Part shown: positions 1 to 64,000 of the stretch, piece after piece | Numbering within the stretch: position 1 is the first letter of the stretch | Layout: each line of letters starts with the position of its first letter | From: Thiomicrorhabdus sediminis | GTDB taxonomy: Bacteria > Pseudomonadota > Gammaproteobacteria > Thiomicrospirales > Thiomicrospiraceae | DNA length: 64,000 nt | Reading direction: 5' to 3' | Assembly (NCBI RefSeq): GCF_005885815.1 | Contig: NZ_CP040602.1 | Location: forward strand, 1,999,630 to 2,063,629 | Translations under genes and position numbers: made by a program | Notes under the pieces: generated by a model | Databases searched by the model: none | What the model saw: the letters and a program-made list of their open reading frames with translations, nothing else | Told to the model about the DNA's origin: nothing

Positions 1-1540
<1,540 letters not shown>

Positions 1541-1659
1541 CTATTTTTCTACTTTAAACTCGTTACCAGCAAGTTTTACCGGTATTAACGCTCTCTCAAA
1601 TCAGGTGATTTTTTCAGTCTCTGAACGATAAAACCAATAGCTCAAATTGATTGTAAATT

Positions 1660-1691
1660 TTGAACTTGCTTATTAAATTAAATAAGTTCAA
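1660..1691. promoter_or_regulatory. Inverted repeat in the leuS / DUF1451-like divergent spacer
   Basis: Arms TTGAACTT (1660-1667) and AAGTTCAA (1684-1691) are perfect complements around an AT-rich centre, about 40 bp upstream of the ATG at 1729. It could be an operator or part of a promoter. No known regulator consensus is recognised. Confidence 0.3.
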
Positions 1692-1728
1692 TATTATAGT
1701 AGAAACTCAGTGCTAACAGGAGAAAATA

Positions 1729-2115
1729 ATGAGTCAAAATAAAATGCTCCATGCATATCGAACTCTGCTTAATCACGCTAAAGACTGGGCGTTTAAAACG
1801 GAAAACGCGACATGGGATACCTTAGGTCATGCGATTGAAAAAGCAGAACAGGCTGATCACGCACTGGCCGAGTTGAGCGCAAAGGAATTCGCACAAGTTC
1901 AACAGGATTTACAGGCCGATATTGAAAAAACGGCCGAGTATTTGTCCGAAGTCGAACAAGGCATTGATGAGTTTTTAGAAATGGATTTGCCTTTATTGGA
2001 AAAAATTCTTACCGACAAGGCATTGAGTCTGGCCGACCCAACCGAAATTACCGTATTGCGCTTTAGACTTGCCGCAGCCATGGATGAAAACCACCCGGTG
2101 TTCAGCAAACAATAA
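1729..2115 (+). CDS. DUF1451/YbeL-like helical protein lacking the zinc ribbon
   Basis: A 128-residue soluble, charged, mostly helical protein. Its length, composition and position near leuS/lnt resemble the N-terminal helical half of the DUF1451 (YbeL) family. Those proteins normally run to about 150-160 residues and finish with a CxxC...CxxC zinc ribbon. This protein stops before any such element and contains no cysteine at all. The start is supported by AGGAGA seven bases before the ATG. Function is unknown; the family assignment is by eye and moderate. The minus-strand reading frame opposite it is a shadow. The gene is monocistronic, convergent with lnt, with 34 bp between the stops. Confidence 0.55.
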   Translation: MSQNKMLHAYRTLLNHAKDWAFKTENATWDTLGHAIEKAEQADHALAELSAKEFAQVQQDLQADIEKTAEYLSEVEQGIDEFLEMDLPLLEKILTDKALSLADPTEITVLRFRLAAAMDENHPVFSKQ

Positions 2116-2149
2116 ATCCTATCCCAAGCAGCTAGATGGCGCTTATCGA

Positions 2150-3694
2150 CTAGCGGCTGATTCGGCCGCGCAAAAAGTAGCGTTTTGCCGTCAAAAAACC
2201 AAAGATTACGAACAATAAGAACAGTACCGGCAAGAACTTCCATTGCGCATAGAAAGTCATGCCTTGATAGGGCTGCACCTGACCTCTCAAGACACCGGTC
2301 TCATAAGCCGGAATTTGCGCTTTAATCAAACCTTTAACATCTACGATAGCGGTATGCCCCGTATTGGTTGCGCGCGCAATTTCACGCCCCAACTCCAAGG
2401 CACGCATCTGCACTTCTTGCAACTGCTGCGCCGGTTCAAAAGTATTGGCAAACCAGGCATCGTTACTCACGGTAATAAAATACTTGGCGCGCGGTAAATC
2501 TTGCGCCAACTCTTCACCAAACGCCATTTCATAACAGATTGATAAACCGACTTCCTGACCACCGAGTTTGATTGGCTTTTGCTCTTGCGGCCCCTTGCTA
2601 AAGGTCGCGAAAGGAATATCGAATAGCTTGCTCAAAAATTTGAACACATCATGAAACGGGAAGTATTCACTGAAAGGCACCAAATGCTTTTTATAATAGC
2701 GGTCTTGCGGATTATGAATATTCACCAAAGCGTTGTAGTAATCCTCGGAACCCTTATCACCCGCAATCACCCCCACCAGAATATCGGTATTAAGCAACTT
2801 GGCATCTTGGATAAAACTTTTCAAGGCGCCTCGTTCAATCACATCGTAATAGGCAGGAATCGCAGTTTCCGGCCAGACAATCACATCACTATCCATATTC
2901 TGCTTGGTCAAGCTGGTATAGGTTTTCAAGGTTGGATAAAACTGATCGGTACGCCACTTTTGATCTTGCGCGACATTACCTTGAATCAGACTGACCGTCA
3001 GCGGCTTATCAATCGGCTCGACCCACTCAACTTCTTTTAAAAGTCCACCCGTCGTCCACAGCAGACTTAATACAACGCTGGGGAAAACCCAACTTTTATA
3101 CTGCCAAAACCAAACAATCAAACCGGCACTGATCGCCAACACCCAACTGACACCCCATACCCCAAACACCGGAGCATAGCCATCAATCCAGGTATCAATA
3201 TGACTGGTACCACTCAGCAAAAACGGATAGCCGCCAAAAATGGTGGCACGAAACAGCTCTGCAACAACCCAAACCGCCGGAAACAGCACAATCAAATTGG
3301 CCGCTGGACGTTGAGGATTTTTGAAATAGCCTGCCAGCCAACCGGCCAAAGCCAAAGATAGAGATAAAAACAGGACAAAACCGAAGGTCAACAATGCCGC
3401 CAAAGGCATAATGACACCGGAATAGAAATACATACTGGAAAACAGCCAGCTGACGCCAAAACCGAACATTCCCAAACCGAACCAGAGACCGGTTTTGGCA
3501 AGCTGAGCAGGCTGTTCGGCTTTCAGCCAAAGAATAAACAAACCGGCAATAGAAACGAGAATAACCGGGGCAAAAGCAAACGGGGCAAACGCAAATACCG
3601 CGAGAACACCCAATGACAACGCCAACAACTCATTTTTACCTGGGTGAAAACTGAATTTAATCAGACGCCATATTGATTTGAATACTTTTGTCAA
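2150..3694 (-). CDS. lnt: Apolipoprotein N-acyltransferase
   Basis: Inner-membrane enzyme adding the third acyl chain to lipoproteins, the last step of lipoprotein maturation. The 514-residue length is normal. The N-terminal half is a run of hydrophobic segments; the C-terminal half is a nitrilase-like domain with the Glu-Lys-Cys triad context visible as WPETAIPA (Glu), KKHLVPFSEYFPF (Lys) and LSICYEMAF (Cys). A final membrane helix lies near the C-terminus. The start reads TTG with AAGGA upstream; there is no in-frame ATG before the first membrane segments. It is the last gene of the miaB-ybeZ-ybeY-corC-lnt block, the same order as in Escherichia coli. Confidence 0.95.
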   Translation of the reverse strand: MTKVFKSIWRLIKFSFHPGKNELLALSLGVLAVFAFAPFAFAPVILVSIAGLFILWLKAEQPAQLAKTGLWFGLGMFGFGVSWLFSSMYFYSGVIMPLAALLTFGFVLFLSLSLALAGWLAGYFKNPQRPAANLIVLFPAVWVVAELFRATIFGGYPFLLSGTSHIDTWIDGYAPVFGVWGVSWVLAISAGLIVWFWQYKSWVFPSVVLSLLWTTGGLLKEVEWVEPIDKPLTVSLIQGNVAQDQKWRTDQFYPTLKTYTSLTKQNMDSDVIVWPETAIPAYYDVIERGALKSFIQDAKLLNTDILVGVIAGDKGSEDYYNALVNIHNPQDRYYKKHLVPFSEYFPFHDVFKFLSKLFDIPFATFSKGPQEQKPIKLGGQEVGLSICYEMAFGEELAQDLPRAKYFITVSNDAWFANTFEPAQQLQEVQMRALELGREIARATNTGHTAIVDVKGLIKAQIPAYETGVLRGQVQPYQGMTFYAQWKFLPVLFLLFVIFGFLTAKRYFLRGRISR

Positions 3695-3781
3695 AACCCT
3701 TAATCCTTACAAAAACTCAAATCAACGTAAAAAGATAACATAAAGCAACACAAGACTAGGCAATCCAGACATTATTGGGCA

Positions 3782-4681
3782 TTACTGTGAGTTGGCCGGC
3801 TGACCGGTTAAATCGGCAACCATCGGCTCTCCGGCTTCAGAACCATCGGCCTCTTCATCTACGACCGGCTTGACCTCGAACAACTCCGCACGACGGTCGG
3901 TCGCCCTTAACACCGAGAACAGCAAACCGTAGGCTTCGATTTGCTCACCGATAACAGGCACATGACCGAGCTGCTCACCGACATAACCACCCAGCGTTTC
4001 TGCATTCGGGCTTTCGATTTCAACATTGAAAAAGGAATTAAATTCTTCAATTGGCGTCAGCGCCTGAACAGAATAGGCGCTACCGGCGCGTTTATTGATA
4101 TTCTCGCCTTCTTCAACATCATGTTCGTCTTCGATATCACCGACAATCTGCTCAAGAACGTCCTCGATCGTTACCAGACCAGCCAGTTCCGCATACTCAT
4201 CCACCACTAAAGCCAAATGGTTACGGCTTGATTTAAACTCTCGTAACAACACATTGAGACGCTTACTTTCCGGGACAAAGTTTGGCTCACGGTAAATCTT
4301 TTGCAAATCGTCTTTGCTATTCAATTCGCCTTTGACCACCGCTCTTAAAACATCTTTTGCCAGCAGAACGCCGACAATCTGATTGTCTTGCATGACAGGA
4401 TATCTTGAATGGGAGCTTTCCAGCATCCCTTCTAAAATCGCTTCTAAAGGTTCATCCGCATCAATCACTTCAATCTGTGGACGAGGAATCATAATATCAC
4501 GCACACGCGCTTCCGAAACCTCCAGCACACCATCAATCATCAACATGGCATCCGCATCGATAATGCCTTGTGATTGCGCTTCCTTCAACACATTTAATAG
4601 TTCTTCCCGACTCTCCGGTTCGTCAGAAAACATCTTTGTCAGACGCTCTAACCACGAAGAGCCGCTACTACTGTCACTCAT
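3782..4681 (-). CDS. corC: CorC/YbeX-type CBS-domain protein
   Basis: A 299-residue cytosolic protein with the CorC/HlyC layout: an N-terminal acidic linker, two CBS domains (first beginning near VRDIMIPRPQIEVID, second ending near VTIEDVLEQIVGDIEDEHD), and a C-terminal CorC_HlyC domain (NAETLGGYVGEQLGHVP). The family is linked to magnesium/cobalt efflux and, in the ybeZYX-lnt context, to ribosome and envelope maintenance. There is no membrane segment, so it is the soluble CorC form rather than the membrane-anchored CNNM form. ATG start; AAGGA lies about 12 bases upstream. It sits between ybeY and lnt with short gaps. Confidence 0.93.
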   Translation of the reverse strand: MSDSSSGSSWLERLTKMFSDEPESREELLNVLKEAQSQGIIDADAMLMIDGVLEVSEARVRDIMIPRPQIEVIDADEPLEAILEGMLESSHSRYPVMQDNQIVGVLLAKDVLRAVVKGELNSKDDLQKIYREPNFVPESKRLNVLLREFKSSRNHLALVVDEYAELAGLVTIEDVLEQIVGDIEDEHDVEEGENINKRAGSAYSVQALTPIEEFNSFFNVEIESPNAETLGGYVGEQLGHVPVIGEQIEAYGLLFSVLRATDRRAELFEVKPVVDEEADGSEAGEPMVADLTGQPANSQ

Positions 4682-4784
4682 ACTGGGTGTTTTTCCTTTA
4701 GATTAACTAGAATAGTTTTTAATTTTATTGAATTCGTTTCGCGTAGAGTAAAACAAATCATGGCAAATGCCAATGCAACAAGTG

Positions 4785-5267
4785 TTACTCTTCATCCGCT
4801 TCCAAATAAGGATTGTCAAAACCGAGATTTTCCATAATCGCGATCTCCAATGCCTCCATCTCTTCGGCTTCGTCATCATCTATATGGTCATAGCCCTGTA
4901 AATGCAAGGTGCCGTGAACAATCATATGCGCCCAATGCGCCTCCAGGGTTTTATGCTGTTCGGCCGCTTCTTTTTCGACCACATCGGCACAAATCACCAA
5001 ATCGCCCAGATAAGGCAACTCTTCACCCAGTTCAACCAAACCAGGGGGTTGCTCAAATTCAAACGAAAGCACATTGGTCGGCTTGTCGATATTACGGTAT
5101 TCGTAATTCAGCTCTTGACTCTCTTCAGCATCGACAATTCGCACCAGCACTTCTACCGGCTCAAAACTGCGAGGCTCCATTATGCTGGCATGAATCCACT
5201 TTTGACACTGTTCTAGAGTTGGTATCGGACGCTCATCAATCGCCCACTGAAGCTCAACATCCAACAT
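4785..5267 (-). CDS. ybeY: Endoribonuclease YbeY (16S rRNA maturation)
   Basis: A 160-residue UPF0054 metalloprotein. The zinc-binding signature H-x3-H-x5-H is seen as [15 protein letters not shown] near residues 114-128. The conserved NVLSFEF segment, part of the substrate groove, lies near residue 65. Known role: single-strand endoribonuclease in 16S rRNA 3'-end processing and ribosome quality control, working with the neighbouring YbeZ and Era. The ATG has AGGGGGC just upstream. Genes on both sides keep the canonical operon order, which strengthens the call. Confidence 0.95.
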
Positions 5268-5308
5268 AACGCCCCCTATTCTGACCGTATTAAAACCTGA
5301 TCATTGCT

Positions 5309-6298
5309 TTATGAATCTTGTTTGCCATCTTGCTTGGACGCTTGCTTGCGATCAAAGCGATCATAGGCATGGACGATTTTCTGCACCAGCGCATGACGCA
5401 CAACGTCTTTGGCTTGATAAAACGAAAAGCCGATGCCTTCAACACCATCCAACACTTCAATCACATGGCGCAAACCGGATTTCTGGTGTCTTGGCAAATC
5501 ACACTGAGTAATGTCACCGGTAATGACCGCCGTCGATCCGAAACCAATACGAGTAAGGAACATTTTCATCTGCTCCGTCGTCGTGTTTTGCGCTTCATCA
5601 AGAATGATAAAAGATTCATTCAGGGTGCGCCCACGCATAAACGCTAGAGGCGCCACCTCAATCACATTTTTTTCAATCAGTCGTTCAACCGTTTCAAAGC
5701 CCATCATTTCGAATAAGGCATCAAATAACGGTCGTAAATAAGGGTCTACTTTCTGATTTAGATCACCCGGCAAAAAACCCAATTTTTCACCAGCTTCGAC
5801 CGCTGGACGGGTCAGCACGATACGTCGCACACGCTCACTTTCCAGCGCTTCAACTGCACAGGCTACCGCCAAATAGGTTTTTCCGGTTCCCGCCGGCCCA
5901 ATACCGAAATTAATATCGTTCTGCTGAATCGCTTCAATATAGCTGGCTTGATTCGGATTACGCGTTTTAATGGTTTTGCGTCGGGTTTTAATTAAAACCT
6001 GCTCATTATCCAGCGCCTTATCCTGATCTAAACCTAATTGATGCAGTTCGAGATGAACCTTTTCAGGCGTTAGCGTTTCCTTGGCGGTTTCTTCATAGAG
6101 ATTACGCAATATCTGTTCCGCTTTGACCAAACGCTCAGCTAACCCAGTAACGGAAATATTGAAACCGCGTGAATTAATCTCAACGCCCAAACGGATTTCA
6201 ATTTGATCAAAGTGCTCATTATGCCAGCCGCACAAATTTTGCAAACGCGTGTTGTCTTCCGGGAATAAAGAAAATTGAATGGTATGTAAAGCTGGCAA
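5309..6298 (-). CDS. ybeZ: PhoH-family ATPase YbeZ
   Basis: A 329-residue PhoH-like NTPase, the usual partner of YbeY. Walker A is GIGPAGTGKTYLA and Walker B is FIILDEAQNTT; ITGDITQCDLP is the conserved third motif. The N-terminal 100 residues form the KH-like region found in YbeZ. The start is TTG: no ATG lies upstream of the conserved region, and the TTG is preceded by GAGG with a five-base gap, a good ribosome-binding site. It lies 41 bp upstream of ybeY and 174 bp downstream of miaB. Confidence 0.94.
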   Translation of the reverse strand: MPALHTIQFSLFPEDNTRLQNLCGWHNEHFDQIEIRLGVEINSRGFNISVTGLAERLVKAEQILRNLYEETAKETLTPEKVHLELHQLGLDQDKALDNEQVLIKTRRKTIKTRNPNQASYIEAIQQNDINFGIGPAGTGKTYLAVACAVEALESERVRRIVLTRPAVEAGEKLGFLPGDLNQKVDPYLRPLFDALFEMMGFETVERLIEKNVIEVAPLAFMRGRTLNESFIILDEAQNTTTEQMKMFLTRIGFGSTAVITGDITQCDLPRHQKSGLRHVIEVLDGVEGIGFSFYQAKDVVRHALVQKIVHAYDRFDRKQASKQDGKQDS

Positions 6299-6472
6299 AT
6301 TTCGCCTCGAAATTGAATCACTTAGCTATGCTATAACTTTATCATAATTAAAGTGCCAAGCGATTGATAACTGAATTTAAAAAAGCCGACTATTTTTGCT
6401 TCGCTCTATCACTTTAAGGCTTTGCAACCTTTAAGCAATAAAAAACGTTTGCAATATCCAGCCTGATTCAAC

Positions 6473-7900
6473 TTACAGTGAATAATACTGTGATGCCTTG
6501 AACTTTTCCGCTTCCGGTGTCGCTACGACCTCACCCTTTAAGGAGTTGGTATAGGCCTCGAGAATTTTCACATCCACAAACTGTCCGATTAAATCCGGCG
6601 AACCTTCAAAGTTGACGACACGGTTATTTTCGGTACGCCCAGCGACTTCGTTAAAAGAGTTACGTGACAGACGCTCAACCAGTACACTTTGAATTGTACC
6701 AACCATAGACTCACTAATCTCTTGAGTCTGCTTATTTAGCTGCTCTTGCAAGAAATAAAGACGACGTTTTTTCTTCTCCATCGGTTCTTCATCCGGAAAG
6801 GCTGCTGCTGGCGTACCTGGGCGAGCGCTATAGATAAAGCTGAACGAGCGGTCATAGTTCAGCTCTTCGACCAAAGCCAATGTCTCTTTGAAATCATCAC
6901 AGGTTTCACCAGGGAAACCGATAATAAAATCACCGGAAAGACTTAGATTTGGACGTAAAGCGCGAATCTTGCGGATAATGGACTTATACTCAATCACCAT
7001 ATGGTTACGCTTCATCATCGCCAAAACGCGGTCTGAACCGGATTGAATAGGCAGGTGCAAATGCGACACCAACTCAGGAATTTCGCCATAACAGTCGATA
7101 ATGCTTTGCGTCATTTCATTCGGATGAGAAGTGGTAAAACGAATACGATCAATACCCTCGATTTCACGAATAGCGTGCATCAATACCGCTAAATCGGCAA
7201 TTTCGCCATCCGCCATTTCACCACGATAGGCATTCACGTTTTGACCTAAAAGGTTAACTTCACGCACGCCCTGTTCAGCTAGGGTTTGAATCTCACGCAG
7301 AACGTCTTCAAATGGACGGCTGACCTCTTCACCACGTGTGTAAGGTACTACACAGAAAGTACAGTATTTCGAACAGCCTTCCATAATCGAAACCATGGCT
7401 GACACGCCATTCACTTCCGGTTCTGGCAAATTATCAAACTTTTCGATTTCAGGGAAGGTGATATCGATGACCGCTTTTTTCTTTTTAATCGAGTCATCGC
7501 CACGCATTCTGAGTGCATCATCAATCATCGCCGGCAGACGATGCAACGTTTGTGGACCGAAAATCACATCGACACTTGGTGCGCGTTGGCGAATCACTTG
7601 CCCCTCTTGTGAGGCAACACAACCACCAACACCAATCACACGATTCGGCTTTTGCGCTTTCCATTTCGCCCAACGACCGAGCTCGGAAAACACCTTTTCT
7701 TGTGCTTTCTCACGCACAGAACAGGTGTTCATCAACACCACATCAGCCTCTTCTGGAGTCTCCACCAATTTTAAACCATGAGTTTTCTCCAACAGGCTCG
7801 CCATCTTATCGGAGTCATATTCATTCATCTGACAACCGTAAGTAATGACATAAAGCCCGCCTTCAAACGGCGAAGTATTTAAAGCAGTGTTTTCCGACAT
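6473..7900 (-). CDS. miaB: tRNA-2-methylthio-N6-dimethylallyladenosine synthase
   Basis: Radical-SAM methylthiotransferase modifying A37 of tRNAs that read UNN codons. The UPF0004 domain begins with [13 protein letters not shown]; the radical SAM cluster motif is [16 protein letters not shown] (CxxxCxxC); a TRAM domain closes the protein. The start chosen is the ATG at 7900 (MSENTALN), about 475 residues, with AGG about nine bases upstream. An in-frame extension to 7930 would add ten residues and is less likely. First gene of the minus-strand block ending in lnt. Confidence 0.96.
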
Positions 7901-8051
7901 GTTTTCTAACCTGATAAACCCGTACAACAATTATTTAGAGAGCATGACCCCAAAATCACGCTATCTTACTGAATCTATTTATGTTTCTATAGATTTTAAA
8001 GGGAGCGTATTCTAACACATCAGAAACAAAAAAATGCAATTTTACAAGCCA

Positions 8052-9710
8052 CTACTTTGCATCATTGGATTGCAGCATAGCTCGAGATTGAGCAGCATAA
8101 TCATTAAACTTATCAGGCAATTCAGTCTGGTTGTTATACCAAAGCAAATACTGCTTTAAATCATACAAATTATTATCACGCCTGGCATTTAAAAACATAT
8201 TTTCCATATTTGCTTGTACCAAATCATCATAAAGCCCCCATTTAGAAGCATTATAGAAATAACCAACCTGCTCTTGCTGCGGGTAATCCTTATAAATAAA
8301 AATTCGGTTTTTGAAATAATAGGTTTCAAATGCACTCATTAAGCCAATATAAAAACCGTACGCCGCAACAGCAACAAAACTAAGCAAAGCCACTTTAAAC
8401 GTTAAAGAAGCAGACTCGGATAATGAAATATTAATAGTACGCTGCGATACTATCACACTATAGAACACCACAAGCAAAACCAAAAACCAATGCGTCGCAG
8501 ACAAAATAAATGGATAAGACACCATCGACTGAATCACTAAAGGCGAAATAATAGCCGAATAACCCCAAAAAGCTTTCTGGCCTTGTTGCCACCAGTTTTT
8601 AAGGATTAAAAAAATAACGATCAGTATAGAAAAGCAGCCAGCCAAACCAACTTGAATCAACCAAAACAAAAATTCATTATGAGGATGTGAAAAACTACCG
8701 ATCTCAAGCCCTGCTATGCGAGCATCACCTGGTAACTGATGAGCGAGTACAAAATCTTGCAGAGAGTGATTATAGTTGCCAATACCAACCCCAAACCATA
8801 AGTTTTCTAAAAACAGCTTCCAGCCTGTCTCATATAAAAATAGACGCACATCCAAGCCATAAACAACCCGCTCAAACTTGCTTGCTGCTGAGCCAATATC
8901 GACTCCAATAAACTTTACCAGTAATGCTGATGTCACCAGCAAACTAAACCACAATAACAGGTTGCCTAAATGTGACTTTAATTCAAATCTATAAGTCCAT
9001 AACAATAACAAGATACCTACTGCTAAAGCCAATAAACCGGCTCGAGAACCGGAAGCGAATACTACAAAACCACCTAAAGCAGCCAATAAAAATAGTGGTA
9101 ATTTTATTTTTATCGGAGATTGCTTAAATTGAGCACTAAACAATAACCACAGCGATAGAACCAAACCAAAAGCAATAAAGCTCGACAACATATTACGCTG
9201 TTGTAATGACCCTAAAAAGCCTGAGTGAATTTTAAACGGAAAATATCCCGTCCACCAATAGGCCACTGAGAAAGTGTCAAAATACTGAATCAATGCAATC
9301 AAACTTTGTAATAGCGCCAATATTGATAAAGCATAAAACAACCAATGCCAAGCATTTTCGCTCAAACTAACTTGCTCTAAAGCCAAAACAAACAATACGG
9401 CAACCACTAAAGCCAAAATTACATAATGTAAGAAATTGAGATGTATTGCCTGCCAATAACCGACAGCAATGAGATTAATGGCTGCAATTAGCGTCCAAAG
9501 CAGACGAGATGAAATTTGAAACTGCTGAAATGAAATGACTTGATAAAATGAATAGATAATAAAAACAACTACAGCAAAATAAACCGATAAATTATAAGGT
9601 GTAATAATGCCGACTTGACCACCGACATTATCAACACTAATCAAACTAAAATAAAAAACCGCTATTATCAAAAAGACTGAAAGTACGGATTTTGTTTTTA
9701 TCCATTGCAT
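8052..9710 (-). CDS. PglL/TfpO-like O-oligosaccharyltransferase (Wzy_C family)
   Basis: A 552-residue polytopic membrane protein with about ten to twelve hydrophobic segments. It has a large periplasmic loop ending in SHPHNEFLFWLIQVGLAG and an earlier QQRNMLSSFIAFG segment. These are characteristic of the Wzy_C/O-antigen ligase superfamily, and the histidine-containing HPHNE loop is typical of pilin-glycosylating PglL/TfpO enzymes. Such enzymes move lipid-linked glycan onto pilin Ser/Thr in the periplasm. The gene lies directly downstream of a pilin gene, separated by that gene's terminator, so the pilin or the neighbouring prepilin-like proteins are the likely acceptors (inference). An O-antigen ligase role (WaaL) is the main alternative; the pilin context argues for PglL. 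Confidence 0.72.
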   Translation of the reverse strand: MQWIKTKSVLSVFLIIAVFYFSLISVDNVGGQVGIITPYNLSVYFAVVVFIIYSFYQVISFQQFQISSRLLWTLIAAINLIAVGYWQAIHLNFLHYVILALVVAVLFVLALEQVSLSENAWHWLFYALSILALLQSLIALIQYFDTFSVAYWWTGYFPFKIHSGFLGSLQQRNMLSSFIAFGLVLSLWLLFSAQFKQSPIKIKLPLFLLAALGGFVVFASGSRAGLLALAVGILLLLWTYRFELKSHLGNLLLWFSLLVTSALLVKFIGVDIGSAASKFERVVYGLDVRLFLYETGWKLFLENLWFGVGIGNYNHSLQDFVLAHQLPGDARIAGLEIGSFSHPHNEFLFWLIQVGLAGCFSILIVIFLILKNWWQQGQKAFWGYSAIISPLVIQSMVSYPFILSATHWFLVLLVVFYSVIVSQRTINISLSESASLTFKVALLSFVAVAAYGFYIGLMSAFETYYFKNRIFIYKDYPQQEQVGYFYNASKWGLYDDLVQANMENMFLNARRDNNLYDLKQYLLWYNNQTELPDKFNDYAAQSRAMLQSNDAK

Positions 9711-9723
9711 TTATTTCACCTAT

Positions 9724-9747
9724 AAAAAAGCCCGCAGAAGCGGGCTT
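9724..9747 (-). terminator. Rho-independent terminator after the pilin gene
   Basis: Stem AAGCCCGC / GCGGGCTT with a 4-nt loop, followed on the minus strand by a U run. It lies between the pilin gene and the oligosaccharyltransferase gene, so the latter would receive only read-through. Confidence 0.85.
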
Positions 9748-9772
9748 AAATTAAATTCATTGACAGAATTAA

Positions 9773-10354
9773 TTAAAGTTCACGACAAAGAGCATATGAA
9801 GTACCCTCTGAAGGCTCGCCATTAGTCAAAGTACCCGCTGTAGCAACAGCTGTACTTTCATCGGCCAAGTCTGCAATGATTCTCCATGTCCCCGATGTAT
9901 GAACACCATCATCGTATTTGGTGTCTAAATTATTGGCAACTTCGCCATCAATATTGTTAGCACAAATATATGTCTTTGCATCCAACGCATTCGCTACAGC
10001 TGTAGTCAAGTTTTTCATGATATACTCACCATCATAAGAATGGGTAGGGCCATCAGAATCTGTTGAAGTACCTAAATCACCTGCAATAAAGCCTTCATCC
10101 TTTAATTGAAACCAGAAGGCATCATCATCACTTGTATCTGGATACTGTCCCTTACGGTCTTGATATGAATAATAACCGGCAGCCATATTTTCCATATCTT
10201 TGGCAATACTTTTAACCTTAGCGTTTTCAATCAATTCTTGACCTTTCAATACACCACCTAGCAATAGACCGATAATAACCAATACGATGGCGATTTCGAC
10301 CAGAGTAAAACCTTTTTGGTTTTCTAATTTAGTTTGTAATTCTGTAGTTTGCAT
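9773..10354 (-). CDS. Type IV pilin-like protein
   Basis: A class III prepilin with a short leader (15 residues) ending QKG, then FTLVEIAIVLVIIGLLLGGVL: peptidase site G/F, Glu at mature position 5, hydrophobic N-terminal helix. The globular part contains GYYSYQDRKGQYP and a cysteine pair (YICANN and ALCREL at the C-terminus) fitting a C-terminal disulfide loop. The start is the ATG at 10354, preceded by GAGGAG; an upstream in-frame start at 10387 has no such site. The gene is flanked by terminators on both sides, suggesting its own promoter. At about 178 mature residues it is the most compact pilin here and plausibly a major subunit. Whether it is the genome's main PilA cannot be told. Confidence 0.9.
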   Translation of the reverse strand: MQTTELQTKLENQKGFTLVEIAIVLVIIGLLLGGVLKGQELIENAKVKSIAKDMENMAAGYYSYQDRKGQYPDTSDDDAFWFQLKDEGFIAGDLGTSTDSDGPTHSYDGEYIMKNLTTAVANALDAKTYICANNIDGEVANNLDTKYDDGVHTSGTWRIIADLADESTAVATAGTLTNGEPSEGTSYALCREL

Positions 10355-10423
10355 AGCAACACTCCTCAGTTTTTCAATGAAACACATGTTTGTGTAGGCT
10401 CTATATTACAAGTGAAAAGAAAT

Positions 10424-10449
10424 AAAAAAAGAGTAAAAGTTTTTTACTC
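10424..10449 (-). terminator. Rho-independent terminator after the sensor-kinase gene
   Basis: Stem GAGTAAAA / TTTTACTC with a 3-nt loop, then a seven-base U run on the minus strand. It closes the operon 15754-10460 and isolates the pilin gene from it. Confidence 0.75.
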
Positions 10450-10459
10450 CGGTTTTTAA

Positions 10460-11605
10460 CTAGGGATCTGACTTGCTAATCGCATGCATCATTTTGACAT
10501 CTTCACTGCTGGGCAGCTCGACAACAAAACCAAAAGAACCCTGATTTTGAAAAAAACTCACCGAGCCTTCCATTTGCTTTAATAATTCACGCGCTAAGAA
10601 CAACCCCAATCCCATACCGCTTTCACTGGTCGTCCAAAAGGGTTCAAACATTCTTTCGGCCAAGAATTCATTACCCTGTTCGTTCTTGGCCATTATTATG
10701 ATACTAATCGTTGCGCCATCGTCGGTTTGGGCAATCGCAATATCTAAAGGCTGTTCAGCATTTTCATGATCTCTAAAATTACCGAGAATATTTTTAAACA
10801 CTTCGCTCAACAATTGTCTCGGCAAATGACTGGTGGTATCACCACTGACATAAGCATCCAAACCATACATTCGAACCACATCAGATATCAAATCCTGCAA
10901 ACGTACCATCTGCCCTTCATAAAACTCTGATAACGGCTGTTGCATATGCTCTATGGTTTTGCGTGCCCGCTGAGCCATTGTTGGAATGGTCTTTGCCAGA
11001 CGATCTACCAACTTAACCTTGGCTTCAGCTGTTTGAATACTATTAACTTGATCCGCAAGCAATTGAATAAATTGAGAAATATTCTTAATTTCGTGCTGCA
11101 CGAACAATTGATAGCGTTCCAAACGCTTTTGGGAAGTCAGAATTTCTGCCTGCTTGAGAACCAAATCCTGCTCTAAGATATTCAGAAAGGTTTTTAAAAC
11201 CACCGAAGACACACTTTCTAACTGCCCTGCTTCCCGGTGCATATAAACCATGATTTCAAAACGCATATCATCGCGCTGAATCACATGTGTTTGCTTGATA
11301 AGGCGTATTCCTTTAATCGTTCCTTTGATAACAGGAATGCTTTCTCCGAACCAATCAATATTGGCTTGCATTTTGATACATCCACTACGATGCAGTACCG
11401 GCCATGCCTGGTTAAAAAAATCCAACGCATCTTGATTGCACGACTGGTTGAGTTCATGCAAACGGCTAATCGCTCGGCTTAATTTTTTTGATTTTCTATG
11501 GAAATAATAGGCCGTAAATAGCAAAAATGTACCCATCGCGATTAATGCCAACCAAAGCCAATGGGCAATACCTTGAGGAATCCCTAAAAAAAAGAGATCA
11601 TTCAT
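10460..11605 (-). CDS. Membrane sensor histidine kinase of the pilin locus
   Basis: A 381-residue kinase with one N-terminal membrane segment (LWLALIAMGTFLLFTAYYF), a roughly 130-residue sensory/linker region, an H-box of the form VQHEIKNISQFIQLL (phospho-acceptor His), and a HATPase_c domain with an N-box-like FKNILGNFRDH, ending in MGLGLFLARELLKQMEG (G2 box). The start is ATG at 11605 with AGAGGT six bases upstream; the upstream TTG at 11611 is not needed. It follows the response-regulator gene by 27 bp. With no periplasmic loop between two membrane helices, the signal is probably intramembrane or cytosolic (inference). Confidence 0.88.
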   Translation of the reverse strand: MNDLFFLGIPQGIAHWLWLALIAMGTFLLFTAYYFHRKSKKLSRAISRLHELNQSCNQDALDFFNQAWPVLHRSGCIKMQANIDWFGESIPVIKGTIKGIRLIKQTHVIQRDDMRFEIMVYMHREAGQLESVSSVVLKTFLNILEQDLVLKQAEILTSQKRLERYQLFVQHEIKNISQFIQLLADQVNSIQTAEAKVKLVDRLAKTIPTMAQRARKTIEHMQQPLSEFYEGQMVRLQDLISDVVRMYGLDAYVSGDTTSHLPRQLLSEVFKNILGNFRDHENAEQPLDIAIAQTDDGATISIIIMAKNEQGNEFLAERMFEPFWTTSESGMGLGLFLARELLKQMEGSVSFFQNQGSFGFVVELPSSEDVKMMHAISKSDP

Positions 11606-11632
11606 AAACAACCTCTAAACAAACTAACAATA

Positions 11633-12232
11633 TCAAGCATCACGCTGCAGGCCGTACTTTTTTATTAGGTAATAGACATTTTCCCGCTTCAGGCCTAAAC
11701 GACGTGCGGTTTCATGGACATTAAATCCGGTTTCACCCAAAACTTGACGCACCAGCTTTTCTTCTGCCAAATTACGAATTTGCTTTACCCCTTCGCCCAG
11801 AGTGGCGTCTATTTGGACTTTCTGTACGCCTTCCTGTTCGCGAAGTTTTTCTTGCTGCTCGTGAAACAGCAGTGCGCGTTTGAGCGCCTGCTGCAACAAC
11901 TCTGTGGAGATTGGCTTTTGCAGGAAGTCAAAAGCACCATGCTTTAGAGCCAAATAAGATGTGGAATCGGCATTTTGACCGGTTAACACCAGCACCTTAA
12001 CCTGAGGTTGATTTAGACTCAACCATTCCAAGACGGCAATACCTTCATCCGCACTATGCTCATGCGGAGGCATTCCCATATCCAAGACAACAACTTTAAA
12101 GTCCATCTGCTGCAGAGTATCAATAGCAGACAAACGAGATTCCGCTTCAATGGGTTCATAGCCCGCCAACTCGAGTGAAAGCGCAACCATGCCTCTTAAA
12201 GCCGGATCATCATCAACTATCAGTACTTTCAC
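11633..12232 (-). CDS. Response regulator, receiver plus Fis-type HTH
   Basis: About 199 residues: a CheY-like receiver starting KVLIVDDDPALRG, phospho-acceptor Asp in VVVLDMGMP (residue 51) and conserved Lys in FLQKPIS; then a linker and a short Fis/HTH_8 helix-turn-helix (HETARRLGLKRENVYYLIKKYGL) at the C-terminus. It lacks an AAA+ domain, so it is of the PrrA/RegA layout rather than NtrC. The start chosen is GTG at 12232, whose G is the last base of the preceding gene's TAG stop, implying translational coupling. An in-frame extension to 12265 exists but would overlap the pilin-like gene. Likely target: the pilin-like genes (inference). Confidence 0.9.
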   Translation of the reverse strand: MKVLIVDDDPALRGMVALSLELAGYEPIEAESRLSAIDTLQQMDFKVVVLDMGMPPHEHSADEGIAVLEWLSLNQPQVKVLVLTGQNADSTSYLALKHGAFDFLQKPISTELLQQALKRALLFHEQQEKLREQEGVQKVQIDATLGEGVKQIRNLAEEKLVRQVLGETGFNVHETARRLGLKRENVYYLIKKYGLQRDA

Positions 12233-13878
12233 TATAAGCGACCAACCAAATTTGGTAACTCGCATACTCCAGACGATACCGATGTATCACTTATTGAATA
12301 TTCGGTCGTACCAATACACAAATATTCAAAATTGATGAACTTATCACTGATCGCATTCCAGGCCGCAACACTGGATGATGAATCTAGGAATACATAATCA
12401 TCACCAGAATCTCCGCCATCAACCGACGCCGACGCGCCAAAACTGTAGTTACTACCCCACAAGTAGAAATGGTCTTGTTTTGTTCCCATTTCGATAGTCC
12501 CCTCTATATTAACGACAGCTGAAGAGTCCTTGGTATTGGTTGTTTCGGTAATAATATATAAGTGGTCATTATCCGAAGCCGGGTTACCGTTATCCGTCAT
12601 GTCTATAGTGCCAGTAAGAGAGCCATATACATAAACCTTATCTGTTCCCTTACCCGCATCAAGCGTCCCGGATATATTACCCCACACGACAGCTTGATCA
12701 TCTTCGTCTCCGAGAAGAACGGTTTGTGCAATATTACCTTCAATCTCAAAAGTATCGTCACCACCGCCTAAATCCACATTGAAACTGGATGGCCCGTCTC
12801 CACTTGGATCGGCTTTAATATCACCTTCTACATAAAGCACGTCTTCTCCAAGCCCTAAATTGAAACCAACATAGACATCACCGTCTTCACCACCAGAGTC
12901 TTCATTGACCACATTCCCTTGTGCGTCTCGAGTCGCACCGATATACCATTTTTCAACGGAATCTTGTCCTGGAGTAGGTGAATTGACCTGAGTGGTTCCG
13001 TCTACGTTTTGCAAATAAATCGTGTCATATCCAGACCAAAAAGGATCGTCTGAATCGGGATATAACGTGAAATCATCCAAGTCGCCTAACGCATATTTTT
13101 TGATTTCATAAGCGGAGATCACCGCAATCTGGTCATCAAACGTCGTATCGTCAAAAAAGCCTTTGATAAAAGTAGGATTGGTATCGGTGGACAGGTCACA
13201 GTTCTCACTTTCTCGCGCACCACGTGAACCCGTACAGTTATTCAAACCAGTAGTATCTCCATTTTCATTATAGGCAATAATCACCGCCGGAATATAAGCC
13301 GTTTCGACATCATCGGTTGGGGCACTGGCACTGTCTGTTCCACCACAGTTATCCGCCGCTTCACGGCTACATATTTGATAGCTGTCTGTCAACGAATCCG
13401 CAACCGATACGGTTGGTGGCGTGTCAAAATCAAAGGCCGGCGCGTTGACACTGTAAAAATAGGAGCCTGGATACAGGGTGCTGTCGGTTGCAAAATTTGC
13501 TTGGCTCGCAACATTGACTGACTGCTTATGAACGGCATAAGCAAATACGTTATTAAAATCATCGGAAGCGATGCCTTTGGCTAAACCAATTTCATTATAA
13601 GGAATTCGACCTGTCGAGCTGTCACACATACCAGCAGTTCTGTCACCCTCCCCATCGCTTCCCGTATCAGGGCAAGGCATATGCTTATTGACACGAACAT
13701 AATTGAGCAAGGCTTGTTTAGTAACTTGCAAATTACCACTGGTATGAGACTGATGCGCATTATCCAAATACGCACTAACAGAAGTAAAGCCAATGCCGAC
13801 TAAAGCACCCAAAATAGCCAACACAATGACAATCTCTACTAAGGTAAACCCCAGTTGTTTTCTTTTATAATTTTTCAT
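12232..13878 (-). CDS. Large prepilin-like protein with C-terminal RTX-like repeats (operon B)
   Basis: A 548-residue prepilin: leader MKNYKRKQLG, then FTLVEIVIVLAILGALVGIGF with Glu at mature position 5. Residues 68-76 are PCPDTGSDG, the locus-wide motif. A middle domain has Cys pairs and the shared segments GRIPYNEIGL, AVIIAYNENGD and DDQIAVISAYEIKKYA. From about residue 330 there are Asp/Gly-rich turns (LGLGEDVLYVEGD, LGGGDDTFEIEGN, LGDEDDQAVVWGN, AGKGTDKVYVYGS) spaced roughly 20 residues apart, resembling RTX/beta-roll calcium-binding repeats. The end has a FINFEYLCIG segment and a last cysteine. It is a paralogue of the protein at 16172-17617. Inferred role: an exported pilus-tip or surface-exposed minor pilin. 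Its start overlaps the preceding stop (ATGA). Confidence 0.85.
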   Translation of the reverse strand: MKNYKRKQLGFTLVEIVIVLAILGALVGIGFTSVSAYLDNAHQSHTSGNLQVTKQALLNYVRVNKHMPCPDTGSDGEGDRTAGMCDSSTGRIPYNEIGLAKGIASDDFNNVFAYAVHKQSVNVASQANFATDSTLYPGSYFYSVNAPAFDFDTPPTVSVADSLTDSYQICSREAADNCGGTDSASAPTDDVETAYIPAVIIAYNENGDTTGLNNCTGSRGARESENCDLSTDTNPTFIKGFFDDTTFDDQIAVISAYEIKKYALGDLDDFTLYPDSDDPFWSGYDTIYLQNVDGTTQVNSPTPGQDSVEKWYIGATRDAQGNVVNEDSGGEDGDVYVGFNLGLGEDVLYVEGDIKADPSGDGPSSFNVDLGGGDDTFEIEGNIAQTVLLGDEDDQAVVWGNISGTLDAGKGTDKVYVYGSLTGTIDMTDNGNPASDNDHLYIITETTNTKDSSAVVNIEGTIEMGTKQDHFYLWGSNYSFGASASVDGGDSGDDYVFLDSSSSVAAWNAISDKFINFEYLCIGTTEYSISDTSVSSGVCELPNLVGRL

Positions 13879-14768
13879 CTCAGCTTCCTCTGGCTAATTA
13901 AAGCCATCTTTGCTTGATTCACCGTAACCCAATCGATGAAATCACGATTCTCACCAGTTTTGGTATAGATAAACTCTCGATCGCCATCACAGTTTTCTTC
14001 ATTTTCCACTCCTACTGAACAACTACCGTCGTTAACCTCATGGCCGTCCGCTCCCCAAGACAAGACGATGGCAACAACAGTGTCATCCATCAAGATGCCA
14101 GCTTCGTCACTCAATTCAATATTGTAATCGCCTTTTGTTTCACCAAACGGAGGCGTCACCAAATGAAAATATGGTGCACCAGACAAATCGGTTTCATTAC
14201 CATTAACGGTGGAATCCTCAACAGCACCGAATCGTGGGTCAGGAGATGTCACACAAGCACTAGTGCAGCCGTCGCTACATTTATTATTACAATAATATAA
14301 ATTGGTGTCTGGACACATTTCCAAACTCCCCAGACTTCGAGAACCACTATATCCCAATACGCTAGCCGGCTCACAAATATCATTGATATAAACCGGGTCA
14401 AGTGCGCGCTGATGTACCTGATAATAATAAGGGTTATCCCATGCATCGACAGATGTCACCCCCAAGTCTCGATAAGGCAAGCCTCCGCTCTTTTCGTCAC
14501 ACACAGAGCGGTTGGCATCCACCACTCTATTTTCACGCCCATCGTTATCCGTATCAGGACAAGGCAAAAAGCGATTGGCTTTCAAAAAAGTCGTCAGCGA
14601 ATCATGGATAGTGGCCATGTTTTGGCGTTGCTCCTTAATTTTCATTGTATGGAAGTAACGCTCGAAAACACCTGTCAAACTGGCAATGATAAGCCCCACA
14701 ATCAAAACCGCAATCGCCGCTTCAAGTAATGAAAACCCCTTTATTGTGGATACGCATCTTCTGGACAT
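13875..14768 (-). CDS. Prepilin-like protein of operon B
   Basis: About 297 residues. The leader MSRRCVSTIKG is followed by FSLLEAAIAVLIVGLIIASLTG with Glu at mature position 5. The locus motif is PCPDTDNDGRENR, a possible DxDxDG calcium loop. Further shared segments are GGLPYRDLGV, DAWDNPYYYQVHQ and ENCDGDREF. Ten or so cysteines, mostly CxxxC clusters in the middle, suggest disulfides in the periplasm. ATG at 14768 is preferred over TTG at 14789 because it has GGTGAG close upstream and gives a compact leader. It overlaps the upstream gene by 28 bp and the next by 4 bp. Function unknown beyond being a minor-pilin-like protein. Confidence 0.85.
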   Translation of the reverse strand: MSRRCVSTIKGFSLLEAAIAVLIVGLIIASLTGVFERYFHTMKIKEQRQNMATIHDSLTTFLKANRFLPCPDTDNDGRENRVVDANRSVCDEKSGGLPYRDLGVTSVDAWDNPYYYQVHQRALDPVYINDICEPASVLGYSGSRSLGSLEMCPDTNLYYCNNKCSDGCTSACVTSPDPRFGAVEDSTVNGNETDLSGAPYFHLVTPPFGETKGDYNIELSDEAGILMDDTVVAIVLSWGADGHEVNDGSCSVGVENEENCDGDREFIYTKTGENRDFIDWVTVNQAKMALISQRKLR

Positions 14769-15754
14769 TGACTCACCCACCCTCTCCAATCAGCACCGTA
14801 CCTATCGGTTGCTAAATCATAATCATTAAACCAATGGCCGATGGTTTCATCAATTCCGGTATAGATTTCATCGGCAGCATCAGTATTGCCATCATTGTTT
14901 TCATCACCATTACCCCCATCAAAACGCTGATGCTCAGAGCAAACCCGTCGAGCCACCCAATTCAACCATTCATCATAATGAATACCAATAACGACATCTG
15001 TATTATCCGCATCATTCATTAGAGAATTAAGTGGATTGTATTGAAAATCACCGTCTCCATCTGCATTTTCACCATTTAATTGACCATCAAGACCCGGATC
15101 TATTAGAACCACTACATAGCCGGTTTTACCATTAATACTCAAAACAGGAGAAGAGCCTGCCACATTAAATTCTGAAGGATTCATAGGAATATACTGAATG
15201 GCTGCACCGGTTGGCGCTTTGGCGGCATGGTCACCGTTTCTAAACGCAAACCGCTCATCTAAGAAATAGTAATACTTTGCCTGCTCAGCAAAATACAGAT
15301 GTCTTTCGGAAATACCTCTAGGCAAATACCCCAAACACAAATCCGTACCATTACAGCTGCCAAGCCCTGCGGCAAGATCCGGGTCAGGCACAAAACCATC
15401 GCCACCAAAATCCACAGAGTTCTGGCATTGAGTTTCATAGTTTAGGGAGTTGATATCACCGTCACCGTCCAGGTCAGGACACGGGAAATAACCTGGTGCA
15501 GGTATCGATTCAGCCGACTGACCTGCGTTACTGCTATCCGTTAAATAGACTTCGGGGTGCAGTACAGCGTATTGCAAAAGACGATCTTTCGCCCAGGTAA
15601 GCTCTGTCTCACGTTCTTCAAGCTCGTAAGACTTAAAAAAACTAATAATGTATTCAAACCGCGTAGAAATCCACAAACTGGTTACAATCGCAATCACGAC
15701 AATAATCAATAGAAAAGCAAACCCTTTCTGTTTTGAGTGTTTATCTTTATGCAT
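14741..15754 (-). CDS. PilX/GspK-like minor pilin, first gene of operon B
   Basis: A 337-residue prepilin-like protein: leader MHKDKHSKQKG, then FAFLLIIVVIAIVTSLWIS. It lacks the Glu at mature position 5, as GspK does, and in this respect resembles PilX/GspK, the initiating or tip subunit. It has GYFPCPDLDGDGD near residue 85 and additional Asp-rich loops (DPGLDGQLNGENADGDGDF, GDENNDGNTDAADE) that look like EF-hand/dockerin-type calcium sites. The C-terminal segment GHWFNDYD matches QHWFNDCS in the first gene of the other operon, so they are paralogues. The ATG at 15754 has AGGTGG upstream and is preferred to the upstream in-frame start at 15802. Confidence 0.82.
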   Translation of the reverse strand: MHKDKHSKQKGFAFLLIIVVIAIVTSLWISTRFEYIISFFKSYELEERETELTWAKDRLLQYAVLHPEVYLTDSSNAGQSAESIPAPGYFPCPDLDGDGDINSLNYETQCQNSVDFGGDGFVPDPDLAAGLGSCNGTDLCLGYLPRGISERHLYFAEQAKYYYFLDERFAFRNGDHAAKAPTGAAIQYIPMNPSEFNVAGSSPVLSINGKTGYVVVLIDPGLDGQLNGENADGDGDFQYNPLNSLMNDADNTDVVIGIHYDEWLNWVARRVCSEHQRFDGGNGDENNDGNTDAADEIYTGIDETIGHWFNDYDLATDRYGADWRGWVSQCPEDAYPQ

Positions 15755-15802
15755 CACGCCACCTGATAGGGAAATCTTAAAACGCGCTGAGGGTCTCAAC
15801 AA

Positions 15803-16171
15803 AGAGATTCACAACTCTTAAATATCAGAGTTTTATATTATCACTATGACAAGTGCTTAATAACAAAAAATATTCAATATCGCTCCACCATAAAATAATT
15901 CAGCACAGATAAAGACCAAATACTTACGTGTAAAATTTCATTACTTAGCGATATTTTTACAAATACAAAGCCCATCATAAAAGAATTACAATTCGCCACA
16001 CTGTGCACAGTGATAGCTCAATAGAAGCCATCAAATGACCTAAAAAAAAAGTCAATATAGATAAGGGGCTTTGCAAAGAGGCAAGCTAATTACAAAGTTT
16101 TCCCGCAGATTTTTAGTTAAGACTTGAAAGCCAAAAAATCTATACCTTAGCAAAAAAAACGGAGGACGTTT
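15803..16171. other. Spacer between the two pilin operons
   Basis: About 370 bp, AT-rich, with no credible gene on either strand. Read on the minus strand it holds a weak terminator of the upstream operon, a perfect 14-bp palindrome, and a possible promoter (TTGTTA, 18 bp, GATAAT, low confidence) before the gene at 15754. Confidence 0.6.
15999..16012. promoter_or_regulatory. Perfect 14-bp palindrome upstream of operon B
   Basis: CACTGTGCACAGTG reads the same on both strands. It lies about 245 bp upstream of the ATG at 15754 and 160 bp past the end of operon A. It is a plausible regulator site, possibly for the Fis-type response regulator encoded at 11633, but that link is only inference. Confidence 0.4.
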
Positions 16172-16172
16172 T
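16152..16172 (-). terminator. Weak terminator-like hairpin at the end of operon A
   Basis: Stem AAAACG / CGTTTT with a 5-nt loop and an eight-base U run on the minus strand, touching the stop codon of the preceding gene. The stem is weak, so read-through into operon B is likely. Confidence 0.4.
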
Positions 16173-17617
16173 TAATAACAGCTTGGAGAAGAACCATCCA
16201 AAAAACAGTAGGCGCGACCGCTACCGCCATCACTACCCGTTTTAAAGATCGCTAATTCAAAGTTTTGTAGATTACTTTGTTCGCTGGCGCTCAAATCCGA
16301 CCAGCTCGCTTGATTTTCAAACACCACGATATCATAGCCATCACCACCTTGAAGCGTGGTGAAAATCTGACCACTATCAGCATTATCGGATTTCCCCAAC
16401 CAAAGCACATCATCGTTTTTGCCCAAGTCCAAACTGGAACCCGAAAGAACACTTCCTTGAATCCAAACACGGTCATTACCGGCTTGCGCGCTAAGATTAT
16501 TAGTTAAATCACCACCGAGCACCATGGTGTCGTCACCTAGACCAAGGTTAACATTCGAATAGGACGAGCCGACGATATAAAGTGAATCATTCCCTTTATT
16601 TAGAGCTAAATTAGCATTAGCGTTAAGGTCATTGCCAATCACCATATAATCATCGCCGTTACCAAGTCTTACCGCTTGGTCAACATCATGATTGATCATC
16701 ACAACATCTGAGTCACTGCTGTATAGAGATGATACGTCATCTCCTGCGGCAATATCGAAAGCCTCATAGGTTGGTGTTAAATCGGCAGCTGAGGATGCCG
16801 AATCAAACGCATTCCACGTCATCACCGTGCCCATCGCCAACGCTTTGATTTCATAACCGTTAATCGTCTGTATCTGATCGTCGTCAATCACACCGCCACT
16901 GGAATAACTTTGCTTCTGGTAGTAAAGATCGGCATCACAGTTTTCTTGCTGACTGGTCGACAATTCACTGCAATCGTCCCATGCCTGCTGCCCAGTTTGG
17001 TTGAATGCCACCAACACAACAGTCGCATCCTGCAGAACATTATTCGAATCCAAAACAAATGTCGCATCACACTGAGCTACACCGAGCTTACAAATATAGT
17101 AATTACCATCACCTCGATTTATTGCCAAAGGCGGAGTGTCCGCCAAACTAAACCATAGAACACCTGGCACCAAGTTACAGAACATACTGGCCGCTTCAGT
17201 TTTATCGCAAATTTTCTGCGCATCTGTCGTTTGTGTATTTACCGCATAGGCGATAGCATTATTCCACGCATCCACCGCTTGGCTTTCTTTCAGCCCCAAG
17301 TCGCGATATGGAACCGTACCATAACTCACAGTACAAGCCTGCACATTACCTAAGGTGCCTATAACCACGGCACTCGGAGTGCGGTTTTCGTAACCATCAC
17401 CATCACTATCCGGACAAAGCAAATATTTTTCGGCCTGCACAAACTTGAGTAACTGTTGTTTGACCAAGTCCAATTTTTCGTTATTACTTTTACCCAGCTC
17501 GGTTTCTTGAAAACTTTTCATTCCCTCGGTAACACCAACAAATAAAATACCGAGAATGGCTAAGACCACCATCATCTCCACCAGAGAAAAACCGCCTTGC
17601 TTCGACCTATTAATCAT
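16172..17617 (-). CDS. Large prepilin-like protein with C-terminal RTX-like repeats (operon A)
   Basis: A 481-residue prepilin: leader MINRSKQGG, then FSLVEMMVVLAILGILFVGV with Glu at mature position 5. The locus motif LCPDSDGDGYENR covers residues 67-79. Shared middle segments are GTVPYRDLGL, AWNNAIAYAVN and DDDQIQTINGYEIKALA. Residues 315-425 contain LGNGDD, LNKGND, LGLGDD, AQAGND, LGKNDD and LQGGDG, with the key Asp about every 19-21 residues: an RTX-like or beta-helix calcium-binding array. It ends in a QNFELAIFK segment and two C-terminal cysteines, as in its paralogue at 12232-13878. Its ATG overlaps the preceding TAA by one base. Likely surface-exposed minor pilin or adhesin; no experimental homologue is recalled. 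Confidence 0.85.
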   Translation of the reverse strand: MINRSKQGGFSLVEMMVVLAILGILFVGVTEGMKSFQETELGKSNNEKLDLVKQQLLKFVQAEKYLLCPDSDGDGYENRTPSAVVIGTLGNVQACTVSYGTVPYRDLGLKESQAVDAWNNAIAYAVNTQTTDAQKICDKTEAASMFCNLVPGVLWFSLADTPPLAINRGDGNYYICKLGVAQCDATFVLDSNNVLQDATVVLVAFNQTGQQAWDDCSELSTSQQENCDADLYYQKQSYSSGGVIDDDQIQTINGYEIKALAMGTVMTWNAFDSASSAADLTPTYEAFDIAAGDDVSSLYSSDSDVVMINHDVDQAVRLGNGDDYMVIGNDLNANANLALNKGNDSLYIVGSSYSNVNLGLGDDTMVLGGDLTNNLSAQAGNDRVWIQGSVLSGSSLDLGKNDDVLWLGKSDNADSGQIFTTLQGGDGYDIVVFENQASWSDLSASEQSNLQNFELAIFKTGSDGGSGRAYCFLDGSSPSCY

Positions 17618-19173
17618 TACTGCAACCCTTGGGTTTGACTAATTCCACTAATCGGGTCTACCGACGGCATAGACGGCAATAATGGAGGTGAGTTATAGAG
17701 TTTTAATTCAATATCGGTAAAATCAATGACTTCATAGTTTGCGGTAGTGGCAACAGTGAAATTAATTTCGACTTTACCGTTTTCATCGGCAGTCACAATA
17801 AAGTTTTCCGAAGTATTCCAGTAATCGACATAGGTCGTCACCGTATCTCCGCTAGAGACATATTGCCAGGACTCATTACCACTGGCGTCCATCACCGGAA
17901 CCCACCCCGACTTCGGTGACACATAACTGGTCTGCTCATAGCCTTGTTGAGAATTATCGGTATAGTCATAAGCGTACTGAACCTTTTCTGTACCGTTAAT
18001 CGCCACAGAAGCCTGATCACTGGTAACTGAATCTCTGGGCGAAGACGGCTGATCCCAAGAACCTTTCGCATGAGTTTTAAACGACACCACAATCTCTTTA
18101 TTGGCGGCATCGGCACCGAAATCGAACACCTGGCTGATACTGTCGGATTGCGCGGCGTCGGTTCCCACATTGGTCCCGATACCACCAACGGTATTGTCTC
18201 CCATATTCTTTAAGTCATTACCGGTCAATACAGTATTACTGTCACCGGTTACTGAGACATAGGTGACCGAGGCTTCAAAGCGCTGCGGCTTCTTCAATTC
18301 TTGACCAGAAATCGTTACTACAGAGTCATCAAAAAACGGACTTTTGGAATAGTTTTTTTCTACAAAAACCGCATCATTATCTGCATTCTCCGCCTCATCG
18401 GCGATTAAACCTAAATGACTGTTACCATTTTCGTTTTGCGACAACAACACGACAACAAGACCTTCGGCAACAATATCAGCGCAGTCACTAGCTGCGCACA
18501 ACATTAAATTATTTGCGCCCAACTGCCCTTTGACCGGCAAAGTAGAGTTATCAAATGCCGGTAACGCCTTACCGGGATATACCTTACTCGGAGGAAGGTC
18601 AGGAATCGGATCTCGATTGAAAAAACACGCCGAATCGGTTGGACAATCCAACAAATCATCGGCTTGCGTTGCACCGGCATCGATTGCATAAACAAACGGA
18701 TTGCCCCAAGCATCTTCAACATCTGCCGCCGACAAACCAAGCATTTCATATGGCACAGTACCCGAAGCCGTGGTACACACGGAAACATCAATATTGGGAA
18801 TGGCTGGTTGCGCAGGTGTCGCGGGCACTGCCGGAATGGTTGGCGCGGTATCGGTTTTAGGAATCGCAGGTGTCGCTGGAATCGCTGGAATCGCTGGAAT
18901 CTTACCTTTTTCGGTCTGACGCGATTCATAGCCTAGACCATTCACATCAGGACAAGGTAAAAATTTATTTTCATCTGCAAAATCCAGTAAAGCCGTTTTC
19001 ACCAAATTGAGCTTGGCTTTACTGCCTAACCACTCGGCATTGACTTTCTGCTCGGAAAAACTCAATAAAGAACCGATGGCAATTAGGCCGACAATGCCCA
19101 AAACAATGGTCAGCTCCAGCAATGAAAACCCATACTGCGCCGAGTGATGTGGGGATATTTTGGTCTGTTTCAC
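17617..19173 (-). CDS. Prepilin-like protein with an Ile-Pro-Ala repeat insert
   Basis: A 518-residue prepilin: leader MKQTKISPHHSAQYG, then FSLLELTIVLGIVGLIAIGSLL with Glu at mature position 5. The locus motif is PCPDVNGLGYESR (residues 73-85), with fewer acidic residues than in its relatives. Directly after it, residues about 92-127 are a Pro/Ala/Ile tract (IPAIPAIPATPAIP and variants) absent from the paralogues, likely an extended linker. Shared segments GTVPYEMLGL, VVVLLSQNENG and FFDDSVVTISGQELKK follow. The C-terminal 200 residues look beta-rich and have no RTX-type repeats. It overlaps both neighbours by 1-4 bp, so it is tightly coupled. Confidence 0.82.
   Translation of the reverse strand: MKQTKISPHHSAQYGFSLLELTIVLGIVGLIAIGSLLSFSEQKVNAEWLGSKAKLNLVKTALLDFADENKFLPCPDVNGLGYESRQTEKGKIPAIPAIPATPAIPKTDTAPTIPAVPATPAQPAIPNIDVSVCTTASGTVPYEMLGLSAADVEDAWGNPFVYAIDAGATQADDLLDCPTDSACFFNRDPIPDLPPSKVYPGKALPAFDNSTLPVKGQLGANNLMLCAASDCADIVAEGLVVVLLSQNENGNSHLGLIADEAENADNDAVFVEKNYSKSPFFDDSVVTISGQELKKPQRFEASVTYVSVTGDSNTVLTGNDLKNMGDNTVGGIGTNVGTDAAQSDSISQVFDFGADAANKEIVVSFKTHAKGSWDQPSSPRDSVTSDQASVAINGTEKVQYAYDYTDNSQQGYEQTSYVSPKSGWVPVMDASGNESWQYVSSGDTVTTYVDYWNTSENFIVTADENGKVEINFTVATTANYEVIDFTDIELKLYNSPPLLPSMPSVDPISGISQTQGLQ
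18860..18901. repeat. 9-bp tandem repeat coding for the Ile-Pro-Ala tract
   Basis: The unit GGAATCGCT is repeated in tandem, with perfect copies at the right end and degenerate copies extending left to about 18795. Because the unit is 9 bp, copy-number changes would lengthen or shorten the protein linker without breaking the frame. Confidence 0.8.
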
Positions 19174-19976
19174 TCTGCTAATCCATTCTCTGTTTTAAGT
19201 AATGCAAATTTAAGCTCATAAGCACCTATCCACGCCAACTGGTCATCGAATTCAGCACCGTAAGCCTGACTGCGGCGCGCTTGCCAAAAAAATTGATCGT
19301 CATCTGCATTTTCGACTTCGATACTACTGTTGCTGGCATTCGTCGCCCATGTTTGAGCACCGTTGGCGCCAAAACTCATTATCACCGCGATAGCACTGGA
19401 AACAAGATGATTACCTACTGGCGTACTAGCATTACACTCTGTTGCCGCCTCGTCACACACGGTGTAATTGCCAGTACCGGCGTCACTACCGAGCGGAACT
19501 GTTTGCAAAGTAAACCGCGGCGCACTGACATCGCTAAAATAACTCGCCGACATTGCTCCGTCGCTGATATTGACAGTTACGGCATCGGCATTTACCGCGT
19601 AAAAAATCGAGTTGCCAAACACATCGGTTTCAGGCAACCCAAGCATCAGGAACGGCAAGCGCCCGAACTGTACATCACAAACACCTGAACTGCGGTCTTC
19701 CAAACCATTACCATCGCTATCCGGACAAGGCAGATAACCATTCGATTGTGCAAAAACCAATAATGCTTGTTTGGTTTGAGTTATCTGCAAACGGTTATTA
19801 TTAAAATCCTCATAATCCTGATTAAGCTTTAGTACATTCACCAAACCGAATGACAAAACACTCAATACCACTAAAGCCACGCTGATTTCGAGCAAGCTGA
19901 AACCAGCTTGATACACTGCAAGGCCAAATTTATTTTGTGGTACTACGTGGTGTCTGTACCAGTTTCTTATTCGCAC
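19170..19976 (-). CDS. Prepilin-like protein of operon A
   Basis: A 268-residue prepilin with a rather long leader (25 residues) ending YQAG, then FSLLEISVALVVLSVLSFGLV with Glu at mature position 5. The locus motif is PCPDSDGNGLEDR. Shared segments are GRLPFLMLGL, AIAVIMSFGANG, VENADDDQFF and FDDQLAWIGAYELKFAL. The start is GTG at 19976 with GGAG nine bases upstream; it overlaps the preceding gene by 10 bp. A closer GTG would leave too short a leader. It is the counterpart of the 297-residue protein in operon B by position. Function is inferred only from the prepilin features and company. Confidence 0.84.
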   Translation of the reverse strand: MRIRNWYRHHVVPQNKFGLAVYQAGFSLLEISVALVVLSVLSFGLVNVLKLNQDYEDFNNNRLQITQTKQALLVFAQSNGYLPCPDSDGNGLEDRSSGVCDVQFGRLPFLMLGLPETDVFGNSIFYAVNADAVTVNISDGAMSASYFSDVSAPRFTLQTVPLGSDAGTGNYTVCDEAATECNASTPVGNHLVSSAIAVIMSFGANGAQTWATNASNSSIEVENADDDQFFWQARRSQAYGAEFDDQLAWIGAYELKFALLKTENGLAE

Positions 19977-20908
19977 AACAAACTTCTCCAGCCCTGACCT
20001 GCCAAATTATCAATCGCCACACCATCACAACTATATATTGGACGGCTTGTTGAATTATAACTACAGTCGTTAAACCAATGCTGACCGGCCGCCCCAACAG
20101 AAACACACATATCTGGAATTTGGTCAGCCGGTGAGTTATCTCGACTTAATCGCATCAACATCGCTGCCTGCCATTCGCTGCGAGTAATCGCAATCACATA
20201 GTCATTAAAATCCTGCATTGCCGTCCCAGTACTATTAAAGCCTATATTCTCACCGACAATTTCTACTGGTTGTTCCAAATAATCGGCAGCATCAACACTT
20301 GGACGAGCTTGACTGGCTAGCGTATCACCGGCATAAAACAGCACCATAACAATTTCATCATCCCCATCAAGCAATATAGGAGCGACCTGTTTGTGATGAA
20401 TATCTGTGACATGGGTATCTAATTGATCATTGAGCGGAGCAAAACGGCTGGATGTGGCAAAAGAATAGAGCGCACTATTTTCGACAAAACGACTATCAAC
20501 GGCGAACCAGTACAACCGGCTATCAAGTTGCTTGTCTAAAAAATTGAAATTCTGCAAGGTATTTTGATATGGCACATTACCGAAAACATACAGCTGATCG
20601 GTTCCAGACTTGATCCCGCAGGGATTATCGGGCAGTCCATCGCCATCCACATCCGGACAAGGAAAATAGCCCACACCCGGCTTCGGAGTCACATTGGCGA
20701 AAACTTCAGGGTGCATCACCGCATAAGCCAGCATTTTCTGCTTAATCTGCTCAAGCTGAGTCACTTCTTCATTATTGGATTGCAGCATCATGCGATTGAC
20801 CATGACATTACCGCTGGCACCAAACCACACCATGGCACCAATCATTAAGACCAGCATCCCCATCAAGACAATATAGCCGGATTGTTTGTGTAAATCGCGC
20901 AAAAGCAT
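19967..20908 (-). CDS. PilX/GspK-like minor pilin, first gene of operon A
   Basis: A 313-residue protein: short basic leader MLLRDLHKQSG, then YIVLMGMLVLMIGAMVWFGAS with no Glu at mature position 5, as in GspK. Its cleavage site is G/Y, less usual than G/F. GYFPCPDVDGDGLPDN lies near residue 80, and HPEVF, YFPCPD and HWFND segments are shared with the first gene of operon B. The C-terminal part has several cysteines (PDMC, NDC, YSCDG, LLCE). It should be the first gene of an operon; a TATAAT lies at 20966-20971 on the minus strand. Likely an initiating or tip subunit (inference from GspK/PilX-like order). Confidence 0.82.
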   Translation of the reverse strand: MLLRDLHKQSGYIVLMGMLVLMIGAMVWFGASGNVMVNRMMLQSNNEEVTQLEQIKQKMLAYAVMHPEVFANVTPKPGVGYFPCPDVDGDGLPDNPCGIKSGTDQLYVFGNVPYQNTLQNFNFLDKQLDSRLYWFAVDSRFVENSALYSFATSSRFAPLNDQLDTHVTDIHHKQVAPILLDGDDEIVMVLFYAGDTLASQARPSVDAADYLEQPVEIVGENIGFNSTGTAMQDFNDYVIAITRSEWQAAMLMRLSRDNSPADQIPDMCVSVGAAGQHWFNDCSYNSTSRPIYSCDGVAIDNLAGQGWRSLLCE

Positions 20909-21011
20909 TACTCATAGAGAGTGAAAAAGAATCAATATAAGAACAATAGCTTATCAAAGCCGTTCATTATAATCATTTAAAACATAAATGCTAATCGCCC
21001 CCCCTAAAAAC

Positions 21012-21039
21012 AAAAAAACCCCGCATAAGCGGGGTTTTT
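21012..21039 (-). terminator. Strong terminator after the porin gene
   Basis: Stem AAAAACCCCGC / GCGGGGTTTTT with a 4-nt loop and U run. It ends porin transcription before pilin operon A. Confidence 0.93.
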
Positions 21040-21088
21040 ATCAAGTTATTTAATAACTGGCTAATTTTAAAATTAGGCCAGAATTAAA

Positions 21089-22105
21089 TTAGAACTTGTG
21101 CAATAGACCTACGAATGTAGCATCTGTAGAAGAAGCAGCATTGTTCTTGTCTGCATCAACCATCTCGATGTAAGCAGTTGTTTTCTTACCTAGAGAGTAG
21201 TTTAGACCGTAAGCTACGTTAGTAACAGAAGACGCTGTTTTAGAGTCAGCTGTAGAAACTTTAACCTTAGGCATGAATTTACCCATTTTGTAACCTAGGT
21301 TGAACTGAGTAACAGTACCTTCAGAAGCTGTGTTACCTGCAGTAGAATCTTTAGAGTCGATGTAGATAACGTTAGCTGTTAGGCCAGCAGCTTTATACTG
21401 AGCAGACAAACGAGTTGTGTCGTTTGAACCAGCTTGTTTGAAGTCTGTCATTGCAGCTGCAAGGTATAGACCTTTCTTCTTAGAACCATAAGAAATCGAT
21501 GCAGAAACTGCGTCGTTAGCTGAGTTACCAGTAGCGATTTGAGCAGCTACAATTTTAACACCTGAGAAAGAAGGTGACATATAAGCGATAACGTTACCAG
21601 AACGAGTTTCGTTTACCTGGATACCACCGTCCATTTTACCGTTACCTAAGTCAGCGTTACCATCGTTGAAAAGGTCAGAAGCTTGAGACATTTTCTCTGG
21701 AGTATCGTGACGACCTAGAACAACAGTACCGAACCCACCAGCTAGACCAGCGTACATGTTACGTGAAGTTAGTGTCTGTCCAGTTGTCGAGCCTGTTGAT
21801 GTTACTGTCTCAGGGTTTGTAGAACCAGTATCTGTAACAGTTCCATTAACTGAAACTGACTGAGAAGCATTGTCAGCAACAGTCGCTAGACCAAATTCAA
21901 CTTTATAAACAGCCTTAAGACCGTTACCTAGGTCTTCAGAACCTTTAATACCTAGACGTGAAGCGATAGACTTAACATTCATATCTGAACCAGTAGCGAA
22001 TTCAGCACCAACGTTTAGTTGACCATAAACTGTAGGAGCGTCAGCCATAGCAGCTGGAGCAGAGATAGCCGCAGCAACGGCTAGAGCAACGATATTCTTC
22101 TTCAT
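21089..22105 (-). CDS. General Gram-negative porin
   Basis: About 338 residues with a Sec signal peptide (MKKNIVALAVAAAISAPAAMA, cut after the AMA) and a beta-barrel of the Porin_4/OmpC-like group: VYGQLNVGAEF at the start, SRLGIKGSEDLGNGLKAVYKVEFG in loop 1, VLGRHDTP near the constriction loop and a terminal Phe (GLLHKF). It forms diffusion channels in the outer membrane. The start is ATG at 22105 with AAGGA upstream; longer in-frame extensions lack a signal peptide. It has its own sigma70-type promoter and terminator, which suggests high expression. Confidence 0.93.
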   Translation of the reverse strand: MKKNIVALAVAAAISAPAAMADAPTVYGQLNVGAEFATGSDMNVKSIASRLGIKGSEDLGNGLKAVYKVEFGLATVADNASQSVSVNGTVTDTGSTNPETVTSTGSTTGQTLTSRNMYAGLAGGFGTVVLGRHDTPEKMSQASDLFNDGNADLGNGKMDGGIQVNETRSGNVIAYMSPSFSGVKIVAAQIATGNSANDAVSASISYGSKKKGLYLAAAMTDFKQAGSNDTTRLSAQYKAAGLTANVIYIDSKDSTAGNTASEGTVTQFNLGYKMGKFMPKVKVSTADSKTASSVTNVAYGLNYSLGKKTTAYIEMVDADKNNAASSTDATFVGLLHKF

Positions 22106-22163
22106 GCGAAAAATCCTTTTATATTTAGTTAAAACTGCCAGCACGTGGCGTGGCTTGAACGTG

Positions 22164-22192
22164 ACTATATGCAAATAATTTTGGGCGTGCAA
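22164..22192 (-). promoter_or_regulatory. Sigma70-type promoter of the porin gene
   Basis: On the minus strand, -35 TTGCAC (22187-22192), a 17-bp spacer and -10 TATAGT (22164-22169), about 60 bp before the porin ATG. Confidence 0.75.
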
Positions 22193-22224
22193 GCTTTTTT
22201 AGAAAAAAAACCACAGAGTTTATT

Positions 22225-22246
22225 TGTGTTGTTTTTTTACAACACA
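22225..22246. repeat. Inverted repeat between the rpsI terminator and the porin promoter
   Basis: TGTGTTGT and ACAACACA are perfect 8-bp arms around six T residues. It lies upstream of the porin -35 and could be an operator or an additional transcript-end structure. Confidence 0.4.
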
Positions 22247-22273
22247 GCAATTCATCGACATTTCGTCAAGGCA

Positions 22274-22299
22274 TAAAAAACCCGCACAAGGCGGGTTTT
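22274..22299 (-). terminator. Terminator of the rplM-rpsI operon
   Basis: Stem AAAACCCGC / GCGGGTTTT with a U run on the minus strand, 24 bp after the rpsI stop. Confidence 0.9.
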
Positions 22300-22322
22300 C
22301 CATAAAACGAATAATAGTAATA

Positions 22323-22715
22323 TTAACGTTTTGAGAACTGTGGACGACGACGAGCTTTGCGTAGACCAACTTTTTTACGCTCAACCTGACGCGCATCACG
22401 AGTCAATAGACCACGTGCACGTAGTGCCGGACGGTTACCTTCTTCATACGCTACTAGCGCACGAGAAATACCGTGACGAATTGCACCCGCCTGACCAGTC
22501 GTACCACCACCAACAACAGTGATAACCGCATCAAACTTATCAACGCTTTCTGTTGCTTCTAATGGCTGGTTAATAACCATCAAATCTGTTTTACGAGCGA
22601 AAAACTCATTAATGTCACGACCATTTACTGTCATCTTACCTGAACCCGCGCGTAGGAATACACGAGCTACTGAGCTTTTACGACGACCTGTTCCGTAGTA
22701 TTGTTCTGTTGCCAT
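22323..22715 (-). CDS. rpsI: 30S ribosomal protein S9
   Basis: A 130-residue ribosomal protein of normal length: [15 protein letters not shown] at the N-terminus and the basic tail ending RRPQFSKR, whose last Arg contacts P-site tRNA in the family. It follows rplM by 14 bp, the usual L13-S9 operon. Confidence 0.98.
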
Positions 22716-22729
22716 TTTAATATTCCTTC

Positions 22730-23158
22730 TTACACATCTAGAGTTTTAGGCTGCTGAGCAGTATGAGGGTGTTCTGTACCAGCATACACTTTTAGCTTTT
22801 TGAACATTGCGCGTCCCAAAGGACCTTTTGGCAACATACCTTTAACAGCAAACTCGATTGGACGCTGTGGCGCTTTTGCAACTAACTTTTCAAAATTAGT
22901 TGATTTTAAGTGACCAACATAACCAGTGTGGTGGTGGTACATTTTATCTGTACGCTTCTTACCAGTTACAGCGACTTTCTCTGCATTGATAACAACAATG
23001 TAATCACCACAGTCTGTGTGCGGAGTATACTCAGGCTTGTGCTTACCACGTAAACGAGCAGCGATTTCAGACGCCAGGCGACCAAGAGTCTTGCCATCAG
23101 CATCCACTACGTACCAGTCGCGTTTTACTTCAGCTGGTTTTGCAACAAATGTTTTCAT
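22730..23158 (-). CDS. rplM: 50S ribosomal protein L13
   Basis: A 142-residue protein with the L13 signature ([22 protein letters not shown] and [18 protein letters not shown]). It is the first gene of the L13-S9 operon; the 276-bp spacer upstream should hold the promoter and leader, but no obvious element is recognised. Confidence 0.98.
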
Positions 23159-23434
23159 AATTTGTTCCTAATATAAATAAATAATCCAAATCCAAAATGA
23201 TATTTTCAATACCTATCGCATTGAACCTATCGACTTACTGTTTAACGGGCAATAAGAAGGGGAAGGATTAATAAGGCAAAGAATTTTAAACAATTTCCCT
23301 GTACAAAACAAGAATATAATCCAATTTATTGCAAATAAATCGTTTAAAACGCCTCGATAAATTATAAAAAGCCACAAGACCTTACTGACCCTATGACTTT
23401 CGGTAAAAGCTATATTAAATACAACTTAAAGCAG

Positions 23435-24100
23435 TTACATCAAATCAAATGACTTTGAAAGTGTGACGACGACCGCACCAGCCTCTTTTGTAGAGTTGAT
23501 GAAATCAACCTCGAAACCAACCCCCTTGTCGATTTCAGTAGCATATGTTGCTTCAAAATAACGAACATCCTGACTATCTGCATAATCAACAAGACCATAA
23601 GTCAGAGATACACCATTCGCCCATTCAGACACATCTACAGAGGCTTTGTAATGTGTATAGTCTTCAACAAAAGTATCTTTAGCTGTTGCTTTATCAGAAT
23701 CAACATTGATATCAACACCTGCAGAGAAAATACCGTAACCAGCGCGAACTAAAATTTCTTCAGTAATCGCATCAGTACCAATACCCCAAGCATCATCTGT
23801 CAGGTAGATTGTCATATAAGATATATCTAGGTTTAACTTACCGAAACTACCCGCCCAACCAGCGAACAAATCAAACTCGTAACCTTTATCCAAAGAGCCA
23901 GCCCAAACACCAGCATAAAGACCATTGTCGAGTGAATAGCTGATATCACCTTTTAGTAGACCGGCTGTACTTGTCTGATCCACACCTTTTGAATAGTAGT
24001 CAGACGCAATAGCAACATTAGCGCCCAAAGAACCAGCTTGAGAAGCAACAGGCATTGTTGCTAAACCAGCTACCGCCATTGATAGCAATAATTTTTTCAT
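23435..24100 (-). CDS. TorF-family (Gcw_chp) putative outer-membrane protein, copy 1
   Basis: About 221 residues with a Sec signal peptide ending VASQA, then a beta-rich barrel with alternating aromatic segments and the C-terminal SKSFDLM. The early motif ASDYYSKGVDQT corresponds to the SDY..RG segment typical of the TIGR02001/Gcw_chp family. Members are predicted outer-membrane channels of unknown substrate. The ATG at 24100 has GGAGAT seven bases upstream. It is a paralogue of the next upstream gene (23435 and 24401 reading frames share most landmark segments); copy 1 has an Asp/Lys-rich insertion. Confidence 0.82.
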   Translation of the reverse strand: MKKLLLSMAVAGLATMPVASQAGSLGANVAIASDYYSKGVDQTSTAGLLKGDISYSLDNGLYAGVWAGSLDKGYEFDLFAGWAGSFGKLNLDISYMTIYLTDDAWGIGTDAITEEILVRAGYGIFSAGVDINVDSDKATAKDTFVEDYTHYKASVDVSEWANGVSLTYGLVDYADSQDVRYFEATYATEIDKGVGFEVDFINSTKEAGAVVVTLSKSFDLM

Positions 24101-24349
24101 TTTTATCTCCACAATCGAAAGCGATCTTTAAAATCACTTCCATAATTAGGCATAATGCCTTCAATACTTTACTGCTTGATTGCGGAAAATCGTTCCAATC
24201 AACACACAACCAAGCTCTTACAAGGCCGCGCATTCTAACCACCTGTTCTTTTTTATCAATGACAATATTAGTAAAAATTAGGTACAAATTAATTATTTTT
24301 ATAACTTTACCTGATTTACCCTATTTTTACCCCCCCTACCCTCAACAAC

Positions 24350-24376
24350 AAAAAAGCCGGCTTAAAGCCAGCTTTT
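24350..24376 (-). terminator. Terminator after TorF-like copy 2
   Basis: Stem AAAAGCCGGC / GCCAGCTTTT with one mismatch and U runs on the minus strand, between the two TorF-like genes, so they are probably transcribed separately. Confidence 0.7.
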
Positions 24377-24400
24377 AAGGTTTTAACTAAATTTTCTGGA

Positions 24401-25066
24401 TTACATCAGATCAAAAGACTTAGAGAGACCAATAACAAGCTCATTAGTACCACTATTATTATTATTATCATTCATGAAGTAATCAACCATTAAATCAACA
24501 CCCATATCAATAGTTGTTGAATAATTTACATTTAAATAACCAGCGTTCGCAGATGTACCTTTCGTATCAGTTACACCATATGTCAGAGAAACACCCTCAG
24601 CGAAAGCTGAAGCATCATAACTGATAGAATAGTGAGTATAGTCAACCTGATCCTTATCAACATCAATATCCGCTCCGATTGAAACAGGCCCCATACCAGC
24701 AGAAAGACTTACTTCTTCAAACTCATTTGTTCCACCTACTGCTGAATCAGTGTAGTTAAAACTGGTGTAAGCAATACCTAGGTCAATACCGTTAACCTCT
24801 CCACCCCAACCAGCATAAAGGTCGTACTCATAACCTTTCAGAACCGTTGAACCCCAAATACCAACAAACAAACCATTGTCTGCTTCATAGTCTAAACCAC
24901 CCTGAACAGCCATAGTGTCTGAACCATTCTGTTGAACACCTCGCCACACATAGTCAGAAAAAATCCCAGCGTTTGCAGACACGCCAGCTTGAGCTGCAGC
25001 AGGAACAAGTGAAACAGAGGTAGCGCCAGCTACAGCTAATGAAAGTGCTAATGTTTTTAATTTCAT
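24401..25066 (-). CDS. TorF-family (Gcw_chp) putative outer-membrane protein, copy 2
   Basis: About 221 residues: Sec signal ending AAAQA, then SANAGIFSDYVWRGVQQNG, the canonical start of the Gcw_chp barrel, and the terminal LSKSFDLM shared with copy 1. Shared middle features are ADNGLFVGIWGS, YEYDLYAGW and DVDKDQVDYTHY. The ATG at 25066 has GGAG seven bases before it; an in-frame extension to 25159 would add a hydrophobic stretch unlike the family. Predicted outer-membrane channel; the substrate is not visible from sequence. A ModE-like regulator gene lies just upstream. Confidence 0.83.
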   Translation of the reverse strand: MKLKTLALSLAVAGATSVSLVPAAAQAGVSANAGIFSDYVWRGVQQNGSDTMAVQGGLDYEADNGLFVGIWGSTVLKGYEYDLYAGWGGEVNGIDLGIAYTSFNYTDSAVGGTNEFEEVSLSAGMGPVSIGADIDVDKDQVDYTHYSISYDASAFAEGVSLTYGVTDTKGTSANAGYLNVNYSTTIDMGVDLMVDYFMNDNNNNSGTNELVIGLSKSFDLM

Positions 25067-25240
25067 GTTTTTCTCCAACAAGATAAGTAAAAAAGAATTA
25101 ATTTTCACACAAGCTATAACCAAAGAGATGCCAAACACAATAAAAAACTTTAATTTCAATCACATAAAAGATTTGTTGCAACTTTACAACGCTTGTTGCC
25201 TTTTTACATCGCACCAAAAAAGGGTAATCAGCGCACCACA

Positions 25241-25615
25241 TTATTCTAAAAACAACTGCTCACTCTTCCCAACCAAAAAATCTTTTAATTCGCGCTCAAT
25301 CGCTCGGTAATTTTTCACCACCTTTAAACCTTGCTCAGTTAAAACACTTCCACCACCTGATTTGCCCCCAGTGACTTTGACTAAAAGCGGCTCATCAAAC
25401 ATTGAATTCATCTCTTCGATAATCTTCCAAGCTTTTTTGTAAGACATCGACATACTTTGGGCAGCTTTATTAATCGACCCCAACTCATGAACCTTCTCAA
25501 GCAATTCAACCCGGCCAATACCCACATAACTATTAACACCATCCGTTAACCAGAATCTTGCTCTTATAAAATCAGAATATGCCTCACCCGGAATCTTCTT
25601 ATCCATTTTTATCAT
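25241..25615 (-). CDS. ModE-like winged-helix regulator without MOP/TOBE domain
   Basis: A 124-residue LysR-type winged helix-turn-helix protein matching the DNA-binding half of ModE: GRVELLEKVHELGSINKAAQ, then MSYKKAWKIIEEMN and the wing TGGKSGGGSVLTEQG. ModE itself adds two C-terminal molbindin domains that bind molybdate; none is present, so if molybdate is sensed it is by another part. Its neighbours are TorF-type genes on the same strand, a possible target. The start may be 25615 or the ATG at 25606. Confidence 0.8.
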   Translation of the reverse strand: MIKMDKKIPGEAYSDFIRARFWLTDGVNSYVGIGRVELLEKVHELGSINKAAQSMSMSYKKAWKIIEEMNSMFDEPLLVKVTGGKSGGGSVLTEQGLKVVKNYRAIERELKDFLVGKSEQLFLE

Positions 25616-25870
25616 TTACTCCATCAAAACTCTTACATCAGCTTTTTGTATGTCACTAATAAAATTATCTATGGCATAATATACACTTGTTTTTTATAGG
25701 TCTTTTGACTCTATATAATTTATGCACTTATTGCAAAATCCCTGACAAGCTATACTCTGCATACTATAGATATACTACCTAGGGTTAATAACCTTAACTA
25801 TCGAACTTATACAGAACAACAGATTAATTTGCTTGCATTCACTGTCAGAAAAATTAAAATCGGATAAAAG

Positions 25871-26974
25871 ATGACAACAAACAATACTTATCAGAGTCGG
25901 CAAGTTATGCAGAATAAATGTATTAAAAACTTCGTTAAACGATACGAAACCGAGCACAGCCGCCCTAGCCCTGAAAGTATTAAAGCCGCAAAAAAAGCCC
26001 TCAAACAAATTGAAGCCTTAGGGGTTACCCCCAGCCCAATCCATTACACCTTAATTTATGAAATATTTAACGAGATTGACCCTTACTTGGCAAACAAGGT
26101 TCAACATGCGCTCGATACCAATAGTTATGATAATGAAACGGCGGAAGATATCTATATTGAATTAGTTTCACATTTTTTCCACAACCCAATCCCTACAGAA
26201 GAAGTCAAATCTTTATTGAGCGGCTTATTACTTGAAGTGGAGCGCTGGATTGCTTCGTCTAAAGACAATAACAACAAATTGAATGATGATGTTATCACCC
26301 TGCAGCAGTTTGAGCTTTCGCCGGAGGTAAATAACCATATTCAAAAACGCATATTGCCACGTATTAATAACATTCTTTCAGAAACCAACGATTTGCATGC
26401 GCAACTGCTTCAGTCCGCCGATGAGATTCAACAACTGAAGAACGACCTTGAACATGCTCAAAACATTGCCAAAACCGATGATCTGACAAAAATCCCTAAT
26501 CGCCGTGGGTTTAATGAAATTATTTTGCAAATTGCCAAGGTGGCGCAAAGCGAACAATCCTCTTTTGCCTTAATCCTTCTAGATATCGATTACTTCAAAA
26601 AAATTAACGATGAATTCGGTCATTTGATAGGAGATAGTGTTTTACGCTTTCTAGCGCAGCAACTTGATTCCGAAACAAAGGGGAAAGACCGTATTGCTCG
26701 TTTTGGCGGTGAGGAATTTGTTGTCTTACTCCCCAACACCTCTTATACCGATGCTTATAATGTTGCCAACTATCTGCGCAAGAAAATCGAAGGCAATACG
26801 CTAAAAGTCAAAACTCATGACAAGCCCCTTAAACTGACTATTTCAGCGGGGGTTGCCACCTACCAATTAGGGGAAAATGTCGACAAACTCATCGAAAGGG
26901 CTGACAAAGCGCTATATCAAGCCAAGAATACCGGCAGAAATAAAGTCTGCGGTGAATTCGACAAGCAAGGTTAA
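25871..26974 (+). CDS. Diguanylate cyclase (GGDEF protein)
   Basis: A 367-residue cytosolic protein. An N-terminal helical region with no recognised sensory fold (residues 1-170), a short coiled coil (LHAQLLQSADEIQQLKNDLE), and a GGDEF domain from DDLTKIPNRRGF through FGGEEF to a C-terminal ADKALYQAKNTGRN. GGEEF is an active-site variant, so c-di-GMP synthesis is expected. The position five residues before GGEEF reads KGKD rather than RxxD, so classic product inhibition is probably absent. The next gene starts 9 bp later, suggesting co-transcription with the CobW-like GTPase. Confidence 0.93.
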   Translation: MTTNNTYQSRQVMQNKCIKNFVKRYETEHSRPSPESIKAAKKALKQIEALGVTPSPIHYTLIYEIFNEIDPYLANKVQHALDTNSYDNETAEDIYIELVSHFFHNPIPTEEVKSLLSGLLLEVERWIASSKDNNNKLNDDVITLQQFELSPEVNNHIQKRILPRINNILSETNDLHAQLLQSADEIQQLKNDLEHAQNIAKTDDLTKIPNRRGFNEIILQIAKVAQSEQSSFALILLDIDYFKKINDEFGHLIGDSVLRFLAQQLDSETKGKDRIARFGGEEFVVLLPNTSYTDAYNVANYLRKKIEGNTLKVKTHDKPLKLTISAGVATYQLGENVDKLIERADKALYQAKNTGRNKVCGEFDKQG

Positions 26975-26982
26975 AGCTTTTT

Positions 26983-28020
26983 ATGGCAGGCTTTGAGCGC
27001 TTTCAATCGAGCCTACCTATCAATCTTATCCTTGGCGGCTTAGGCGCTGGAAAAAGCTCACTACTACAGAACTTACTCAGCCAAAAACCGGCAGATCATA
27101 ACTGGGGCATATTAATTAATGAGTTTGGCAATGTGGACATTGACTCTAAAATCCTTACCAACACAGCTAAGACCTTTATAAAAACAATTCCCGCCGGCTG
27201 CATTTGCTGCAGTGCCGTAGAAAATTTTTCCGCCGCCTTGGATTCGATACTACAAATGCCTTTAGACAGAATTTTTATTGAGCCCTCAGGTATCAGCGAC
27301 CCTGCAATACTCGTCAACCTACTCGAACGACTCGCAAACCAGCACAACCTTCATATTGACAATATTATTTATATAATCGACGCCACTTCAGACATTGACT
27401 CCGACCAGTCGCTCATAGCTAAACATGCCCGGCAAACTGCGGATGTCGTCGTCATCAATAAATCGGATTTAACCAACAGACAACACCTTAAACAACTCAA
27501 ACAGTGTTTTAGCGATAGCTACCCAGCCAAGCAGGCTATTATTACGACAACATACAGTCAAATTGACCTTGCCCTGCTATATCGGCAATCAAAGCCAGTT
27601 ATACACAAATTTACGGGCCTTAAGCGCCTAAGCAGCCCTCATCTTTCCACTATAGACAGCACGCCCTTTGATTCAGAACTTGACACCATCGGTAGTGAAA
27701 TAATTATTACGGAACAGTTTTATGCCATTGGCTGGATATTCAACAAAAACATACTTTTTGACTGGAAACCATTAGAACGCCTTTTCGATGACTTTAAACA
27801 ACGCCCAGAAATCATTCGAGCAAAAGGACTATTTTGCACAGGCAAACTGAGCATGCTGTTTCAATATAGCAACGGACACCACTCCAGAGAAAATTCCGCC
27901 TACCAACAAGATTCAAGACTTGAAATCATCTTCAATAATAGTCAACATTTTTCCGCACAATATCCACCCAACGCCACTTTGATTTTATTAGAAGAACACC
28001 TAAAAAAATCGATAATATAA
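26983..28020 (+). CDS. CobW/COG0523 G3E-family GTPase
   Basis: A 345-residue metallochaperone-type GTPase. Walker A GGLGAGKSS, the metal-binding CxCC in AGCICCSA, a switch region EPSGISDP, and the base-recognition motif VINKSDL, followed by a CobW_C-like C-terminal part. The family handles zinc, cobalt or nitrile-hydratase iron; which metal applies here cannot be read from the sequence. There is no His-rich zinc-storing stretch between the domains. Likely co-transcribed with the upstream GGDEF gene. Confidence 0.88.
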   Translation: MAGFERFQSSLPINLILGGLGAGKSSLLQNLLSQKPADHNWGILINEFGNVDIDSKILTNTAKTFIKTIPAGCICCSAVENFSAALDSILQMPLDRIFIEPSGISDPAILVNLLERLANQHNLHIDNIIYIIDATSDIDSDQSLIAKHARQTADVVVINKSDLTNRQHLKQLKQCFSDSYPAKQAIITTTYSQIDLALLYRQSKPVIHKFTGLKRLSSPHLSTIDSTPFDSELDTIGSEIIITEQFYAIGWIFNKNILFDWKPLERLFDDFKQRPEIIRAKGLFCTGKLSMLFQYSNGHHSRENSAYQQDSRLEIIFNNSQHFSAQYPPNATLILLEEHLKKSII

Positions 28021-28222
28021 CGACAGGATCACATTCTGCACCCACGCATCAGCAAAGTGCAAAACACATCCCATTTTGATACAAAACACCCGCTTGAATG
28101 CACTTTGGCGACCACTGCTCGAAAGCAAATAAAAATCAAGCTTTTTTACGCTTTTCTTGTTTAGTTTTTTTTGTGCTCAAATAGAAATTTTTTTTCGACT
28201 CTTTTTAAAATTTACCACAGAG

Positions 28223-28231
28223 TTATCCACA
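28223..28231 (+). promoter_or_regulatory. DnaA box (TTATCCACA)
   Basis: Perfect consensus 9-mer, about 300 bp upstream of the nrdA start. Confidence 0.65.
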
Positions 28232-28267
28232 GGCTTAGAGACAAGAATTCACGGGCGTTTTAGGTAT

Positions 28268-28276
28268 TTTTCCACA
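28268..28276 (+). promoter_or_regulatory. DnaA-box-like site (TTTTCCACA)
   Basis: Matches TTWTNCACA. It lies 45 bp after the perfect box, same orientation. Confidence 0.5.
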
Positions 28277-28339
28277 GAACAACCTTAATAACAGAGGTAA
28301 AAATAGGCCTTATTTGATGGTTGCACCCTAATTTAAAAT

Positions 28340-28355
28340 CTACTATATTTTGGTT
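28340..28355 (+). promoter_or_regulatory. NrdR box 1
   Basis: Sixteen bases with the ACTATAT core and TTG of the NrdR consensus ACACWATATATWGTGT; 11 of 16 agree with the commonly cited form. Its spacing to box 2 supports it. Confidence 0.65.
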
Positions 28356-28370
28356 AACGCGGAATTTTTC

Positions 28371-28386
28371 TATCTACATATAGTAT
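28371..28386 (-). promoter_or_regulatory. NrdR box 2
   Basis: On the minus strand it begins ATACTATAT, again the NrdR core. It starts 31 bp from box 1, three helical turns, the arrangement typical of NrdR-regulated nrd promoters. Confidence 0.65.
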
Positions 28387-28508
28387 TTTCACCGCAACAA
28401 GACACAAGGCGTTTGTCGTCACTTTTCACAGTCGACTTTGCATAGTGCCGCTAACCTGATGAATTTTCTAAAAATTCGATTTTTTAAACATTTTTCATTA
28501 CAACTTTT

Positions 28509-28517
28509 TTATACACA
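28509..28517 (+). promoter_or_regulatory. DnaA-box-like site (TTATACACA) just before nrdA
   Basis: Matches TTWTNCACA, 18 bp before the nrdA ATG. Confidence 0.4.
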
Positions 28518-28534
28518 GGTTGAAAAACGAGCCC

Positions 28535-30802
28535 ATGACTAATCAAAATATCCAAGTAACCAAACGTAATGGAACACAGGAACCAATCGATTTAGAAAAG
28601 ATTCACCGAGTCATAACATGGGCTGCAGAAGGCTTGGAAAATGTTTCCGTCTCAGAGGTCGAATTACGTTCTCATATTCAATTTTATGATGGTATTACCA
28701 CCTCCGACATTCATGAAACCATCATCAAATCAGCGGCAGATTTAATCTCAGAACGCACACCGGACTATCAACACCTTGCAGCGCGTTTGGCGATTTTCCA
28801 TTTACGCAAAAAGGCGTTTGACCGCTTTACCCCGCCCACCTTATTTGAGCATGTGAATAAGATGGTGCGCAGCGGCATGTATGACAGCCAGATTATTGAT
28901 GATTACAGCAAAGCCGAAATCGATGAGCTTGATGCCTATATCGACCATACACGCGATTTGAATTTCAGTTATGCGGCGGTTAAGCAGCTAGAAGGTAAAT
29001 ACCTGGTACAGAACCGTGTAACCGGAAAAATCTTCGAGAGCCCACAGTTTATCTATATGCTGATTCCTATGTGCTTGTTCTCACATTATCCAAGCGAAAC
29101 ACGTTTGCAGTACGTAAAAGACTTTTACGATGCCTGTTCTGAATTCAAGCTGTCTTTACCTACTCCAATCATGTCAGGCGTGCGTACCCCAACGCGCCAA
29201 TTCAGTTCATGCGTATTGATCGAGTGTGGCGACTCATTAGATTCGATTAACGCCACCTCTTCATCCATTGTGAAATATGTTTCTCAACGTGCAGGCATCG
29301 GTGTCAATGTCGGACGCATTCGTGCTTTAGGTAGTGAAATCCGCGGCGGTGAAGCCTACCACACAGGTATGATCCCATTTATCAAACACTTCCAGACCGC
29401 GGTTAAATCCTGCTCTCAAGGTGGTGTTCGAGGTGGTGCTGCCACTCTGTTCTACCCGATCTGGCACTTGGAAGTCGAATCGTTAATCGTATTGAAAAAT
29501 AACCGAGGTGTTGAAGAAAACCGTGCCCGTCATTTGGATTACGGCGTACAGATCAACAAACTGATGTATCAACGCATGATTGAAGGCGGCGACATCACGC
29601 TATTCAGCCCGTCAGATGTACCGGGCTTGTATGATGCTTTCTTTGAAGATCAGGATGAGTTTGAGCGCTTATACAAAATATATGAAGCCGATGACGGCAT
29701 TCGTAAAAAGAGAGTCAAAGCAATTGAACTGTTTACTCAGGTTGCCCAGGAGCGCGCACAAACCGGTCGAATCTATATTCAGAACGTTGACCACTGCAAT
29801 ACTCACAGTCCGTTTGATCCTGCAAAAGCACCGGTACACCAATCTAACTTGTGCTTGGAAATCGCTCTACCAACCAAGGCGTTAAATTCGGTTGAAGACC
29901 CAGACGGTGAAATCGCCTTATGTACTTTATCGGCATTTAACCTTGGTGCCATCGAGAACCTTGATGAATTGGAAAACCTATCAGAGCTGATTGTACGTGC
30001 TCTGGATAGCCTATTAGATTATCAAGACTACCCAGTTGAAGCGGCTCGTCGTGCCAGTATGGGGCGCCGCACCTTAGGTGTTGGTGTCACCAATATGGCT
30101 TACTACCTAGCTAAAAACCGTGTGCGTTACTCAGACGGTTCGGCAAACGGCTTAATGCACCGCACCTTCGAGGCTATCCAGTACTACCTACTTAAGGCAT
30201 CGAATAAGCTATCTAAAGAATATGGTGCTTGTACCTACTTTGCAGATACCACCTATGCTCAAGGAATCCTACCGATTGATACCTATAAGAGAGAGTTGGA
30301 TGAAATCTGTAATGAACCGCTACATCTGGACTGGGAAAGCTTACGTGAACAAATCAAAACCGATGGTTTGCGTAATTCAACCCTAACAGCATTAATGCCT
30401 TGTGAAACCTCTTCACAGATTACTAACTCAACCAACGGTATTGAACCACCTCGTGGTTACGTATCGGTTAAGGCATCAAAGGACGGTATTCTTAAACAGG
30501 TCGTGCCTGGATTCAAAGACCACCGTAACGACTATGAACTGTTATGGCATATTCCTGATAATAAAGGCTATCTGCAATTGGTCGGCATTATGCAGAAGTT
30601 TGTCGATCAGGCGATCTCGGCTAACACCAACTATGACCCGGCGCGCTTTGATGAAGACAAGGTTCCGATCAAGCTGGTTCTGCAAGACCTGCTTTACGCA
30701 TACAAAATGGGCTTGAAGACGCTTTACTATCACAACACACGTGATGGCGCGGATGACAGCCAAGAGGATGATGGCTGCGCAGGCGGCGCCTGTAAACTTT
30801 AA
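28535..30802 (+). CDS. nrdA: Ribonucleoside-diphosphate reductase, class Ia alpha subunit
   Basis: About 755 residues. The ATP-cone starts VTKRNGTQEPIDLEKIHRVI, the regulatory region binding ATP/dATP. The core has SSCVLIECGDSLDSI (active-site Cys), the NLCLEIALP region with another active-site Cys, and CETSSQITNSTNGIEPPRG. The C-terminal thioredoxin-facing pair is DDGCAGGACKL. Makes deoxyribonucleotides with NrdB, encoded 7 kb away. The start is ATG at 28535 (MTNQNIQV); the in-frame TTG at 28520 is weaker. Regulated probably by NrdR and DnaA from the upstream sites. Confidence 0.97.
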   Translation: MTNQNIQVTKRNGTQEPIDLEKIHRVITWAAEGLENVSVSEVELRSHIQFYDGITTSDIHETIIKSAADLISERTPDYQHLAARLAIFHLRKKAFDRFTPPTLFEHVNKMVRSGMYDSQIIDDYSKAEIDELDAYIDHTRDLNFSYAAVKQLEGKYLVQNRVTGKIFESPQFIYMLIPMCLFSHYPSETRLQYVKDFYDACSEFKLSLPTPIMSGVRTPTRQFSSCVLIECGDSLDSINATSSSIVKYVSQRAGIGVNVGRIRALGSEIRGGEAYHTGMIPFIKHFQTAVKSCSQGGVRGGAATLFYPIWHLEVESLIVLKNNRGVEENRARHLDYGVQINKLMYQRMIEGGDITLFSPSDVPGLYDAFFEDQDEFERLYKIYEADDGIRKKRVKAIELFTQVAQERAQTGRIYIQNVDHCNTHSPFDPAKAPVHQSNLCLEIALPTKALNSVEDPDGEIALCTLSAFNLGAIENLDELENLSELIVRALDSLLDYQDYPVEAARRASMGRRTLGVGVTNMAYYLAKNRVRYSDGSANGLMHRTFEAIQYYLLKASNKLSKEYGACTYFADTTYAQGILPIDTYKRELDEICNEPLHLDWESLREQIKTDGLRNSTLTALMPCETSSQITNSTNGIEPPRGYVSVKASKDGILKQVVPGFKDHRNDYELLWHIPDNKGYLQLVGIMQKFVDQAISANTNYDPARFDEDKVPIKLVLQDLLYAYKMGLKTLYYHNTRDGADDSQEDDGCAGGACKL

Positions 30803-30844
30803 ATGGCCTTTTGAGCTAAACTCAAAAGCTCTATAGCCAGGTAC

Positions 30845-30885
30845 AAAAAAGCGACCGATGTTATAAAACTTCGGTCGCTTTTTTT
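30845..30885. terminator. Bidirectional terminator between nrdA and cysQ
   Basis: Stem GCGACCGA / TCGGTCGC flanked by A and T runs on both sides, between convergent genes. Confidence 0.88.
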
Positions 30886-30912
30886 ATGTAGATGATTTAT
30901 TTAGATGTTGAG

Positions 30913-31839
30913 TTACATCACCTCAGGGAATTTCGGCCATTGATAGTCAGCGTGACTGACGACAATAAAGAACGGGTTCAATAACGACGGGGTTTGAACA
31001 TATTGCAGAGGATGACCGGCTGCATTGAGAATTGCACCGCCTGCGGCTTCGACAATCGCTTGCGACGCGGCGGTATCCCATAATGATGTCGGACCAAAGC
31101 GTGGATAAACATCGACCGCACCTTCGGCCACCAAACAGGCCTTCAAGGCCGAGCCCATTTTCATGGCCTGAGCCATACCAAGATCATTCATAAAACTCTG
31201 TACCTGTGATCCGTGGCGGCGACTTACCGCAACCTTAAAACTTCTCTGCCGCTTGAGCTGTTGAGGATGCTCGGCCACCCCAATAGCTGCCGCTTGTTTC
31301 AATAGATAATCCCAATTTAAAGAAGCACTATCAGCGGTATCCTGGGCTTGTTGCTGGGGCCACAAACCTTTTAATTTACCGCATGGCATTTGCATCGCAT
31401 CATTTAACTGATGCGATGCAAAATACAAATTGCCTAACTCTGGTCCATAGACCACACCCAAAACAGGCTTATGGTCGACGACCAAAGCGATATTCACCGA
31501 ATACTCGCCGGTTTGATCAATGAACTCTTTGGTGCCATCCAATGGATCCACCAGCCAGAATGTCGCCCAATGCTGACGTTTTTCAAAATCAATTTGTGCC
31601 AAGGTCTCTTCGGTAATAATCGGAATATCCGGTGTTAGCGCACGCAGCGCCTTGGAGATGACTTTATCCGCGGCCAAATCCGCTTCGGTTACCGGCGTGC
31701 CGTCCGACTTTTTCTCTATATTGACACTGTTTTGACGATAATATCGGCCAATAAGCTGCCCTGCTTGATAAGCAATATGGCAAATCTCCGGCAACCACTG
31801 ATTAAGCGGTAACTGCGCAACTGCGGTATTAATAGACAT
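30913..31839 (-). CDS. cysQ: 3'(2'),5'-bisphosphate nucleotidase
   Basis: A 308-residue inositol-monophosphatase-fold enzyme of the CysQ group: TEADLAADKVI, ITEETLAQIDF and the metal-binding WLVDPLDGTKEFI, then LWDTAASQAIVEAAGG. It hydrolyses PAP to AMP and phosphate, relieving inhibition in sulfate assimilation. NudE follows it on the same strand but the gene order is nudE then cysQ, with 54 bp between. Length is about 50 residues more than E. coli CysQ, the extra being in the middle (around LKGLWPQQQAQ). Confidence 0.92.
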   Translation of the reverse strand: MSINTAVAQLPLNQWLPEICHIAYQAGQLIGRYYRQNSVNIEKKSDGTPVTEADLAADKVISKALRALTPDIPIITEETLAQIDFEKRQHWATFWLVDPLDGTKEFIDQTGEYSVNIALVVDHKPVLGVVYGPELGNLYFASHQLNDAMQMPCGKLKGLWPQQQAQDTADSASLNWDYLLKQAAAIGVAEHPQQLKRQRSFKVAVSRRHGSQVQSFMNDLGMAQAMKMGSALKACLVAEGAVDVYPRFGPTSLWDTAASQAIVEAAGGAILNAAGHPLQYVQTPSLLNPFFIVVSHADYQWPKFPEVM

Positions 31840-31893
31840 AAATGAAATTTCTTATTTTTAAATTTTTGATATTCGAGACCAAACAAGAGGAGA

Positions 31894-32445
31894 TTAGATC
31901 CACTCTTTCTCTTTTAATAGCAACATTAAGGCAGCATAAGCACGCCCTTCACTAAAATCAGGGTGGCTTAATAGTTCGGCCCAGTTCTTGAGCGGCCACT
32001 TCACTACTTCCAACGGTTCCGGTTCATCGCCTTCGGCGTCACTAGGCTCCAACTCGGTTGCCAAGACAATATGGGTTTGATGGGTCATATAACCGGCTGC
32101 CAAGCTGACCGAATCGAGCAATTTCACCTGATTAGGCAGATAACCGATTTCTTCCTGACTTTCTCTAATGCAAGCTTGTTGCCAACCTTCACCTGGATCG
32201 ATTTTTCCTTTTGGAAAACCGAGTTCATAGCGCCCTACACCGGCACCATATTCACGAATCAACAATAGATGATCATCATCCAAAAGCGGCACAATTAATA
32301 CTGCGCCATTCGGGTTGCCAACTAGCCTTTCGTAGACAACTTGTGTACCATTAGCAAAAGCAATCTGCTGAGACTGAACGGTAAAAATACGCGATTTCAG
32401 TTCTATATTTTCAGCCAAAATAGTAGGCGATTTTTTTTCAGACAT
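31894..32445 (-). CDS. nudE: ADP-compounds hydrolase NudE (Nudix)
   Basis: About 183 residues. The full Nudix box is present: GKIDPGEGWQQACIRESQEE-IG with the catalytic Glu residues. The N-terminal domain (IFTVQSQQIAFANGTQVVYER) is the NudE/ADP-ribose type. Hydrolyses ADP-ribose, NADH and Ap3A-type compounds. The ATG at 32445 has GAGA upstream. It is divergent from the yrfG-like gene; nudE and yrfG are also near one another in E. coli. Confidence 0.92.
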   Translation of the reverse strand: MSEKKSPTILAENIELKSRIFTVQSQQIAFANGTQVVYERLVGNPNGAVLIVPLLDDDHLLLIREYGAGVGRYELGFPKGKIDPGEGWQQACIRESQEEIGYLPNQVKLLDSVSLAAGYMTHQTHIVLATELEPSDAEGDEPEPLEVVKWPLKNWAELLSHPDFSEGRAYAALMLLLKEKEWI

Positions 32446-32531
32446 GTCATTCTCAATCAATTCAAAGCCTTGCTAGAAGTTTGCTTTAGCAAGCTGTCTG
32501 TTAATCATACGCCAAGGGATAGATTTTTCCA

Positions 32532-33194
32532 ATGAAGCAACACATTATCGACTGGTCACAAATCCAAACCGTTTTACTGGATATGGACGGCACTTTACTC
32601 GATCTTCACTTTGACTGGCATTTCTGGATGGAGTTTGTACCGCAATCCTACGCAAAGGAAAAACAGATTCCGGTTTCTCGTGCCAAACAGATCATTCACA
32701 AAAAAATTAACGCGCAAGCCGGCACTTTAAACTGGTACTGCCTTGATTACTGGACTGACGCCTTACAACTGCCGATAGCACAGTTAAAACGTCAATTACG
32801 CCATAATATTAAGGTCCATCCGGAAGTTATCAACTTTTTAAAAGCCTTACGCGAGCAGGGCAAGGATGTGATTATGGTCACCAATGCTCATCAGGATAGC
32901 TTGGCGGTTAAACTGGAAATGACCGAAATCGGTCGCTATTTCGATCACTTAATTTCGGCACACGATTTTGGCATGCCCAAAGAAGATATCGCCATTTGGG
33001 ATGCCATTCATAGCGTCCACCCTTATGATCCGGCGCGTACCGTTTTGATCGATGATAACCTGCACGCATTGCAAACCGCTAAAGACTATGGCATTAGAGA
33101 ACAACTTTGCGCAACGTTTGTCAGCCCGCACCTTGATCCCATCGACCCTAAAGGCTTCAAACACTTCAGCAATTTTCTCGAGATCATGCCTTAA
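32532..33194 (+). CDS. yrfG: GMP/IMP nucleotidase YrfG (HAD family)
   Basis: A 220-residue HAD phosphatase: VLLDMDGTLLDLHFD (motif I, nucleophile Asp), VTNAHQDS (motif II), and VLIDDNLHALQTAKDYG (motif IV). The cap after motif I (HFDWHFWMEFVPQSYA) is specific to YrfG. Dephosphorylates purine 5'-monophosphates. It is divergent from nudE with an 86-bp spacer that should hold both promoters. Confidence 0.9.
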   Translation: MKQHIIDWSQIQTVLLDMDGTLLDLHFDWHFWMEFVPQSYAKEKQIPVSRAKQIIHKKINAQAGTLNWYCLDYWTDALQLPIAQLKRQLRHNIKVHPEVINFLKALREQGKDVIMVTNAHQDSLAVKLEMTEIGRYFDHLISAHDFGMPKEDIAIWDAIHSVHPYDPARTVLIDDNLHALQTAKDYGIREQLCATFVSPHLDPIDPKGFKHFSNFLEIMP

Positions 33195-33246
33195 GCCTGG
33201 CAAAGCTTAATCAAGTTAAAAGGCATCGGCCATTAACTTTTGTCTG

Positions 33247-33882
33247 CTAGCTTTTATTCAACAAATAGACTTTTTCTGTCGTGGTAACGCCTTTACGCGC
33301 CCCCGTTTCAGTATGCAGCAACTCAATTTGGCAAAATTCACCAAATAAATGCTGCACTTCTGCCTCGGTCACCGAAAAAGGCGGCCCGGCTAATTGTCCC
33401 TGGTCATATTCCATCGTCACCAACAGTATTTTTACACCCGTTGGCAAAATGTTTTTTAGATGCTGAGCATAATCTTGTCGCATCGCTGGCGGCAAGGCCA
33501 CCAATGCAGCGCGATCATAAACAGCTTGTATTGACTCGCAATCAGCAGCACTGACAGCAAAGAAGTCACCGCATAATAGGGTCATATCGGCCAACTGATA
33601 ACCGCAATGAGATTCTGTTTGCACAGGCTTTGCCTCTGGCAGTGTATTTTCTTGCAAAAACTCATCGAGCGCCTGCAAGCTCAACTCCACACCCAAAACT
33701 TTATGGCCTTGCTGGGCCAACCAAAGCATATCCAACGATTTGCCACACAAAGGCACCAGTACCGCCTCACTGCCAGTTAGATTCAGTTGGCGCCAATAGT
33801 TTTTTAAAAAGCCGTTAATCTCGGTCTGATGAAAACCGGTTTCGCTATTTGCCCATTTTTTATGCCAAAAATCCGCTTGCAT
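33247..33882 (-). CDS. tpm: Thiopurine S-methyltransferase family protein
   Basis: About 211 residues with the TPMT layout: FWHKKWANSETGFHQTEIN at the N-terminus, VLVPLCGKSLDMLWLAQQGH (SAM-binding) and VYDRAALVALPPAMR. Bacterial members also methylate tellurite and selenite species. The ATG at 33882 has GAGAG immediately upstream; a longer in-frame reading to 33966 would put 28 non-family residues in front. It is convergent with yrfG. Confidence 0.93.
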   Translation of the reverse strand: MQADFWHKKWANSETGFHQTEINGFLKNYWRQLNLTGSEAVLVPLCGKSLDMLWLAQQGHKVLGVELSLQALDEFLQENTLPEAKPVQTESHCGYQLADMTLLCGDFFAVSAADCESIQAVYDRAALVALPPAMRQDYAQHLKNILPTGVKILLVTMEYDQGQLAGPPFSVTEAEVQHLFGEFCQIELLHTETGARKGVTTTEKVYLLNKS

Positions 33883-34042
33883 CACTCTCTCTACTTGTTT
33901 GTACGCTGTATCCAGTCCGAATCGATATGCTTCAAGATTAACGTCAGTGTCTAATGAGTCCCTCACCAGAGCATTCCGTTATAATGGTGGCGATTTTAAC
34001 ATAGGCCTTTGAAATTAATGGCTCACATAGAAAACTAACGAT

Positions 34043-34597
34043 ATGACCAATTCGAATCAATCTAATGCTCCATCGGATGAGAGTAAAACCGGTTTCTGGC
34101 AAAAAAACTGGGTAAAAAACAGCCTGACTGTAGCGGTGTTTATTGTGCTTTATTTGGCCATGCGCCCTTTTATGCAAGGCGATGTCATTGAGGGCAAGGC
34201 ACCAATTATGCAATTGACCAGCATTAATGGTGAACCGATCGATTTACAGCAACTCTCAATGCAAGGCCAACCGGTACTGGTTCACTTTTGGGCAACCTGG
34301 TGTCCTATTTGCAGTGTCGCTCATGATGATATCGAATCCATTGCCGAAGATTATGCGGTAATCAATATTGCCAGCCAATCCGCCGATGATGAACAGTTAA
34401 TGGCTTATGCCGCCGAGAACAATATGAACCCGGCTTTGATCGTCAATGATCTGGATGGTCAATGGATGTCGACTTTTGGAGCCAAAGCGGTACCTGCGGA
34501 CTTCATTATTGATGGTCAAGGCAATATTCGTTTTGTCGAAGTCGGTTTCACCACCGAAATCGGACTTCGCCTGCGTCTTTGGCTCGCCGGTTTTTAG
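34043..34597 (+). CDS. Membrane-anchored thioredoxin-like (TlpA/ScsD-type) oxidoreductase
   Basis: A 184-residue protein with one N-terminal membrane anchor (SLTVAVFIVLYLAMRPF) and a periplasmic thioredoxin fold carrying WATWCPICSVAHDD, a CPIC active site, and cis-Pro in AVPADFIID. Belongs to the protein-disulfide-oxidoreductase group near TlpA/ScsD. Probable role: periplasmic thiol exchange; the partner is not visible here. The next gene starts 12 bp later, so they may be co-transcribed. Confidence 0.85.
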   Translation: MTNSNQSNAPSDESKTGFWQKNWVKNSLTVAVFIVLYLAMRPFMQGDVIEGKAPIMQLTSINGEPIDLQQLSMQGQPVLVHFWATWCPICSVAHDDIESIAEDYAVINIASQSADDEQLMAYAAENNMNPALIVNDLDGQWMSTFGAKAVPADFIIDGQGNIRFVEVGFTTEIGLRLRLWLAGF

Positions 34598-34609
34598 GCT
34601 TAGAGACCA

Positions 34610-35353
34610 ATGAAGCAACATGGTGATATCATCTATAGCGAACGCGATGAATTCGGTCTAATTCAGGTGGTTGAAGACAGCGCCACGCGTAAGCTGTTTT
34701 TTGACTCCAATGTCGAACAAAGCTGTCAGTACCTCAATGCTCCGCTGAGTTTGAACTTTGAATATCAACAGAAAACCGTTGCTCAAATTCTTGATTTTGC
34801 CGCCCGCAATAAACGTTCGCCGCGCATCTTGATGCTCGGATTGGGTGGAGGCTCTATTGCCGCTCAACTGAACCACTGCCTGCCAAAATCGATGATCACC
34901 GTTATCGAGCTCAGACAAGCCGTAATCGATTGCGCCTATCGTTTTTTTCAGCTGCCCCATGTACCGGAAATTGAAGTTCTGCAAGATGACGCGCTTCAGT
35001 TTGTCGCTCAACAGAGTGCACAAGCAGCCTCAGATTCCAATTGCCACTATGATGTGATTATTGTCGATATTTTTGATGCCTCAGGCTTGGCTAGTGAACT
35101 CAGCTCGACAGAATTCAATGCACAACTTTGGCAATTGGTAAATCAGCAACAAGGCATGTTACTGTTCAACCTTTGGCATCAATGGCAAAACCAGCCCAAT
35201 GCCGACAGCAAAAAAGCCAAACCGACCCAAGACAGCCAGCAAATCATCGATTATTGGCAAAAGCTTATCAATCAACAATCTAGCTGGCAGTTAAACCGTT
35301 ATAATATCCAATCCAGCCAAAACCTGATTGTTGAACTCTGTAAAAAGCCTTAA
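34610..35353 (+). CDS. Spermidine-synthase-like methyltransferase-fold protein
   Basis: A 247-residue protein with the Rossmann spermine/spermidine synthase fold: ILMLGLGGGSIAAQL (SAM/dcSAM binding), VIELRQAVIDCAYRFF and VIIVDIFDASGLASELSS. It lacks the N-terminal tetramerisation domain with the full substrate pocket of SpeE. Such small homologues are common and of unknown reaction; polyamine synthesis should not be assumed. Confidence 0.75.
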   Translation: MKQHGDIIYSERDEFGLIQVVEDSATRKLFFDSNVEQSCQYLNAPLSLNFEYQQKTVAQILDFAARNKRSPRILMLGLGGGSIAAQLNHCLPKSMITVIELRQAVIDCAYRFFQLPHVPEIEVLQDDALQFVAQQSAQAASDSNCHYDVIIVDIFDASGLASELSSTEFNAQLWQLVNQQQGMLLFNLWHQWQNQPNADSKKAKPTQDSQQIIDYWQKLINQQSSWQLNRYNIQSSQNLIVELCKKP

Positions 35354-35439
35354 ACGACTAATGGGTTCAGCTCAGAAAACGGCTGCTGCTAGCGATTAGC
35401 CAGCAGAACTAATAAAAACCCTCAATGCAGTGATTTTAT

Positions 35440-37380
35440 ATGGCTCTACTTTTTTTACGCGATGTCAGCCTCAGTTTTGGTGCCGCGCCCCTACTTGATA
35501 AAGTGAATTTTCAACTGGAAACGCAAGAACGCGTGTGTATTGTCGGTCGTAACGGCGAGGGAAAATCGACACTACTTAAAGTCATTGAAGGTTTGATACA
35601 GCCGGATGACGGCAACCGTATTGTTCAAGACGGCGTTAAAATTGCCAAACTGCAGCAAGAAGTACCTCATGACACAACCGGCTCGGTTTTTCATGTGATT
35701 GCTCAAGGCATGGGCGAAATCGGCGCATTACTCGAGCAGTTCCACCAACTTAGCCATAGCATGGAACACGATTACAGTGAGCAGACACTGGCTAAATTCA
35801 CCCAAGTGCAACAAAAGATCGAAGCGCAGAACGGCTGGGAACTGAAACAAAATGTCGATACCATTATCTCTAAACTCGGTCTACCCGCTGAAAGTGAGTT
35901 CTCCAATCTATCCGGTGGAATGAAGCGCCGCGTTTTGCTTGCTCAGGCGCTGGTACAGAATCCGGATGTATTGCTACTGGATGAGCCGACCAACCACTTG
36001 GATATTCCATCAATTCAGTGGCTGGAAAACTTCCTCAAAAACATTCGCTGTTCTTTGATTTTCATTACTCACGACCGTGCTTTTTTACAGGCGCTGGCGA
36101 CCCGTATCATTGATTTAGACCGTGGCCAACTGAGCAATTGGGAGTGTGACTATCACACCTATCTTGAGCGTAAAGCCGAATGGCTTGATGCCGAAGCCAA
36201 ACAAAATGCACTGTTTGATAAAAAACTGGCGCAGGAAGAAGCCTGGATACGCCAAGGCATCAAGGCGCGTCGTACCCGTAATGAAGGCCGTGTTCGCGCC
36301 CTGCAAAAACTGCGTTCAGAACACAAAGAACGTCGTCATCAACAAGGCACCGCCAACCTTCAGGTCAACCGTGCGGAAATCTCCGGTAAGGTGGTATTTG
36401 AAATTGACAATCTCAGTTTCAACTGGCCAGATAAACCGATTGTCAGCAATCTTTCCTGTGTCATTATCCGTGGCGATAAGGTCGGGATCATCGGTGAAAA
36501 CGGCTGTGGTAAATCCACCCTGCTATCTCTTCTACTCGACAAGCAACAGCCTCAGCAAGGTTCGGTCAAGCACGGTACCAATCTGGAAATCGCTTATTTC
36601 GATCAGCATCGCGCACAACTGGATGAAAACAAACCGGTTGTCGAAAGCGTACTCGAAGAGAGCGACCATGTTGAAATCAATGGTCAGCGCAAACACGTGA
36701 TCAGTTATCTGGGCGATTTTTTGTTTTCACCTGACCGCGCCCGCCAACCGGTCAAATCGCTTTCAGGTGGCGAACGTAACCGCCTGCTATTGGCGCGAGT
36801 ATTTGCCAAGCCGTCAAACCTTTTGATTCTCGATGAACCCACCAATGATCTGGATGTCGAAACGCTGGAATTACTCGAAGAGCTGCTGATGAACTATCAG
36901 GGCACGGTACTGATTGTCAGCCACGACCGAGCTTTCCTAAATAATGTCTGCACCAGCTCATTGGTATTTGATGCGCCGGGCGAGGTCAATGAGTATGTAG
37001 GTGGCTATGATGACTGGTTAAGACAACGCCCGGAACACTATAATCAAGCTCCAAGCCTTAGCAAAAACACCGCAACACCAGCAAGCGACAACAAAGCCAA
37101 TGAAGCTAAGCCGGCAACTGCTGGCAACAAAAGCAACAAGCCCGCTGCCAAGGCGAAAAAACTCAGCTATAAGGATCAGCGCGAATACGATGCGTTACCC
37201 GAATTGCTAGAAAACTTGGAAGCCGAGTTGGAAGCTCTGGGCGAACAGGTCGCCGACCCGGAGTTTTATCAACAAGACAATGAACAGGTGCAGCAAGTGT
37301 TAAAACAACTCAGTGATAAAGAGGCGCAACTGGAACAAGCCTTTGAACGCTGGGAAGCGCTTGAATCAATGTTGAACTAA
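35440..37380 (+). CDS. uup: ABC-F ATPase Uup
   Basis: A 646-residue soluble protein with two ABC modules. First: Walker A GRNGEGKST, signature LSGGMKRR, Walker B LLLDEPTNHLD. Second: GENGCGKST, LSGGERNR, LILDEPTNDLD. A long linker rich in Arg separates them (RQGIKARRTRNEGRVRALQK), and a charged C-terminal coiled coil (ELLENLEAELEALGEQVADPEFY) follows an Ala/Lys-rich segment: the Uup C-terminal domain. There is no membrane domain. ABC-F proteins act on the ribosome or, for Uup, on branched DNA and ribosome assembly. Confidence 0.94.
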   Translation: MALLFLRDVSLSFGAAPLLDKVNFQLETQERVCIVGRNGEGKSTLLKVIEGLIQPDDGNRIVQDGVKIAKLQQEVPHDTTGSVFHVIAQGMGEIGALLEQFHQLSHSMEHDYSEQTLAKFTQVQQKIEAQNGWELKQNVDTIISKLGLPAESEFSNLSGGMKRRVLLAQALVQNPDVLLLDEPTNHLDIPSIQWLENFLKNIRCSLIFITHDRAFLQALATRIIDLDRGQLSNWECDYHTYLERKAEWLDAEAKQNALFDKKLAQEEAWIRQGIKARRTRNEGRVRALQKLRSEHKERRHQQGTANLQVNRAEISGKVVFEIDNLSFNWPDKPIVSNLSCVIIRGDKVGIIGENGCGKSTLLSLLLDKQQPQQGSVKHGTNLEIAYFDQHRAQLDENKPVVESVLEESDHVEINGQRKHVISYLGDFLFSPDRARQPVKSLSGGERNRLLLARVFAKPSNLLILDEPTNDLDVETLELLEELLMNYQGTVLIVSHDRAFLNNVCTSSLVFDAPGEVNEYVGGYDDWLRQRPEHYNQAPSLSKNTATPASDNKANEAKPATAGNKSNKPAAKAKKLSYKDQREYDALPELLENLEAELEALGEQVADPEFYQQDNEQVQQVLKQLSDKEAQLEQAFERWEALESMLN

Positions 37381-37635
37381 TGGATCAAGGCGTCAAAAAA
37401 CCGTTGAATTTCGTCGCTTGCTAAGCCGTAAAAAAGACTCTTAAACGCCGCTTATCCATTAATAAAAAGCTCTCTCTATCTAAACCGGGAAAACTGTACT
37501 AGAATAGTGCCAATTATCTTTTTAATAGCGCTAAATTATTGCGAGAAAATTACCAGCTAACCGCTTAATTTACGGGGTTATTTTGAATTTCAAAAAACCT
37601 TAAAAAGCGGTCAGTTTTATAGGAAGCTGTATTTT

Positions 37636-38769
37636 ATGAGTTGCCAAGAAAAACATACCTACTCTACTTTCTGTCGTTCTAATAACGACTCGCTTAAAGA
37701 ACCGATGTTCTTTGGCCAAAACGTCAATGTGGCGCGTTACGACCAGCAAAAATATCCTTTTTTCGAAAAGCTGATAGAAAAACAGCTGAGCTTTTTCTGG
37801 CGTCCTGAAGAAGTAGATTTGTCGAATGACCGTAGCGACTATTCTAAGCTACCGGATAATGAACAGCATATTTTTATCAGTAACCTAAAATATCAAACGC
37901 TACTCGATTCGGTTCAAGGCCGTTCACCAAACGTCGCTTTATTACCATTGGTATCGATTCCTGAACTGGAAACATGGATTGAGACTTGGGCATTCTCGGA
38001 AACCATCCACAGCCGTTCCTACACCCATATTATTCGTAATATCGTCTCGAACCCATCTTTGGTGTTTGATGATATCGTCACCAATGAAGAGATTACCAAA
38101 CGCGCTGAAAGCGTTACCCTTTATTATGATGAATTGATTGCCTTAACCAACGAAATGTACGCCAATGCGATTGATATCGCAAAAGATGATGCCTTCCGTA
38201 AAAAGATTAAAAAATCGCTTTATCTGACGATCGTTTCGGTCAATGTACTTGAAGCGATTCGTTTCTATGTCTCGTTTGCATGCAGTTTTTCATTCGCCGA
38301 GCGCTCATTAATGGAAGGAAATGCCAAGGTTATCAAACTGATTGCCCGTGATGAAGCTCTGCACTTGTCCGGCACCCAGAATATGATCAATATTCTACGT
38401 GAAGGAAAAGACGACCCTGAAATGGCGGTAATTGCCAAAGAAGAAGAAGAGACGGTCTATCAGATTTTCCGTGAAGCGGCAGAGCAGGAAAAAGAGTGGG
38501 CGGATTATCTGTTTAAAGACGGTTCCATGATTGGTCTAAATGCCAATATCCTTAAGGACTACGTTGAGTACATCACCAATATCCGTCTGAAAGCGGTTCA
38601 CTTCGAGCCGATTTTTGAAACTAAAAGCAATCCTTTACCTTGGATGAATAACTGGCTGGTGAGTGACAATGTTCAAGTCGCACCGCAAGAATCGGAAATC
38701 AGCTCCTATCTTGTCGGTCAGGTGGATTCGAAAGTGGATCGTGATGACTTCAGTGATTTCTCGCTGTAA
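37636..38769 (+). CDS. nrdB: Ribonucleoside-diphosphate reductase, class Ia beta subunit
   Basis: A 377-residue protein very close to E. coli NrdB. Di-iron ligands appear in [29 protein letters not shown] (also carrying the radical Tyr, near residue 129), [12 protein letters not shown] and [12 protein letters not shown]. The C-terminal tail for NrdA binding ends [14 protein letters not shown] lies 11 bases before the ATG. It is preceded by uup rather than nrdA, and its 255-bp upstream spacer shows no clear NrdR box pair to my reading. Confidence 0.97.
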
Positions 38770-38789
38770 ATATCCCATCAAAGCCTATT

Positions 38790-38820
38790 AAAAAAGCCCG
38801 GAATCAACCGGGCTTTTTTT
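38790..38820. terminator. Bidirectional terminator between nrdB and the chemoreceptor gene
   Basis: Stem AGCCCGG / CCGGGCT with A and T runs on both sides, between convergent genes. Confidence 0.92.
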
Positions 38821-38836
38821 ATCAGAGCTAACACCA

Positions 38837-41377
38837 TCAATAGATTTTAAAGCCCTGCTCATCGACTTCTGTTTCGGGCACAAAACCAAGCTCTTTGCTT
38901 ACTGGCTCTTCACTCAAATCTTCTAAAGCAATAGAAGTCTCTTTATCCTGCTCGACAACAATGTTTTGCGGAAGCTCGGCAGGCTTATTTTCAATTGAGA
39001 AAAAACGCATTTCTCCATTAAGTGCTACAGCCTGATCGGTCAAGCTCGCCGCTGCCGCAGAGGTTTGCTCAACCAGTGCAGAATTTTGCTGGGTAACACT
39101 ATCAATCTCACTAATGGAGTTAAATACCTGACCGATACCTTCTGATTGTTCCAAAGAAGCTTGGGCAATTTGCGCCACCATCTGAGTAACCAGATTTACC
39201 GAATCGGTAATCTGTTGCAAACGTGCTCCAGAATCGCTTGCCAAACCGGAACCATGTTCAACACGATCTACCGTTTCATCGATAAGGGTTTTGATATCCT
39301 TGGCAGCATCCGCAGATTTTTGCGCCAAAGCTCGCACTTCACCAGCGACCACAGCAAAACCGCGACCATGTTCTCCGGCTCGAGCCGCTTCCACGGCGGC
39401 ATTCAATGCCAATAAATTGGTCTGAAAGGCGATACTGTCGATAAGGCTGACAATATCGGAAATCTTATTACTTGATTCCTCAATTTGCGACATGGCATCA
39501 ATCGTCTGTTGCATAACACCCACACCACTATTGGCATCTTCTTGCATCTTCTCGGTCAGCAAAGCAACCTCTTTGGCGTTTTGACTAGTGCTTTGCACTT
39601 GGCTATTCATTTCATGCATGGTCGCCGAGGTTTCTTCAATGGCCGCGGCCTGACGCTGCATCGCAGCGCTCAAATCGTTCGCCCCTAAAGCCACTTCATT
39701 CGCGGCATTGGAAACAATATCACTGGCACCACTGGCATTGCCGACCACTTGTGAAAGTTTTGCTGCGGTATTCTCTATCGCCTGTTGCAAAGCGGCAAGC
39801 TTGCCTTGATAGTTGTTAGTTAATCGTTCCGCCAGATTACCTTGAGATTGCGCTTCGATCACGGTGAGTAAGTCATCGACCGCTAAATCCAAGCTGGACA
39901 TAGAATGGTTAATCCCCTGTTTGAGTTCTAGCAGCGCACCTTTGGCCTCAATTTCAACGCGGGTATCGAACTCGCCTTTTTGCATACTCTCCATCACCGA
40001 TAAGATATTGTTGATAATTTTATCGATCGATGACAAAGCGCCTTCCACCTGATCCCTGAATCCTTGGGCGACCGCACTATCCATTTTGACATCAAAATCC
40101 CCCTGCTCCAAAGCGCTCATCACCTTGGCTAACTCGGACATCATAAACGCGACACTCTGCGCACTGTTATTAACGCCCTCTTTCAAGGTCTGTAAATCAC
40201 CATTGGCATCAATCTGCATGCGTTTATCAAACTCGCCCTGTGCGATGGCCCCCACCACTTCATTGGCAGATTGAATCGCGCTCTGCAAATTCTCCAGCAG
40301 ATGATTGACGGCAGCTCCCATCTCTCCGATTTCATCTTCTCGTGTACTGTCGGCACGTAGTGAAAAATCACCGCTATCGCTAATCTGTGCCAAGCTATGC
40401 TGAATGGACTTCAAACCCTTGATAATGCTGCGTGGAATGGTCAAAGCAATGGTGAGCGCAAGCAAAACCACCAATAGCGAAACGACTATCAGAGTGGTGA
40501 TCAACTGTTCATTGCTTTGTTTAACTTCTGGGCCGACTGTGGCTTGATCGGCTTGAATGGAATCCTTGATGGCATCGCCCAATTCGACAATTTGCGGCCC
40601 TAGTGAGTTCATGGTGATGACATGACCATTCAGACTATTGGTGACTTTATACAGTTGAGAAACCGCCTGAGTATATTGTTTCACCAACGTCTCTGCCTCG
40701 GCCAAACGTTGCTGGTTGGCGGTATCGATAATGAGCGACCGTAACTTGGCTAATTTTCGGTTAAAGCTCCTAAAATCACGTAAAGCACGGTTCATGGTGG
40801 CGCGAGAATTCGAACTAATGAATTTATTGGTATAAAGCTGTCCGGTTAACATGCTATTTAAGCTATCGGAGACCTCTACAAACAACTCTTGATTGCCACT
40901 GCGTTGCGCCGAAACTTTAATATCCGATAACAAGCGGTTGATTTTGGGTTCCTTGGCGCCAATTTCTTGACTGATCAAGCTATCTGATTCGGCAATCAGC
41001 CGCTGAACCGCTTCAAACTCTTTATGGTAATCCTGCAATTTTAAATCGGCTTGAGCAACCATTTCCGCACGTTGCGGATGTTTCATTTTCTGTCGTGCCG
41101 TCTTAATATCGCCCAGCACATTTTGATAAAACGCATTGAAAGCCTGCGCTTCCTTCTCGCCCGGATTATTTAAGTAATCCTGCACACTGAGCTGTGCCAT
41201 TTGGATATTGGATTGAAAATGACCCGCCAAAAGACTGTCTTGAGTCATGCTTTGATAGCTATCAAAACCTTTCGATGAGATATCTAAATTATAGATGCTG
41301 TAACCGGATAAAGCGGAAATCAGCGCAATCAGAAAAATAAAACTGGCAAGAAGTCTGGCACGAATACTCTTTAGCAT
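38837..41377 (-). CDS. Methyl-accepting chemotaxis protein with several HAMP-like repeats
   Basis: An 846-residue receptor. Membrane helix 1 is near residues 8-28, a periplasmic four-helix-bundle-like sensor spans about 30-290 and membrane helix 2 ([20 protein letters not shown]) is near 290-310. The cytosolic region starts with a HAMP domain ([20 protein letters not shown]), then repeats of the same shape ([80 protein letters not shown]). The MCP signalling hairpin [20 protein letters not shown] is present. The C-terminus (GFKIY) is not a CheR/CheB pentapeptide. It senses an unknown ligand and reports to CheA. Confidence 0.93.
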
Positions 41378-41584
41378 AACTATTCCTAGAATTAGTTTCG
41401 AATCAGTTGAAAACTGATCCAGCCGAAAAGAATCTTCGTTGACTCTGCGGAGATGAAATTGAATTACTAAAAATAGTATCTGATTGCTCTTCAGAACTCA
41501 ATATTTTTATTACCTTTACAAAAAAAAGTAATAAAAAGCCATGCAGAAAACTCTACATGGCTAAGGACCTCCTGGACATAATCA

Positions 41585-42388
41585 TCAAACGAATTGAACC
41601 GCTTTAAAAAAGGCCATCTGCGCCATGGCAACCTGCTGTAGGTTATTTCCCACTATAGCAACCAAACCGCCTTTAATCGGTATCAACTCACCATGCATTC
41701 CACTAGACTCGAAAGCCTGTAATGACTCCATCACCGCACCAGGCAACACAATAATGGTGACCGGTTCATCGAACTGCTGAACCACAAGATGTAAACCTTT
41801 TCTGCCTTCAACATCACAAATGCCGGCATAGCTCATTCCATCTAAAGGCTGATGCAAAGAAGCGTTCACTGAAGCGAACAACTGCTGTAATTCAGCCTCA
41901 CTTTGCGGTAAACGTTTATTAGCCATCAGGCTAGGGTCTTCTTTAATATGCGCCAATATATGATGCACGACCTGACTACCCTGTAGATTGGCGGGGGTCA
42001 TAGGGTTAAAAATCAGCAACACACTAACCAGAAACAGCGATGCCACCATAGCCATAGCCGTCCAATTGAGTCTCTTATCGGCGATTTCAATAGCCGTATC
42101 ACTCTGTTCGTTTGTCAGCGAAGTTGGCGAATGTTTTGCGGCTAAGGGAGTTAAGTCCGGTTCATGATCGGTCGGAATAAACTGCTGATAACTCTGGTTA
42201 AGCAGGATTCTGGCGTGCAAACCCTCGGGCACCTCAATATCCAAAGCCTGACTGATATCTTGATCCAATTCACGCGCTTTTTTGAGCACCGCTTTTTTTT
42301 CAGGATTTGCCTGCAAATAACACAATAGCTCTTCATCAAGCTGATATGGATTAATCATTATCTGAGTTTGAAAACGAATATCATTCAT
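41585..42388 (-). CDS. DUF3379-like putative anti-sigma factor
   Basis: About 267 residues: a cytosolic N-terminal part (YQLDEELLCYLQANPEKKAVLKKARELD), one membrane helix (WTAMAMVASLFLVSVLLIF) near residue 125, and a periplasmic C-terminal domain. This layout and position match DUF3379 proteins, which pair with ECF sigma factors. There is no zinc anti-sigma motif. ATG at 42388 overlaps the sigma-factor gene by 8 bp and has GGGGGTG upstream. Role inferred from partner and topology. Confidence 0.75.
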   Translation of the reverse strand: MNDIRFQTQIMINPYQLDEELLCYLQANPEKKAVLKKARELDQDISQALDIEVPEGLHARILLNQSYQQFIPTDHEPDLTPLAAKHSPTSLTNEQSDTAIEIADKRLNWTAMAMVASLFLVSVLLIFNPMTPANLQGSQVVHHILAHIKEDPSLMANKRLPQSEAELQQLFASVNASLHQPLDGMSYAGICDVEGRKGLHLVVQQFDEPVTIIVLPGAVMESLQAFESSGMHGELIPIKGGLVAIVGNNLQQVAMAQMAFFKAVQFV

Positions 42389-42902
42389 AATCACCCCCAG
42401 TTTTGCGCTGTGGCTGCTCACTGTGCATCATCTGTTTCAATTGTTGGCGTGCTCGGAATAATCGGGTGTTCACCGTCGCCAATTTAAGGTTTAATTCTTT
42501 AGCAATCTCTTCCCCGCTAAAGCCCCACATCACTTGTAGGATTAACGGCTCTTTATACTCGGTGGGCAATTGCAACATCATTTGCTGCACTTGTTCTTTG
42601 GCCAATCTTTCGCTTGGCTCATTAGCGCTGTCATCGGCCACCAAGCCTTCTTCAATCTCTAAAATCTGCGGTTGGTATTTCTCATACAGACGAGCGTTTT
42701 CACGGCGTAGGATAGTGACCAACCAAGCTTTGGCGGCTTTTTCATCCTTGAGACTTTCAATCGATTTCCAGGCACGTGAGAAGGTTTCCTGCACCAAATC
42801 CTCAGCCACTGTAGGTTGCTTACACAACCAAAAGGCATATCGATACAAGTCATTGGCATAGGCCGATACCAGCTGTTCAAAAAAACGATGTTTATGTGGC
42901 AT
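42381..42902 (-). CDS. ECF-type RNA polymerase sigma factor
   Basis: A 173-residue sigma70-family ECF protein. Region 2 is seen in YRYAFWLCKQPTVAEDLVQETFSRAW, and region 4 in LPTEYKEPLILQVMWGFSGEEIAKELNL with TVNTRLFRARQQLKQM. It is translationally coupled to the DUF3379-like gene. ATG at 42902 with GAGG upstream. Target promoters are unknown; no obvious autoregulated promoter was identified in the 100-bp spacer. Confidence 0.92.
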   Translation of the reverse strand: MPHKHRFFEQLVSAYANDLYRYAFWLCKQPTVAEDLVQETFSRAWKSIESLKDEKAAKAWLVTILRRENARLYEKYQPQILEIEEGLVADDSANEPSERLAKEQVQQMMLQLPTEYKEPLILQVMWGFSGEEIAKELNLKLATVNTRLFRARQQLKQMMHSEQPQRKTGGDYE

Positions 42903-43002
42903 AAGACAATCGCCTCGATTAACGTTTAAAATGTTTTATAAGAAAATGATTGATAAAATTAAAGACCGCCAATCAAGGTAAAAGTTTCACCTGTGCCGGG
43001 AC

Positions 43003-43851
43003 TTAACCGCAAAAAAACAGTTTTCCCTTTTCAGTGTCTACTTCGTTCAACTCGATAGCAAATAACTGTTGTAGATTAGGTTTACTCATCACCTCAGTTT
43101 TTTCACCACTTGCCACTAGGGCACCATTATCTAAAAGATAGGCAAAATCGGCCAACTGCCAAGCAAGGTTGATATCATGCACACTCATAATAATGCCCAA
43201 GCCTTGGGCGGCAAGCTGCTTGAACAAGGTCACAAAATGCACCTGATGTTGTAAATCCAACCCGGTGGTCCATTCATCCAGCAGCAGCCAACGTCCGTCG
43301 AAATGCAAAGGCTGCAAGATTTTTTGCGCGGTTTTCTTAAAGTCAACCGATGCCGGTACCGGCCAGATTTGCGCCAAGACACGGGCAATCTGCGCTCTCT
43401 GTTGCTCTCCACCAGACAAACTCAACATATCACGATCTGCCAATTCATCCAGATCACAGAGCATTAACAACTGATGAATAATTAACCGCTTCTGTTCATT
43501 ATTTCGGAAATGCTGCCCCGCTTCGACACCCAAAGCAATCAACTGCTGAACAGAAATGGAAAACGCCAATACCTGCCTTTGTGGCAGCACTGCCCGCTGT
43601 GTTGCTAAATCGGTAAAGGAATATTCAGCCAATAACTTTTCTCGCCAAAACACTTCACCACGGCTCGGCTTGATCTCCTTGGCCAGCAGATGCAATAAAG
43701 TGGTTTTTCCGGCACCGTTTTTTCCCAGTAAAACATGAATCGCGCCTGCGCTGAAAGCACAATCAACGTCATTCAATAATGGCTGATTATTGATGCTATA
43801 ACAGAGTTTTCTGCATTCAATGGCGATCTGCTTTGTTTGCGGCAAGGTCAT
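43003..43851 (-). CDS. hmuV: Heme-type (HmuV-like) ABC transporter ATPase
   Basis: About 282 residues: Walker A LGKNGAGKTTLL, signature LSGGEQQRAQIARVLAQIWP with the Trp-Pro insert usual in HmuV, and switch His in MSVHDINLAWQ. Walker B is LLLDEWTTGLD, with Trp where most ABC proteins have Pro and Gly for the usual Ser/Asn; the catalytic Glu is kept. The ATG at 43851 has GGGG seven bases upstream. It starts 4 bp after the permease stop. The cargo could be heme or another chelate of the FecCD class. Confidence 0.82.
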   Translation of the reverse strand: MTLPQTKQIAIECRKLCYSINNQPLLNDVDCAFSAGAIHVLLGKNGAGKTTLLHLLAKEIKPSRGEVFWREKLLAEYSFTDLATQRAVLPQRQVLAFSISVQQLIALGVEAGQHFRNNEQKRLIIHQLLMLCDLDELADRDMLSLSGGEQQRAQIARVLAQIWPVPASVDFKKTAQKILQPLHFDGRWLLLDEWTTGLDLQHQVHFVTLFKQLAAQGLGIIMSVHDINLAWQLADFAYLLDNGALVASGEKTEVMSKPNLQQLFAIELNEVDTEKGKLFFCG

Positions 43852-43855
43852 TGTC

Positions 43856-44842
43856 TTACCCCTTACCATAGCGTTTCATGCGCTGGTTAAACAGCATCAG
43901 TAAAAAGAAAGGGCCTCCGAGCAAAGCCATAAAAAGCCCAACCGGCAGCTCACCCGGAGCAAGCAGGGTTTTGGCTAGCAAATCGGCCAGCAACAACAAT
44001 AAGGCACCGCCCAAAGCGCTGAATGGCAACAACCATTGATGTTGCGAACCAACCAGTAAACGCATGATATGCGGCACGATTAAACCGACAAAACCGATCA
44101 CCCCGACCAACGCCACGGCGACACCGGTTATCAAAGCGGTGGCGAGCATAACCTGCCACTTCAAAGCCGCACTATTAAAGCCCATATGCAAGCAAATATT
44201 TTCACCTAAGGCGAAAGCGTTCAAGGCACGCGATAATCGTACATAAAAAATCAATAACCCCAAAAACAGCAGCGCCATCAACAGCACTTCCGTCCAACTG
44301 ACATTGGCAAAGGAGCCCATCAGCCAAAACGTCACACTGCGCAACTGTGCATCATCCGAAACACTCACCAAAAGTTGAATCAAAGCACCGGCCACCGCAT
44401 TCAAAGCCACACCAGCCAACAACATCAATGCAACATCGGTTTGCCCATAACGGGTGGCCAGTGCATAGATAATCGCTGTGGCAATCGCAGCACTGATAAA
44501 AGCACCCACCCCTATCTGCAAAAAACCGACCTGCTGCCAAAGTTCCGCTCCCAGGACAATCACAAACACCGATCCCAAAGCGGCACTACTGGAAACACCT
44601 ATAAGCGCGGGTTCTGCCAAGGGATTACGAAACAACGCCTGCAACCCCACACCGCAGAGCGCCAAAGCGGCACCAACCAAAGCCACCAATAGCATTCTCG
44701 GCAAACGCAGCTCCGTCAACAGAAACTGTTGCGTCTGATTAGGGCTGATGAACTCCTGCCAAGAAAAACCAGCCGTTAAATGAAATAACGCTGCGCATAG
44801 CGTTATCACAACCAACCATATCGACTTTTGTGACAAGGACAC
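43856..44842 (-). CDS. hmuU: FecCD-family ABC permease (HmuU-like)
   Basis: A 328-residue polytopic inner-membrane permease with about ten helices and FecCD signatures: PRMLLVALVGAALALCGVGLQ, FRNPLAEPALIGVSSSAALG, and VGVIGFVGLIVPHIMRLLVG. Pairs with the adjacent HmuV-like ATPase. No periplasmic binding protein (HmuT), TonB receptor or heme-degrading gene is present in the window. The GTG start shares its G with the TAG stop of yihY, so translation is probably coupled to that gene. Confidence 0.85.
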   Translation of the reverse strand: MSLSQKSIWLVVITLCAALFHLTAGFSWQEFISPNQTQQFLLTELRLPRMLLVALVGAALALCGVGLQALFRNPLAEPALIGVSSSAALGSVFVIVLGAELWQQVGFLQIGVGAFISAAIATAIIYALATRYGQTDVALMLLAGVALNAVAGALIQLLVSVSDDAQLRSVTFWLMGSFANVSWTEVLLMALLFLGLLIFYVRLSRALNAFALGENICLHMGFNSAALKWQVMLATALITGVAVALVGVIGFVGLIVPHIMRLLVGSQHQWLLPFSALGGALLLLLADLLAKTLLAPGELPVGLFMALLGGPFFLLMLFNQRMKRYGKG

Positions 44843-45801
44843 TAGGTTTTCTCCATTTTCGGATGACTGGAGATTGTTTTCTTTGTTTGCCTGACCTGGG
44901 CATCGGCGCTCTCTTTTGTAGGATGTGCCGGTGTTTCATCATCAATACGCGGAGCTTTTTTGGTTAACGTCGCTACCAAGGAGCCGTTCCAGATTAATAG
45001 GAACCATAACAGATAGAGCCATAATAGAAACAGGGGAACCGCGGCCATAGCACCATAAACTACCGCGTAGGTGGGAAACGCTTTGACATAGGCGGCAAAT
45101 CCGCTTTTCAGCAGTTCAAGTTCAACCATCGCCATAAAACCTGCCAGCAACGCGACGCGAATCGGTACTCTGACACGAGGAACAAATTTATAAAGTGCGG
45201 TAAAACCAAGCCAGGCAAGAATCAAGGGGACAATTTTCAGCCCTGCGGTGAGTTTTTCAATCCAAGGCGTAGTGTCGGCAATTAACGGCAAAGCCATTAA
45301 GGATGAACTCAATACCAGACTCATCCCTAATAACAAAGGCCCCAATAAACTGATGCCAAGATAATTGAGGACACTTCGCCACCATTTGCGTTCATTACGC
45401 TCCGGCCATAGGCCGTTTAGTTTTTGATCTATTTTCCAAAGCAACATTAAGGTGGTCAATAGCATCACCGCCAAACCCGGCCCTTTTAAAGCTGCCGCCT
45501 GCTGCGAAAAACGAACGATATACTCTTCAATGACCGGCTGAGAATCGGGCATAAAATTACGCACCACTTGGTCCATAACCAGCGTTTCAAACGAAGCGAA
45601 ATAGTGCGACACCGAAAACAGGCTCAACATCACCGCAATGGTCGGCACAATTCCGACCAAGGTGGTATAGGCCAAAATCGCTACCGCATCACTACCCTGA
45701 TGTTGTTTGAAATGGATAAACACCCTTTGCCAAAATCGCCAATGCAGCACTTGCTTTAACAGCAAAGGCCAGCTTTGATTAATCTGTTCCGATGATGGCA
45801 T
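44842..45801 (-). CDS. YihY/BrkB-family membrane protein
   Basis: A 319-residue inner-membrane protein with about six helices and the YihY landmarks DAVAILAYTTLVGIVPTIAVML, WKIDQKLNGLWPERNERKWWRSV and YAVVYGAMAAVPLFLLWLYL. The C-terminal 50 residues are polar and charged. Once named ribonuclease BN, the family has no settled function. AAGGAG precedes the ATG by about ten bases. First gene of a unit with the heme-type permease and ATPase. Confidence 0.9.
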   Translation of the reverse strand: MPSSEQINQSWPLLLKQVLHWRFWQRVFIHFKQHQGSDAVAILAYTTLVGIVPTIAVMLSLFSVSHYFASFETLVMDQVVRNFMPDSQPVIEEYIVRFSQQAAALKGPGLAVMLLTTLMLLWKIDQKLNGLWPERNERKWWRSVLNYLGISLLGPLLLGMSLVLSSSLMALPLIADTTPWIEKLTAGLKIVPLILAWLGFTALYKFVPRVRVPIRVALLAGFMAMVELELLKSGFAAYVKAFPTYAVVYGAMAAVPLFLLWLYLLWFLLIWNGSLVATLTKKAPRIDDETPAHPTKESADAQVRQTKKTISSHPKMEKT

Positions 45802-46006
45802 TAAAATGTTTCTCCTTAAAACAAAATTTTTACAGCCGTTTGGCGTAACGGCACTTAAATAGATTTAACAACAACTAGGCTTTGTCAGCATTATCGCACA
45901 GTTGAATTTAGCAGTCAGGATACTGTAAAAACAGATTCCTGCTAAAATTAGCCAATTATCATTCAACTACCCACCATTCTGCTACAAGGCTTCTGATTAA
46001 ACTGTT

Positions 46007-49000
46007 ATGACTGAAAAACAATGGCAATTCTGGATCGACCGCGGCGGCACCTTTACCGATATTATCGCTTTGGACCCCAAAGGCGAACTGCACACCCACA
46101 AACTGCTTTCGGAAAACCCGGAACAATATACCGATGCGGCCATTGCCGGTATCCGCCATTTTTTAAAACTAGACAAAACAACAAAAATTCCTGCCGCAAA
46201 GATTGCCAGCGTAAAGATGGGCACCACTGTTGCCACCAACGCTTTACTGGAACGCAAAGGCGATGTTACCGCTCTTCTGACCAATCAAGGTTTTGCCGAT
46301 GCATTGCAAATCGGCTACCAGCATCGCCCGGATATTTTTGCACTTAAAATCGAACGCCCTTTACCGCTGTACCGTGAAGTTATCGAAGTTCCAGGAAGAC
46401 TTGATGCCACCGGTCATGAAATCGAAAAGCTCGATAAAGCGAAAACATTGCAAGCGTTACAAAACCTGTTTGATCAAGGCTATCGCAGCTTGGCGATTGT
46501 TTTTTTACACAGCTATCTGAATGACCGACATGAACAGCAAGTCGCTGCCTGGGCCAAACAAATAGGCTTTCAACAGGTTTCCACCTCGGCGGCCACTTCA
46601 TCTTTGATTAAATATGTTTCACGTGGAAGAACTACCGTAGTCGATGCCTATTTAAGCCCTATTTTAAGGCGCTATGTTGAGCAGGTTGCAGCCGAACTAC
46701 CCGGGGTTGATTTACAGTTTATGCAATCGTTTGGCGGTTTAACGTCAGCCGAACAATTTCAAGGAAAAGATGCCATTCTTTCCGGGCCGGCAGGCGGTAT
46801 TGTCGCCGCGGCCAAAACCGCAGAGCAGGCAGGACTTAACAACATCATCGGTTTTGACATGGGCGGCACCTCAACCGATGTATCGCATTACGCCGGTCAA
46901 TTCGAACGCAGCTTCGAAACCCAAGTCGCAGGTGTGGAAATGCGGGTACCAATGCTTGACATCCATACGGTGGCGGCCGGTGGCGGGTCAATTATTAGCC
47001 GCTTGCATAATGAGTTACGTGTCGGCCCGGAATCCGCCGGGGCCAACCCTGGACCTGCCGCCTACAGACGAGGCGGCCCTTTAACCGTTACCGATGCCAA
47101 TGTTTTCTTAGGCCGTATCCAAGCTCAACATTTTCCTAAGGTGTTTGGTGAGAAAGCCGATCAAGCGCTTGATACCGCTACGGTTGCCGAGCAATTTACC
47201 GATTTAGCCAAACAGCTTCAGATGAGCCCTGAAAAACTTGCCGAAGGCGCTTTAAGTATAGCGGTTGAGCATATGGCTAATGCCGTACAGAAAATTTCCG
47301 GCGAACGCGGTTATGATGTCGCCGATTATACCTTGGTCAGTTTTGGTGGCGCAGGCGGCCAACATGCCTGCGCCGTTGCCGATAAACTCGGCATGACCTC
47401 GATCCTGCTGCATCCTTATTCGGGAGTCTTATCGGCTTATGGCATGGGCTTGGCACAAAAGCGGATCATTGAAACCGAATCTTATAACCTGCCTTTGACA
47501 CAGATCTCAGCCAACAGCTTTACACAGCAGCTCCACCAGCAAATCCGTAAAGCGACAATCCAACTTGAAGCACAAAACGACTCCTTACAGACGCAGAACA
47601 TCCAGCTCCACCTGCAATACCAAGGTAGTGATACCTTGTTGGATATAAGCTATGCCGATGATTTAAGCGTTGCGGATTACCTGCGCCAATTTGCTCAACA
47701 ACACCAACAAGAATTCGGTTTTATACAAGGCGACACGCCGGTAATGATCAATAGCGTCAGTGTTGAAGCGATAGGCCAGTCACATCAGCAGCAACTATCG
47801 CTAACCCATAGAAACAGCCGACAAGCTGAACCGATCGATAACTGCCGCTGTTATTTAGATGGCAAATGGCAGCAGATACCGCTTTATCAACGAGGTGACT
47901 TAGGCTCTGCTCAAACGATTAATGGCCCGGCATTGATCTTGGAACCCACCGGCACCCTTCTTGTCAGCCCAAACTGGCAAGCCCAGCTGCAGGCCGATGG
48001 TCAACTGCTGATGACCAAGGAATCAATTGCCGAACAATTACCGTTGAATAGGCAGGCCGCCAGATCAGACGCTGATCCGGTGCAACTGGCACTGTTTAAT
48101 AGTCGCTTTATGGCGGTTGCCGAGCAAATGGGAGTGACTCTGGCAAAAACCGCGCACTCGGTGAATATCAAAGAACGACTCGATTTTTCCTGCGCTTTAT
48201 TTGATAAAAACGGCCAACTAATCGCCAATGCGCCGCATGTGCCGGTACATCTTGGATCCATGGGCGAATCGGTGAAAACGGTTATTCAAAAAGCGTCTAA
48301 CAATGCGATTGGAGCCCTAAAACCGGGCGACGCCTATGTGCTCAATAATCCCTATGCAGGCGGCACTCACTTGCCTGACGTCACCTTGATTTCTCCGGTA
48401 TTTGTCGATGATAAGCTAGCGTTTTTTGTCGCCTCACGGGGTCATCATGCCGATATAGGCGGTAAAACACCCGGCTCAATGCCCGCAGACAGCCGCCATA
48501 TCAAAGAAGAAGGCGTATTGCTCGACTGTGTTTTAGCGGTTAAACAAGGTCAGTTACAGCGATCCGAATTAGAAAAAATCCTATTAGAAAGCAAGTATCC
48601 GGTCCGCAATCTCAAACAAAACCTGAATGATTTACAGGCACAAATTGCGGCCAACCAGCAAGGTATCAACGGCCTCAACACGCTATGCAAACAATTCGGT
48701 CTGCAGACGGTGAGTCGTTATATGGACCATGTTTTGGATCATGCCGAAAACGCGGTGAAAAACCTAATCAATGAACTATCCGATGGTGAGTTCTGTTACC
48801 AGACAGATCAAAACACGGAGGTCTGCGTAAAGATCACGGTCAATCACCACCGGCAAACAGCCAGGATTGATTTCAGCGGTACCAGCTTACAGCAATACAA
48901 TAATTTCAATGCGCCCTATGCCATTACCCGAGCGGCCACTCTTTATGTCTTGCGCACGCTGGTCAACCAACCGATCCCACTCAATGACGGTTTTCTACGG

Positions 49001-49624
49001 CCGATAGATTTACAGGTGCCTGCAGGCAGTATGCTCAACCCTGACTATCCTGCCGCGGTGGTAGCCGGCAATGTGGAAACCTCACAAGTGGTCACCGATA
49101 CTCTTTATGGTGCCTTACAAATTCAAGCCGCTTCACAAGGCACGATGAACAACCTTACTTTTGGCGATGACACTTGGCAATATTATGAAACCATTTGCGG
49201 AGGCACGGGCGGCGGTATTGATTACAACGGTTGTGATGCCATTCATAGTCATATGACCAATTCACGCTTGACCGACCCAGAAGTGTTGGAATTACGCTAT
49301 CCGGTTCGCTTGGAAACTTTTGCCATTCGCAAAAATAGTGGAGGAAACGGCCTGTTTAAAGGCGGAAACGGCTGCGAAAGGCACTTTAGGTTTTTAAAAC
49401 CCATGACCGTTTCGATTCTTAGCAATCATCGCAAAGTTGCGCCTTATGGCATGGCCGGCGGAGCAGACGGTAGCTTAGGTAGACAGTATGTGATCAAGGC
49501 TGATAACAGCATGAGCGTGGATCTTGCCAGCACCATCACTCTAGAAATGAAAGCTAATGATACCTTGGTTATGCAAACGCCCGGGGGCGGTGGCTATGGT
49601 TCGGCCACAGCTAAAGACAAATAA
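46007..49624 (+). CDS. ATP-dependent 5-oxoprolinase (HyuA-HyuB fusion)
   Basis: A 1205-residue cytosolic enzyme joining both hydantoinase/oxoprolinase halves. HyuA-like part (1 to about 690): WIDRGGTFTDIIALDP, DMGGTSTDVSHY and GGAGGQHACAVADKLG. HyuB-like part: LFNSRFMAVAEQMGVTLAKTAHS, RGHHADIGGKTPGSMP and the C-terminal TPGGGGYGS. It opens 5-oxoproline to glutamate with ATP, part of glutathione turnover. The length matches full-size oxoprolinases. It stands alone, convergent with the RiPP locus, with only 4 bp between stop codons and no terminator there. Confidence 0.93.
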   Translation: MTEKQWQFWIDRGGTFTDIIALDPKGELHTHKLLSENPEQYTDAAIAGIRHFLKLDKTTKIPAAKIASVKMGTTVATNALLERKGDVTALLTNQGFADALQIGYQHRPDIFALKIERPLPLYREVIEVPGRLDATGHEIEKLDKAKTLQALQNLFDQGYRSLAIVFLHSYLNDRHEQQVAAWAKQIGFQQVSTSAATSSLIKYVSRGRTTVVDAYLSPILRRYVEQVAAELPGVDLQFMQSFGGLTSAEQFQGKDAILSGPAGGIVAAAKTAEQAGLNNIIGFDMGGTSTDVSHYAGQFERSFETQVAGVEMRVPMLDIHTVAAGGGSIISRLHNELRVGPESAGANPGPAAYRRGGPLTVTDANVFLGRIQAQHFPKVFGEKADQALDTATVAEQFTDLAKQLQMSPEKLAEGALSIAVEHMANAVQKISGERGYDVADYTLVSFGGAGGQHACAVADKLGMTSILLHPYSGVLSAYGMGLAQKRIIETESYNLPLTQISANSFTQQLHQQIRKATIQLEAQNDSLQTQNIQLHLQYQGSDTLLDISYADDLSVADYLRQFAQQHQQEFGFIQGDTPVMINSVSVEAIGQSHQQQLSLTHRNSRQAEPIDNCRCYLDGKWQQIPLYQRGDLGSAQTINGPALILEPTGTLLVSPNWQAQLQADGQLLMTKESIAEQLPLNRQAARSDADPVQLALFNSRFMAVAEQMGVTLAKTAHSVNIKERLDFSCALFDKNGQLIANAPHVPVHLGSMGESVKTVIQKASNNAIGALKPGDAYVLNNPYAGGTHLPDVTLISPVFVDDKLAFFVASRGHHADIGGKTPGSMPADSRHIKEEGVLLDCVLAVKQGQLQRSELEKILLESKYPVRNLKQNLNDLQAQIAANQQGINGLNTLCKQFGLQTVSRYMDHVLDHAENAVKNLINELSDGEFCYQTDQNTEVCVKITVNHHRQTARIDFSGTSLQQYNNFNAPYAITRAATLYVLRTLVNQPIPLNDGFLRPIDLQVPAGSMLNPDYPAAVVAGNVETSQVVTDTLYGALQIQAASQGTMNNLTFGDDTWQYYETICGGTGGGIDYNGCDAIHSHMTNSRLTDPEVLELRYPVRLETFAIRKNSGGNGLFKGGNGCERHFRFLKPMTVSILSNHRKVAPYGMAGGADGSLGRQYVIKADNSMSVDLASTITLEMKANDTLVMQTPGGGGYGSATAKDK

Positions 49625-49628
49625 TGAG

Positions 49629-50450
49629 TTAAACTTGGCTGACAATGCCTTTGGCCATTAATTGCTGCAGGGTTTGTTTGGCGAACTCTTGCAAAGCCTT
49701 TTGATCAAGCTCTAGGCCCTGACTGATTGCCTCCAACGCCGACTCGGCCGATTGATGATCATTTAAAGCGACCAACCATTGATACAGCAAAGGTGTTAAT
49801 TCAATAAATTCAATGCTGTCTTTTTGAATATTGCTTACCGGTTGACCGGCATCCATCTGTGCGCATTGACGATAAACCAACAAGGTCGTAGCCTGTTCCG
49901 GCTCCTCGGGTTGATAATCTGCTGCCAATTGATGTACCGGCCATTGATAGGCCAAAGGCAACGCCAGTGGCGACAACTCGAATTTGGCCGTCAAATCGAT
50001 GTTTTGCCAAGGTATCTGACAGGCAATCAAATCCTCCTCTTCGGAGACCGACAACACCAATTCAACCCATTCATAATGCGCCAATTCCAAAAAAAATTCG
50101 GGGTCTGTCGGTTGTGGTGAAAATTCATTGTCCAAAAAATCAAGAAACTCCCCGGCTAGCTCATGAAAAAGCGGTGTTTGCGCATTATGTTTAACAAGGA
50201 ATTCTCGACAAATTTGCTGCCAACGATGCTCACCAATAATCGCTTTACAAACAGGAAACACCTGACTGAAAAGACCATAAAGATTATTGAAAAACAGTTC
50301 GGCGTAGATATCCAAACGACGCTGTTCAATCTCTAAGCCATGCTCAGGCTTGTAAGCCCGGTTTTCGGGGTCTCGAATATAGTTTGAAAGCTGCTGTTGC
50401 AGCTGCTGAAAAGGCAAAAGTTCAGGTTTTTCTGAGAATTGTTCTGACAT
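49629..50450 (-). CDS. DUF2063 (HvfC/BufC-type) partner protein of an MNIO enzyme
   Basis: A 273-residue protein with the DUF2063 N-terminal domain: FQQLQQQLSNYIRDP, RRLDIYAELFFNNLYGLFSQVFPVCKAIIGEHRW, and FLEFLDNEFSPQ-like stretch, ending in a winged-helix-like region. In HvfB/HvfC and BufB/BufC systems this protein joins the MNIO enzyme as a peptide-binding partner. It starts 25 bp after the MNIO gene stop. The older annotation as putative DNA-binding protein is unlikely in this context. Confidence 0.85.
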   Translation of the reverse strand: MSEQFSEKPELLPFQQLQQQLSNYIRDPENRAYKPEHGLEIEQRRLDIYAELFFNNLYGLFSQVFPVCKAIIGEHRWQQICREFLVKHNAQTPLFHELAGEFLDFLDNEFSPQPTDPEFFLELAHYEWVELVLSVSEEEDLIACQIPWQNIDLTAKFELSPLALPLAYQWPVHQLAADYQPEEPEQATTLLVYRQCAQMDAGQPVSNIQKDSIEFIELTPLLYQWLVALNDHQSAESALEAISQGLELDQKALQEFAKQTLQQLMAKGIVSQV

Positions 50451-50475
50451 AAGATTGCTCTTTAAGCGTTACTCT

Positions 50476-51333
50476 TTAGGCGGCTTGTTGCTTAGCGGCT
50501 TTCTGGTATCGGCGAATCTGCTCCACTTCCAGCATCAACTCGTCAAGTGGAGGAATATTGAAATCCCTTTCCAATAGAGTCGGCACAACACCATGAGTTG
50601 CGTAGGTCTTTTCCAGTAACTGCCAGACTTCTTGCTTAACCGGTTGTCCGTGGGTATCGACTTTCAGGTCATCGGCTTCATCAAAGTGTCCTGCCATATG
50701 CAAATAGACAATGCGCTCGCTTGGCATGGACTGCATATAGTTTTCAGCATCGTATTTATGGTTGATGGAATTGACATAGGTGTTATTGACATCGAAAAGC
50801 AAATCGCAATCGGCTTCGTCCAAGACCGCGTTGATAAATTCCAGCTCAGTCATTTCACTGCTGGGCATGGCATAAAAGGAAACGTTTTCGATTCCGATTT
50901 TGCGTTCGAGCACATCCTGAACTGTTCGAATTCTTTCCGCGACATAATGCACTGCATCCTCGGTGAAAGGGATCGGCATCAAATCATATAAATGACCGCT
51001 ATCGCCGCAATAACTCAAATGCTCTGTAAAGGCACGGATATCATGCCGCTGAAAAAAAACCTTCAGCTTTTTGATATAGTCGATATCCAGTGGTTTAATC
51101 CCCCCCAGATCAAGTGACAAGCCGTGACAAACAAACGGATAGCGCTCCGTCAAAGTTCTCAGTTGACGGCCCTGGCGGCCTCCGAAATTAAGCCAGTTTT
51201 CCGGTGCAATTTCCATAAAATCGATATCAAAGTCTGGCTGACGCAACACCTCATCGAAAAAATCACGTCTCAATCCCAAGCCGACGCCATGCACCGGATA
51301 ACTTCTAACGGGATTCTTGGCAAGTTTACTCAT
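50476..51333 (-). CDS. MNIO (DUF692) RiPP-modifying iron enzyme
   Basis: A 285-residue TIM-barrel protein with DUF692 features: HGVGLGLRRDFFDEV, DFMEIAPENWLNFGG, FVCHGLSLDLGG, FTEHLSYCGDSGHLYDLMPIPFT and LLFDVNNTYVNSINHKYD, which carry the His, Asp, Glu and Asn ligands of its multinuclear iron centre. Such enzymes oxidise cysteine side chains in peptides to oxazolone/thioamide or thiooxazole groups. Its likely substrate is the Cys-rich peptide encoded just upstream. The ATG at 51333 has AGGG upstream. Confidence 0.9.
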   Translation of the reverse strand: MSKLAKNPVRSYPVHGVGLGLRRDFFDEVLRQPDFDIDFMEIAPENWLNFGGRQGRQLRTLTERYPFVCHGLSLDLGGIKPLDIDYIKKLKVFFQRHDIRAFTEHLSYCGDSGHLYDLMPIPFTEDAVHYVAERIRTVQDVLERKIGIENVSFYAMPSSEMTELEFINAVLDEADCDLLFDVNNTYVNSINHKYDAENYMQSMPSERIVYLHMAGHFDEADDLKVDTHGQPVKQEVWQLLEKTYATHGVVPTLLERDFNIPPLDELMLEVEQIRRYQKAAKQQAA

Positions 51334-51460
51334 GATTGCAACCCTGTTGACTCTGTTTAATGAAAAAGGAATCTGCTTTCAGAAACACTGAAAAATAAAA
51401 TGGTTGGGTTTGCTCTCTATCAAACGCTGATGGAAATCAAACCGAACCTTTTTATAAATT

Positions 51461-51484
51461 GGCAAGACACCAAAGATGCTTGCC
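51461..51484 (-). other. Hairpin between the precursor and MNIO genes
   Basis: GGCAAG and CTTGCC close a stem whose inner part CATC-TTT-GGTG also pairs, with one bulged base. No U run follows, so it is more like an RNA processing or partial-attenuation element than a terminator. Confidence 0.5.
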
Positions 51485-51510
51485 ATAAGTTGGTACTGAG
51501 GCCGTAAAAC

Positions 51511-51837
51511 TTAAGACATATTACCGCCGCACTTACCTTCACCGCATTTCATTTCCGGCTGTTTAGGCGCTGGCTGGCCACCACAACGCCCTTCCGGTTG
51601 TTTAGGTGCTGACTGGCCACCACAACGCCCTTCCGGTTGTTTAGGTGCCGGTTGACCACCACACTTACCTTCAGCGGGTTTCGGTGCGGGCTGCCCCCCA
51701 CACTTCATTTCTGCCACTTGCGTATAACCGGCATCCATTTTCTTAAAACCAAACGGGTTTTCAGCCGCCGATGCCACTCCGGTCGAACCAACCATTGCCG
51801 CACCCGCTAACTTTAAAAAGTCTCTACGTGTCTTCAT
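51511..51837 (-). CDS. Cys-rich RiPP precursor (HvfA/bufferin-like) with Tat-like signal
   Basis: A 108-residue peptide. Signal: MKTRRDFLKLAGAAMVGSTG, with RRDFLK matching the twin-arginine motif, and cleavage expected near ASAAENP. NPFGFKKMDAGYTQVAE follows, like the NPF segment of HvfA-type precursors. The rest has six cysteines (46, 59, 72, 85, 98, 103), each in ExxCG context (EMKCGG, EGKCGG, EGRCGG), four 13-residue units GGQPAPKQPEGRC-like, then CGEGKCGGNMS. ATG at 51837 has GGAGAG upstream. Likely modified at Cys by the adjacent MNIO enzyme into a copper-binding peptide (inference from family). Confidence 0.88.
   Translation of the reverse strand: MKTRRDFLKLAGAAMVGSTGVASAAENPFGFKKMDAGYTQVAEMKCGGQPAPKPAEGKCGGQPAPKQPEGRCGGQSAPKQPEGRCGGQPAPKQPEMKCGEGKCGGNMS
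51547..51702. repeat. Four 39-bp tandem coding repeats in the precursor
   Basis: Each unit codes for one 13-residue block from one cysteine to the next. Units share most bases (CCACAACGCCCTTCCGGTTG recurs) and the length is a multiple of three, so copy number can change without frameshift. Confidence 0.85.
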
Positions 51838-52004
51838 TACTCTCTCCATAATGTATTTTATGTTATCAAACAGGCCATCAACGGTTTGATAAACCCACTT
51901 AACAAGACCTATTATGTAATCTTTTATTTCAAAAAATTCTTACAAAATAATGAATTTAGCGAACAGTGCTAACTAGAGATTGCAAAAATAGGATTGTCTA
52001 CAGG

Positions 52005-52562
52005 CTATGCTCTGACCAAAGAGCGTTCTACCTTTTGTCGCATCTCATCACCTCGTAATTTCACAATCAACAATAAAGCAAAATCCATCGCTGTCCCAGG
52101 CCCTCTAGAGGTAATAATGGCGCCGTCTTCGACCACCGCCTGGTCAACCCAGTCATACTTAGCGTTTTGATCTAACTGCAAGGCGCCGGGATAACTGGTG
52201 ACCTGTTTGTTATCCAGTAAACCCGCTGTTTGCAAAACCTTAGGAGCGGCACAAATCGCTGCGGCGAAGCCTCCTTTTTCGACCGTTTGTTGTAGCTTTT
52301 GTTGCACTCTGGTATCTGCATTCAGATAATCGGCTCCCGGCAACCCGCCTGGTAAAACCACCATGTCGTAATCTTGTTGTAACGCCTGATCCAAAGTCAT
52401 CTGTGCAACCAACTGCACGCCACGGCTTGCGGTAATCACTCTTTCATTGTCAAGGCTCGCGGTGACCACTTCGATATCAGCCCGAACCAGCAAGTCAATA
52501 ATCGTTACCGCTTCAAGTTCTTCACAACCTTGCGCCAGTGGCACCAAAACTGTTTTTTTCAT
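52005..52562 (-). CDS. DJ-1/YajL-family protein
   Basis: A 185-residue DJ-1/PfpI-superfamily protein: LVPLAQGCEELEAVTIIDLLVRA at the N-terminus, VVLPGGLPGADYL, and the nucleophile elbow AAICAAPKVL with Cys and Glu16-type partner, then TSRGPGTAMDFAL. Closest to YajL/DJ-1 chaperone-like or glyoxalase-type members. GGAGGAGG precedes the ATG. It follows ctpA after a terminator, so it has its own promoter or receives read-through. Confidence 0.9.
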   Translation of the reverse strand: MKKTVLVPLAQGCEELEAVTIIDLLVRADIEVVTASLDNERVITASRGVQLVAQMTLDQALQQDYDMVVLPGGLPGADYLNADTRVQQKLQQTVEKGGFAAAICAAPKVLQTAGLLDNKQVTSYPGALQLDQNAKYDWVDQAVVEDGAIITSRGPGTAMDFALLLIVKLRGDEMRQKVERSLVRA

Positions 52563-52596
52563 TTTGCCTCCTCCAGCCGACTTTCACACCGGCAAT

Positions 52597-52635
52597 AAAA
52601 AACCACCTATCCAACATACATCAGATAAGTGGTTT
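52597..52635 (-). terminator. Terminator after ctpA
   Basis: Stem AAACCACCTATC / GATAAGTGGTTT with one mismatch and U-rich sequence on the minus strand. Confidence 0.7.
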
Positions 52636-52666
52636 CAATCAATAGCAGTGCGCCGGAGCGCAAATC

Positions 52667-54001
52667 CTATTTTTGCATTTTTTGCGCGATCGCCATCGCC
52701 TTAACCAAACGTAAGGCTTCATTCAATTCGAAATCTCGCTCCAATGCCTTATCGACATCAGAAACTTTGGACTTCTTGTCAACTCCATCGGTTTTTTCAG
52801 AATCACCGTTTTCTAGGTGTCCGGCCAAATCCTTCTCTTTGACATTGATCAAATCGTCTTTGTTAAGTTTTTCCACCTTAACCAGATCGATCTCCACATC
52901 AGGCTTAATACCTTCAGCCTGAATCGAGCGTCCGGAAGGCGTGTAGTAACGAGCGGTGGTGACTTTGATTGCCGCGCCGTTATTGAGTTGTAATAGCGTC
53001 TGTACGGAGCCTTTACCGAAACTGGTGCGTCCCGCGATGACCGCACGTTGCTGATCCTGTAAAGCACCGGCGACAATCTCAGAAGCCGAAGCCGAACCCT
53101 CATTAATCAAGACAACAATCGGCTTACCATTCAACATATCGCCATTAGCCGCCTCAAAACGCATTTGTGAATTTTGAATACGGCCTTCCGTATAAACAAT
53201 CAGCCCGTCATCCAAAAAGACATCGGAAACCTGAACCGCAGCATTCAAAACCCCACCCGGGTTATTACGCAAATCAAGAACCAGCCCCTGAAGTGGCTCA
53301 TTATTTTCTTTTTCAAGTTTCAATAAAGCACTGACCAAATCATTTCCGGTACGCACTTGGAATTGACTGATACGCACATAACCGACACCGTCTTTGAGCA
53401 TTTTCTGCTTAATGCTTTTAACCTTGATCACGGCACGGGTGATCTCAATTTGCAACGGCTTATCTTCGCCCTTACGCACGATAGTCAGCTTTAATTTGGT
53501 GCCCGGCTTGCCACGCATGATTTTAACCGCTTCACCCAGGGTTTTGCCTTTGACCGGCTCCGATCCCAACTTAATGATTAGATCACCTGCTTGAACGCCC
53601 GCTTTTTGCGCCGGGGTGTCATCAATAGGCGAAATGACCTTTACAAAGCCGTCTTCCATACCGACTTCCATACCAAGACCGCCAAATTCACCTCGAGTAT
53701 GCTCTTCCATCTCTTTGTAATCGGTTGGCGGTAAATATGCAGAATGAGGATCCAAACTGGAAAGCATGCCGCTAATCGCGCCTTCCAATAATTTTTTATC
53801 GTCGATTTCATCAACATAATCGTGAGAGACGCGTTCGAACACTTCGACAAAAGCGCGCAGTTCCTGTAAAGGAATCGCCTTTTCAGTGTCTTGCGCTTGA
53901 GGTTCCTTATCAGCCCATACGGTAGTCCCAACCGCAATGAAAATCCCCATAACTGTACCCGATAGCACGAGCATGAACTTGGTTAACCTTGATGAATGCA
54001 C
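52667..54001 (-). CDS. ctpA: C-terminal processing protease CtpA (S41 family)
   Basis: A 444-residue periplasmic protease. N-terminal anchor/signal (FMLVLSGTVMGIFIAVGTTVWA), PDZ domain (GLGMEVGMEDGFVKVISPIDD to GDLIIKLG), then the S41 core with catalytic Ser in NEGSASASEIVAGAL and Lys in SFGKGSVQT. Cleaves C-terminal regions of periplasmic targets, including cell-wall enzymes. The start is GTG at 54001 with GGAG six bases upstream. The C-terminal tail is charged. Divergent from the arsR-like gene. Confidence 0.94.
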   Translation of the reverse strand: MHSSRLTKFMLVLSGTVMGIFIAVGTTVWADKEPQAQDTEKAIPLQELRAFVEVFERVSHDYVDEIDDKKLLEGAISGMLSSLDPHSAYLPPTDYKEMEEHTRGEFGGLGMEVGMEDGFVKVISPIDDTPAQKAGVQAGDLIIKLGSEPVKGKTLGEAVKIMRGKPGTKLKLTIVRKGEDKPLQIEITRAVIKVKSIKQKMLKDGVGYVRISQFQVRTGNDLVSALLKLEKENNEPLQGLVLDLRNNPGGVLNAAVQVSDVFLDDGLIVYTEGRIQNSQMRFEAANGDMLNGKPIVVLINEGSASASEIVAGALQDQQRAVIAGRTSFGKGSVQTLLQLNNGAAIKVTTARYYTPSGRSIQAEGIKPDVEIDLVKVEKLNKDDLINVKEKDLAGHLENGDSEKTDGVDKKSKVSDVDKALERDFELNEALRLVKAMAIAQKMQK

Positions 54002-54144
54002 ATCTCACTCCACTGTCTTTTTTGTTTTATACCCAATTAATTCAGTAACCTAGGTAAAATAACTCAATCGTCGACTAAAAAATATTTGTTCATTATATGA
54101 GAACTTTAGGTGACAGATTAAAAGGATTTCTTTAGAATTTAAAG

Positions 54145-54170
54145 TAAAATAATTATATCCTTATATTTTA
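54145..54170. promoter_or_regulatory. AT-rich inverted repeat upstream of the ArsR-family gene
   Basis: TAAAATA (54145-54151) and TATTTTA (54164-54170) are perfect arms around 12 bp, about 20 bp before the ATG. A plausible autoregulatory operator, in the divergent spacer with ctpA. Confidence 0.4.
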
Positions 54171-54189
54171 CAAATGATTACAGAGCGTT

Positions 54190-54510
54190 ATGACTGATAT
54201 TACTGATCCAAACTTTATTATGAAAGAAGAGAACATCAACAAGGCGTCGAAGGCGCTTAAGGCGATGGGACATCCTCTACGTCTAAAAATTCTCTGTGTT
54301 ATTGGCGAAAAGGAATTACCGGTGATGGATATTGTTAACAAGGTTGGAACAACCCAAAGCAATATCTCTCAACACATCGATATTCTGCGTGAGAAGGAGA
54401 TCATCACTTCACGTCGTGATGGCAGTCGCATTCTATGCAAGGTACGAGATCACAATATCCTGCAATTAATGGAAGCGATGCAACAGACTTTCTGTACGAT
54501 TGAACAATAA
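54190..54510 (+). CDS. ArsR/SmtB-family regulator, BigR/SqrR-like
   Basis: A 106-residue winged-helix repressor: KAMGHPLRLKILCVIGEKELPVMDIV, recognition helix TTQSNISQHIDILREKEII and wing SRRDGSRILCKV. Cys36 in LKILC and Cys102 near the C-terminus fall where BigR/SqrR/YgaV persulfide sensors have their reactive pair; a third Cys is at 83. It lacks the CxC metal motif of ArsR or SmtB. A sulfide/persulfide-sensing role is inference. The start could also be at the internal ATG 30 bases later. Targets unknown. Confidence 0.88.
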   Translation: MTDITDPNFIMKEENINKASKALKAMGHPLRLKILCVIGEKELPVMDIVNKVGTTQSNISQHIDILREKEIITSRRDGSRILCKVRDHNILQLMEAMQQTFCTIEQ

Positions 54511-54555
54511 GATAACCAATGCGAATGCCGAACAGTGAGGCTGAAAATTAACAGT

Positions 54556-55323
54556 CTAACCCACCAATAAAGATTGGATTGGCATTTGCATTCTTAGATT
54601 GAATTGCTGACGGTCAAGGGATTCCATAGAGCCGGAATCCTGATTATCGCCACGAGCTACAATCTGATCGGGCTGTCTTTGTGAAGGTGAAGACGGTTCA
54701 GTTTGGTTTTCATTTAAGTTTTCAGCCGGCTCGTTCTTTTCGTTTCTGTCTTGCTCTGCCAACTCGGCTCTGGCTTCAGTCATCATCACCGATGCTTGCC
54801 TTGCCACTTTATAATCTTGTGAAGACGGCTCAGCCGGAGCCATAGCCGCTCGTTGAATAACCATCGCTTTTTGAATGGTCGCTTCCGGGTTACCGGCTAC
54901 CTTTGATGTATCGATACCCACTTCACCGCCAACGGCATATTTCTTACCGTCAGGCCCGGTCTGATAACTGAAGCTCATACCGGTAGCATAACCACCGGCC
55001 GCCGCCATATGTGCCTGTTCATGCGCACGTACTTCTCTATCGCGGGCTTTTAATTGATCCACCACTTGCTGAACCTGTTCCAGCTTATCCTGCTCTGCGG
55101 AATTTTCTTCTTGCCCTGCCGTCGGTTGCTGCTTATCTGCATCTACAGAAGCCTGTTCAGCTTGAGCCTTACCCCGATTAGAAAAGTTCGCTGCAGAAGA
55201 ATCGGTCGGATTAACTGTATTCGCGGTACTTTGATTGGCATTCCCTTTATTTTGCGCAAAGCCACTACTACCTACCATTTGAGGTATATAGCCACTTTCG
55301 ACACTGTGCGCAGGGGTAATCAT
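54556..55323 (-). CDS. SprA-related putative metalloprotease
   Basis: A 255-residue protein. The N-terminal half is Gln/Asn/Ser-rich and poorly structured; the centre has DREVRAHEQAHMAAAGGYATG with an HExxH-like HEQAH zinc motif and then SFSYQTGPDGKKYAVGGEVGID, the signature of the CJM1_0395/SprA-related family (PF12118). The C-terminal 60 residues are again low-complexity. No signal peptide is obvious. Function unknown. Confidence 0.78.
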   Translation of the reverse strand: MITPAHSVESGYIPQMVGSSGFAQNKGNANQSTANTVNPTDSSAANFSNRGKAQAEQASVDADKQQPTAGQEENSAEQDKLEQVQQVVDQLKARDREVRAHEQAHMAAAGGYATGMSFSYQTGPDGKKYAVGGEVGIDTSKVAGNPEATIQKAMVIQRAAMAPAEPSSQDYKVARQASVMMTEARAELAEQDRNEKNEPAENLNENQTEPSSPSQRQPDQIVARGDNQDSGSMESLDRQQFNLRMQMPIQSLLVG

Positions 55324-55729
55324 CTCGATACAACTCTTAAAAAACCAATTTATACATAAATATTAAACATAAAATCAACTAGTTACAATAGGTATTTTTT
55401 CATGGATTTCAATCGTGCCTCTATCTAAAGTGAATAGACAAGGCTTGAGCACAATTGAAAAATAACTGCACCAAGATGGCAATTTTCATAAATTCAGACT
55501 CTAGCTCTTGCTGACTTAATCGCAGCAGAATATTTAAAAACCCATTCTTTATGTGACTAAGCCATCCCAGCTGTAACCCAGCGTTAATAAAAGCTTAACG
55601 GCAGCTTAAAGTGTTTTAGAGATAATCCTTAGCAAGACAAAAGTGCTACACAGAATTACATTTGGCATAAGCAATGCTACTCAGCATAGGTAAACCACAG
55701 TACAACTATAATGTTAAAAGGGGTTAACA
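55324..55729. other. Spacer holding a sigma54-like promoter
   Basis: About 400 bp without a credible gene on either strand. The only recognised element is the sigma54-like promoter at 55663. The remainder shows nothing I can name. Confidence 0.6.
55663..55678 (+). promoter_or_regulatory. Sigma54-like promoter
   Basis: TGGCATAAGCAATGCT matches TGGCACG-N4-TTGCW at the diagnostic GG and GC, which are separated by exactly ten bases. It lies 52 bp before the ATG of the small membrane peptide. Confidence 0.5.
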
Positions 55730-55840
55730 ATGGAAAATCAAACTTTCTCAAAATTCTTTATCAGCGTCATGGCAGTGTTTGCCATTAGTTTCACAATCGG
55801 TCTTTTCGGCACTTTCAACGCCTTATCAAGCCTTTATTAA
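55730..55840 (+). CDS. 36-residue single-helix membrane peptide
   Basis: An unlisted small gene: ATG with AAAAGGGG seven bases upstream, 36 codons and a TAA. The peptide begins MENQTFSKFF and has one hydrophobic helix (about residues 9-27, ISVMAVFAISFTIGLF) with short polar ends. Its start site and preceding sigma54-like promoter make expression plausible. Function unknown. Confidence 0.6.
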   Translation: MENQTFSKFFISVMAVFAISFTIGLFGTFNALSSLY

Positions 55841-55892
55841 ACGCATCTATTCAAACTTGACTGAATATCGCATGCAATGTGAGAGGAATAAA

Positions 55893-55969
55893 TGGTGGGC
55901 CCTCACGGACTTGAACCGTGGACCTATCGATTATGAGTCGAGTGCTCTAACCAACTGAGCTAAGGGCCC
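55893..55969 (-). tRNA. tRNA-Ile2 (CAU, lysidine-type)
   Basis: A 77-nt cloverleaf including encoded CCA. Acceptor GGGCCCT pairs with AGGGCCC; the D-arm reads AGCTCAGTTGGTTAGAGC; anticodon loop CTCATAA gives CAU; T-arm GGTTCAAGTCC. The CGACTCATAATCG anticodon arm and TTCAAGTCC match E. coli tRNA-Ile2 rather than elongator or initiator tRNA-Met, so it reads AUA after lysidine modification. Confidence 0.9.
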
Positions 55970-56091
55970 CAAGATTGGGAATTACCCGCAAGGGTAAGAT
56001 AGGATGGCGCTATTATAGCGATTGAAAAACGCTTTGTGAATCAATTCTAGCCGCTCTATTCGCCTTTATTACAAAAGCTTTTCTAAAGTTA

Positions 56092-56120
56092 AAAAAATAG
56101 CCGCAATAGCGGCTATTTTT
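56092..56120 (-). terminator. Terminator of the rpoD unit
   Basis: Stem AATAGCCGC / GCGGCTATT with a 4-nt loop and U runs both ways, 16 bp after the rpoD stop. Confidence 0.9.
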
Positions 56121-56135
56121 TTGGTTTTTTTGGAA

Positions 56136-57920
56136 TTAATCCAAGAAACTCTTCAAACGTTCAGCACGACTTGGATGACGTAGCTTACGTAAGGCTTTGG
56201 CTTCAATCTGACGAATACGTTCACGTGTTACATCAAACTGTTTACCGACTTCTTCAAGCGTATGGTCTGTGTTCATGCTTAGACCGAAACGCATACGCAA
56301 AACTTTTGCTTCTCGTGGAGTCAGAGTGCTTAGCATTTCACGAACGGTTTCGCTCATACCTTCTGAATCCGCCGCATCCTGTGGAGACAGGATATTAGAG
56401 TCTTCAATAAAGTCACCCAATGACGAATCTTCATCATCACCGATCGGCGTTTCCATCGAGATCGGCTCTTTGGCAATTTTCATCACCTTGCGAATCTTGT
56501 CTTCCGGCATTTCCATCTCTTCAGCTAACTCTTCTGGTGTCGGTTCACGCCCCATTTTTTGTAGCAGCTGACGCTGAATACGATTCAGCTTATTGATGGT
56601 TTCGATCATATGCACCGGAATACGGATAGTACGCGCCTGATCGGCAATCGAACGGGTGATGGCCTGACGAATCCACCAGGTCGCATAGGTCGAGAACTTA
56701 TAACCACGACGGTATTCGAACTTGTCTACCGCTTTCATCAAACCGATATTACCTTCCTGAATCAAATCGAGGAACTGTAGACCACGGTTGGTGTATTTTT
56801 TCGCAATCGAGATAACCAGACGCAAGTTGGCTTCGATCATTTCACGTTTTGCTAAACGGGCATTGTTTTCCGCTTTACTCAGTTTCTTGTAAACCGATTT
56901 ATAAACAGAAACCGGCATTTTTTCCGATTTCTTGATCATCGCTAAACGTTTCTGAGCACGAACCACATCAGAGCGAGCCGCTTCCAGTTGTTCGGCTTTT
57001 TCTGGAACCGCTTCAATAATGCGGTCGATCATATTCATATCGGTTTCTGAACCGACAAAAATTTCCAGGAATGTCTTACGAGGAACGCCGATACCACGTA
57101 ATACGGTATCCACCACAATACGCTCTTGCTCACGAATCGCTTTAATGCGGTTTTTGATATCACGGATAGTGCCGTTAGAGAACAGTGGTGTGATCTTAAT
57201 ACCGCGCAGATGCTCTACAACGGCCAGACGCTTTTTCGCCGCGGTTTTAGACTCATAGCCATCAGCCGCTTCGGCTGCCAATGCGGCATCGCTTAATTTC
57301 TTAAGCTTAGCAAGGAACGCATTCAATTCTTCTTCATTGATACCGTCTTCTTTTGGCTCGTTGTTGTCATTATCTGGCGACAACTCTTCAACCGGTACAT
57401 CAACGAGGTCTTCTGGACGGATGAAACCTTGCACAACATCGGCAATCTTACCTTCGCCCTCTTCCATTCTCTCGAAAGATTTTAGAATCGAAATTGAGAA
57501 ATTAGGATAAGCCGCCAAGGCATCAAGCATATCGCGGATACCCCATTCGATACGCTTGGCAATTTCGATCTCACCATGGCGAGTAAGCAGTTCAACCGAC
57601 CCCATCTCACGCATATACATACGTACCGGATCGGTAGTACGACCAAATTCGCCATCAACTTCAGCCAATGCCGACATCGCCGCTTCAGCAGCCGCATCAT
57701 CAAAAGCGCCACCTTCCTGTGTTAACAGTTCATCTTCATCAGGCGGTGAATCGAATAATTTGATTCCAAAATCTTTAAGAATGGTCAGAACCTGACCTAA
57801 CTGATCTTCTTCGATATCATCTGGCAAAACATCGTTTACATCGGCAAACGTTAGATAACCTAACTCTTTCGCTCGCTCGATCAAATCAATTAACTGTTGT
57901 TTTCTTTCGACTTTTGTCAT
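56136..57920 (-). CDS. rpoD: Housekeeping sigma factor RpoD (sigma70)
   Basis: About 594 residues with all primary sigma regions: 1.1 at the N-terminus ([21 protein letters not shown]), 1.2 ([21 protein letters not shown]), a non-conserved insert, region 2 ([20 protein letters not shown]), region 3, and region 4 ending [24 protein letters not shown] at 57920 with GAGG six bases upstream. Last gene of the rpsU-yqeY-dnaG-rpoD group. Confidence 0.98.
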
Positions 57921-58142
57921 GCTTTGCCTCAAATTCTTTTAACAAGTATTTTTGTTAATGAAGGGTTTCGGCCTCTTAAATTAGGCCAAAACGGAAAACC
58001 AAACCGCAAATTATACAAAAACCCGACTTAAATATCACTAAATATCGGTTTTTATTTCTGGGTTTTATTGTTATATATTATTAAGTTAGCTAAAGCCGAT
58101 AATTAGGCTTCAGGCAACCTTAAATGGTTAGCCAATTGCTAT

Positions 58143-59930
58143 TCAGCGATTTTTCGCCAAGGCAATCAAACGCTTTAATTCAGCATCCCCCCAGCCCGAC
58201 CGGCCAAGGTTTTGTTCATCCAACTGAGTCAATATCGCGGCAATCGCCATTTCAAACTCTGCCAGCAGAAAGGCTTCATCATTTGGCAGCTCGGATTGTT
58301 CAACCAAAGCAATCTCTTCACCGTAGCCATTTTGAGCAACGGCATTCAACGCAAATTGCGCATCATATTGGTTCGTTTGCAACTGCTTAACAAATACGCC
58401 CAATACTACATAGTCACGATTGACCGAGTTTACAAGGTCCTTAAGAATTTCTTCGCTAAAAAATTCCGCCCAATGTGGTCTTCTAAGCAATAATCTCACC
58501 ATTTTCAAGGCAATGGTAACGACTTTAATGGCATTTTGCGCCTCAGTACCGGCCTGCTGTTTTTGGTTTTTATAACCACTATTGCTCTGCGCAAACCCCG
58601 AACGCACATTCATCTGCTTTTCAACACGCCAAGTAGGCAGCCCGACAATATGAGCAACACCTTCGGCCAATAAGAACTGATACAAGCCTTGCGCTGATTG
58701 CACATAAGGCTCGGCTAAAGCGACCAACTGTTGGCGCCCTTCTATGCTATTGACCGGAAAAGACAATTTTCCTTGCAAGCCTTGTAATAAAAACTCGGAA
58801 AGTGACAAGGCATTAAGTACGCGTTGATTAAAGCCTGCCACGCCTTCTTTGCGCACCGTACTGTCAGGGTCCTCGCCTTCAGCCAAAAACAAAAACTTGA
58901 CCGAGCGTTCTTTTTCCATCAATGGCAAAGCTAAATCCAATGCCTTCCATGCCGCTTTCAATCCAGCCTGGTCACCATCAAAGCAGAACACCACTTCATT
59001 TACCTGTCTAAACAGAATATCCAGATGTTCCGCAGTGGTCGCGGTACCCAAGGTGGCAACCGCATTACGAATGCCATATTGGGCTAAGGCAACCACATCC
59101 ATATAGCCTTCAACCACCAGAATATGATCGAATTTCTGGCGACTCTGGCGCATTTCATAAAGCCCATACAAGGTATAACTTTTATGAAAAATAGGCGTTT
59201 CCGGCGAGTTAAGGTATTTAGGTTGCTCTTCCGAGGTCAAAACACGCCCACCGAAAGCAATCACACGACCACGTCCATCACGAATCGGAAACATTATGCG
59301 GTTGCGAAAACGATCGTAACTGCGATTAGCATCCTTTTCCACCAGCATACCAACTTCGATCAATTGCTGTTTCAGCTTGGCATCGGCTTTCAGTCCGGTC
59401 TGCAGACTATCCCAACCCGGTGGCGCGAAACCTATGACAAACTCTTTGGCAATTTCTGGACTCAGTCCGCGTTGACGTAGATAAGCCTTGGCCTGTTCCG
59501 AATCGGGGTGATCCCTTAATTGCATACGATAGTATTTGGCCGCCAAATGCATCACATCATAAAGGTCGCGTTGCTTTTGTTGCTTTTGCTGCTGACTTTT
59601 TTGCTGCGCCGGAGACAATTGCTCTCGCGGCACCGGCATACCGTATTGCGCAGCCAGTGATTCGACCGCCTCAACAAAACTGAGGCCGTCATAATCCATT
59701 AGAAACTTCAGCGCATCGCCGCTGGCACCACAACCAAAGCAGTGATAGAACTGTTTAGTGGAACTGACATTGAAGGAAGGGGTTTTCTCATCGTGAAATG
59801 GGCAACAAGCCTTATAACTAGTGCCGGCCTTTTTCAGTGGTACACGCTGGTTAATAACCTGAACGACATCGGCGCGAGCCAAAAGACTCTCGATAAACGA
59901 ACGTGGAATACTTCCACTTTGTTCTACCAT
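58143..59930 (-). CDS. dnaG: DNA primase
   Basis: About 595 residues. CHC2 zinc finger (CCPFHDEKTPSF and FYHCFGCGASGD), primase core and TOPRIM domain (LVVEGYMDVVALAQYG, FCFDGDQAGLKAAWK), and a C-terminal helicase-binding domain. It makes RNA primers at the replication fork with DnaB. The ATG at 59930 has AAGG seven bases upstream. The gap to rpoD is 222 bp, so rpoD may have an additional promoter. Confidence 0.97.
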   Translation of the reverse strand: MVEQSGSIPRSFIESLLARADVVQVINQRVPLKKAGTSYKACCPFHDEKTPSFNVSSTKQFYHCFGCGASGDALKFLMDYDGLSFVEAVESLAAQYGMPVPREQLSPAQQKSQQQKQQKQRDLYDVMHLAAKYYRMQLRDHPDSEQAKAYLRQRGLSPEIAKEFVIGFAPPGWDSLQTGLKADAKLKQQLIEVGMLVEKDANRSYDRFRNRIMFPIRDGRGRVIAFGGRVLTSEEQPKYLNSPETPIFHKSYTLYGLYEMRQSRQKFDHILVVEGYMDVVALAQYGIRNAVATLGTATTAEHLDILFRQVNEVVFCFDGDQAGLKAAWKALDLALPLMEKERSVKFLFLAEGEDPDSTVRKEGVAGFNQRVLNALSLSEFLLQGLQGKLSFPVNSIEGRQQLVALAEPYVQSAQGLYQFLLAEGVAHIVGLPTWRVEKQMNVRSGFAQSNSGYKNQKQQAGTEAQNAIKVVTIALKMVRLLLRRPHWAEFFSEEILKDLVNSVNRDYVVLGVFVKQLQTNQYDAQFALNAVAQNGYGEEIALVEQSELPNDEAFLLAEFEMAIAAILTQLDEQNLGRSGWGDAELKRLIALAKNR

Positions 59931-59939
59931 ACTCACACC

Positions 59940-59948
59940 TTATCCACA
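59940..59948 (+). promoter_or_regulatory. DnaA box (TTATCCACA) just upstream of dnaG
   Basis: Perfect 9-mer, ten bases before the dnaG ATG and touching its ribosome-binding site. Confidence 0.45.
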
Positions 59949-59975
59949 GAAAAATACACAGACCCTAAAACGCAA

Positions 59976-60005
59976 AAAACCCGCAAGTGGTCACTTGCGG
60001 GTTTT
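59976..60005 (-). terminator. Terminator between yqeY and dnaG
   Basis: A 14-bp perfect stem (AAAACCCGCAAGTG / CACTTGCGGGTTTT) with a U run on the minus strand. It splits the rpsU-yqeY part from dnaG-rpoD, as the partial terminator does in other gammaproteobacteria. Confidence 0.9.
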
Positions 60006-60033
60006 CTTGTTAGCTCAATTCAACAATGAAAAA

Positions 60034-60483
60034 TTAGCCGAGTTTCGCCTTAATCAACTTACTCACTTCACCCATATCCGCACGACCCTGCATCTTAGGT
60101 TTAAGCAGCCCCATTACTTTACCCATGTCCTGCATGGTGCTGGCGTCGGTATCTGCCATAGCTTCTTCAATTAATGAGTTGATTTCATCTTCGCTTAAGG
60201 CTTGTGGCATGAAATCCTGAATCACAGACATTTCATAGGCTTCTTGCTCAGCAAGGTCTGGACGATCAGCGTCCACATATTGCTGATGAGAATCACGACG
60301 CTGTTTCATCGCCTTGTCTAAAATAGCAAGGACGCCAGCATCGTCTACTGTCGTTTGATTGTCGATCTCAACCTGTTTAATGGCTGCTAAAAGCGAGCGA
60401 ACTACTTGAAGGCGCTCTTTATCTTTAGCTTTCATGCAGGCTTTCATTTCTGCCGTTAGCTGATCTTTCATTGAAGTTGACAC
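60034..60483 (-). CDS. YqeY family protein (GatB/YqeY domain)
   Basis: A 149-residue protein of the YqeY family: LTAEMKACMKAKDKERLQVVRSLLAAIKQVE, AMKQRRDSHQQY and a C-terminal MGKVMGLLKPKMQGRADMGEVSKLIK, the tRNA-binding-like tail also found in GatB. Function unclear; often next to rpsU. Start: GTG at 60483 has AAGGCGG seven bases before it, better than the ATG at 60471. It starts 12 bp after rpsU. Confidence 0.92.
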   Translation of the reverse strand: MSTSMKDQLTAEMKACMKAKDKERLQVVRSLLAAIKQVEIDNQTTVDDAGVLAILDKAMKQRRDSHQQYVDADRPDLAEQEAYEMSVIQDFMPQALSEDEINSLIEEAMADTDASTMQDMGKVMGLLKPKMQGRADMGEVSKLIKAKLG

Positions 60484-60495
60484 TAACTGACCGCC

Positions 60496-60711
60496 TTAGT
60501 ACATACGTGTTGTACGACGGTTCTCACGAGCTAGACGCTTAGCTAGACGCTTAGCCGCCGCCGCTTTCATACGCTTTCTAGCCCAAGTAGGCTTTTCATA
60601 GAACTCGCGCTTACGAGTTTCTGTTAGAACGCCTGCTTTTTCACAAGCACGCTTGAAACGACGTAAAGCTACGTCAAATGGTTCAGTATCTCTGATTTTT
60701 ACGCTTGGCAT
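60496..60711 (-). CDS. rpsU: 30S ribosomal protein S21
   Basis: A 71-residue basic protein with the S21 pattern: [26 protein letters not shown] and [20 protein letters not shown] at 60711 has AGG eight bases upstream; the longer in-frame extension is spurious. It heads the rpsU-yqeY-dnaG-rpoD group and is divergent from tsaD. Confidence 0.98.
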
Positions 60712-60897
60712 AATATTACCTATAAACTTTTTCTTTAAGAAATTCATGGCCGCTTCACTACCTACGCAAGAAATAGGCAGGAGCAGAAAAGGCGAATTAT
60801 AAAATTGTAGCCAACTATTTGCAAACTTTTTCAAATGATTTTTATGAGTTTTTGTTAAAATTCAGCCACTTTGAACGCAAACCCATAAGAGTAGAGC

Positions 60898-61923
60898 ATG
60901 ATTGTATTAGGAATTGAGAGTTCTTGTGACGAAACCGGTGTCGCTATTTATGACACAGATAAAGGCTTGGTAACCCATACTCTTTATACCCAAATGGCTC
61001 TGCATGCCGAATACGGTGGCGTCGTCCCGGAACTCGCTTCACGTGATCATATTCGCAAACTGACACCATTGATTCAGCAAACCTTAAAACAAGCCAATCT
61101 AGACCAATCCAATCTGAATGGCATCGCCTACACCGCTGGGCCGGGCTTAATCGGTGCCTTATTAGCCGGTGCTTCGGTCGCGCGCAGTATGGCATTCGCC
61201 CTAAACATTCCTGCCGTCGGCGTACACCATATGGAAGGCCACCTGCTGGCACCGATGCTGGAACAACAACAACCGCAGTTTCCTTTTATCTGCTTACTGG
61301 TTTCCGGTGGACACAGCATGATTATCCGTGTTGATGGCATTGGTCGATACAAGCTGCTTGGCGACACTCTAGACGATGCGGCAGGAGAAGCCTTCGATAA
61401 AACCGCCAAATTGCTCGGATTGGGTTACCCGGGTGGCCCGAAAGTTTCCAATCTTGCCCTACAAGGCAACCCCGATCGCTATAAGTTTCCACGCCCGATG
61501 ATTGACCGTCCTGGATTGGATATGAGTTTTAGCGGCTTGAAAACCTACACGCTTAATACCTGGAATCAGGCGAAAAAGGACAATGATGCCACCGAGCAGA
61601 CCAAGGCCGATATCTGCCGCGCGTTTGAAATGGCGGTAGCCGACACTTTACGCATTAAATGTAAGCGCGCGCTGGAACAAGAAAACCTCAATCGTTTAGT
61701 GGTTTCAGGCGGTGTAAGCGCCAACCGTGAAATTCGCTATCAACTCGACAAACTGATGCAACAACGTAAAGGCGAAGCCTTCTACCCTCGCCTGGAGTTC
61801 TGTACTGACAATGGCGCCATGATTGCCTATGCCGGTGCACAACGCCTATTAGCCGGACAAAGCCAAGATCTGAATTTCGCCACCACACCACGCTGGTCAC
61901 TGGAAGAGCTGCCCGCGGTTTAA
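60898..61923 (+). CDS. tsaD: tRNA N6-adenosine threonylcarbamoyltransferase
   Basis: A 341-residue TsaD/Gcp/Kae1 family protein with [14 protein letters not shown] (nucleotide-fold start), [10 protein letters not shown] (iron-binding His pair) and [13 protein letters not shown], then [13 protein letters not shown]. It transfers threonylcarbamoyl to A37 of ANN-reading tRNAs with TsaB and TsaE. The N-terminus starts at the ATG itself. Convergent with plsY. Confidence 0.97.
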
Positions 61924-61942
61924 AGTGAAATTCATCCCCAAT

Positions 61943-61968
61943 AAAAAGCCGGCAGATGCCGGCTTTTT
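61943..61968. terminator. Bidirectional terminator between tsaD and plsY
   Basis: Stem AAAAAGCCGGC / GCCGGCTTTTT with a 4-nt loop. Confidence 0.93.
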
Positions 61969-61985
61969 TAATTTCTAATAATTGA

Positions 61986-62612
61986 TTAGTCGGCTTTATC
62001 TTTTGCCGCTTTAATCAAACTCTCTTCACCGCGCAGCAAACGCTGAATATTACTTCTGTGTCGCCAAAAGAGAATCAAGGTCATCACAGCCGTCACGGTA
62101 ATCCAAGCCTGCTGTTGATCCGGCTCCGCCAGATAGTAAATATAAACAGGGGCAAGGATGGTAGCCACCAAAGCTGACAAGGATGAAATCTTCAACACCT
62201 TGGCAACAAACAACCAGGTTCCGGCAACCGCCAGACCGATCGGCAACGATAATCCAAACATCACCCCCAGCATGGTCGCCACGCCTTTACCGCCTTTAAA
62301 GCCAAAAAACAACGGATAAAGGTGACCGATAAAAGCGGCAAAACCGACTAAAACAATCGCCAACGGCGCCAGCTCAAGCAGGTGCGCCACTACGACAGGC
62401 AACAAACCTTTAAGCATATCGCCAAATAAAGTGATAGCCGCGGCCTTTTTGCCTTTTTCGCCACCGATACGCAAGACATTGGTTGCCCCGGGGTTACCCG
62501 AACCATCCAATCTAGGGTCAGGCAGGTTCATCAGCTTGCAGACGATAATTGCCGTGGAAATCGACCCCAATAAATAGGCAACTACAATAAATACGAGTGT
62601 TAAAACATCCAT
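61986..62612 (-). CDS. plsY: Glycerol-3-phosphate acyltransferase PlsY
   Basis: A 208-residue inner-membrane protein with the PlsY motifs: GSGNPGATNVLRIGGEKG and FKGGKGVATMLGVMFG. Uses acyl-phosphate to acylate glycerol-3-phosphate, the first step of phospholipid synthesis. Five or more hydrophobic helices. It is divergent from folB. Confidence 0.97.
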   Translation of the reverse strand: MDVLTLVFIVVAYLLGSISTAIIVCKLMNLPDPRLDGSGNPGATNVLRIGGEKGKKAAAITLFGDMLKGLLPVVVAHLLELAPLAIVLVGFAAFIGHLYPLFFGFKGGKGVATMLGVMFGLSLPIGLAVAGTWLFVAKVLKISSLSALVATILAPVYIYYLAEPDQQQAWITVTAVMTLILFWRHRSNIQRLLRGEESLIKAAKDKAD

Positions 62613-62754
62613 TTAACTTCCTTAACCGTCGGATATTTGCATTAAAGAGTGCATGATTTTACTTCAATCAAGGCCAACTCTGCACAGATTCAGACAGGTT
62701 TTTTAGCTAAAAGCCGATATAATTGGTTGTTAACTGATCCAAAGGAGACGGCTC

Positions 62755-63138
62755 ATGAACCTCACCTCTCTACTTTATTCACAGCTCGATACCATCTATA
62801 TCGAAGCCTTGAAGACCCAAGCGATTATCGGCATCTATGATTGGGAACGCGCCAATCGCCAACCGTTGATTTTCGATATCGAAATGGATTTACCGCTGAA
62901 ATCGGCCGCCATGACCGACGATATTACGCAAACGGTCGATTACAAGACCGTTTGTGACCAAGTGATTGAATTTGTTGAAAACAGCGAGTTTGAACTATTG
63001 GAAACACTGGTTGAACAGATCTGTGAGCAGATATTCAGCAAACATCCAACGGTGATGGTGATTCGACTTAAAGTCAGTAAGCCGATGGCGGTTGAACAGA
63101 CCGATACGGTCGGCTTGAAAGTTACCCGGTGTCGTTAA
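62755..63138 (+). CDS. folB: Dihydroneopterin aldolase
   Basis: A 127-residue FolB: IYIEALKTQAIIGIYDWERANRQPLIFDIEM, the Asp-rich TDDITQTVDYKTVCDQVIEFV and ELLETLVEQICEQIF with the catalytic Glu/Lys area. Converts dihydroneopterin in folate synthesis. AAGGAGA precedes the ATG. Its end overlaps the convergent downstream gene by 17 bp. Confidence 0.95.
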   Translation: MNLTSLLYSQLDTIYIEALKTQAIIGIYDWERANRQPLIFDIEMDLPLKSAAMTDDITQTVDYKTVCDQVIEFVENSEFELLETLVEQICEQIFSKHPTVMVIRLKVSKPMAVEQTDTVGLKVTRCR

Positions 63139-63589
63139 TCTCTTGTAAGGCTTTTTGCTCTTGGGCGGTTTTTTTGATCAGCGGAACGATCTGCTCCATA
63201 TGCAGGCATGCCGCATGTTCGGTGATTTTATTTAAACCGTTGAAATCATCTTCAAATTGACGACGATTCTGTTTGGATAGATTGCGCGCCACTTTGTTGT
63301 ATAAGGAGTCGCCATCTGCCAGACGTACCAGCGTAATCAACTGTTCCGGCGCAAGCTGGGTAGAAAACTTCTGAATAATCGCATCATCCGCATAAGCCAG
63401 CTTATTGGCCACCGCGCGATAGGCTTTCAATTTTCGGTGTAAATTTTCAGCATCCAAACCGCTTTGACTTAAACGTTGTGAAATCACCTTGCTTAAAGCG
63501 GCCGTGGCATCCGCAGTCAATTCAAAGGTCACTGGCCCTATTTCCAACTGATACTCACCACTTTTTGTTTTATGTGCTGAAACTTCCAT
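63122..63589 (-). CDS. FliG-C-like protein, first of two in tandem
   Basis: About 155 residues. The middle, IIQKFSTQLAPEQLITLVRLADGDSLYNKVARNLSKQNRRQFEDDFN, resembles the FliG C-terminal motor region (REKILSNMSKRAAEMLREDLE pattern) in spacing and charge. There are no FliG N or middle domains and no obvious membrane segment. ATG at 63589 has AAGAG upstream. It lies 55 bp downstream of another FliG-C-like frame, so they probably share a transcript. The assignment is by eye and moderate. Confidence 0.5.
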   Translation of the reverse strand: MEVSAHKTKSGEYQLEIGPVTFELTADATAALSKVISQRLSQSGLDAENLHRKLKAYRAVANKLAYADDAIIQKFSTQLAPEQLITLVRLADGDSLYNKVARNLSKQNRRQFEDDFNGLNKITEHAACLHMEQIVPLIKKTAQEQKALQEINDTG

Positions 63590-63644
63590 GATCAACTCTT
63601 TGCTTTAATATCGTTGTTAACTGTCGCCATTGCCCAATAAATTT

Positions 63645-64000
63645 TCAAATGTACTGCGTATTCTCATTGATAAACTCGATTTGACCTTTACCCTCCAGCT
63701 CGAACATCTTCATCACTATACGGCGAATGGCATCTTTGGCCTGCTCCTCATCCAACTGGCGTTTGGCTTGCAAATCCATCTCAAGCTGTTTTGCCAAAAT
63801 GGCACCGGAATTATTAATAATCAAGCTATTTAAATCGTTGTCTTCGGCCACCTGCATCATGACCACCAAATCGGCATTATCCAATTCGTGCAATAATTTC
63901 TGTACATCGAGTGCTTTTAATTCCTTAATGCGCAAACCCAATTCAATATAACTGTTTGAGCTAGAGTGTTCCGCACCATCTTCAAGCGCCAACATATTCT
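63645..64000 (-). CDS. FliG-like C-terminal domain protein (cut by window edge)
   Basis: The visible C-terminal 116 residues have the FliG-C form: IKELKALDVQKLLHELDNADLVVMMQVAEDNDLNSLIINNSGAILAKQLEMDL, then RQLDEEQAKDAIRRIVMKMFELEGKGQIEF, which matches the FliG end (VEEAQQEIVQIARRLEEEGKI pattern). An ATG lies at 63995 but the frame stays open to the edge, so this may be the end of a larger protein such as FliG or FliG-like paralogue. Confidence 0.6.
   Translation of the reverse strand, partial: NMLALEDGAEHSSSNSYIELGLRIKELKALDVQKLLHELDNADLVVMMQVAEDNDLNSLIINNSGAILAKQLEMDLQAKRQLDEEQAKDAIRRIVMKMFELEGKGQIEFINENTQYI

Follow-up and report, generated by a model that had tools for sequence, protein, structure and literature searches.

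The 39-bp tandem repeat of Thiomicrorhabdus sediminis analysed here lies in a gene that, judged by sequence, is an HvfA/captophorin-type RiPP precursor, encoding a small peptide predicted to be exported and to bind copper. At a probability of about 0.75, we explain it as an HvfA/captophorin-type array that is modified by HvfBC, probably exported by Tat and driven by an ECF factor, with units that vary in frame. The gene identity, the neighbours, the variation in site number among relatives, the Tat-type signal and the common motif were read directly, while the chemistry of the sites, their binding of copper, the route of export, the regulator, the way in which units mutate and any fitness effect are deduced.

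The repeat array and its gene neighbourhood

TRF detected a period-39 array at 51553-51702 of the window (the whole 64-kb stretch of DNA analysed), in which four 39-nt copies were found without gaps. The initial annotation had described four 39-bp units with one ExxCG site each, and this proved correct, the array occupying 51556-51711 in codon register. The features of the locus are as follows:

51511-51837, minus strand: hvfA-type precursor gene, 108 aa, ATG at 51837 with GGAGAG before it
51766-51837, minus strand: twin-arginine type signal peptide TRRDFLK...ASA (TIGR01409 20.7 bits, cut-off 16.7)
51712-51765, minus strand: conserved NPF...GY segment from an alignment of 15 genus leaders, presumed HvfC-binding leader
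51556-51711, minus strand: four-unit array, one E-x-[K/R]-C-G site per 39-bp unit
51673-51711, minus strand: U1, 39-bp unit in codon register, one E[GM][KR]CG
51634-51672, minus strand: U2, likewise
51595-51633, minus strand: U3, likewise
51556-51594, minus strand: U4, likewise
51526-51555, minus strand: tail pair EMKCG-EGKCG, sites 5 and 6
51574-51609 and 51613-51648, no strand assigned: 36-nt exact direct repeat at a 39-nt offset
51905-51931, minus strand: promoter-like motif TGAAATAAA-N13-GGTCT, 67 nt before the hvfA start codon
50476-51333, minus strand: hvfB, MNIO maturase (NF003818 434.1 bits, cut-off 360; PF05114 350.3 bits)
49629-50450, minus strand: hvfC, partner protein (NF050145 231.3 bits, cut-off 142)

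The precursor is thus laid out as a signal peptide, the NPF...GY segment and six sites (EMKCG, EGKCG, EGRCG, EGRCG, EMKCG and EGKCG), namely those of the four array units plus the tail pair, which was absent from the initial annotation. The period-39 self-match reached 95/117; shuffling the codons of this gene 2000 times never gave more than 54, and no other place in the window exceeded 50. Thus, the array is not a product of chance. Because 39 bp equal 13 codons, each unit encodes 13 residues with one site, and its gain or loss keeps the frame, as had been proposed. The high identity ascribed to the units applied to U3 and U4 (92.3%) but not to the other pairs (79.5% for U2-U3, 76.9% for U2-U4, 69.2% for U1-U2, and 64.1% for both U1-U3 and U1-U4). 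Any two units were 3 to 14 nt apart, and all six pairs included silent codon changes, 2 to 6 per pair. Similarly, the proposed recent expansion fits U3 and U4, with the 36-nt exact repeat at a 39-nt offset, but not the remaining units. Slippage or recombination could plausibly act on this exact repeat. Other short tandem repeats in the window lie at 18860-18901 (9 bp x 4.7 copies) and 60529-60555 (12 bp x 2.2 copies).

The precursor matched the HvfA-family domain NF050137 (35.1 bits, cut-off 19.5); its score against the strict HvfA equivalog NF050188 was 23.6 bits, below the cut-off of 95, and therefore we did not file it as strict HvfA. The other marks of the broad EGKCG-type captophorin/HvfA group were present, including repeated KCG-type core motifs, adjoining HvfB and HvfC, and HvfX in the genome. 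The hvfB and hvfC genes lie downstream of hvfA, and hvfB matched PDB 3bww with an E of 3e-72. The DoxX-like hvfX (NF050144 217.7 bits, cut-off 80) is unlinked and lies elsewhere in the genome, a single contig of 2,373,486 bases. The NF050137 match, the adjacent hvfB and hvfC, and the copper binding that passages of PMC13097082 and PMC13419390 report for such peptides support, via the family, the initial view of the cysteines as metal-binding. No Rfam family reached its gathering score in 49000-53000. With a 16-row alignment, AlphaFold2 gave no confident precursor model (mean pLDDT 50.5, pTM 0.12), and so a beta-helix is neither backed nor excluded.

Across the genus, hvfB at an identity of at least 73%, hvfC above cut-off and an RR-type precursor occurred in the same 17 of 32 genomes. 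The precursor matches (E 2.3e-28 or better) arise partly by construction, because the profile was built from 15 such leaders; the co-occurrence of hvfB and hvfC is independent of that profile. An 18th hvfB match, in G013, is only distantly related (38%). G017, G018 and G025 each carry a second MNIO gene (L023, L021 and L022) that is likewise distant, at 35-39% identity to hvfB, with a weak HvfC-like partner next after each. G026 carries three RR-type precursor-like genes (L115 2498-3190 and L113 2427-2777), two of them in tandem and each of this tandem pair preceded by its own copy of the promoter-like motif.

Site number in relatives and modification of the units

The initial annotation had suggested counting units in related strains; a count of sites among relatives, made at the level of the genus and beyond, revealed 2 to 11 CG sites per hvfB-linked precursor of the genus (17 precursors, own included, leaving out the second RR-type gene in G026 and the orphan genes described below) and in-frame block differences between close genomes. 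The annotation had regarded a constant unit number and silent divergence among units as evidence against its reading; the silent divergence is there, whereas site number varies among the relatives compared. Linker similarity was 0.66 within arrays (n=120) versus 0.36 between species (n=1960), a difference reached in 0 of 1000 label shuffles, with linkers of at least 2 residues compared and kinship between species left uncorrected. An array common to the relatives by descent was unsupported, as the linkers are species-specific.

We then compared 19 pairs of genomes, chosen by eye as close or instructive. Site number was unequal in 14 pairs and equal in 5 (L142/L143, L039/L041, L030/L033, L034/L035 and L010/L005). 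The equal pairs count against the variable-unit explanation, as does L039/L040, where the difference is a Cys-to-Phe change and not a unit. L037 is one 51-bp unit apart from both L039 and L041 (16 versus 14 sites; hvfB 96.8 and 97.9%); L037 and L039 are both titled Pseudoalteromonas shioyasakiensis, and are draft assemblies from a collection that includes a single genome for each species. L042 and L045, both MAGs, are 138 bp apart (8 versus 14 sites, hvfB 95.0%), the arrays of L136 and L137 are rebuilt (9 versus 8 sites, hvfB 95.9%), and L015 and L018 differ by a 15-bp insertion and two of 3 bp (6 versus 7 sites, hvfB 85.0%). Whole in-frame blocks therefore separate some close genomes at the level of the deposited records, several of which, as drafts or MAGs, may contain collapsed repeats. 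Passages of earlier papers already describe a variable EGKCG repeat number in the family (PMC12452194) and a Cys number of five to eight within one genus for Microbulbifer MmrA (PMC12538549).

As to the modification, passages of PMC13419390 state that HvfBC oxidises six Cys of H. influenzae HvfA. The related FonBC, according to parts of PMC13097082, tolerates Arg, Ala and Thr at position 3, wants a small residue at position 5 and is blocked by Pro inside the motif. The sites in the window fit these rules, their Pro residues sitting in the linkers. The same source reports that a two-repeat peptide, but not a one-repeat peptide, was modified by FonBC in vitro, which counts against full modification of the Pro-linked single-site units found here. 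Possibly, then, only the tail pair is modified, and the single-site units are spacers or unmodified thiols. Against this, five of the 17 genus precursors (G006, G008, G011, G026 and G029) have no tandem pair and still keep hvfB and hvfC. Thus, lone sites are probably accepted by the modifying enzymes, and we consider modification restricted to the tail pair quite unlikely.

The peptide could also be an unmodified, metallothionein-like Cys-rich peptide. This would agree with the precursor-like KCGxxKCG genes of G005, G009, G010 and G030, genomes in which searches with the hvfB (E up to 1e-20) and the hvfC of this locus gave no match. One orphan of G030 (L111 2610-2948, G030:C5) even has a hydantoinase gene on one side and a DJ-1 gene on the other, where hvfABC is found here, but without hvfBC. 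However, the signal of the orphans is not of the RR type and their leader lacks the GY, and in the window hvfB and hvfC adjoin the precursor, which makes a metallothionein-like peptide very improbable. Among the matches listed, the literature on metallothionein repeat number concerns mainly yeast CUP1. Orphan genes at L109 and L110 adjoin ECF-sigma-like genes, and those at L108 and L112 adjoin a DoxX-like and an ECF-sigma-like gene.

For the modified array, a different unit number may change binding capacity, which the initial annotation supposed might vary between strains; the sequences analysed and the literature passages showed no tie between array length and copper tolerance. Unit number might instead be effectively neutral, with any array above a minimum working and the variation being mutational noise. 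Within one genus, functional systems are found with anything from 2 to 11 sites, and linkers drift freely between species, as neutrality would predict. The CG sites nevertheless persist while linkers change, which suggests that the sites themselves are under selection, although it does not speak for selection on how many there are. We therefore regard a neutral unit number as a serious contender, albeit one we lean against.

Signal peptide and promoter-like motif

We read a cleavage after residue 24 of the precursor from the AxA pattern. The twin-arginine model TIGR01409 matched all 18 RR-type precursors of the genus (E up to 0.05) but 0 of 31 comparison precursors, comprising 26 from outside the genus (with clear starts, hand-picked from candidates) and 5 orphan genus genes. 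A leader profile matched 13 of 30 other genomes of the order (E 5.3e-16 or better); all 13 loci carry RR, with hvfB within the examined stretch in 11, ruling out an RR signal limited to this genus. The genome also encodes tatC. Bufferin and oxazolin precursors are described with Sec signals in passages of PMC12452194; here, the twin-arginine model was matched instead of a Sec-type signal. The term "twin-arginine" is absent from PMC12452194, PMC13419390 and PMC13097082, and no earlier Tat report appeared among the matches listed, although one may exist elsewhere in print.

The RR motif might be incidental, the peptide leaving by Sec like its published relatives. Its own Tat-model score is modest, only a few bits over the cut-off, and that against Pfam TAT_signal (16.8) fell below the cut-off of 22.7. 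However, all 15 aligned genus leaders and the 13 further order loci retain RR-x-F-L, which is missing from all 46 loci with a precursor-like ORF in a wider regex count for the twin-Arg motif over 79 loci (L026-L104); the other 33, including the one Hydrogenovibrio locus, had no such ORF. Export by Sec thus appears unlikely, and the signal points to Tat as the probable route.

The promoter-like motif was found in 24 of 31 order loci when upstream stretches of at most 250 nt were scanned, with 2 mismatches permitted in its first part and five variant forms of its second part. In the genome, TGAAATAAAN{11,16}GGTCT has two copies (0 for the reversed control), one before hvfA and the other 27 nt before hvfX. 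A looser pattern gave 27 sites in 19 of 32 genus genomes, as compared to 12 control sites. Fifteen of these precede HvfA-type precursors, one hvfX, three sulfoxide-reductase-type genes (L174, L175 and L177), two a gene for gluconate dehydrogenase subunit 3 (assigned by Pfam in L160 and by likeness in L180), and six something else or nothing. The downstream gene of L177 has MsrA and MsrB domains, and that of L175 is a molybdopterin oxidoreductase, which we take, by resemblance, to be MsrP; the L174 gene was assigned by likeness to L175. According to passages of PMC7907618, msrAB and a DoxX/COG3220/DUF2063 cluster of H. influenzae are under the control of RpoE2, an ECF factor. By analogy, an ECF-type regulon with a putative sigma factor likely drives hvfABC plus the unlinked hvfX.

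The window contains an ECF sigma gene at 42381-42902 (NF009170 244 bits) with a DUF3379 neighbour (41585-42902 together, minus strand), about 9 kb from hvfA. Its product is a possible hvfA regulator; no motif copy lies in front of this gene. A sigma-70 scan of 49500-52700 gave 3 matches (shuffle mean 3.7), and terminator-like sites in the same region numbered 8 (shuffle mean 4.0, sd 2.0).

Proposed mechanism and relation to known systems

Our explanation implies the following sequence. The peptide would be made in the cytoplasm and presented by HvfC to HvfB, which would convert the Cys of the ExxCG sites to 5-thiooxazoles. The modified product would then be exported, probably by Tat, and bind copper in the cell envelope, while an ECF-type stress regulon would drive hvfABC together with hvfX. 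Slippage or recombination would add and remove units without disturbing the frame, and the units would be homogenised within each lineage, so that site number would come to differ between lineages.

We tentatively suggest, at somewhat less than even odds, that an order-wide move from Sec to Tat lets HvfBC finish all sites before export and frees array length, making unit number an evolvable dose of copper sites under the ECF regulon. If so, copper would perhaps already be bound before the membrane is crossed, array length could change without a race against Sec, and the regulon would also take in hvfX and the methionine sulfoxide reductases of some relatives. Captophorin export and the metal number per peptide are poorly understood. 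In a lineage with a Tat-type signal on hvfBC-linked precursors, nature provides a way to ask whether the peptide must be modified or loaded with metal before it is exported, and close relatives that differ by in-frame blocks at near-constant hvfB would allow site number to be related directly to copper tolerance.

By its genes, the system is a known kind of copper-handling peptide system with a Tat-type signal and 13-residue, Pro-linked single-site units. As far as the literature was searched, three features are new, namely the Tat-type signal in the order, the Pro-linked unit of 13 residues and the occurrence of the motif before the unlinked hvfX as well. The following comparisons draw on passages of the cited papers. 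With HvfA/oxazolin of Haemophilus influenzae, it has in common a signal peptide, repeated EGKCG sites, HvfB and HvfC, and HvfX (PMC13419390, PMC7907618); the hvf operon there is under an ECF sigma factor (PMC7907618). In contrast to H. influenzae HvfA, which has three AEGKCGEGKCG motifs with six Cys and hvfABC with the DoxX-like HvfX, the precursor described here has Pro-linked single-site units, a Tat-type signal and an unlinked hvfX. Buf_EGKCG/oxazolin precursors similarly show a variable EGKCG repeat number beside MNIO and DUF2063 genes but have 17-residue repeats with two sites, a Sec signal and, for one member, a beta-helix model (PMC12452194), as opposed to one site per unit and the low-confidence prediction obtained here. 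The fontiphorin FonA/FonBC system likewise has EGKCG sites, and its enzyme accepts Arg at position 3, as in our EGRCG sites; FonA differs in its tandem repeats, a single one of which went unmodified in vitro (PMC13097082). Last, Microbulbifer MmrA resembles the present precursor in its conserved leader and its Cys number variable within a genus, and differs in its two-Cys cassettes, with no Tat-type signal mentioned in the passages of PMC12538549.
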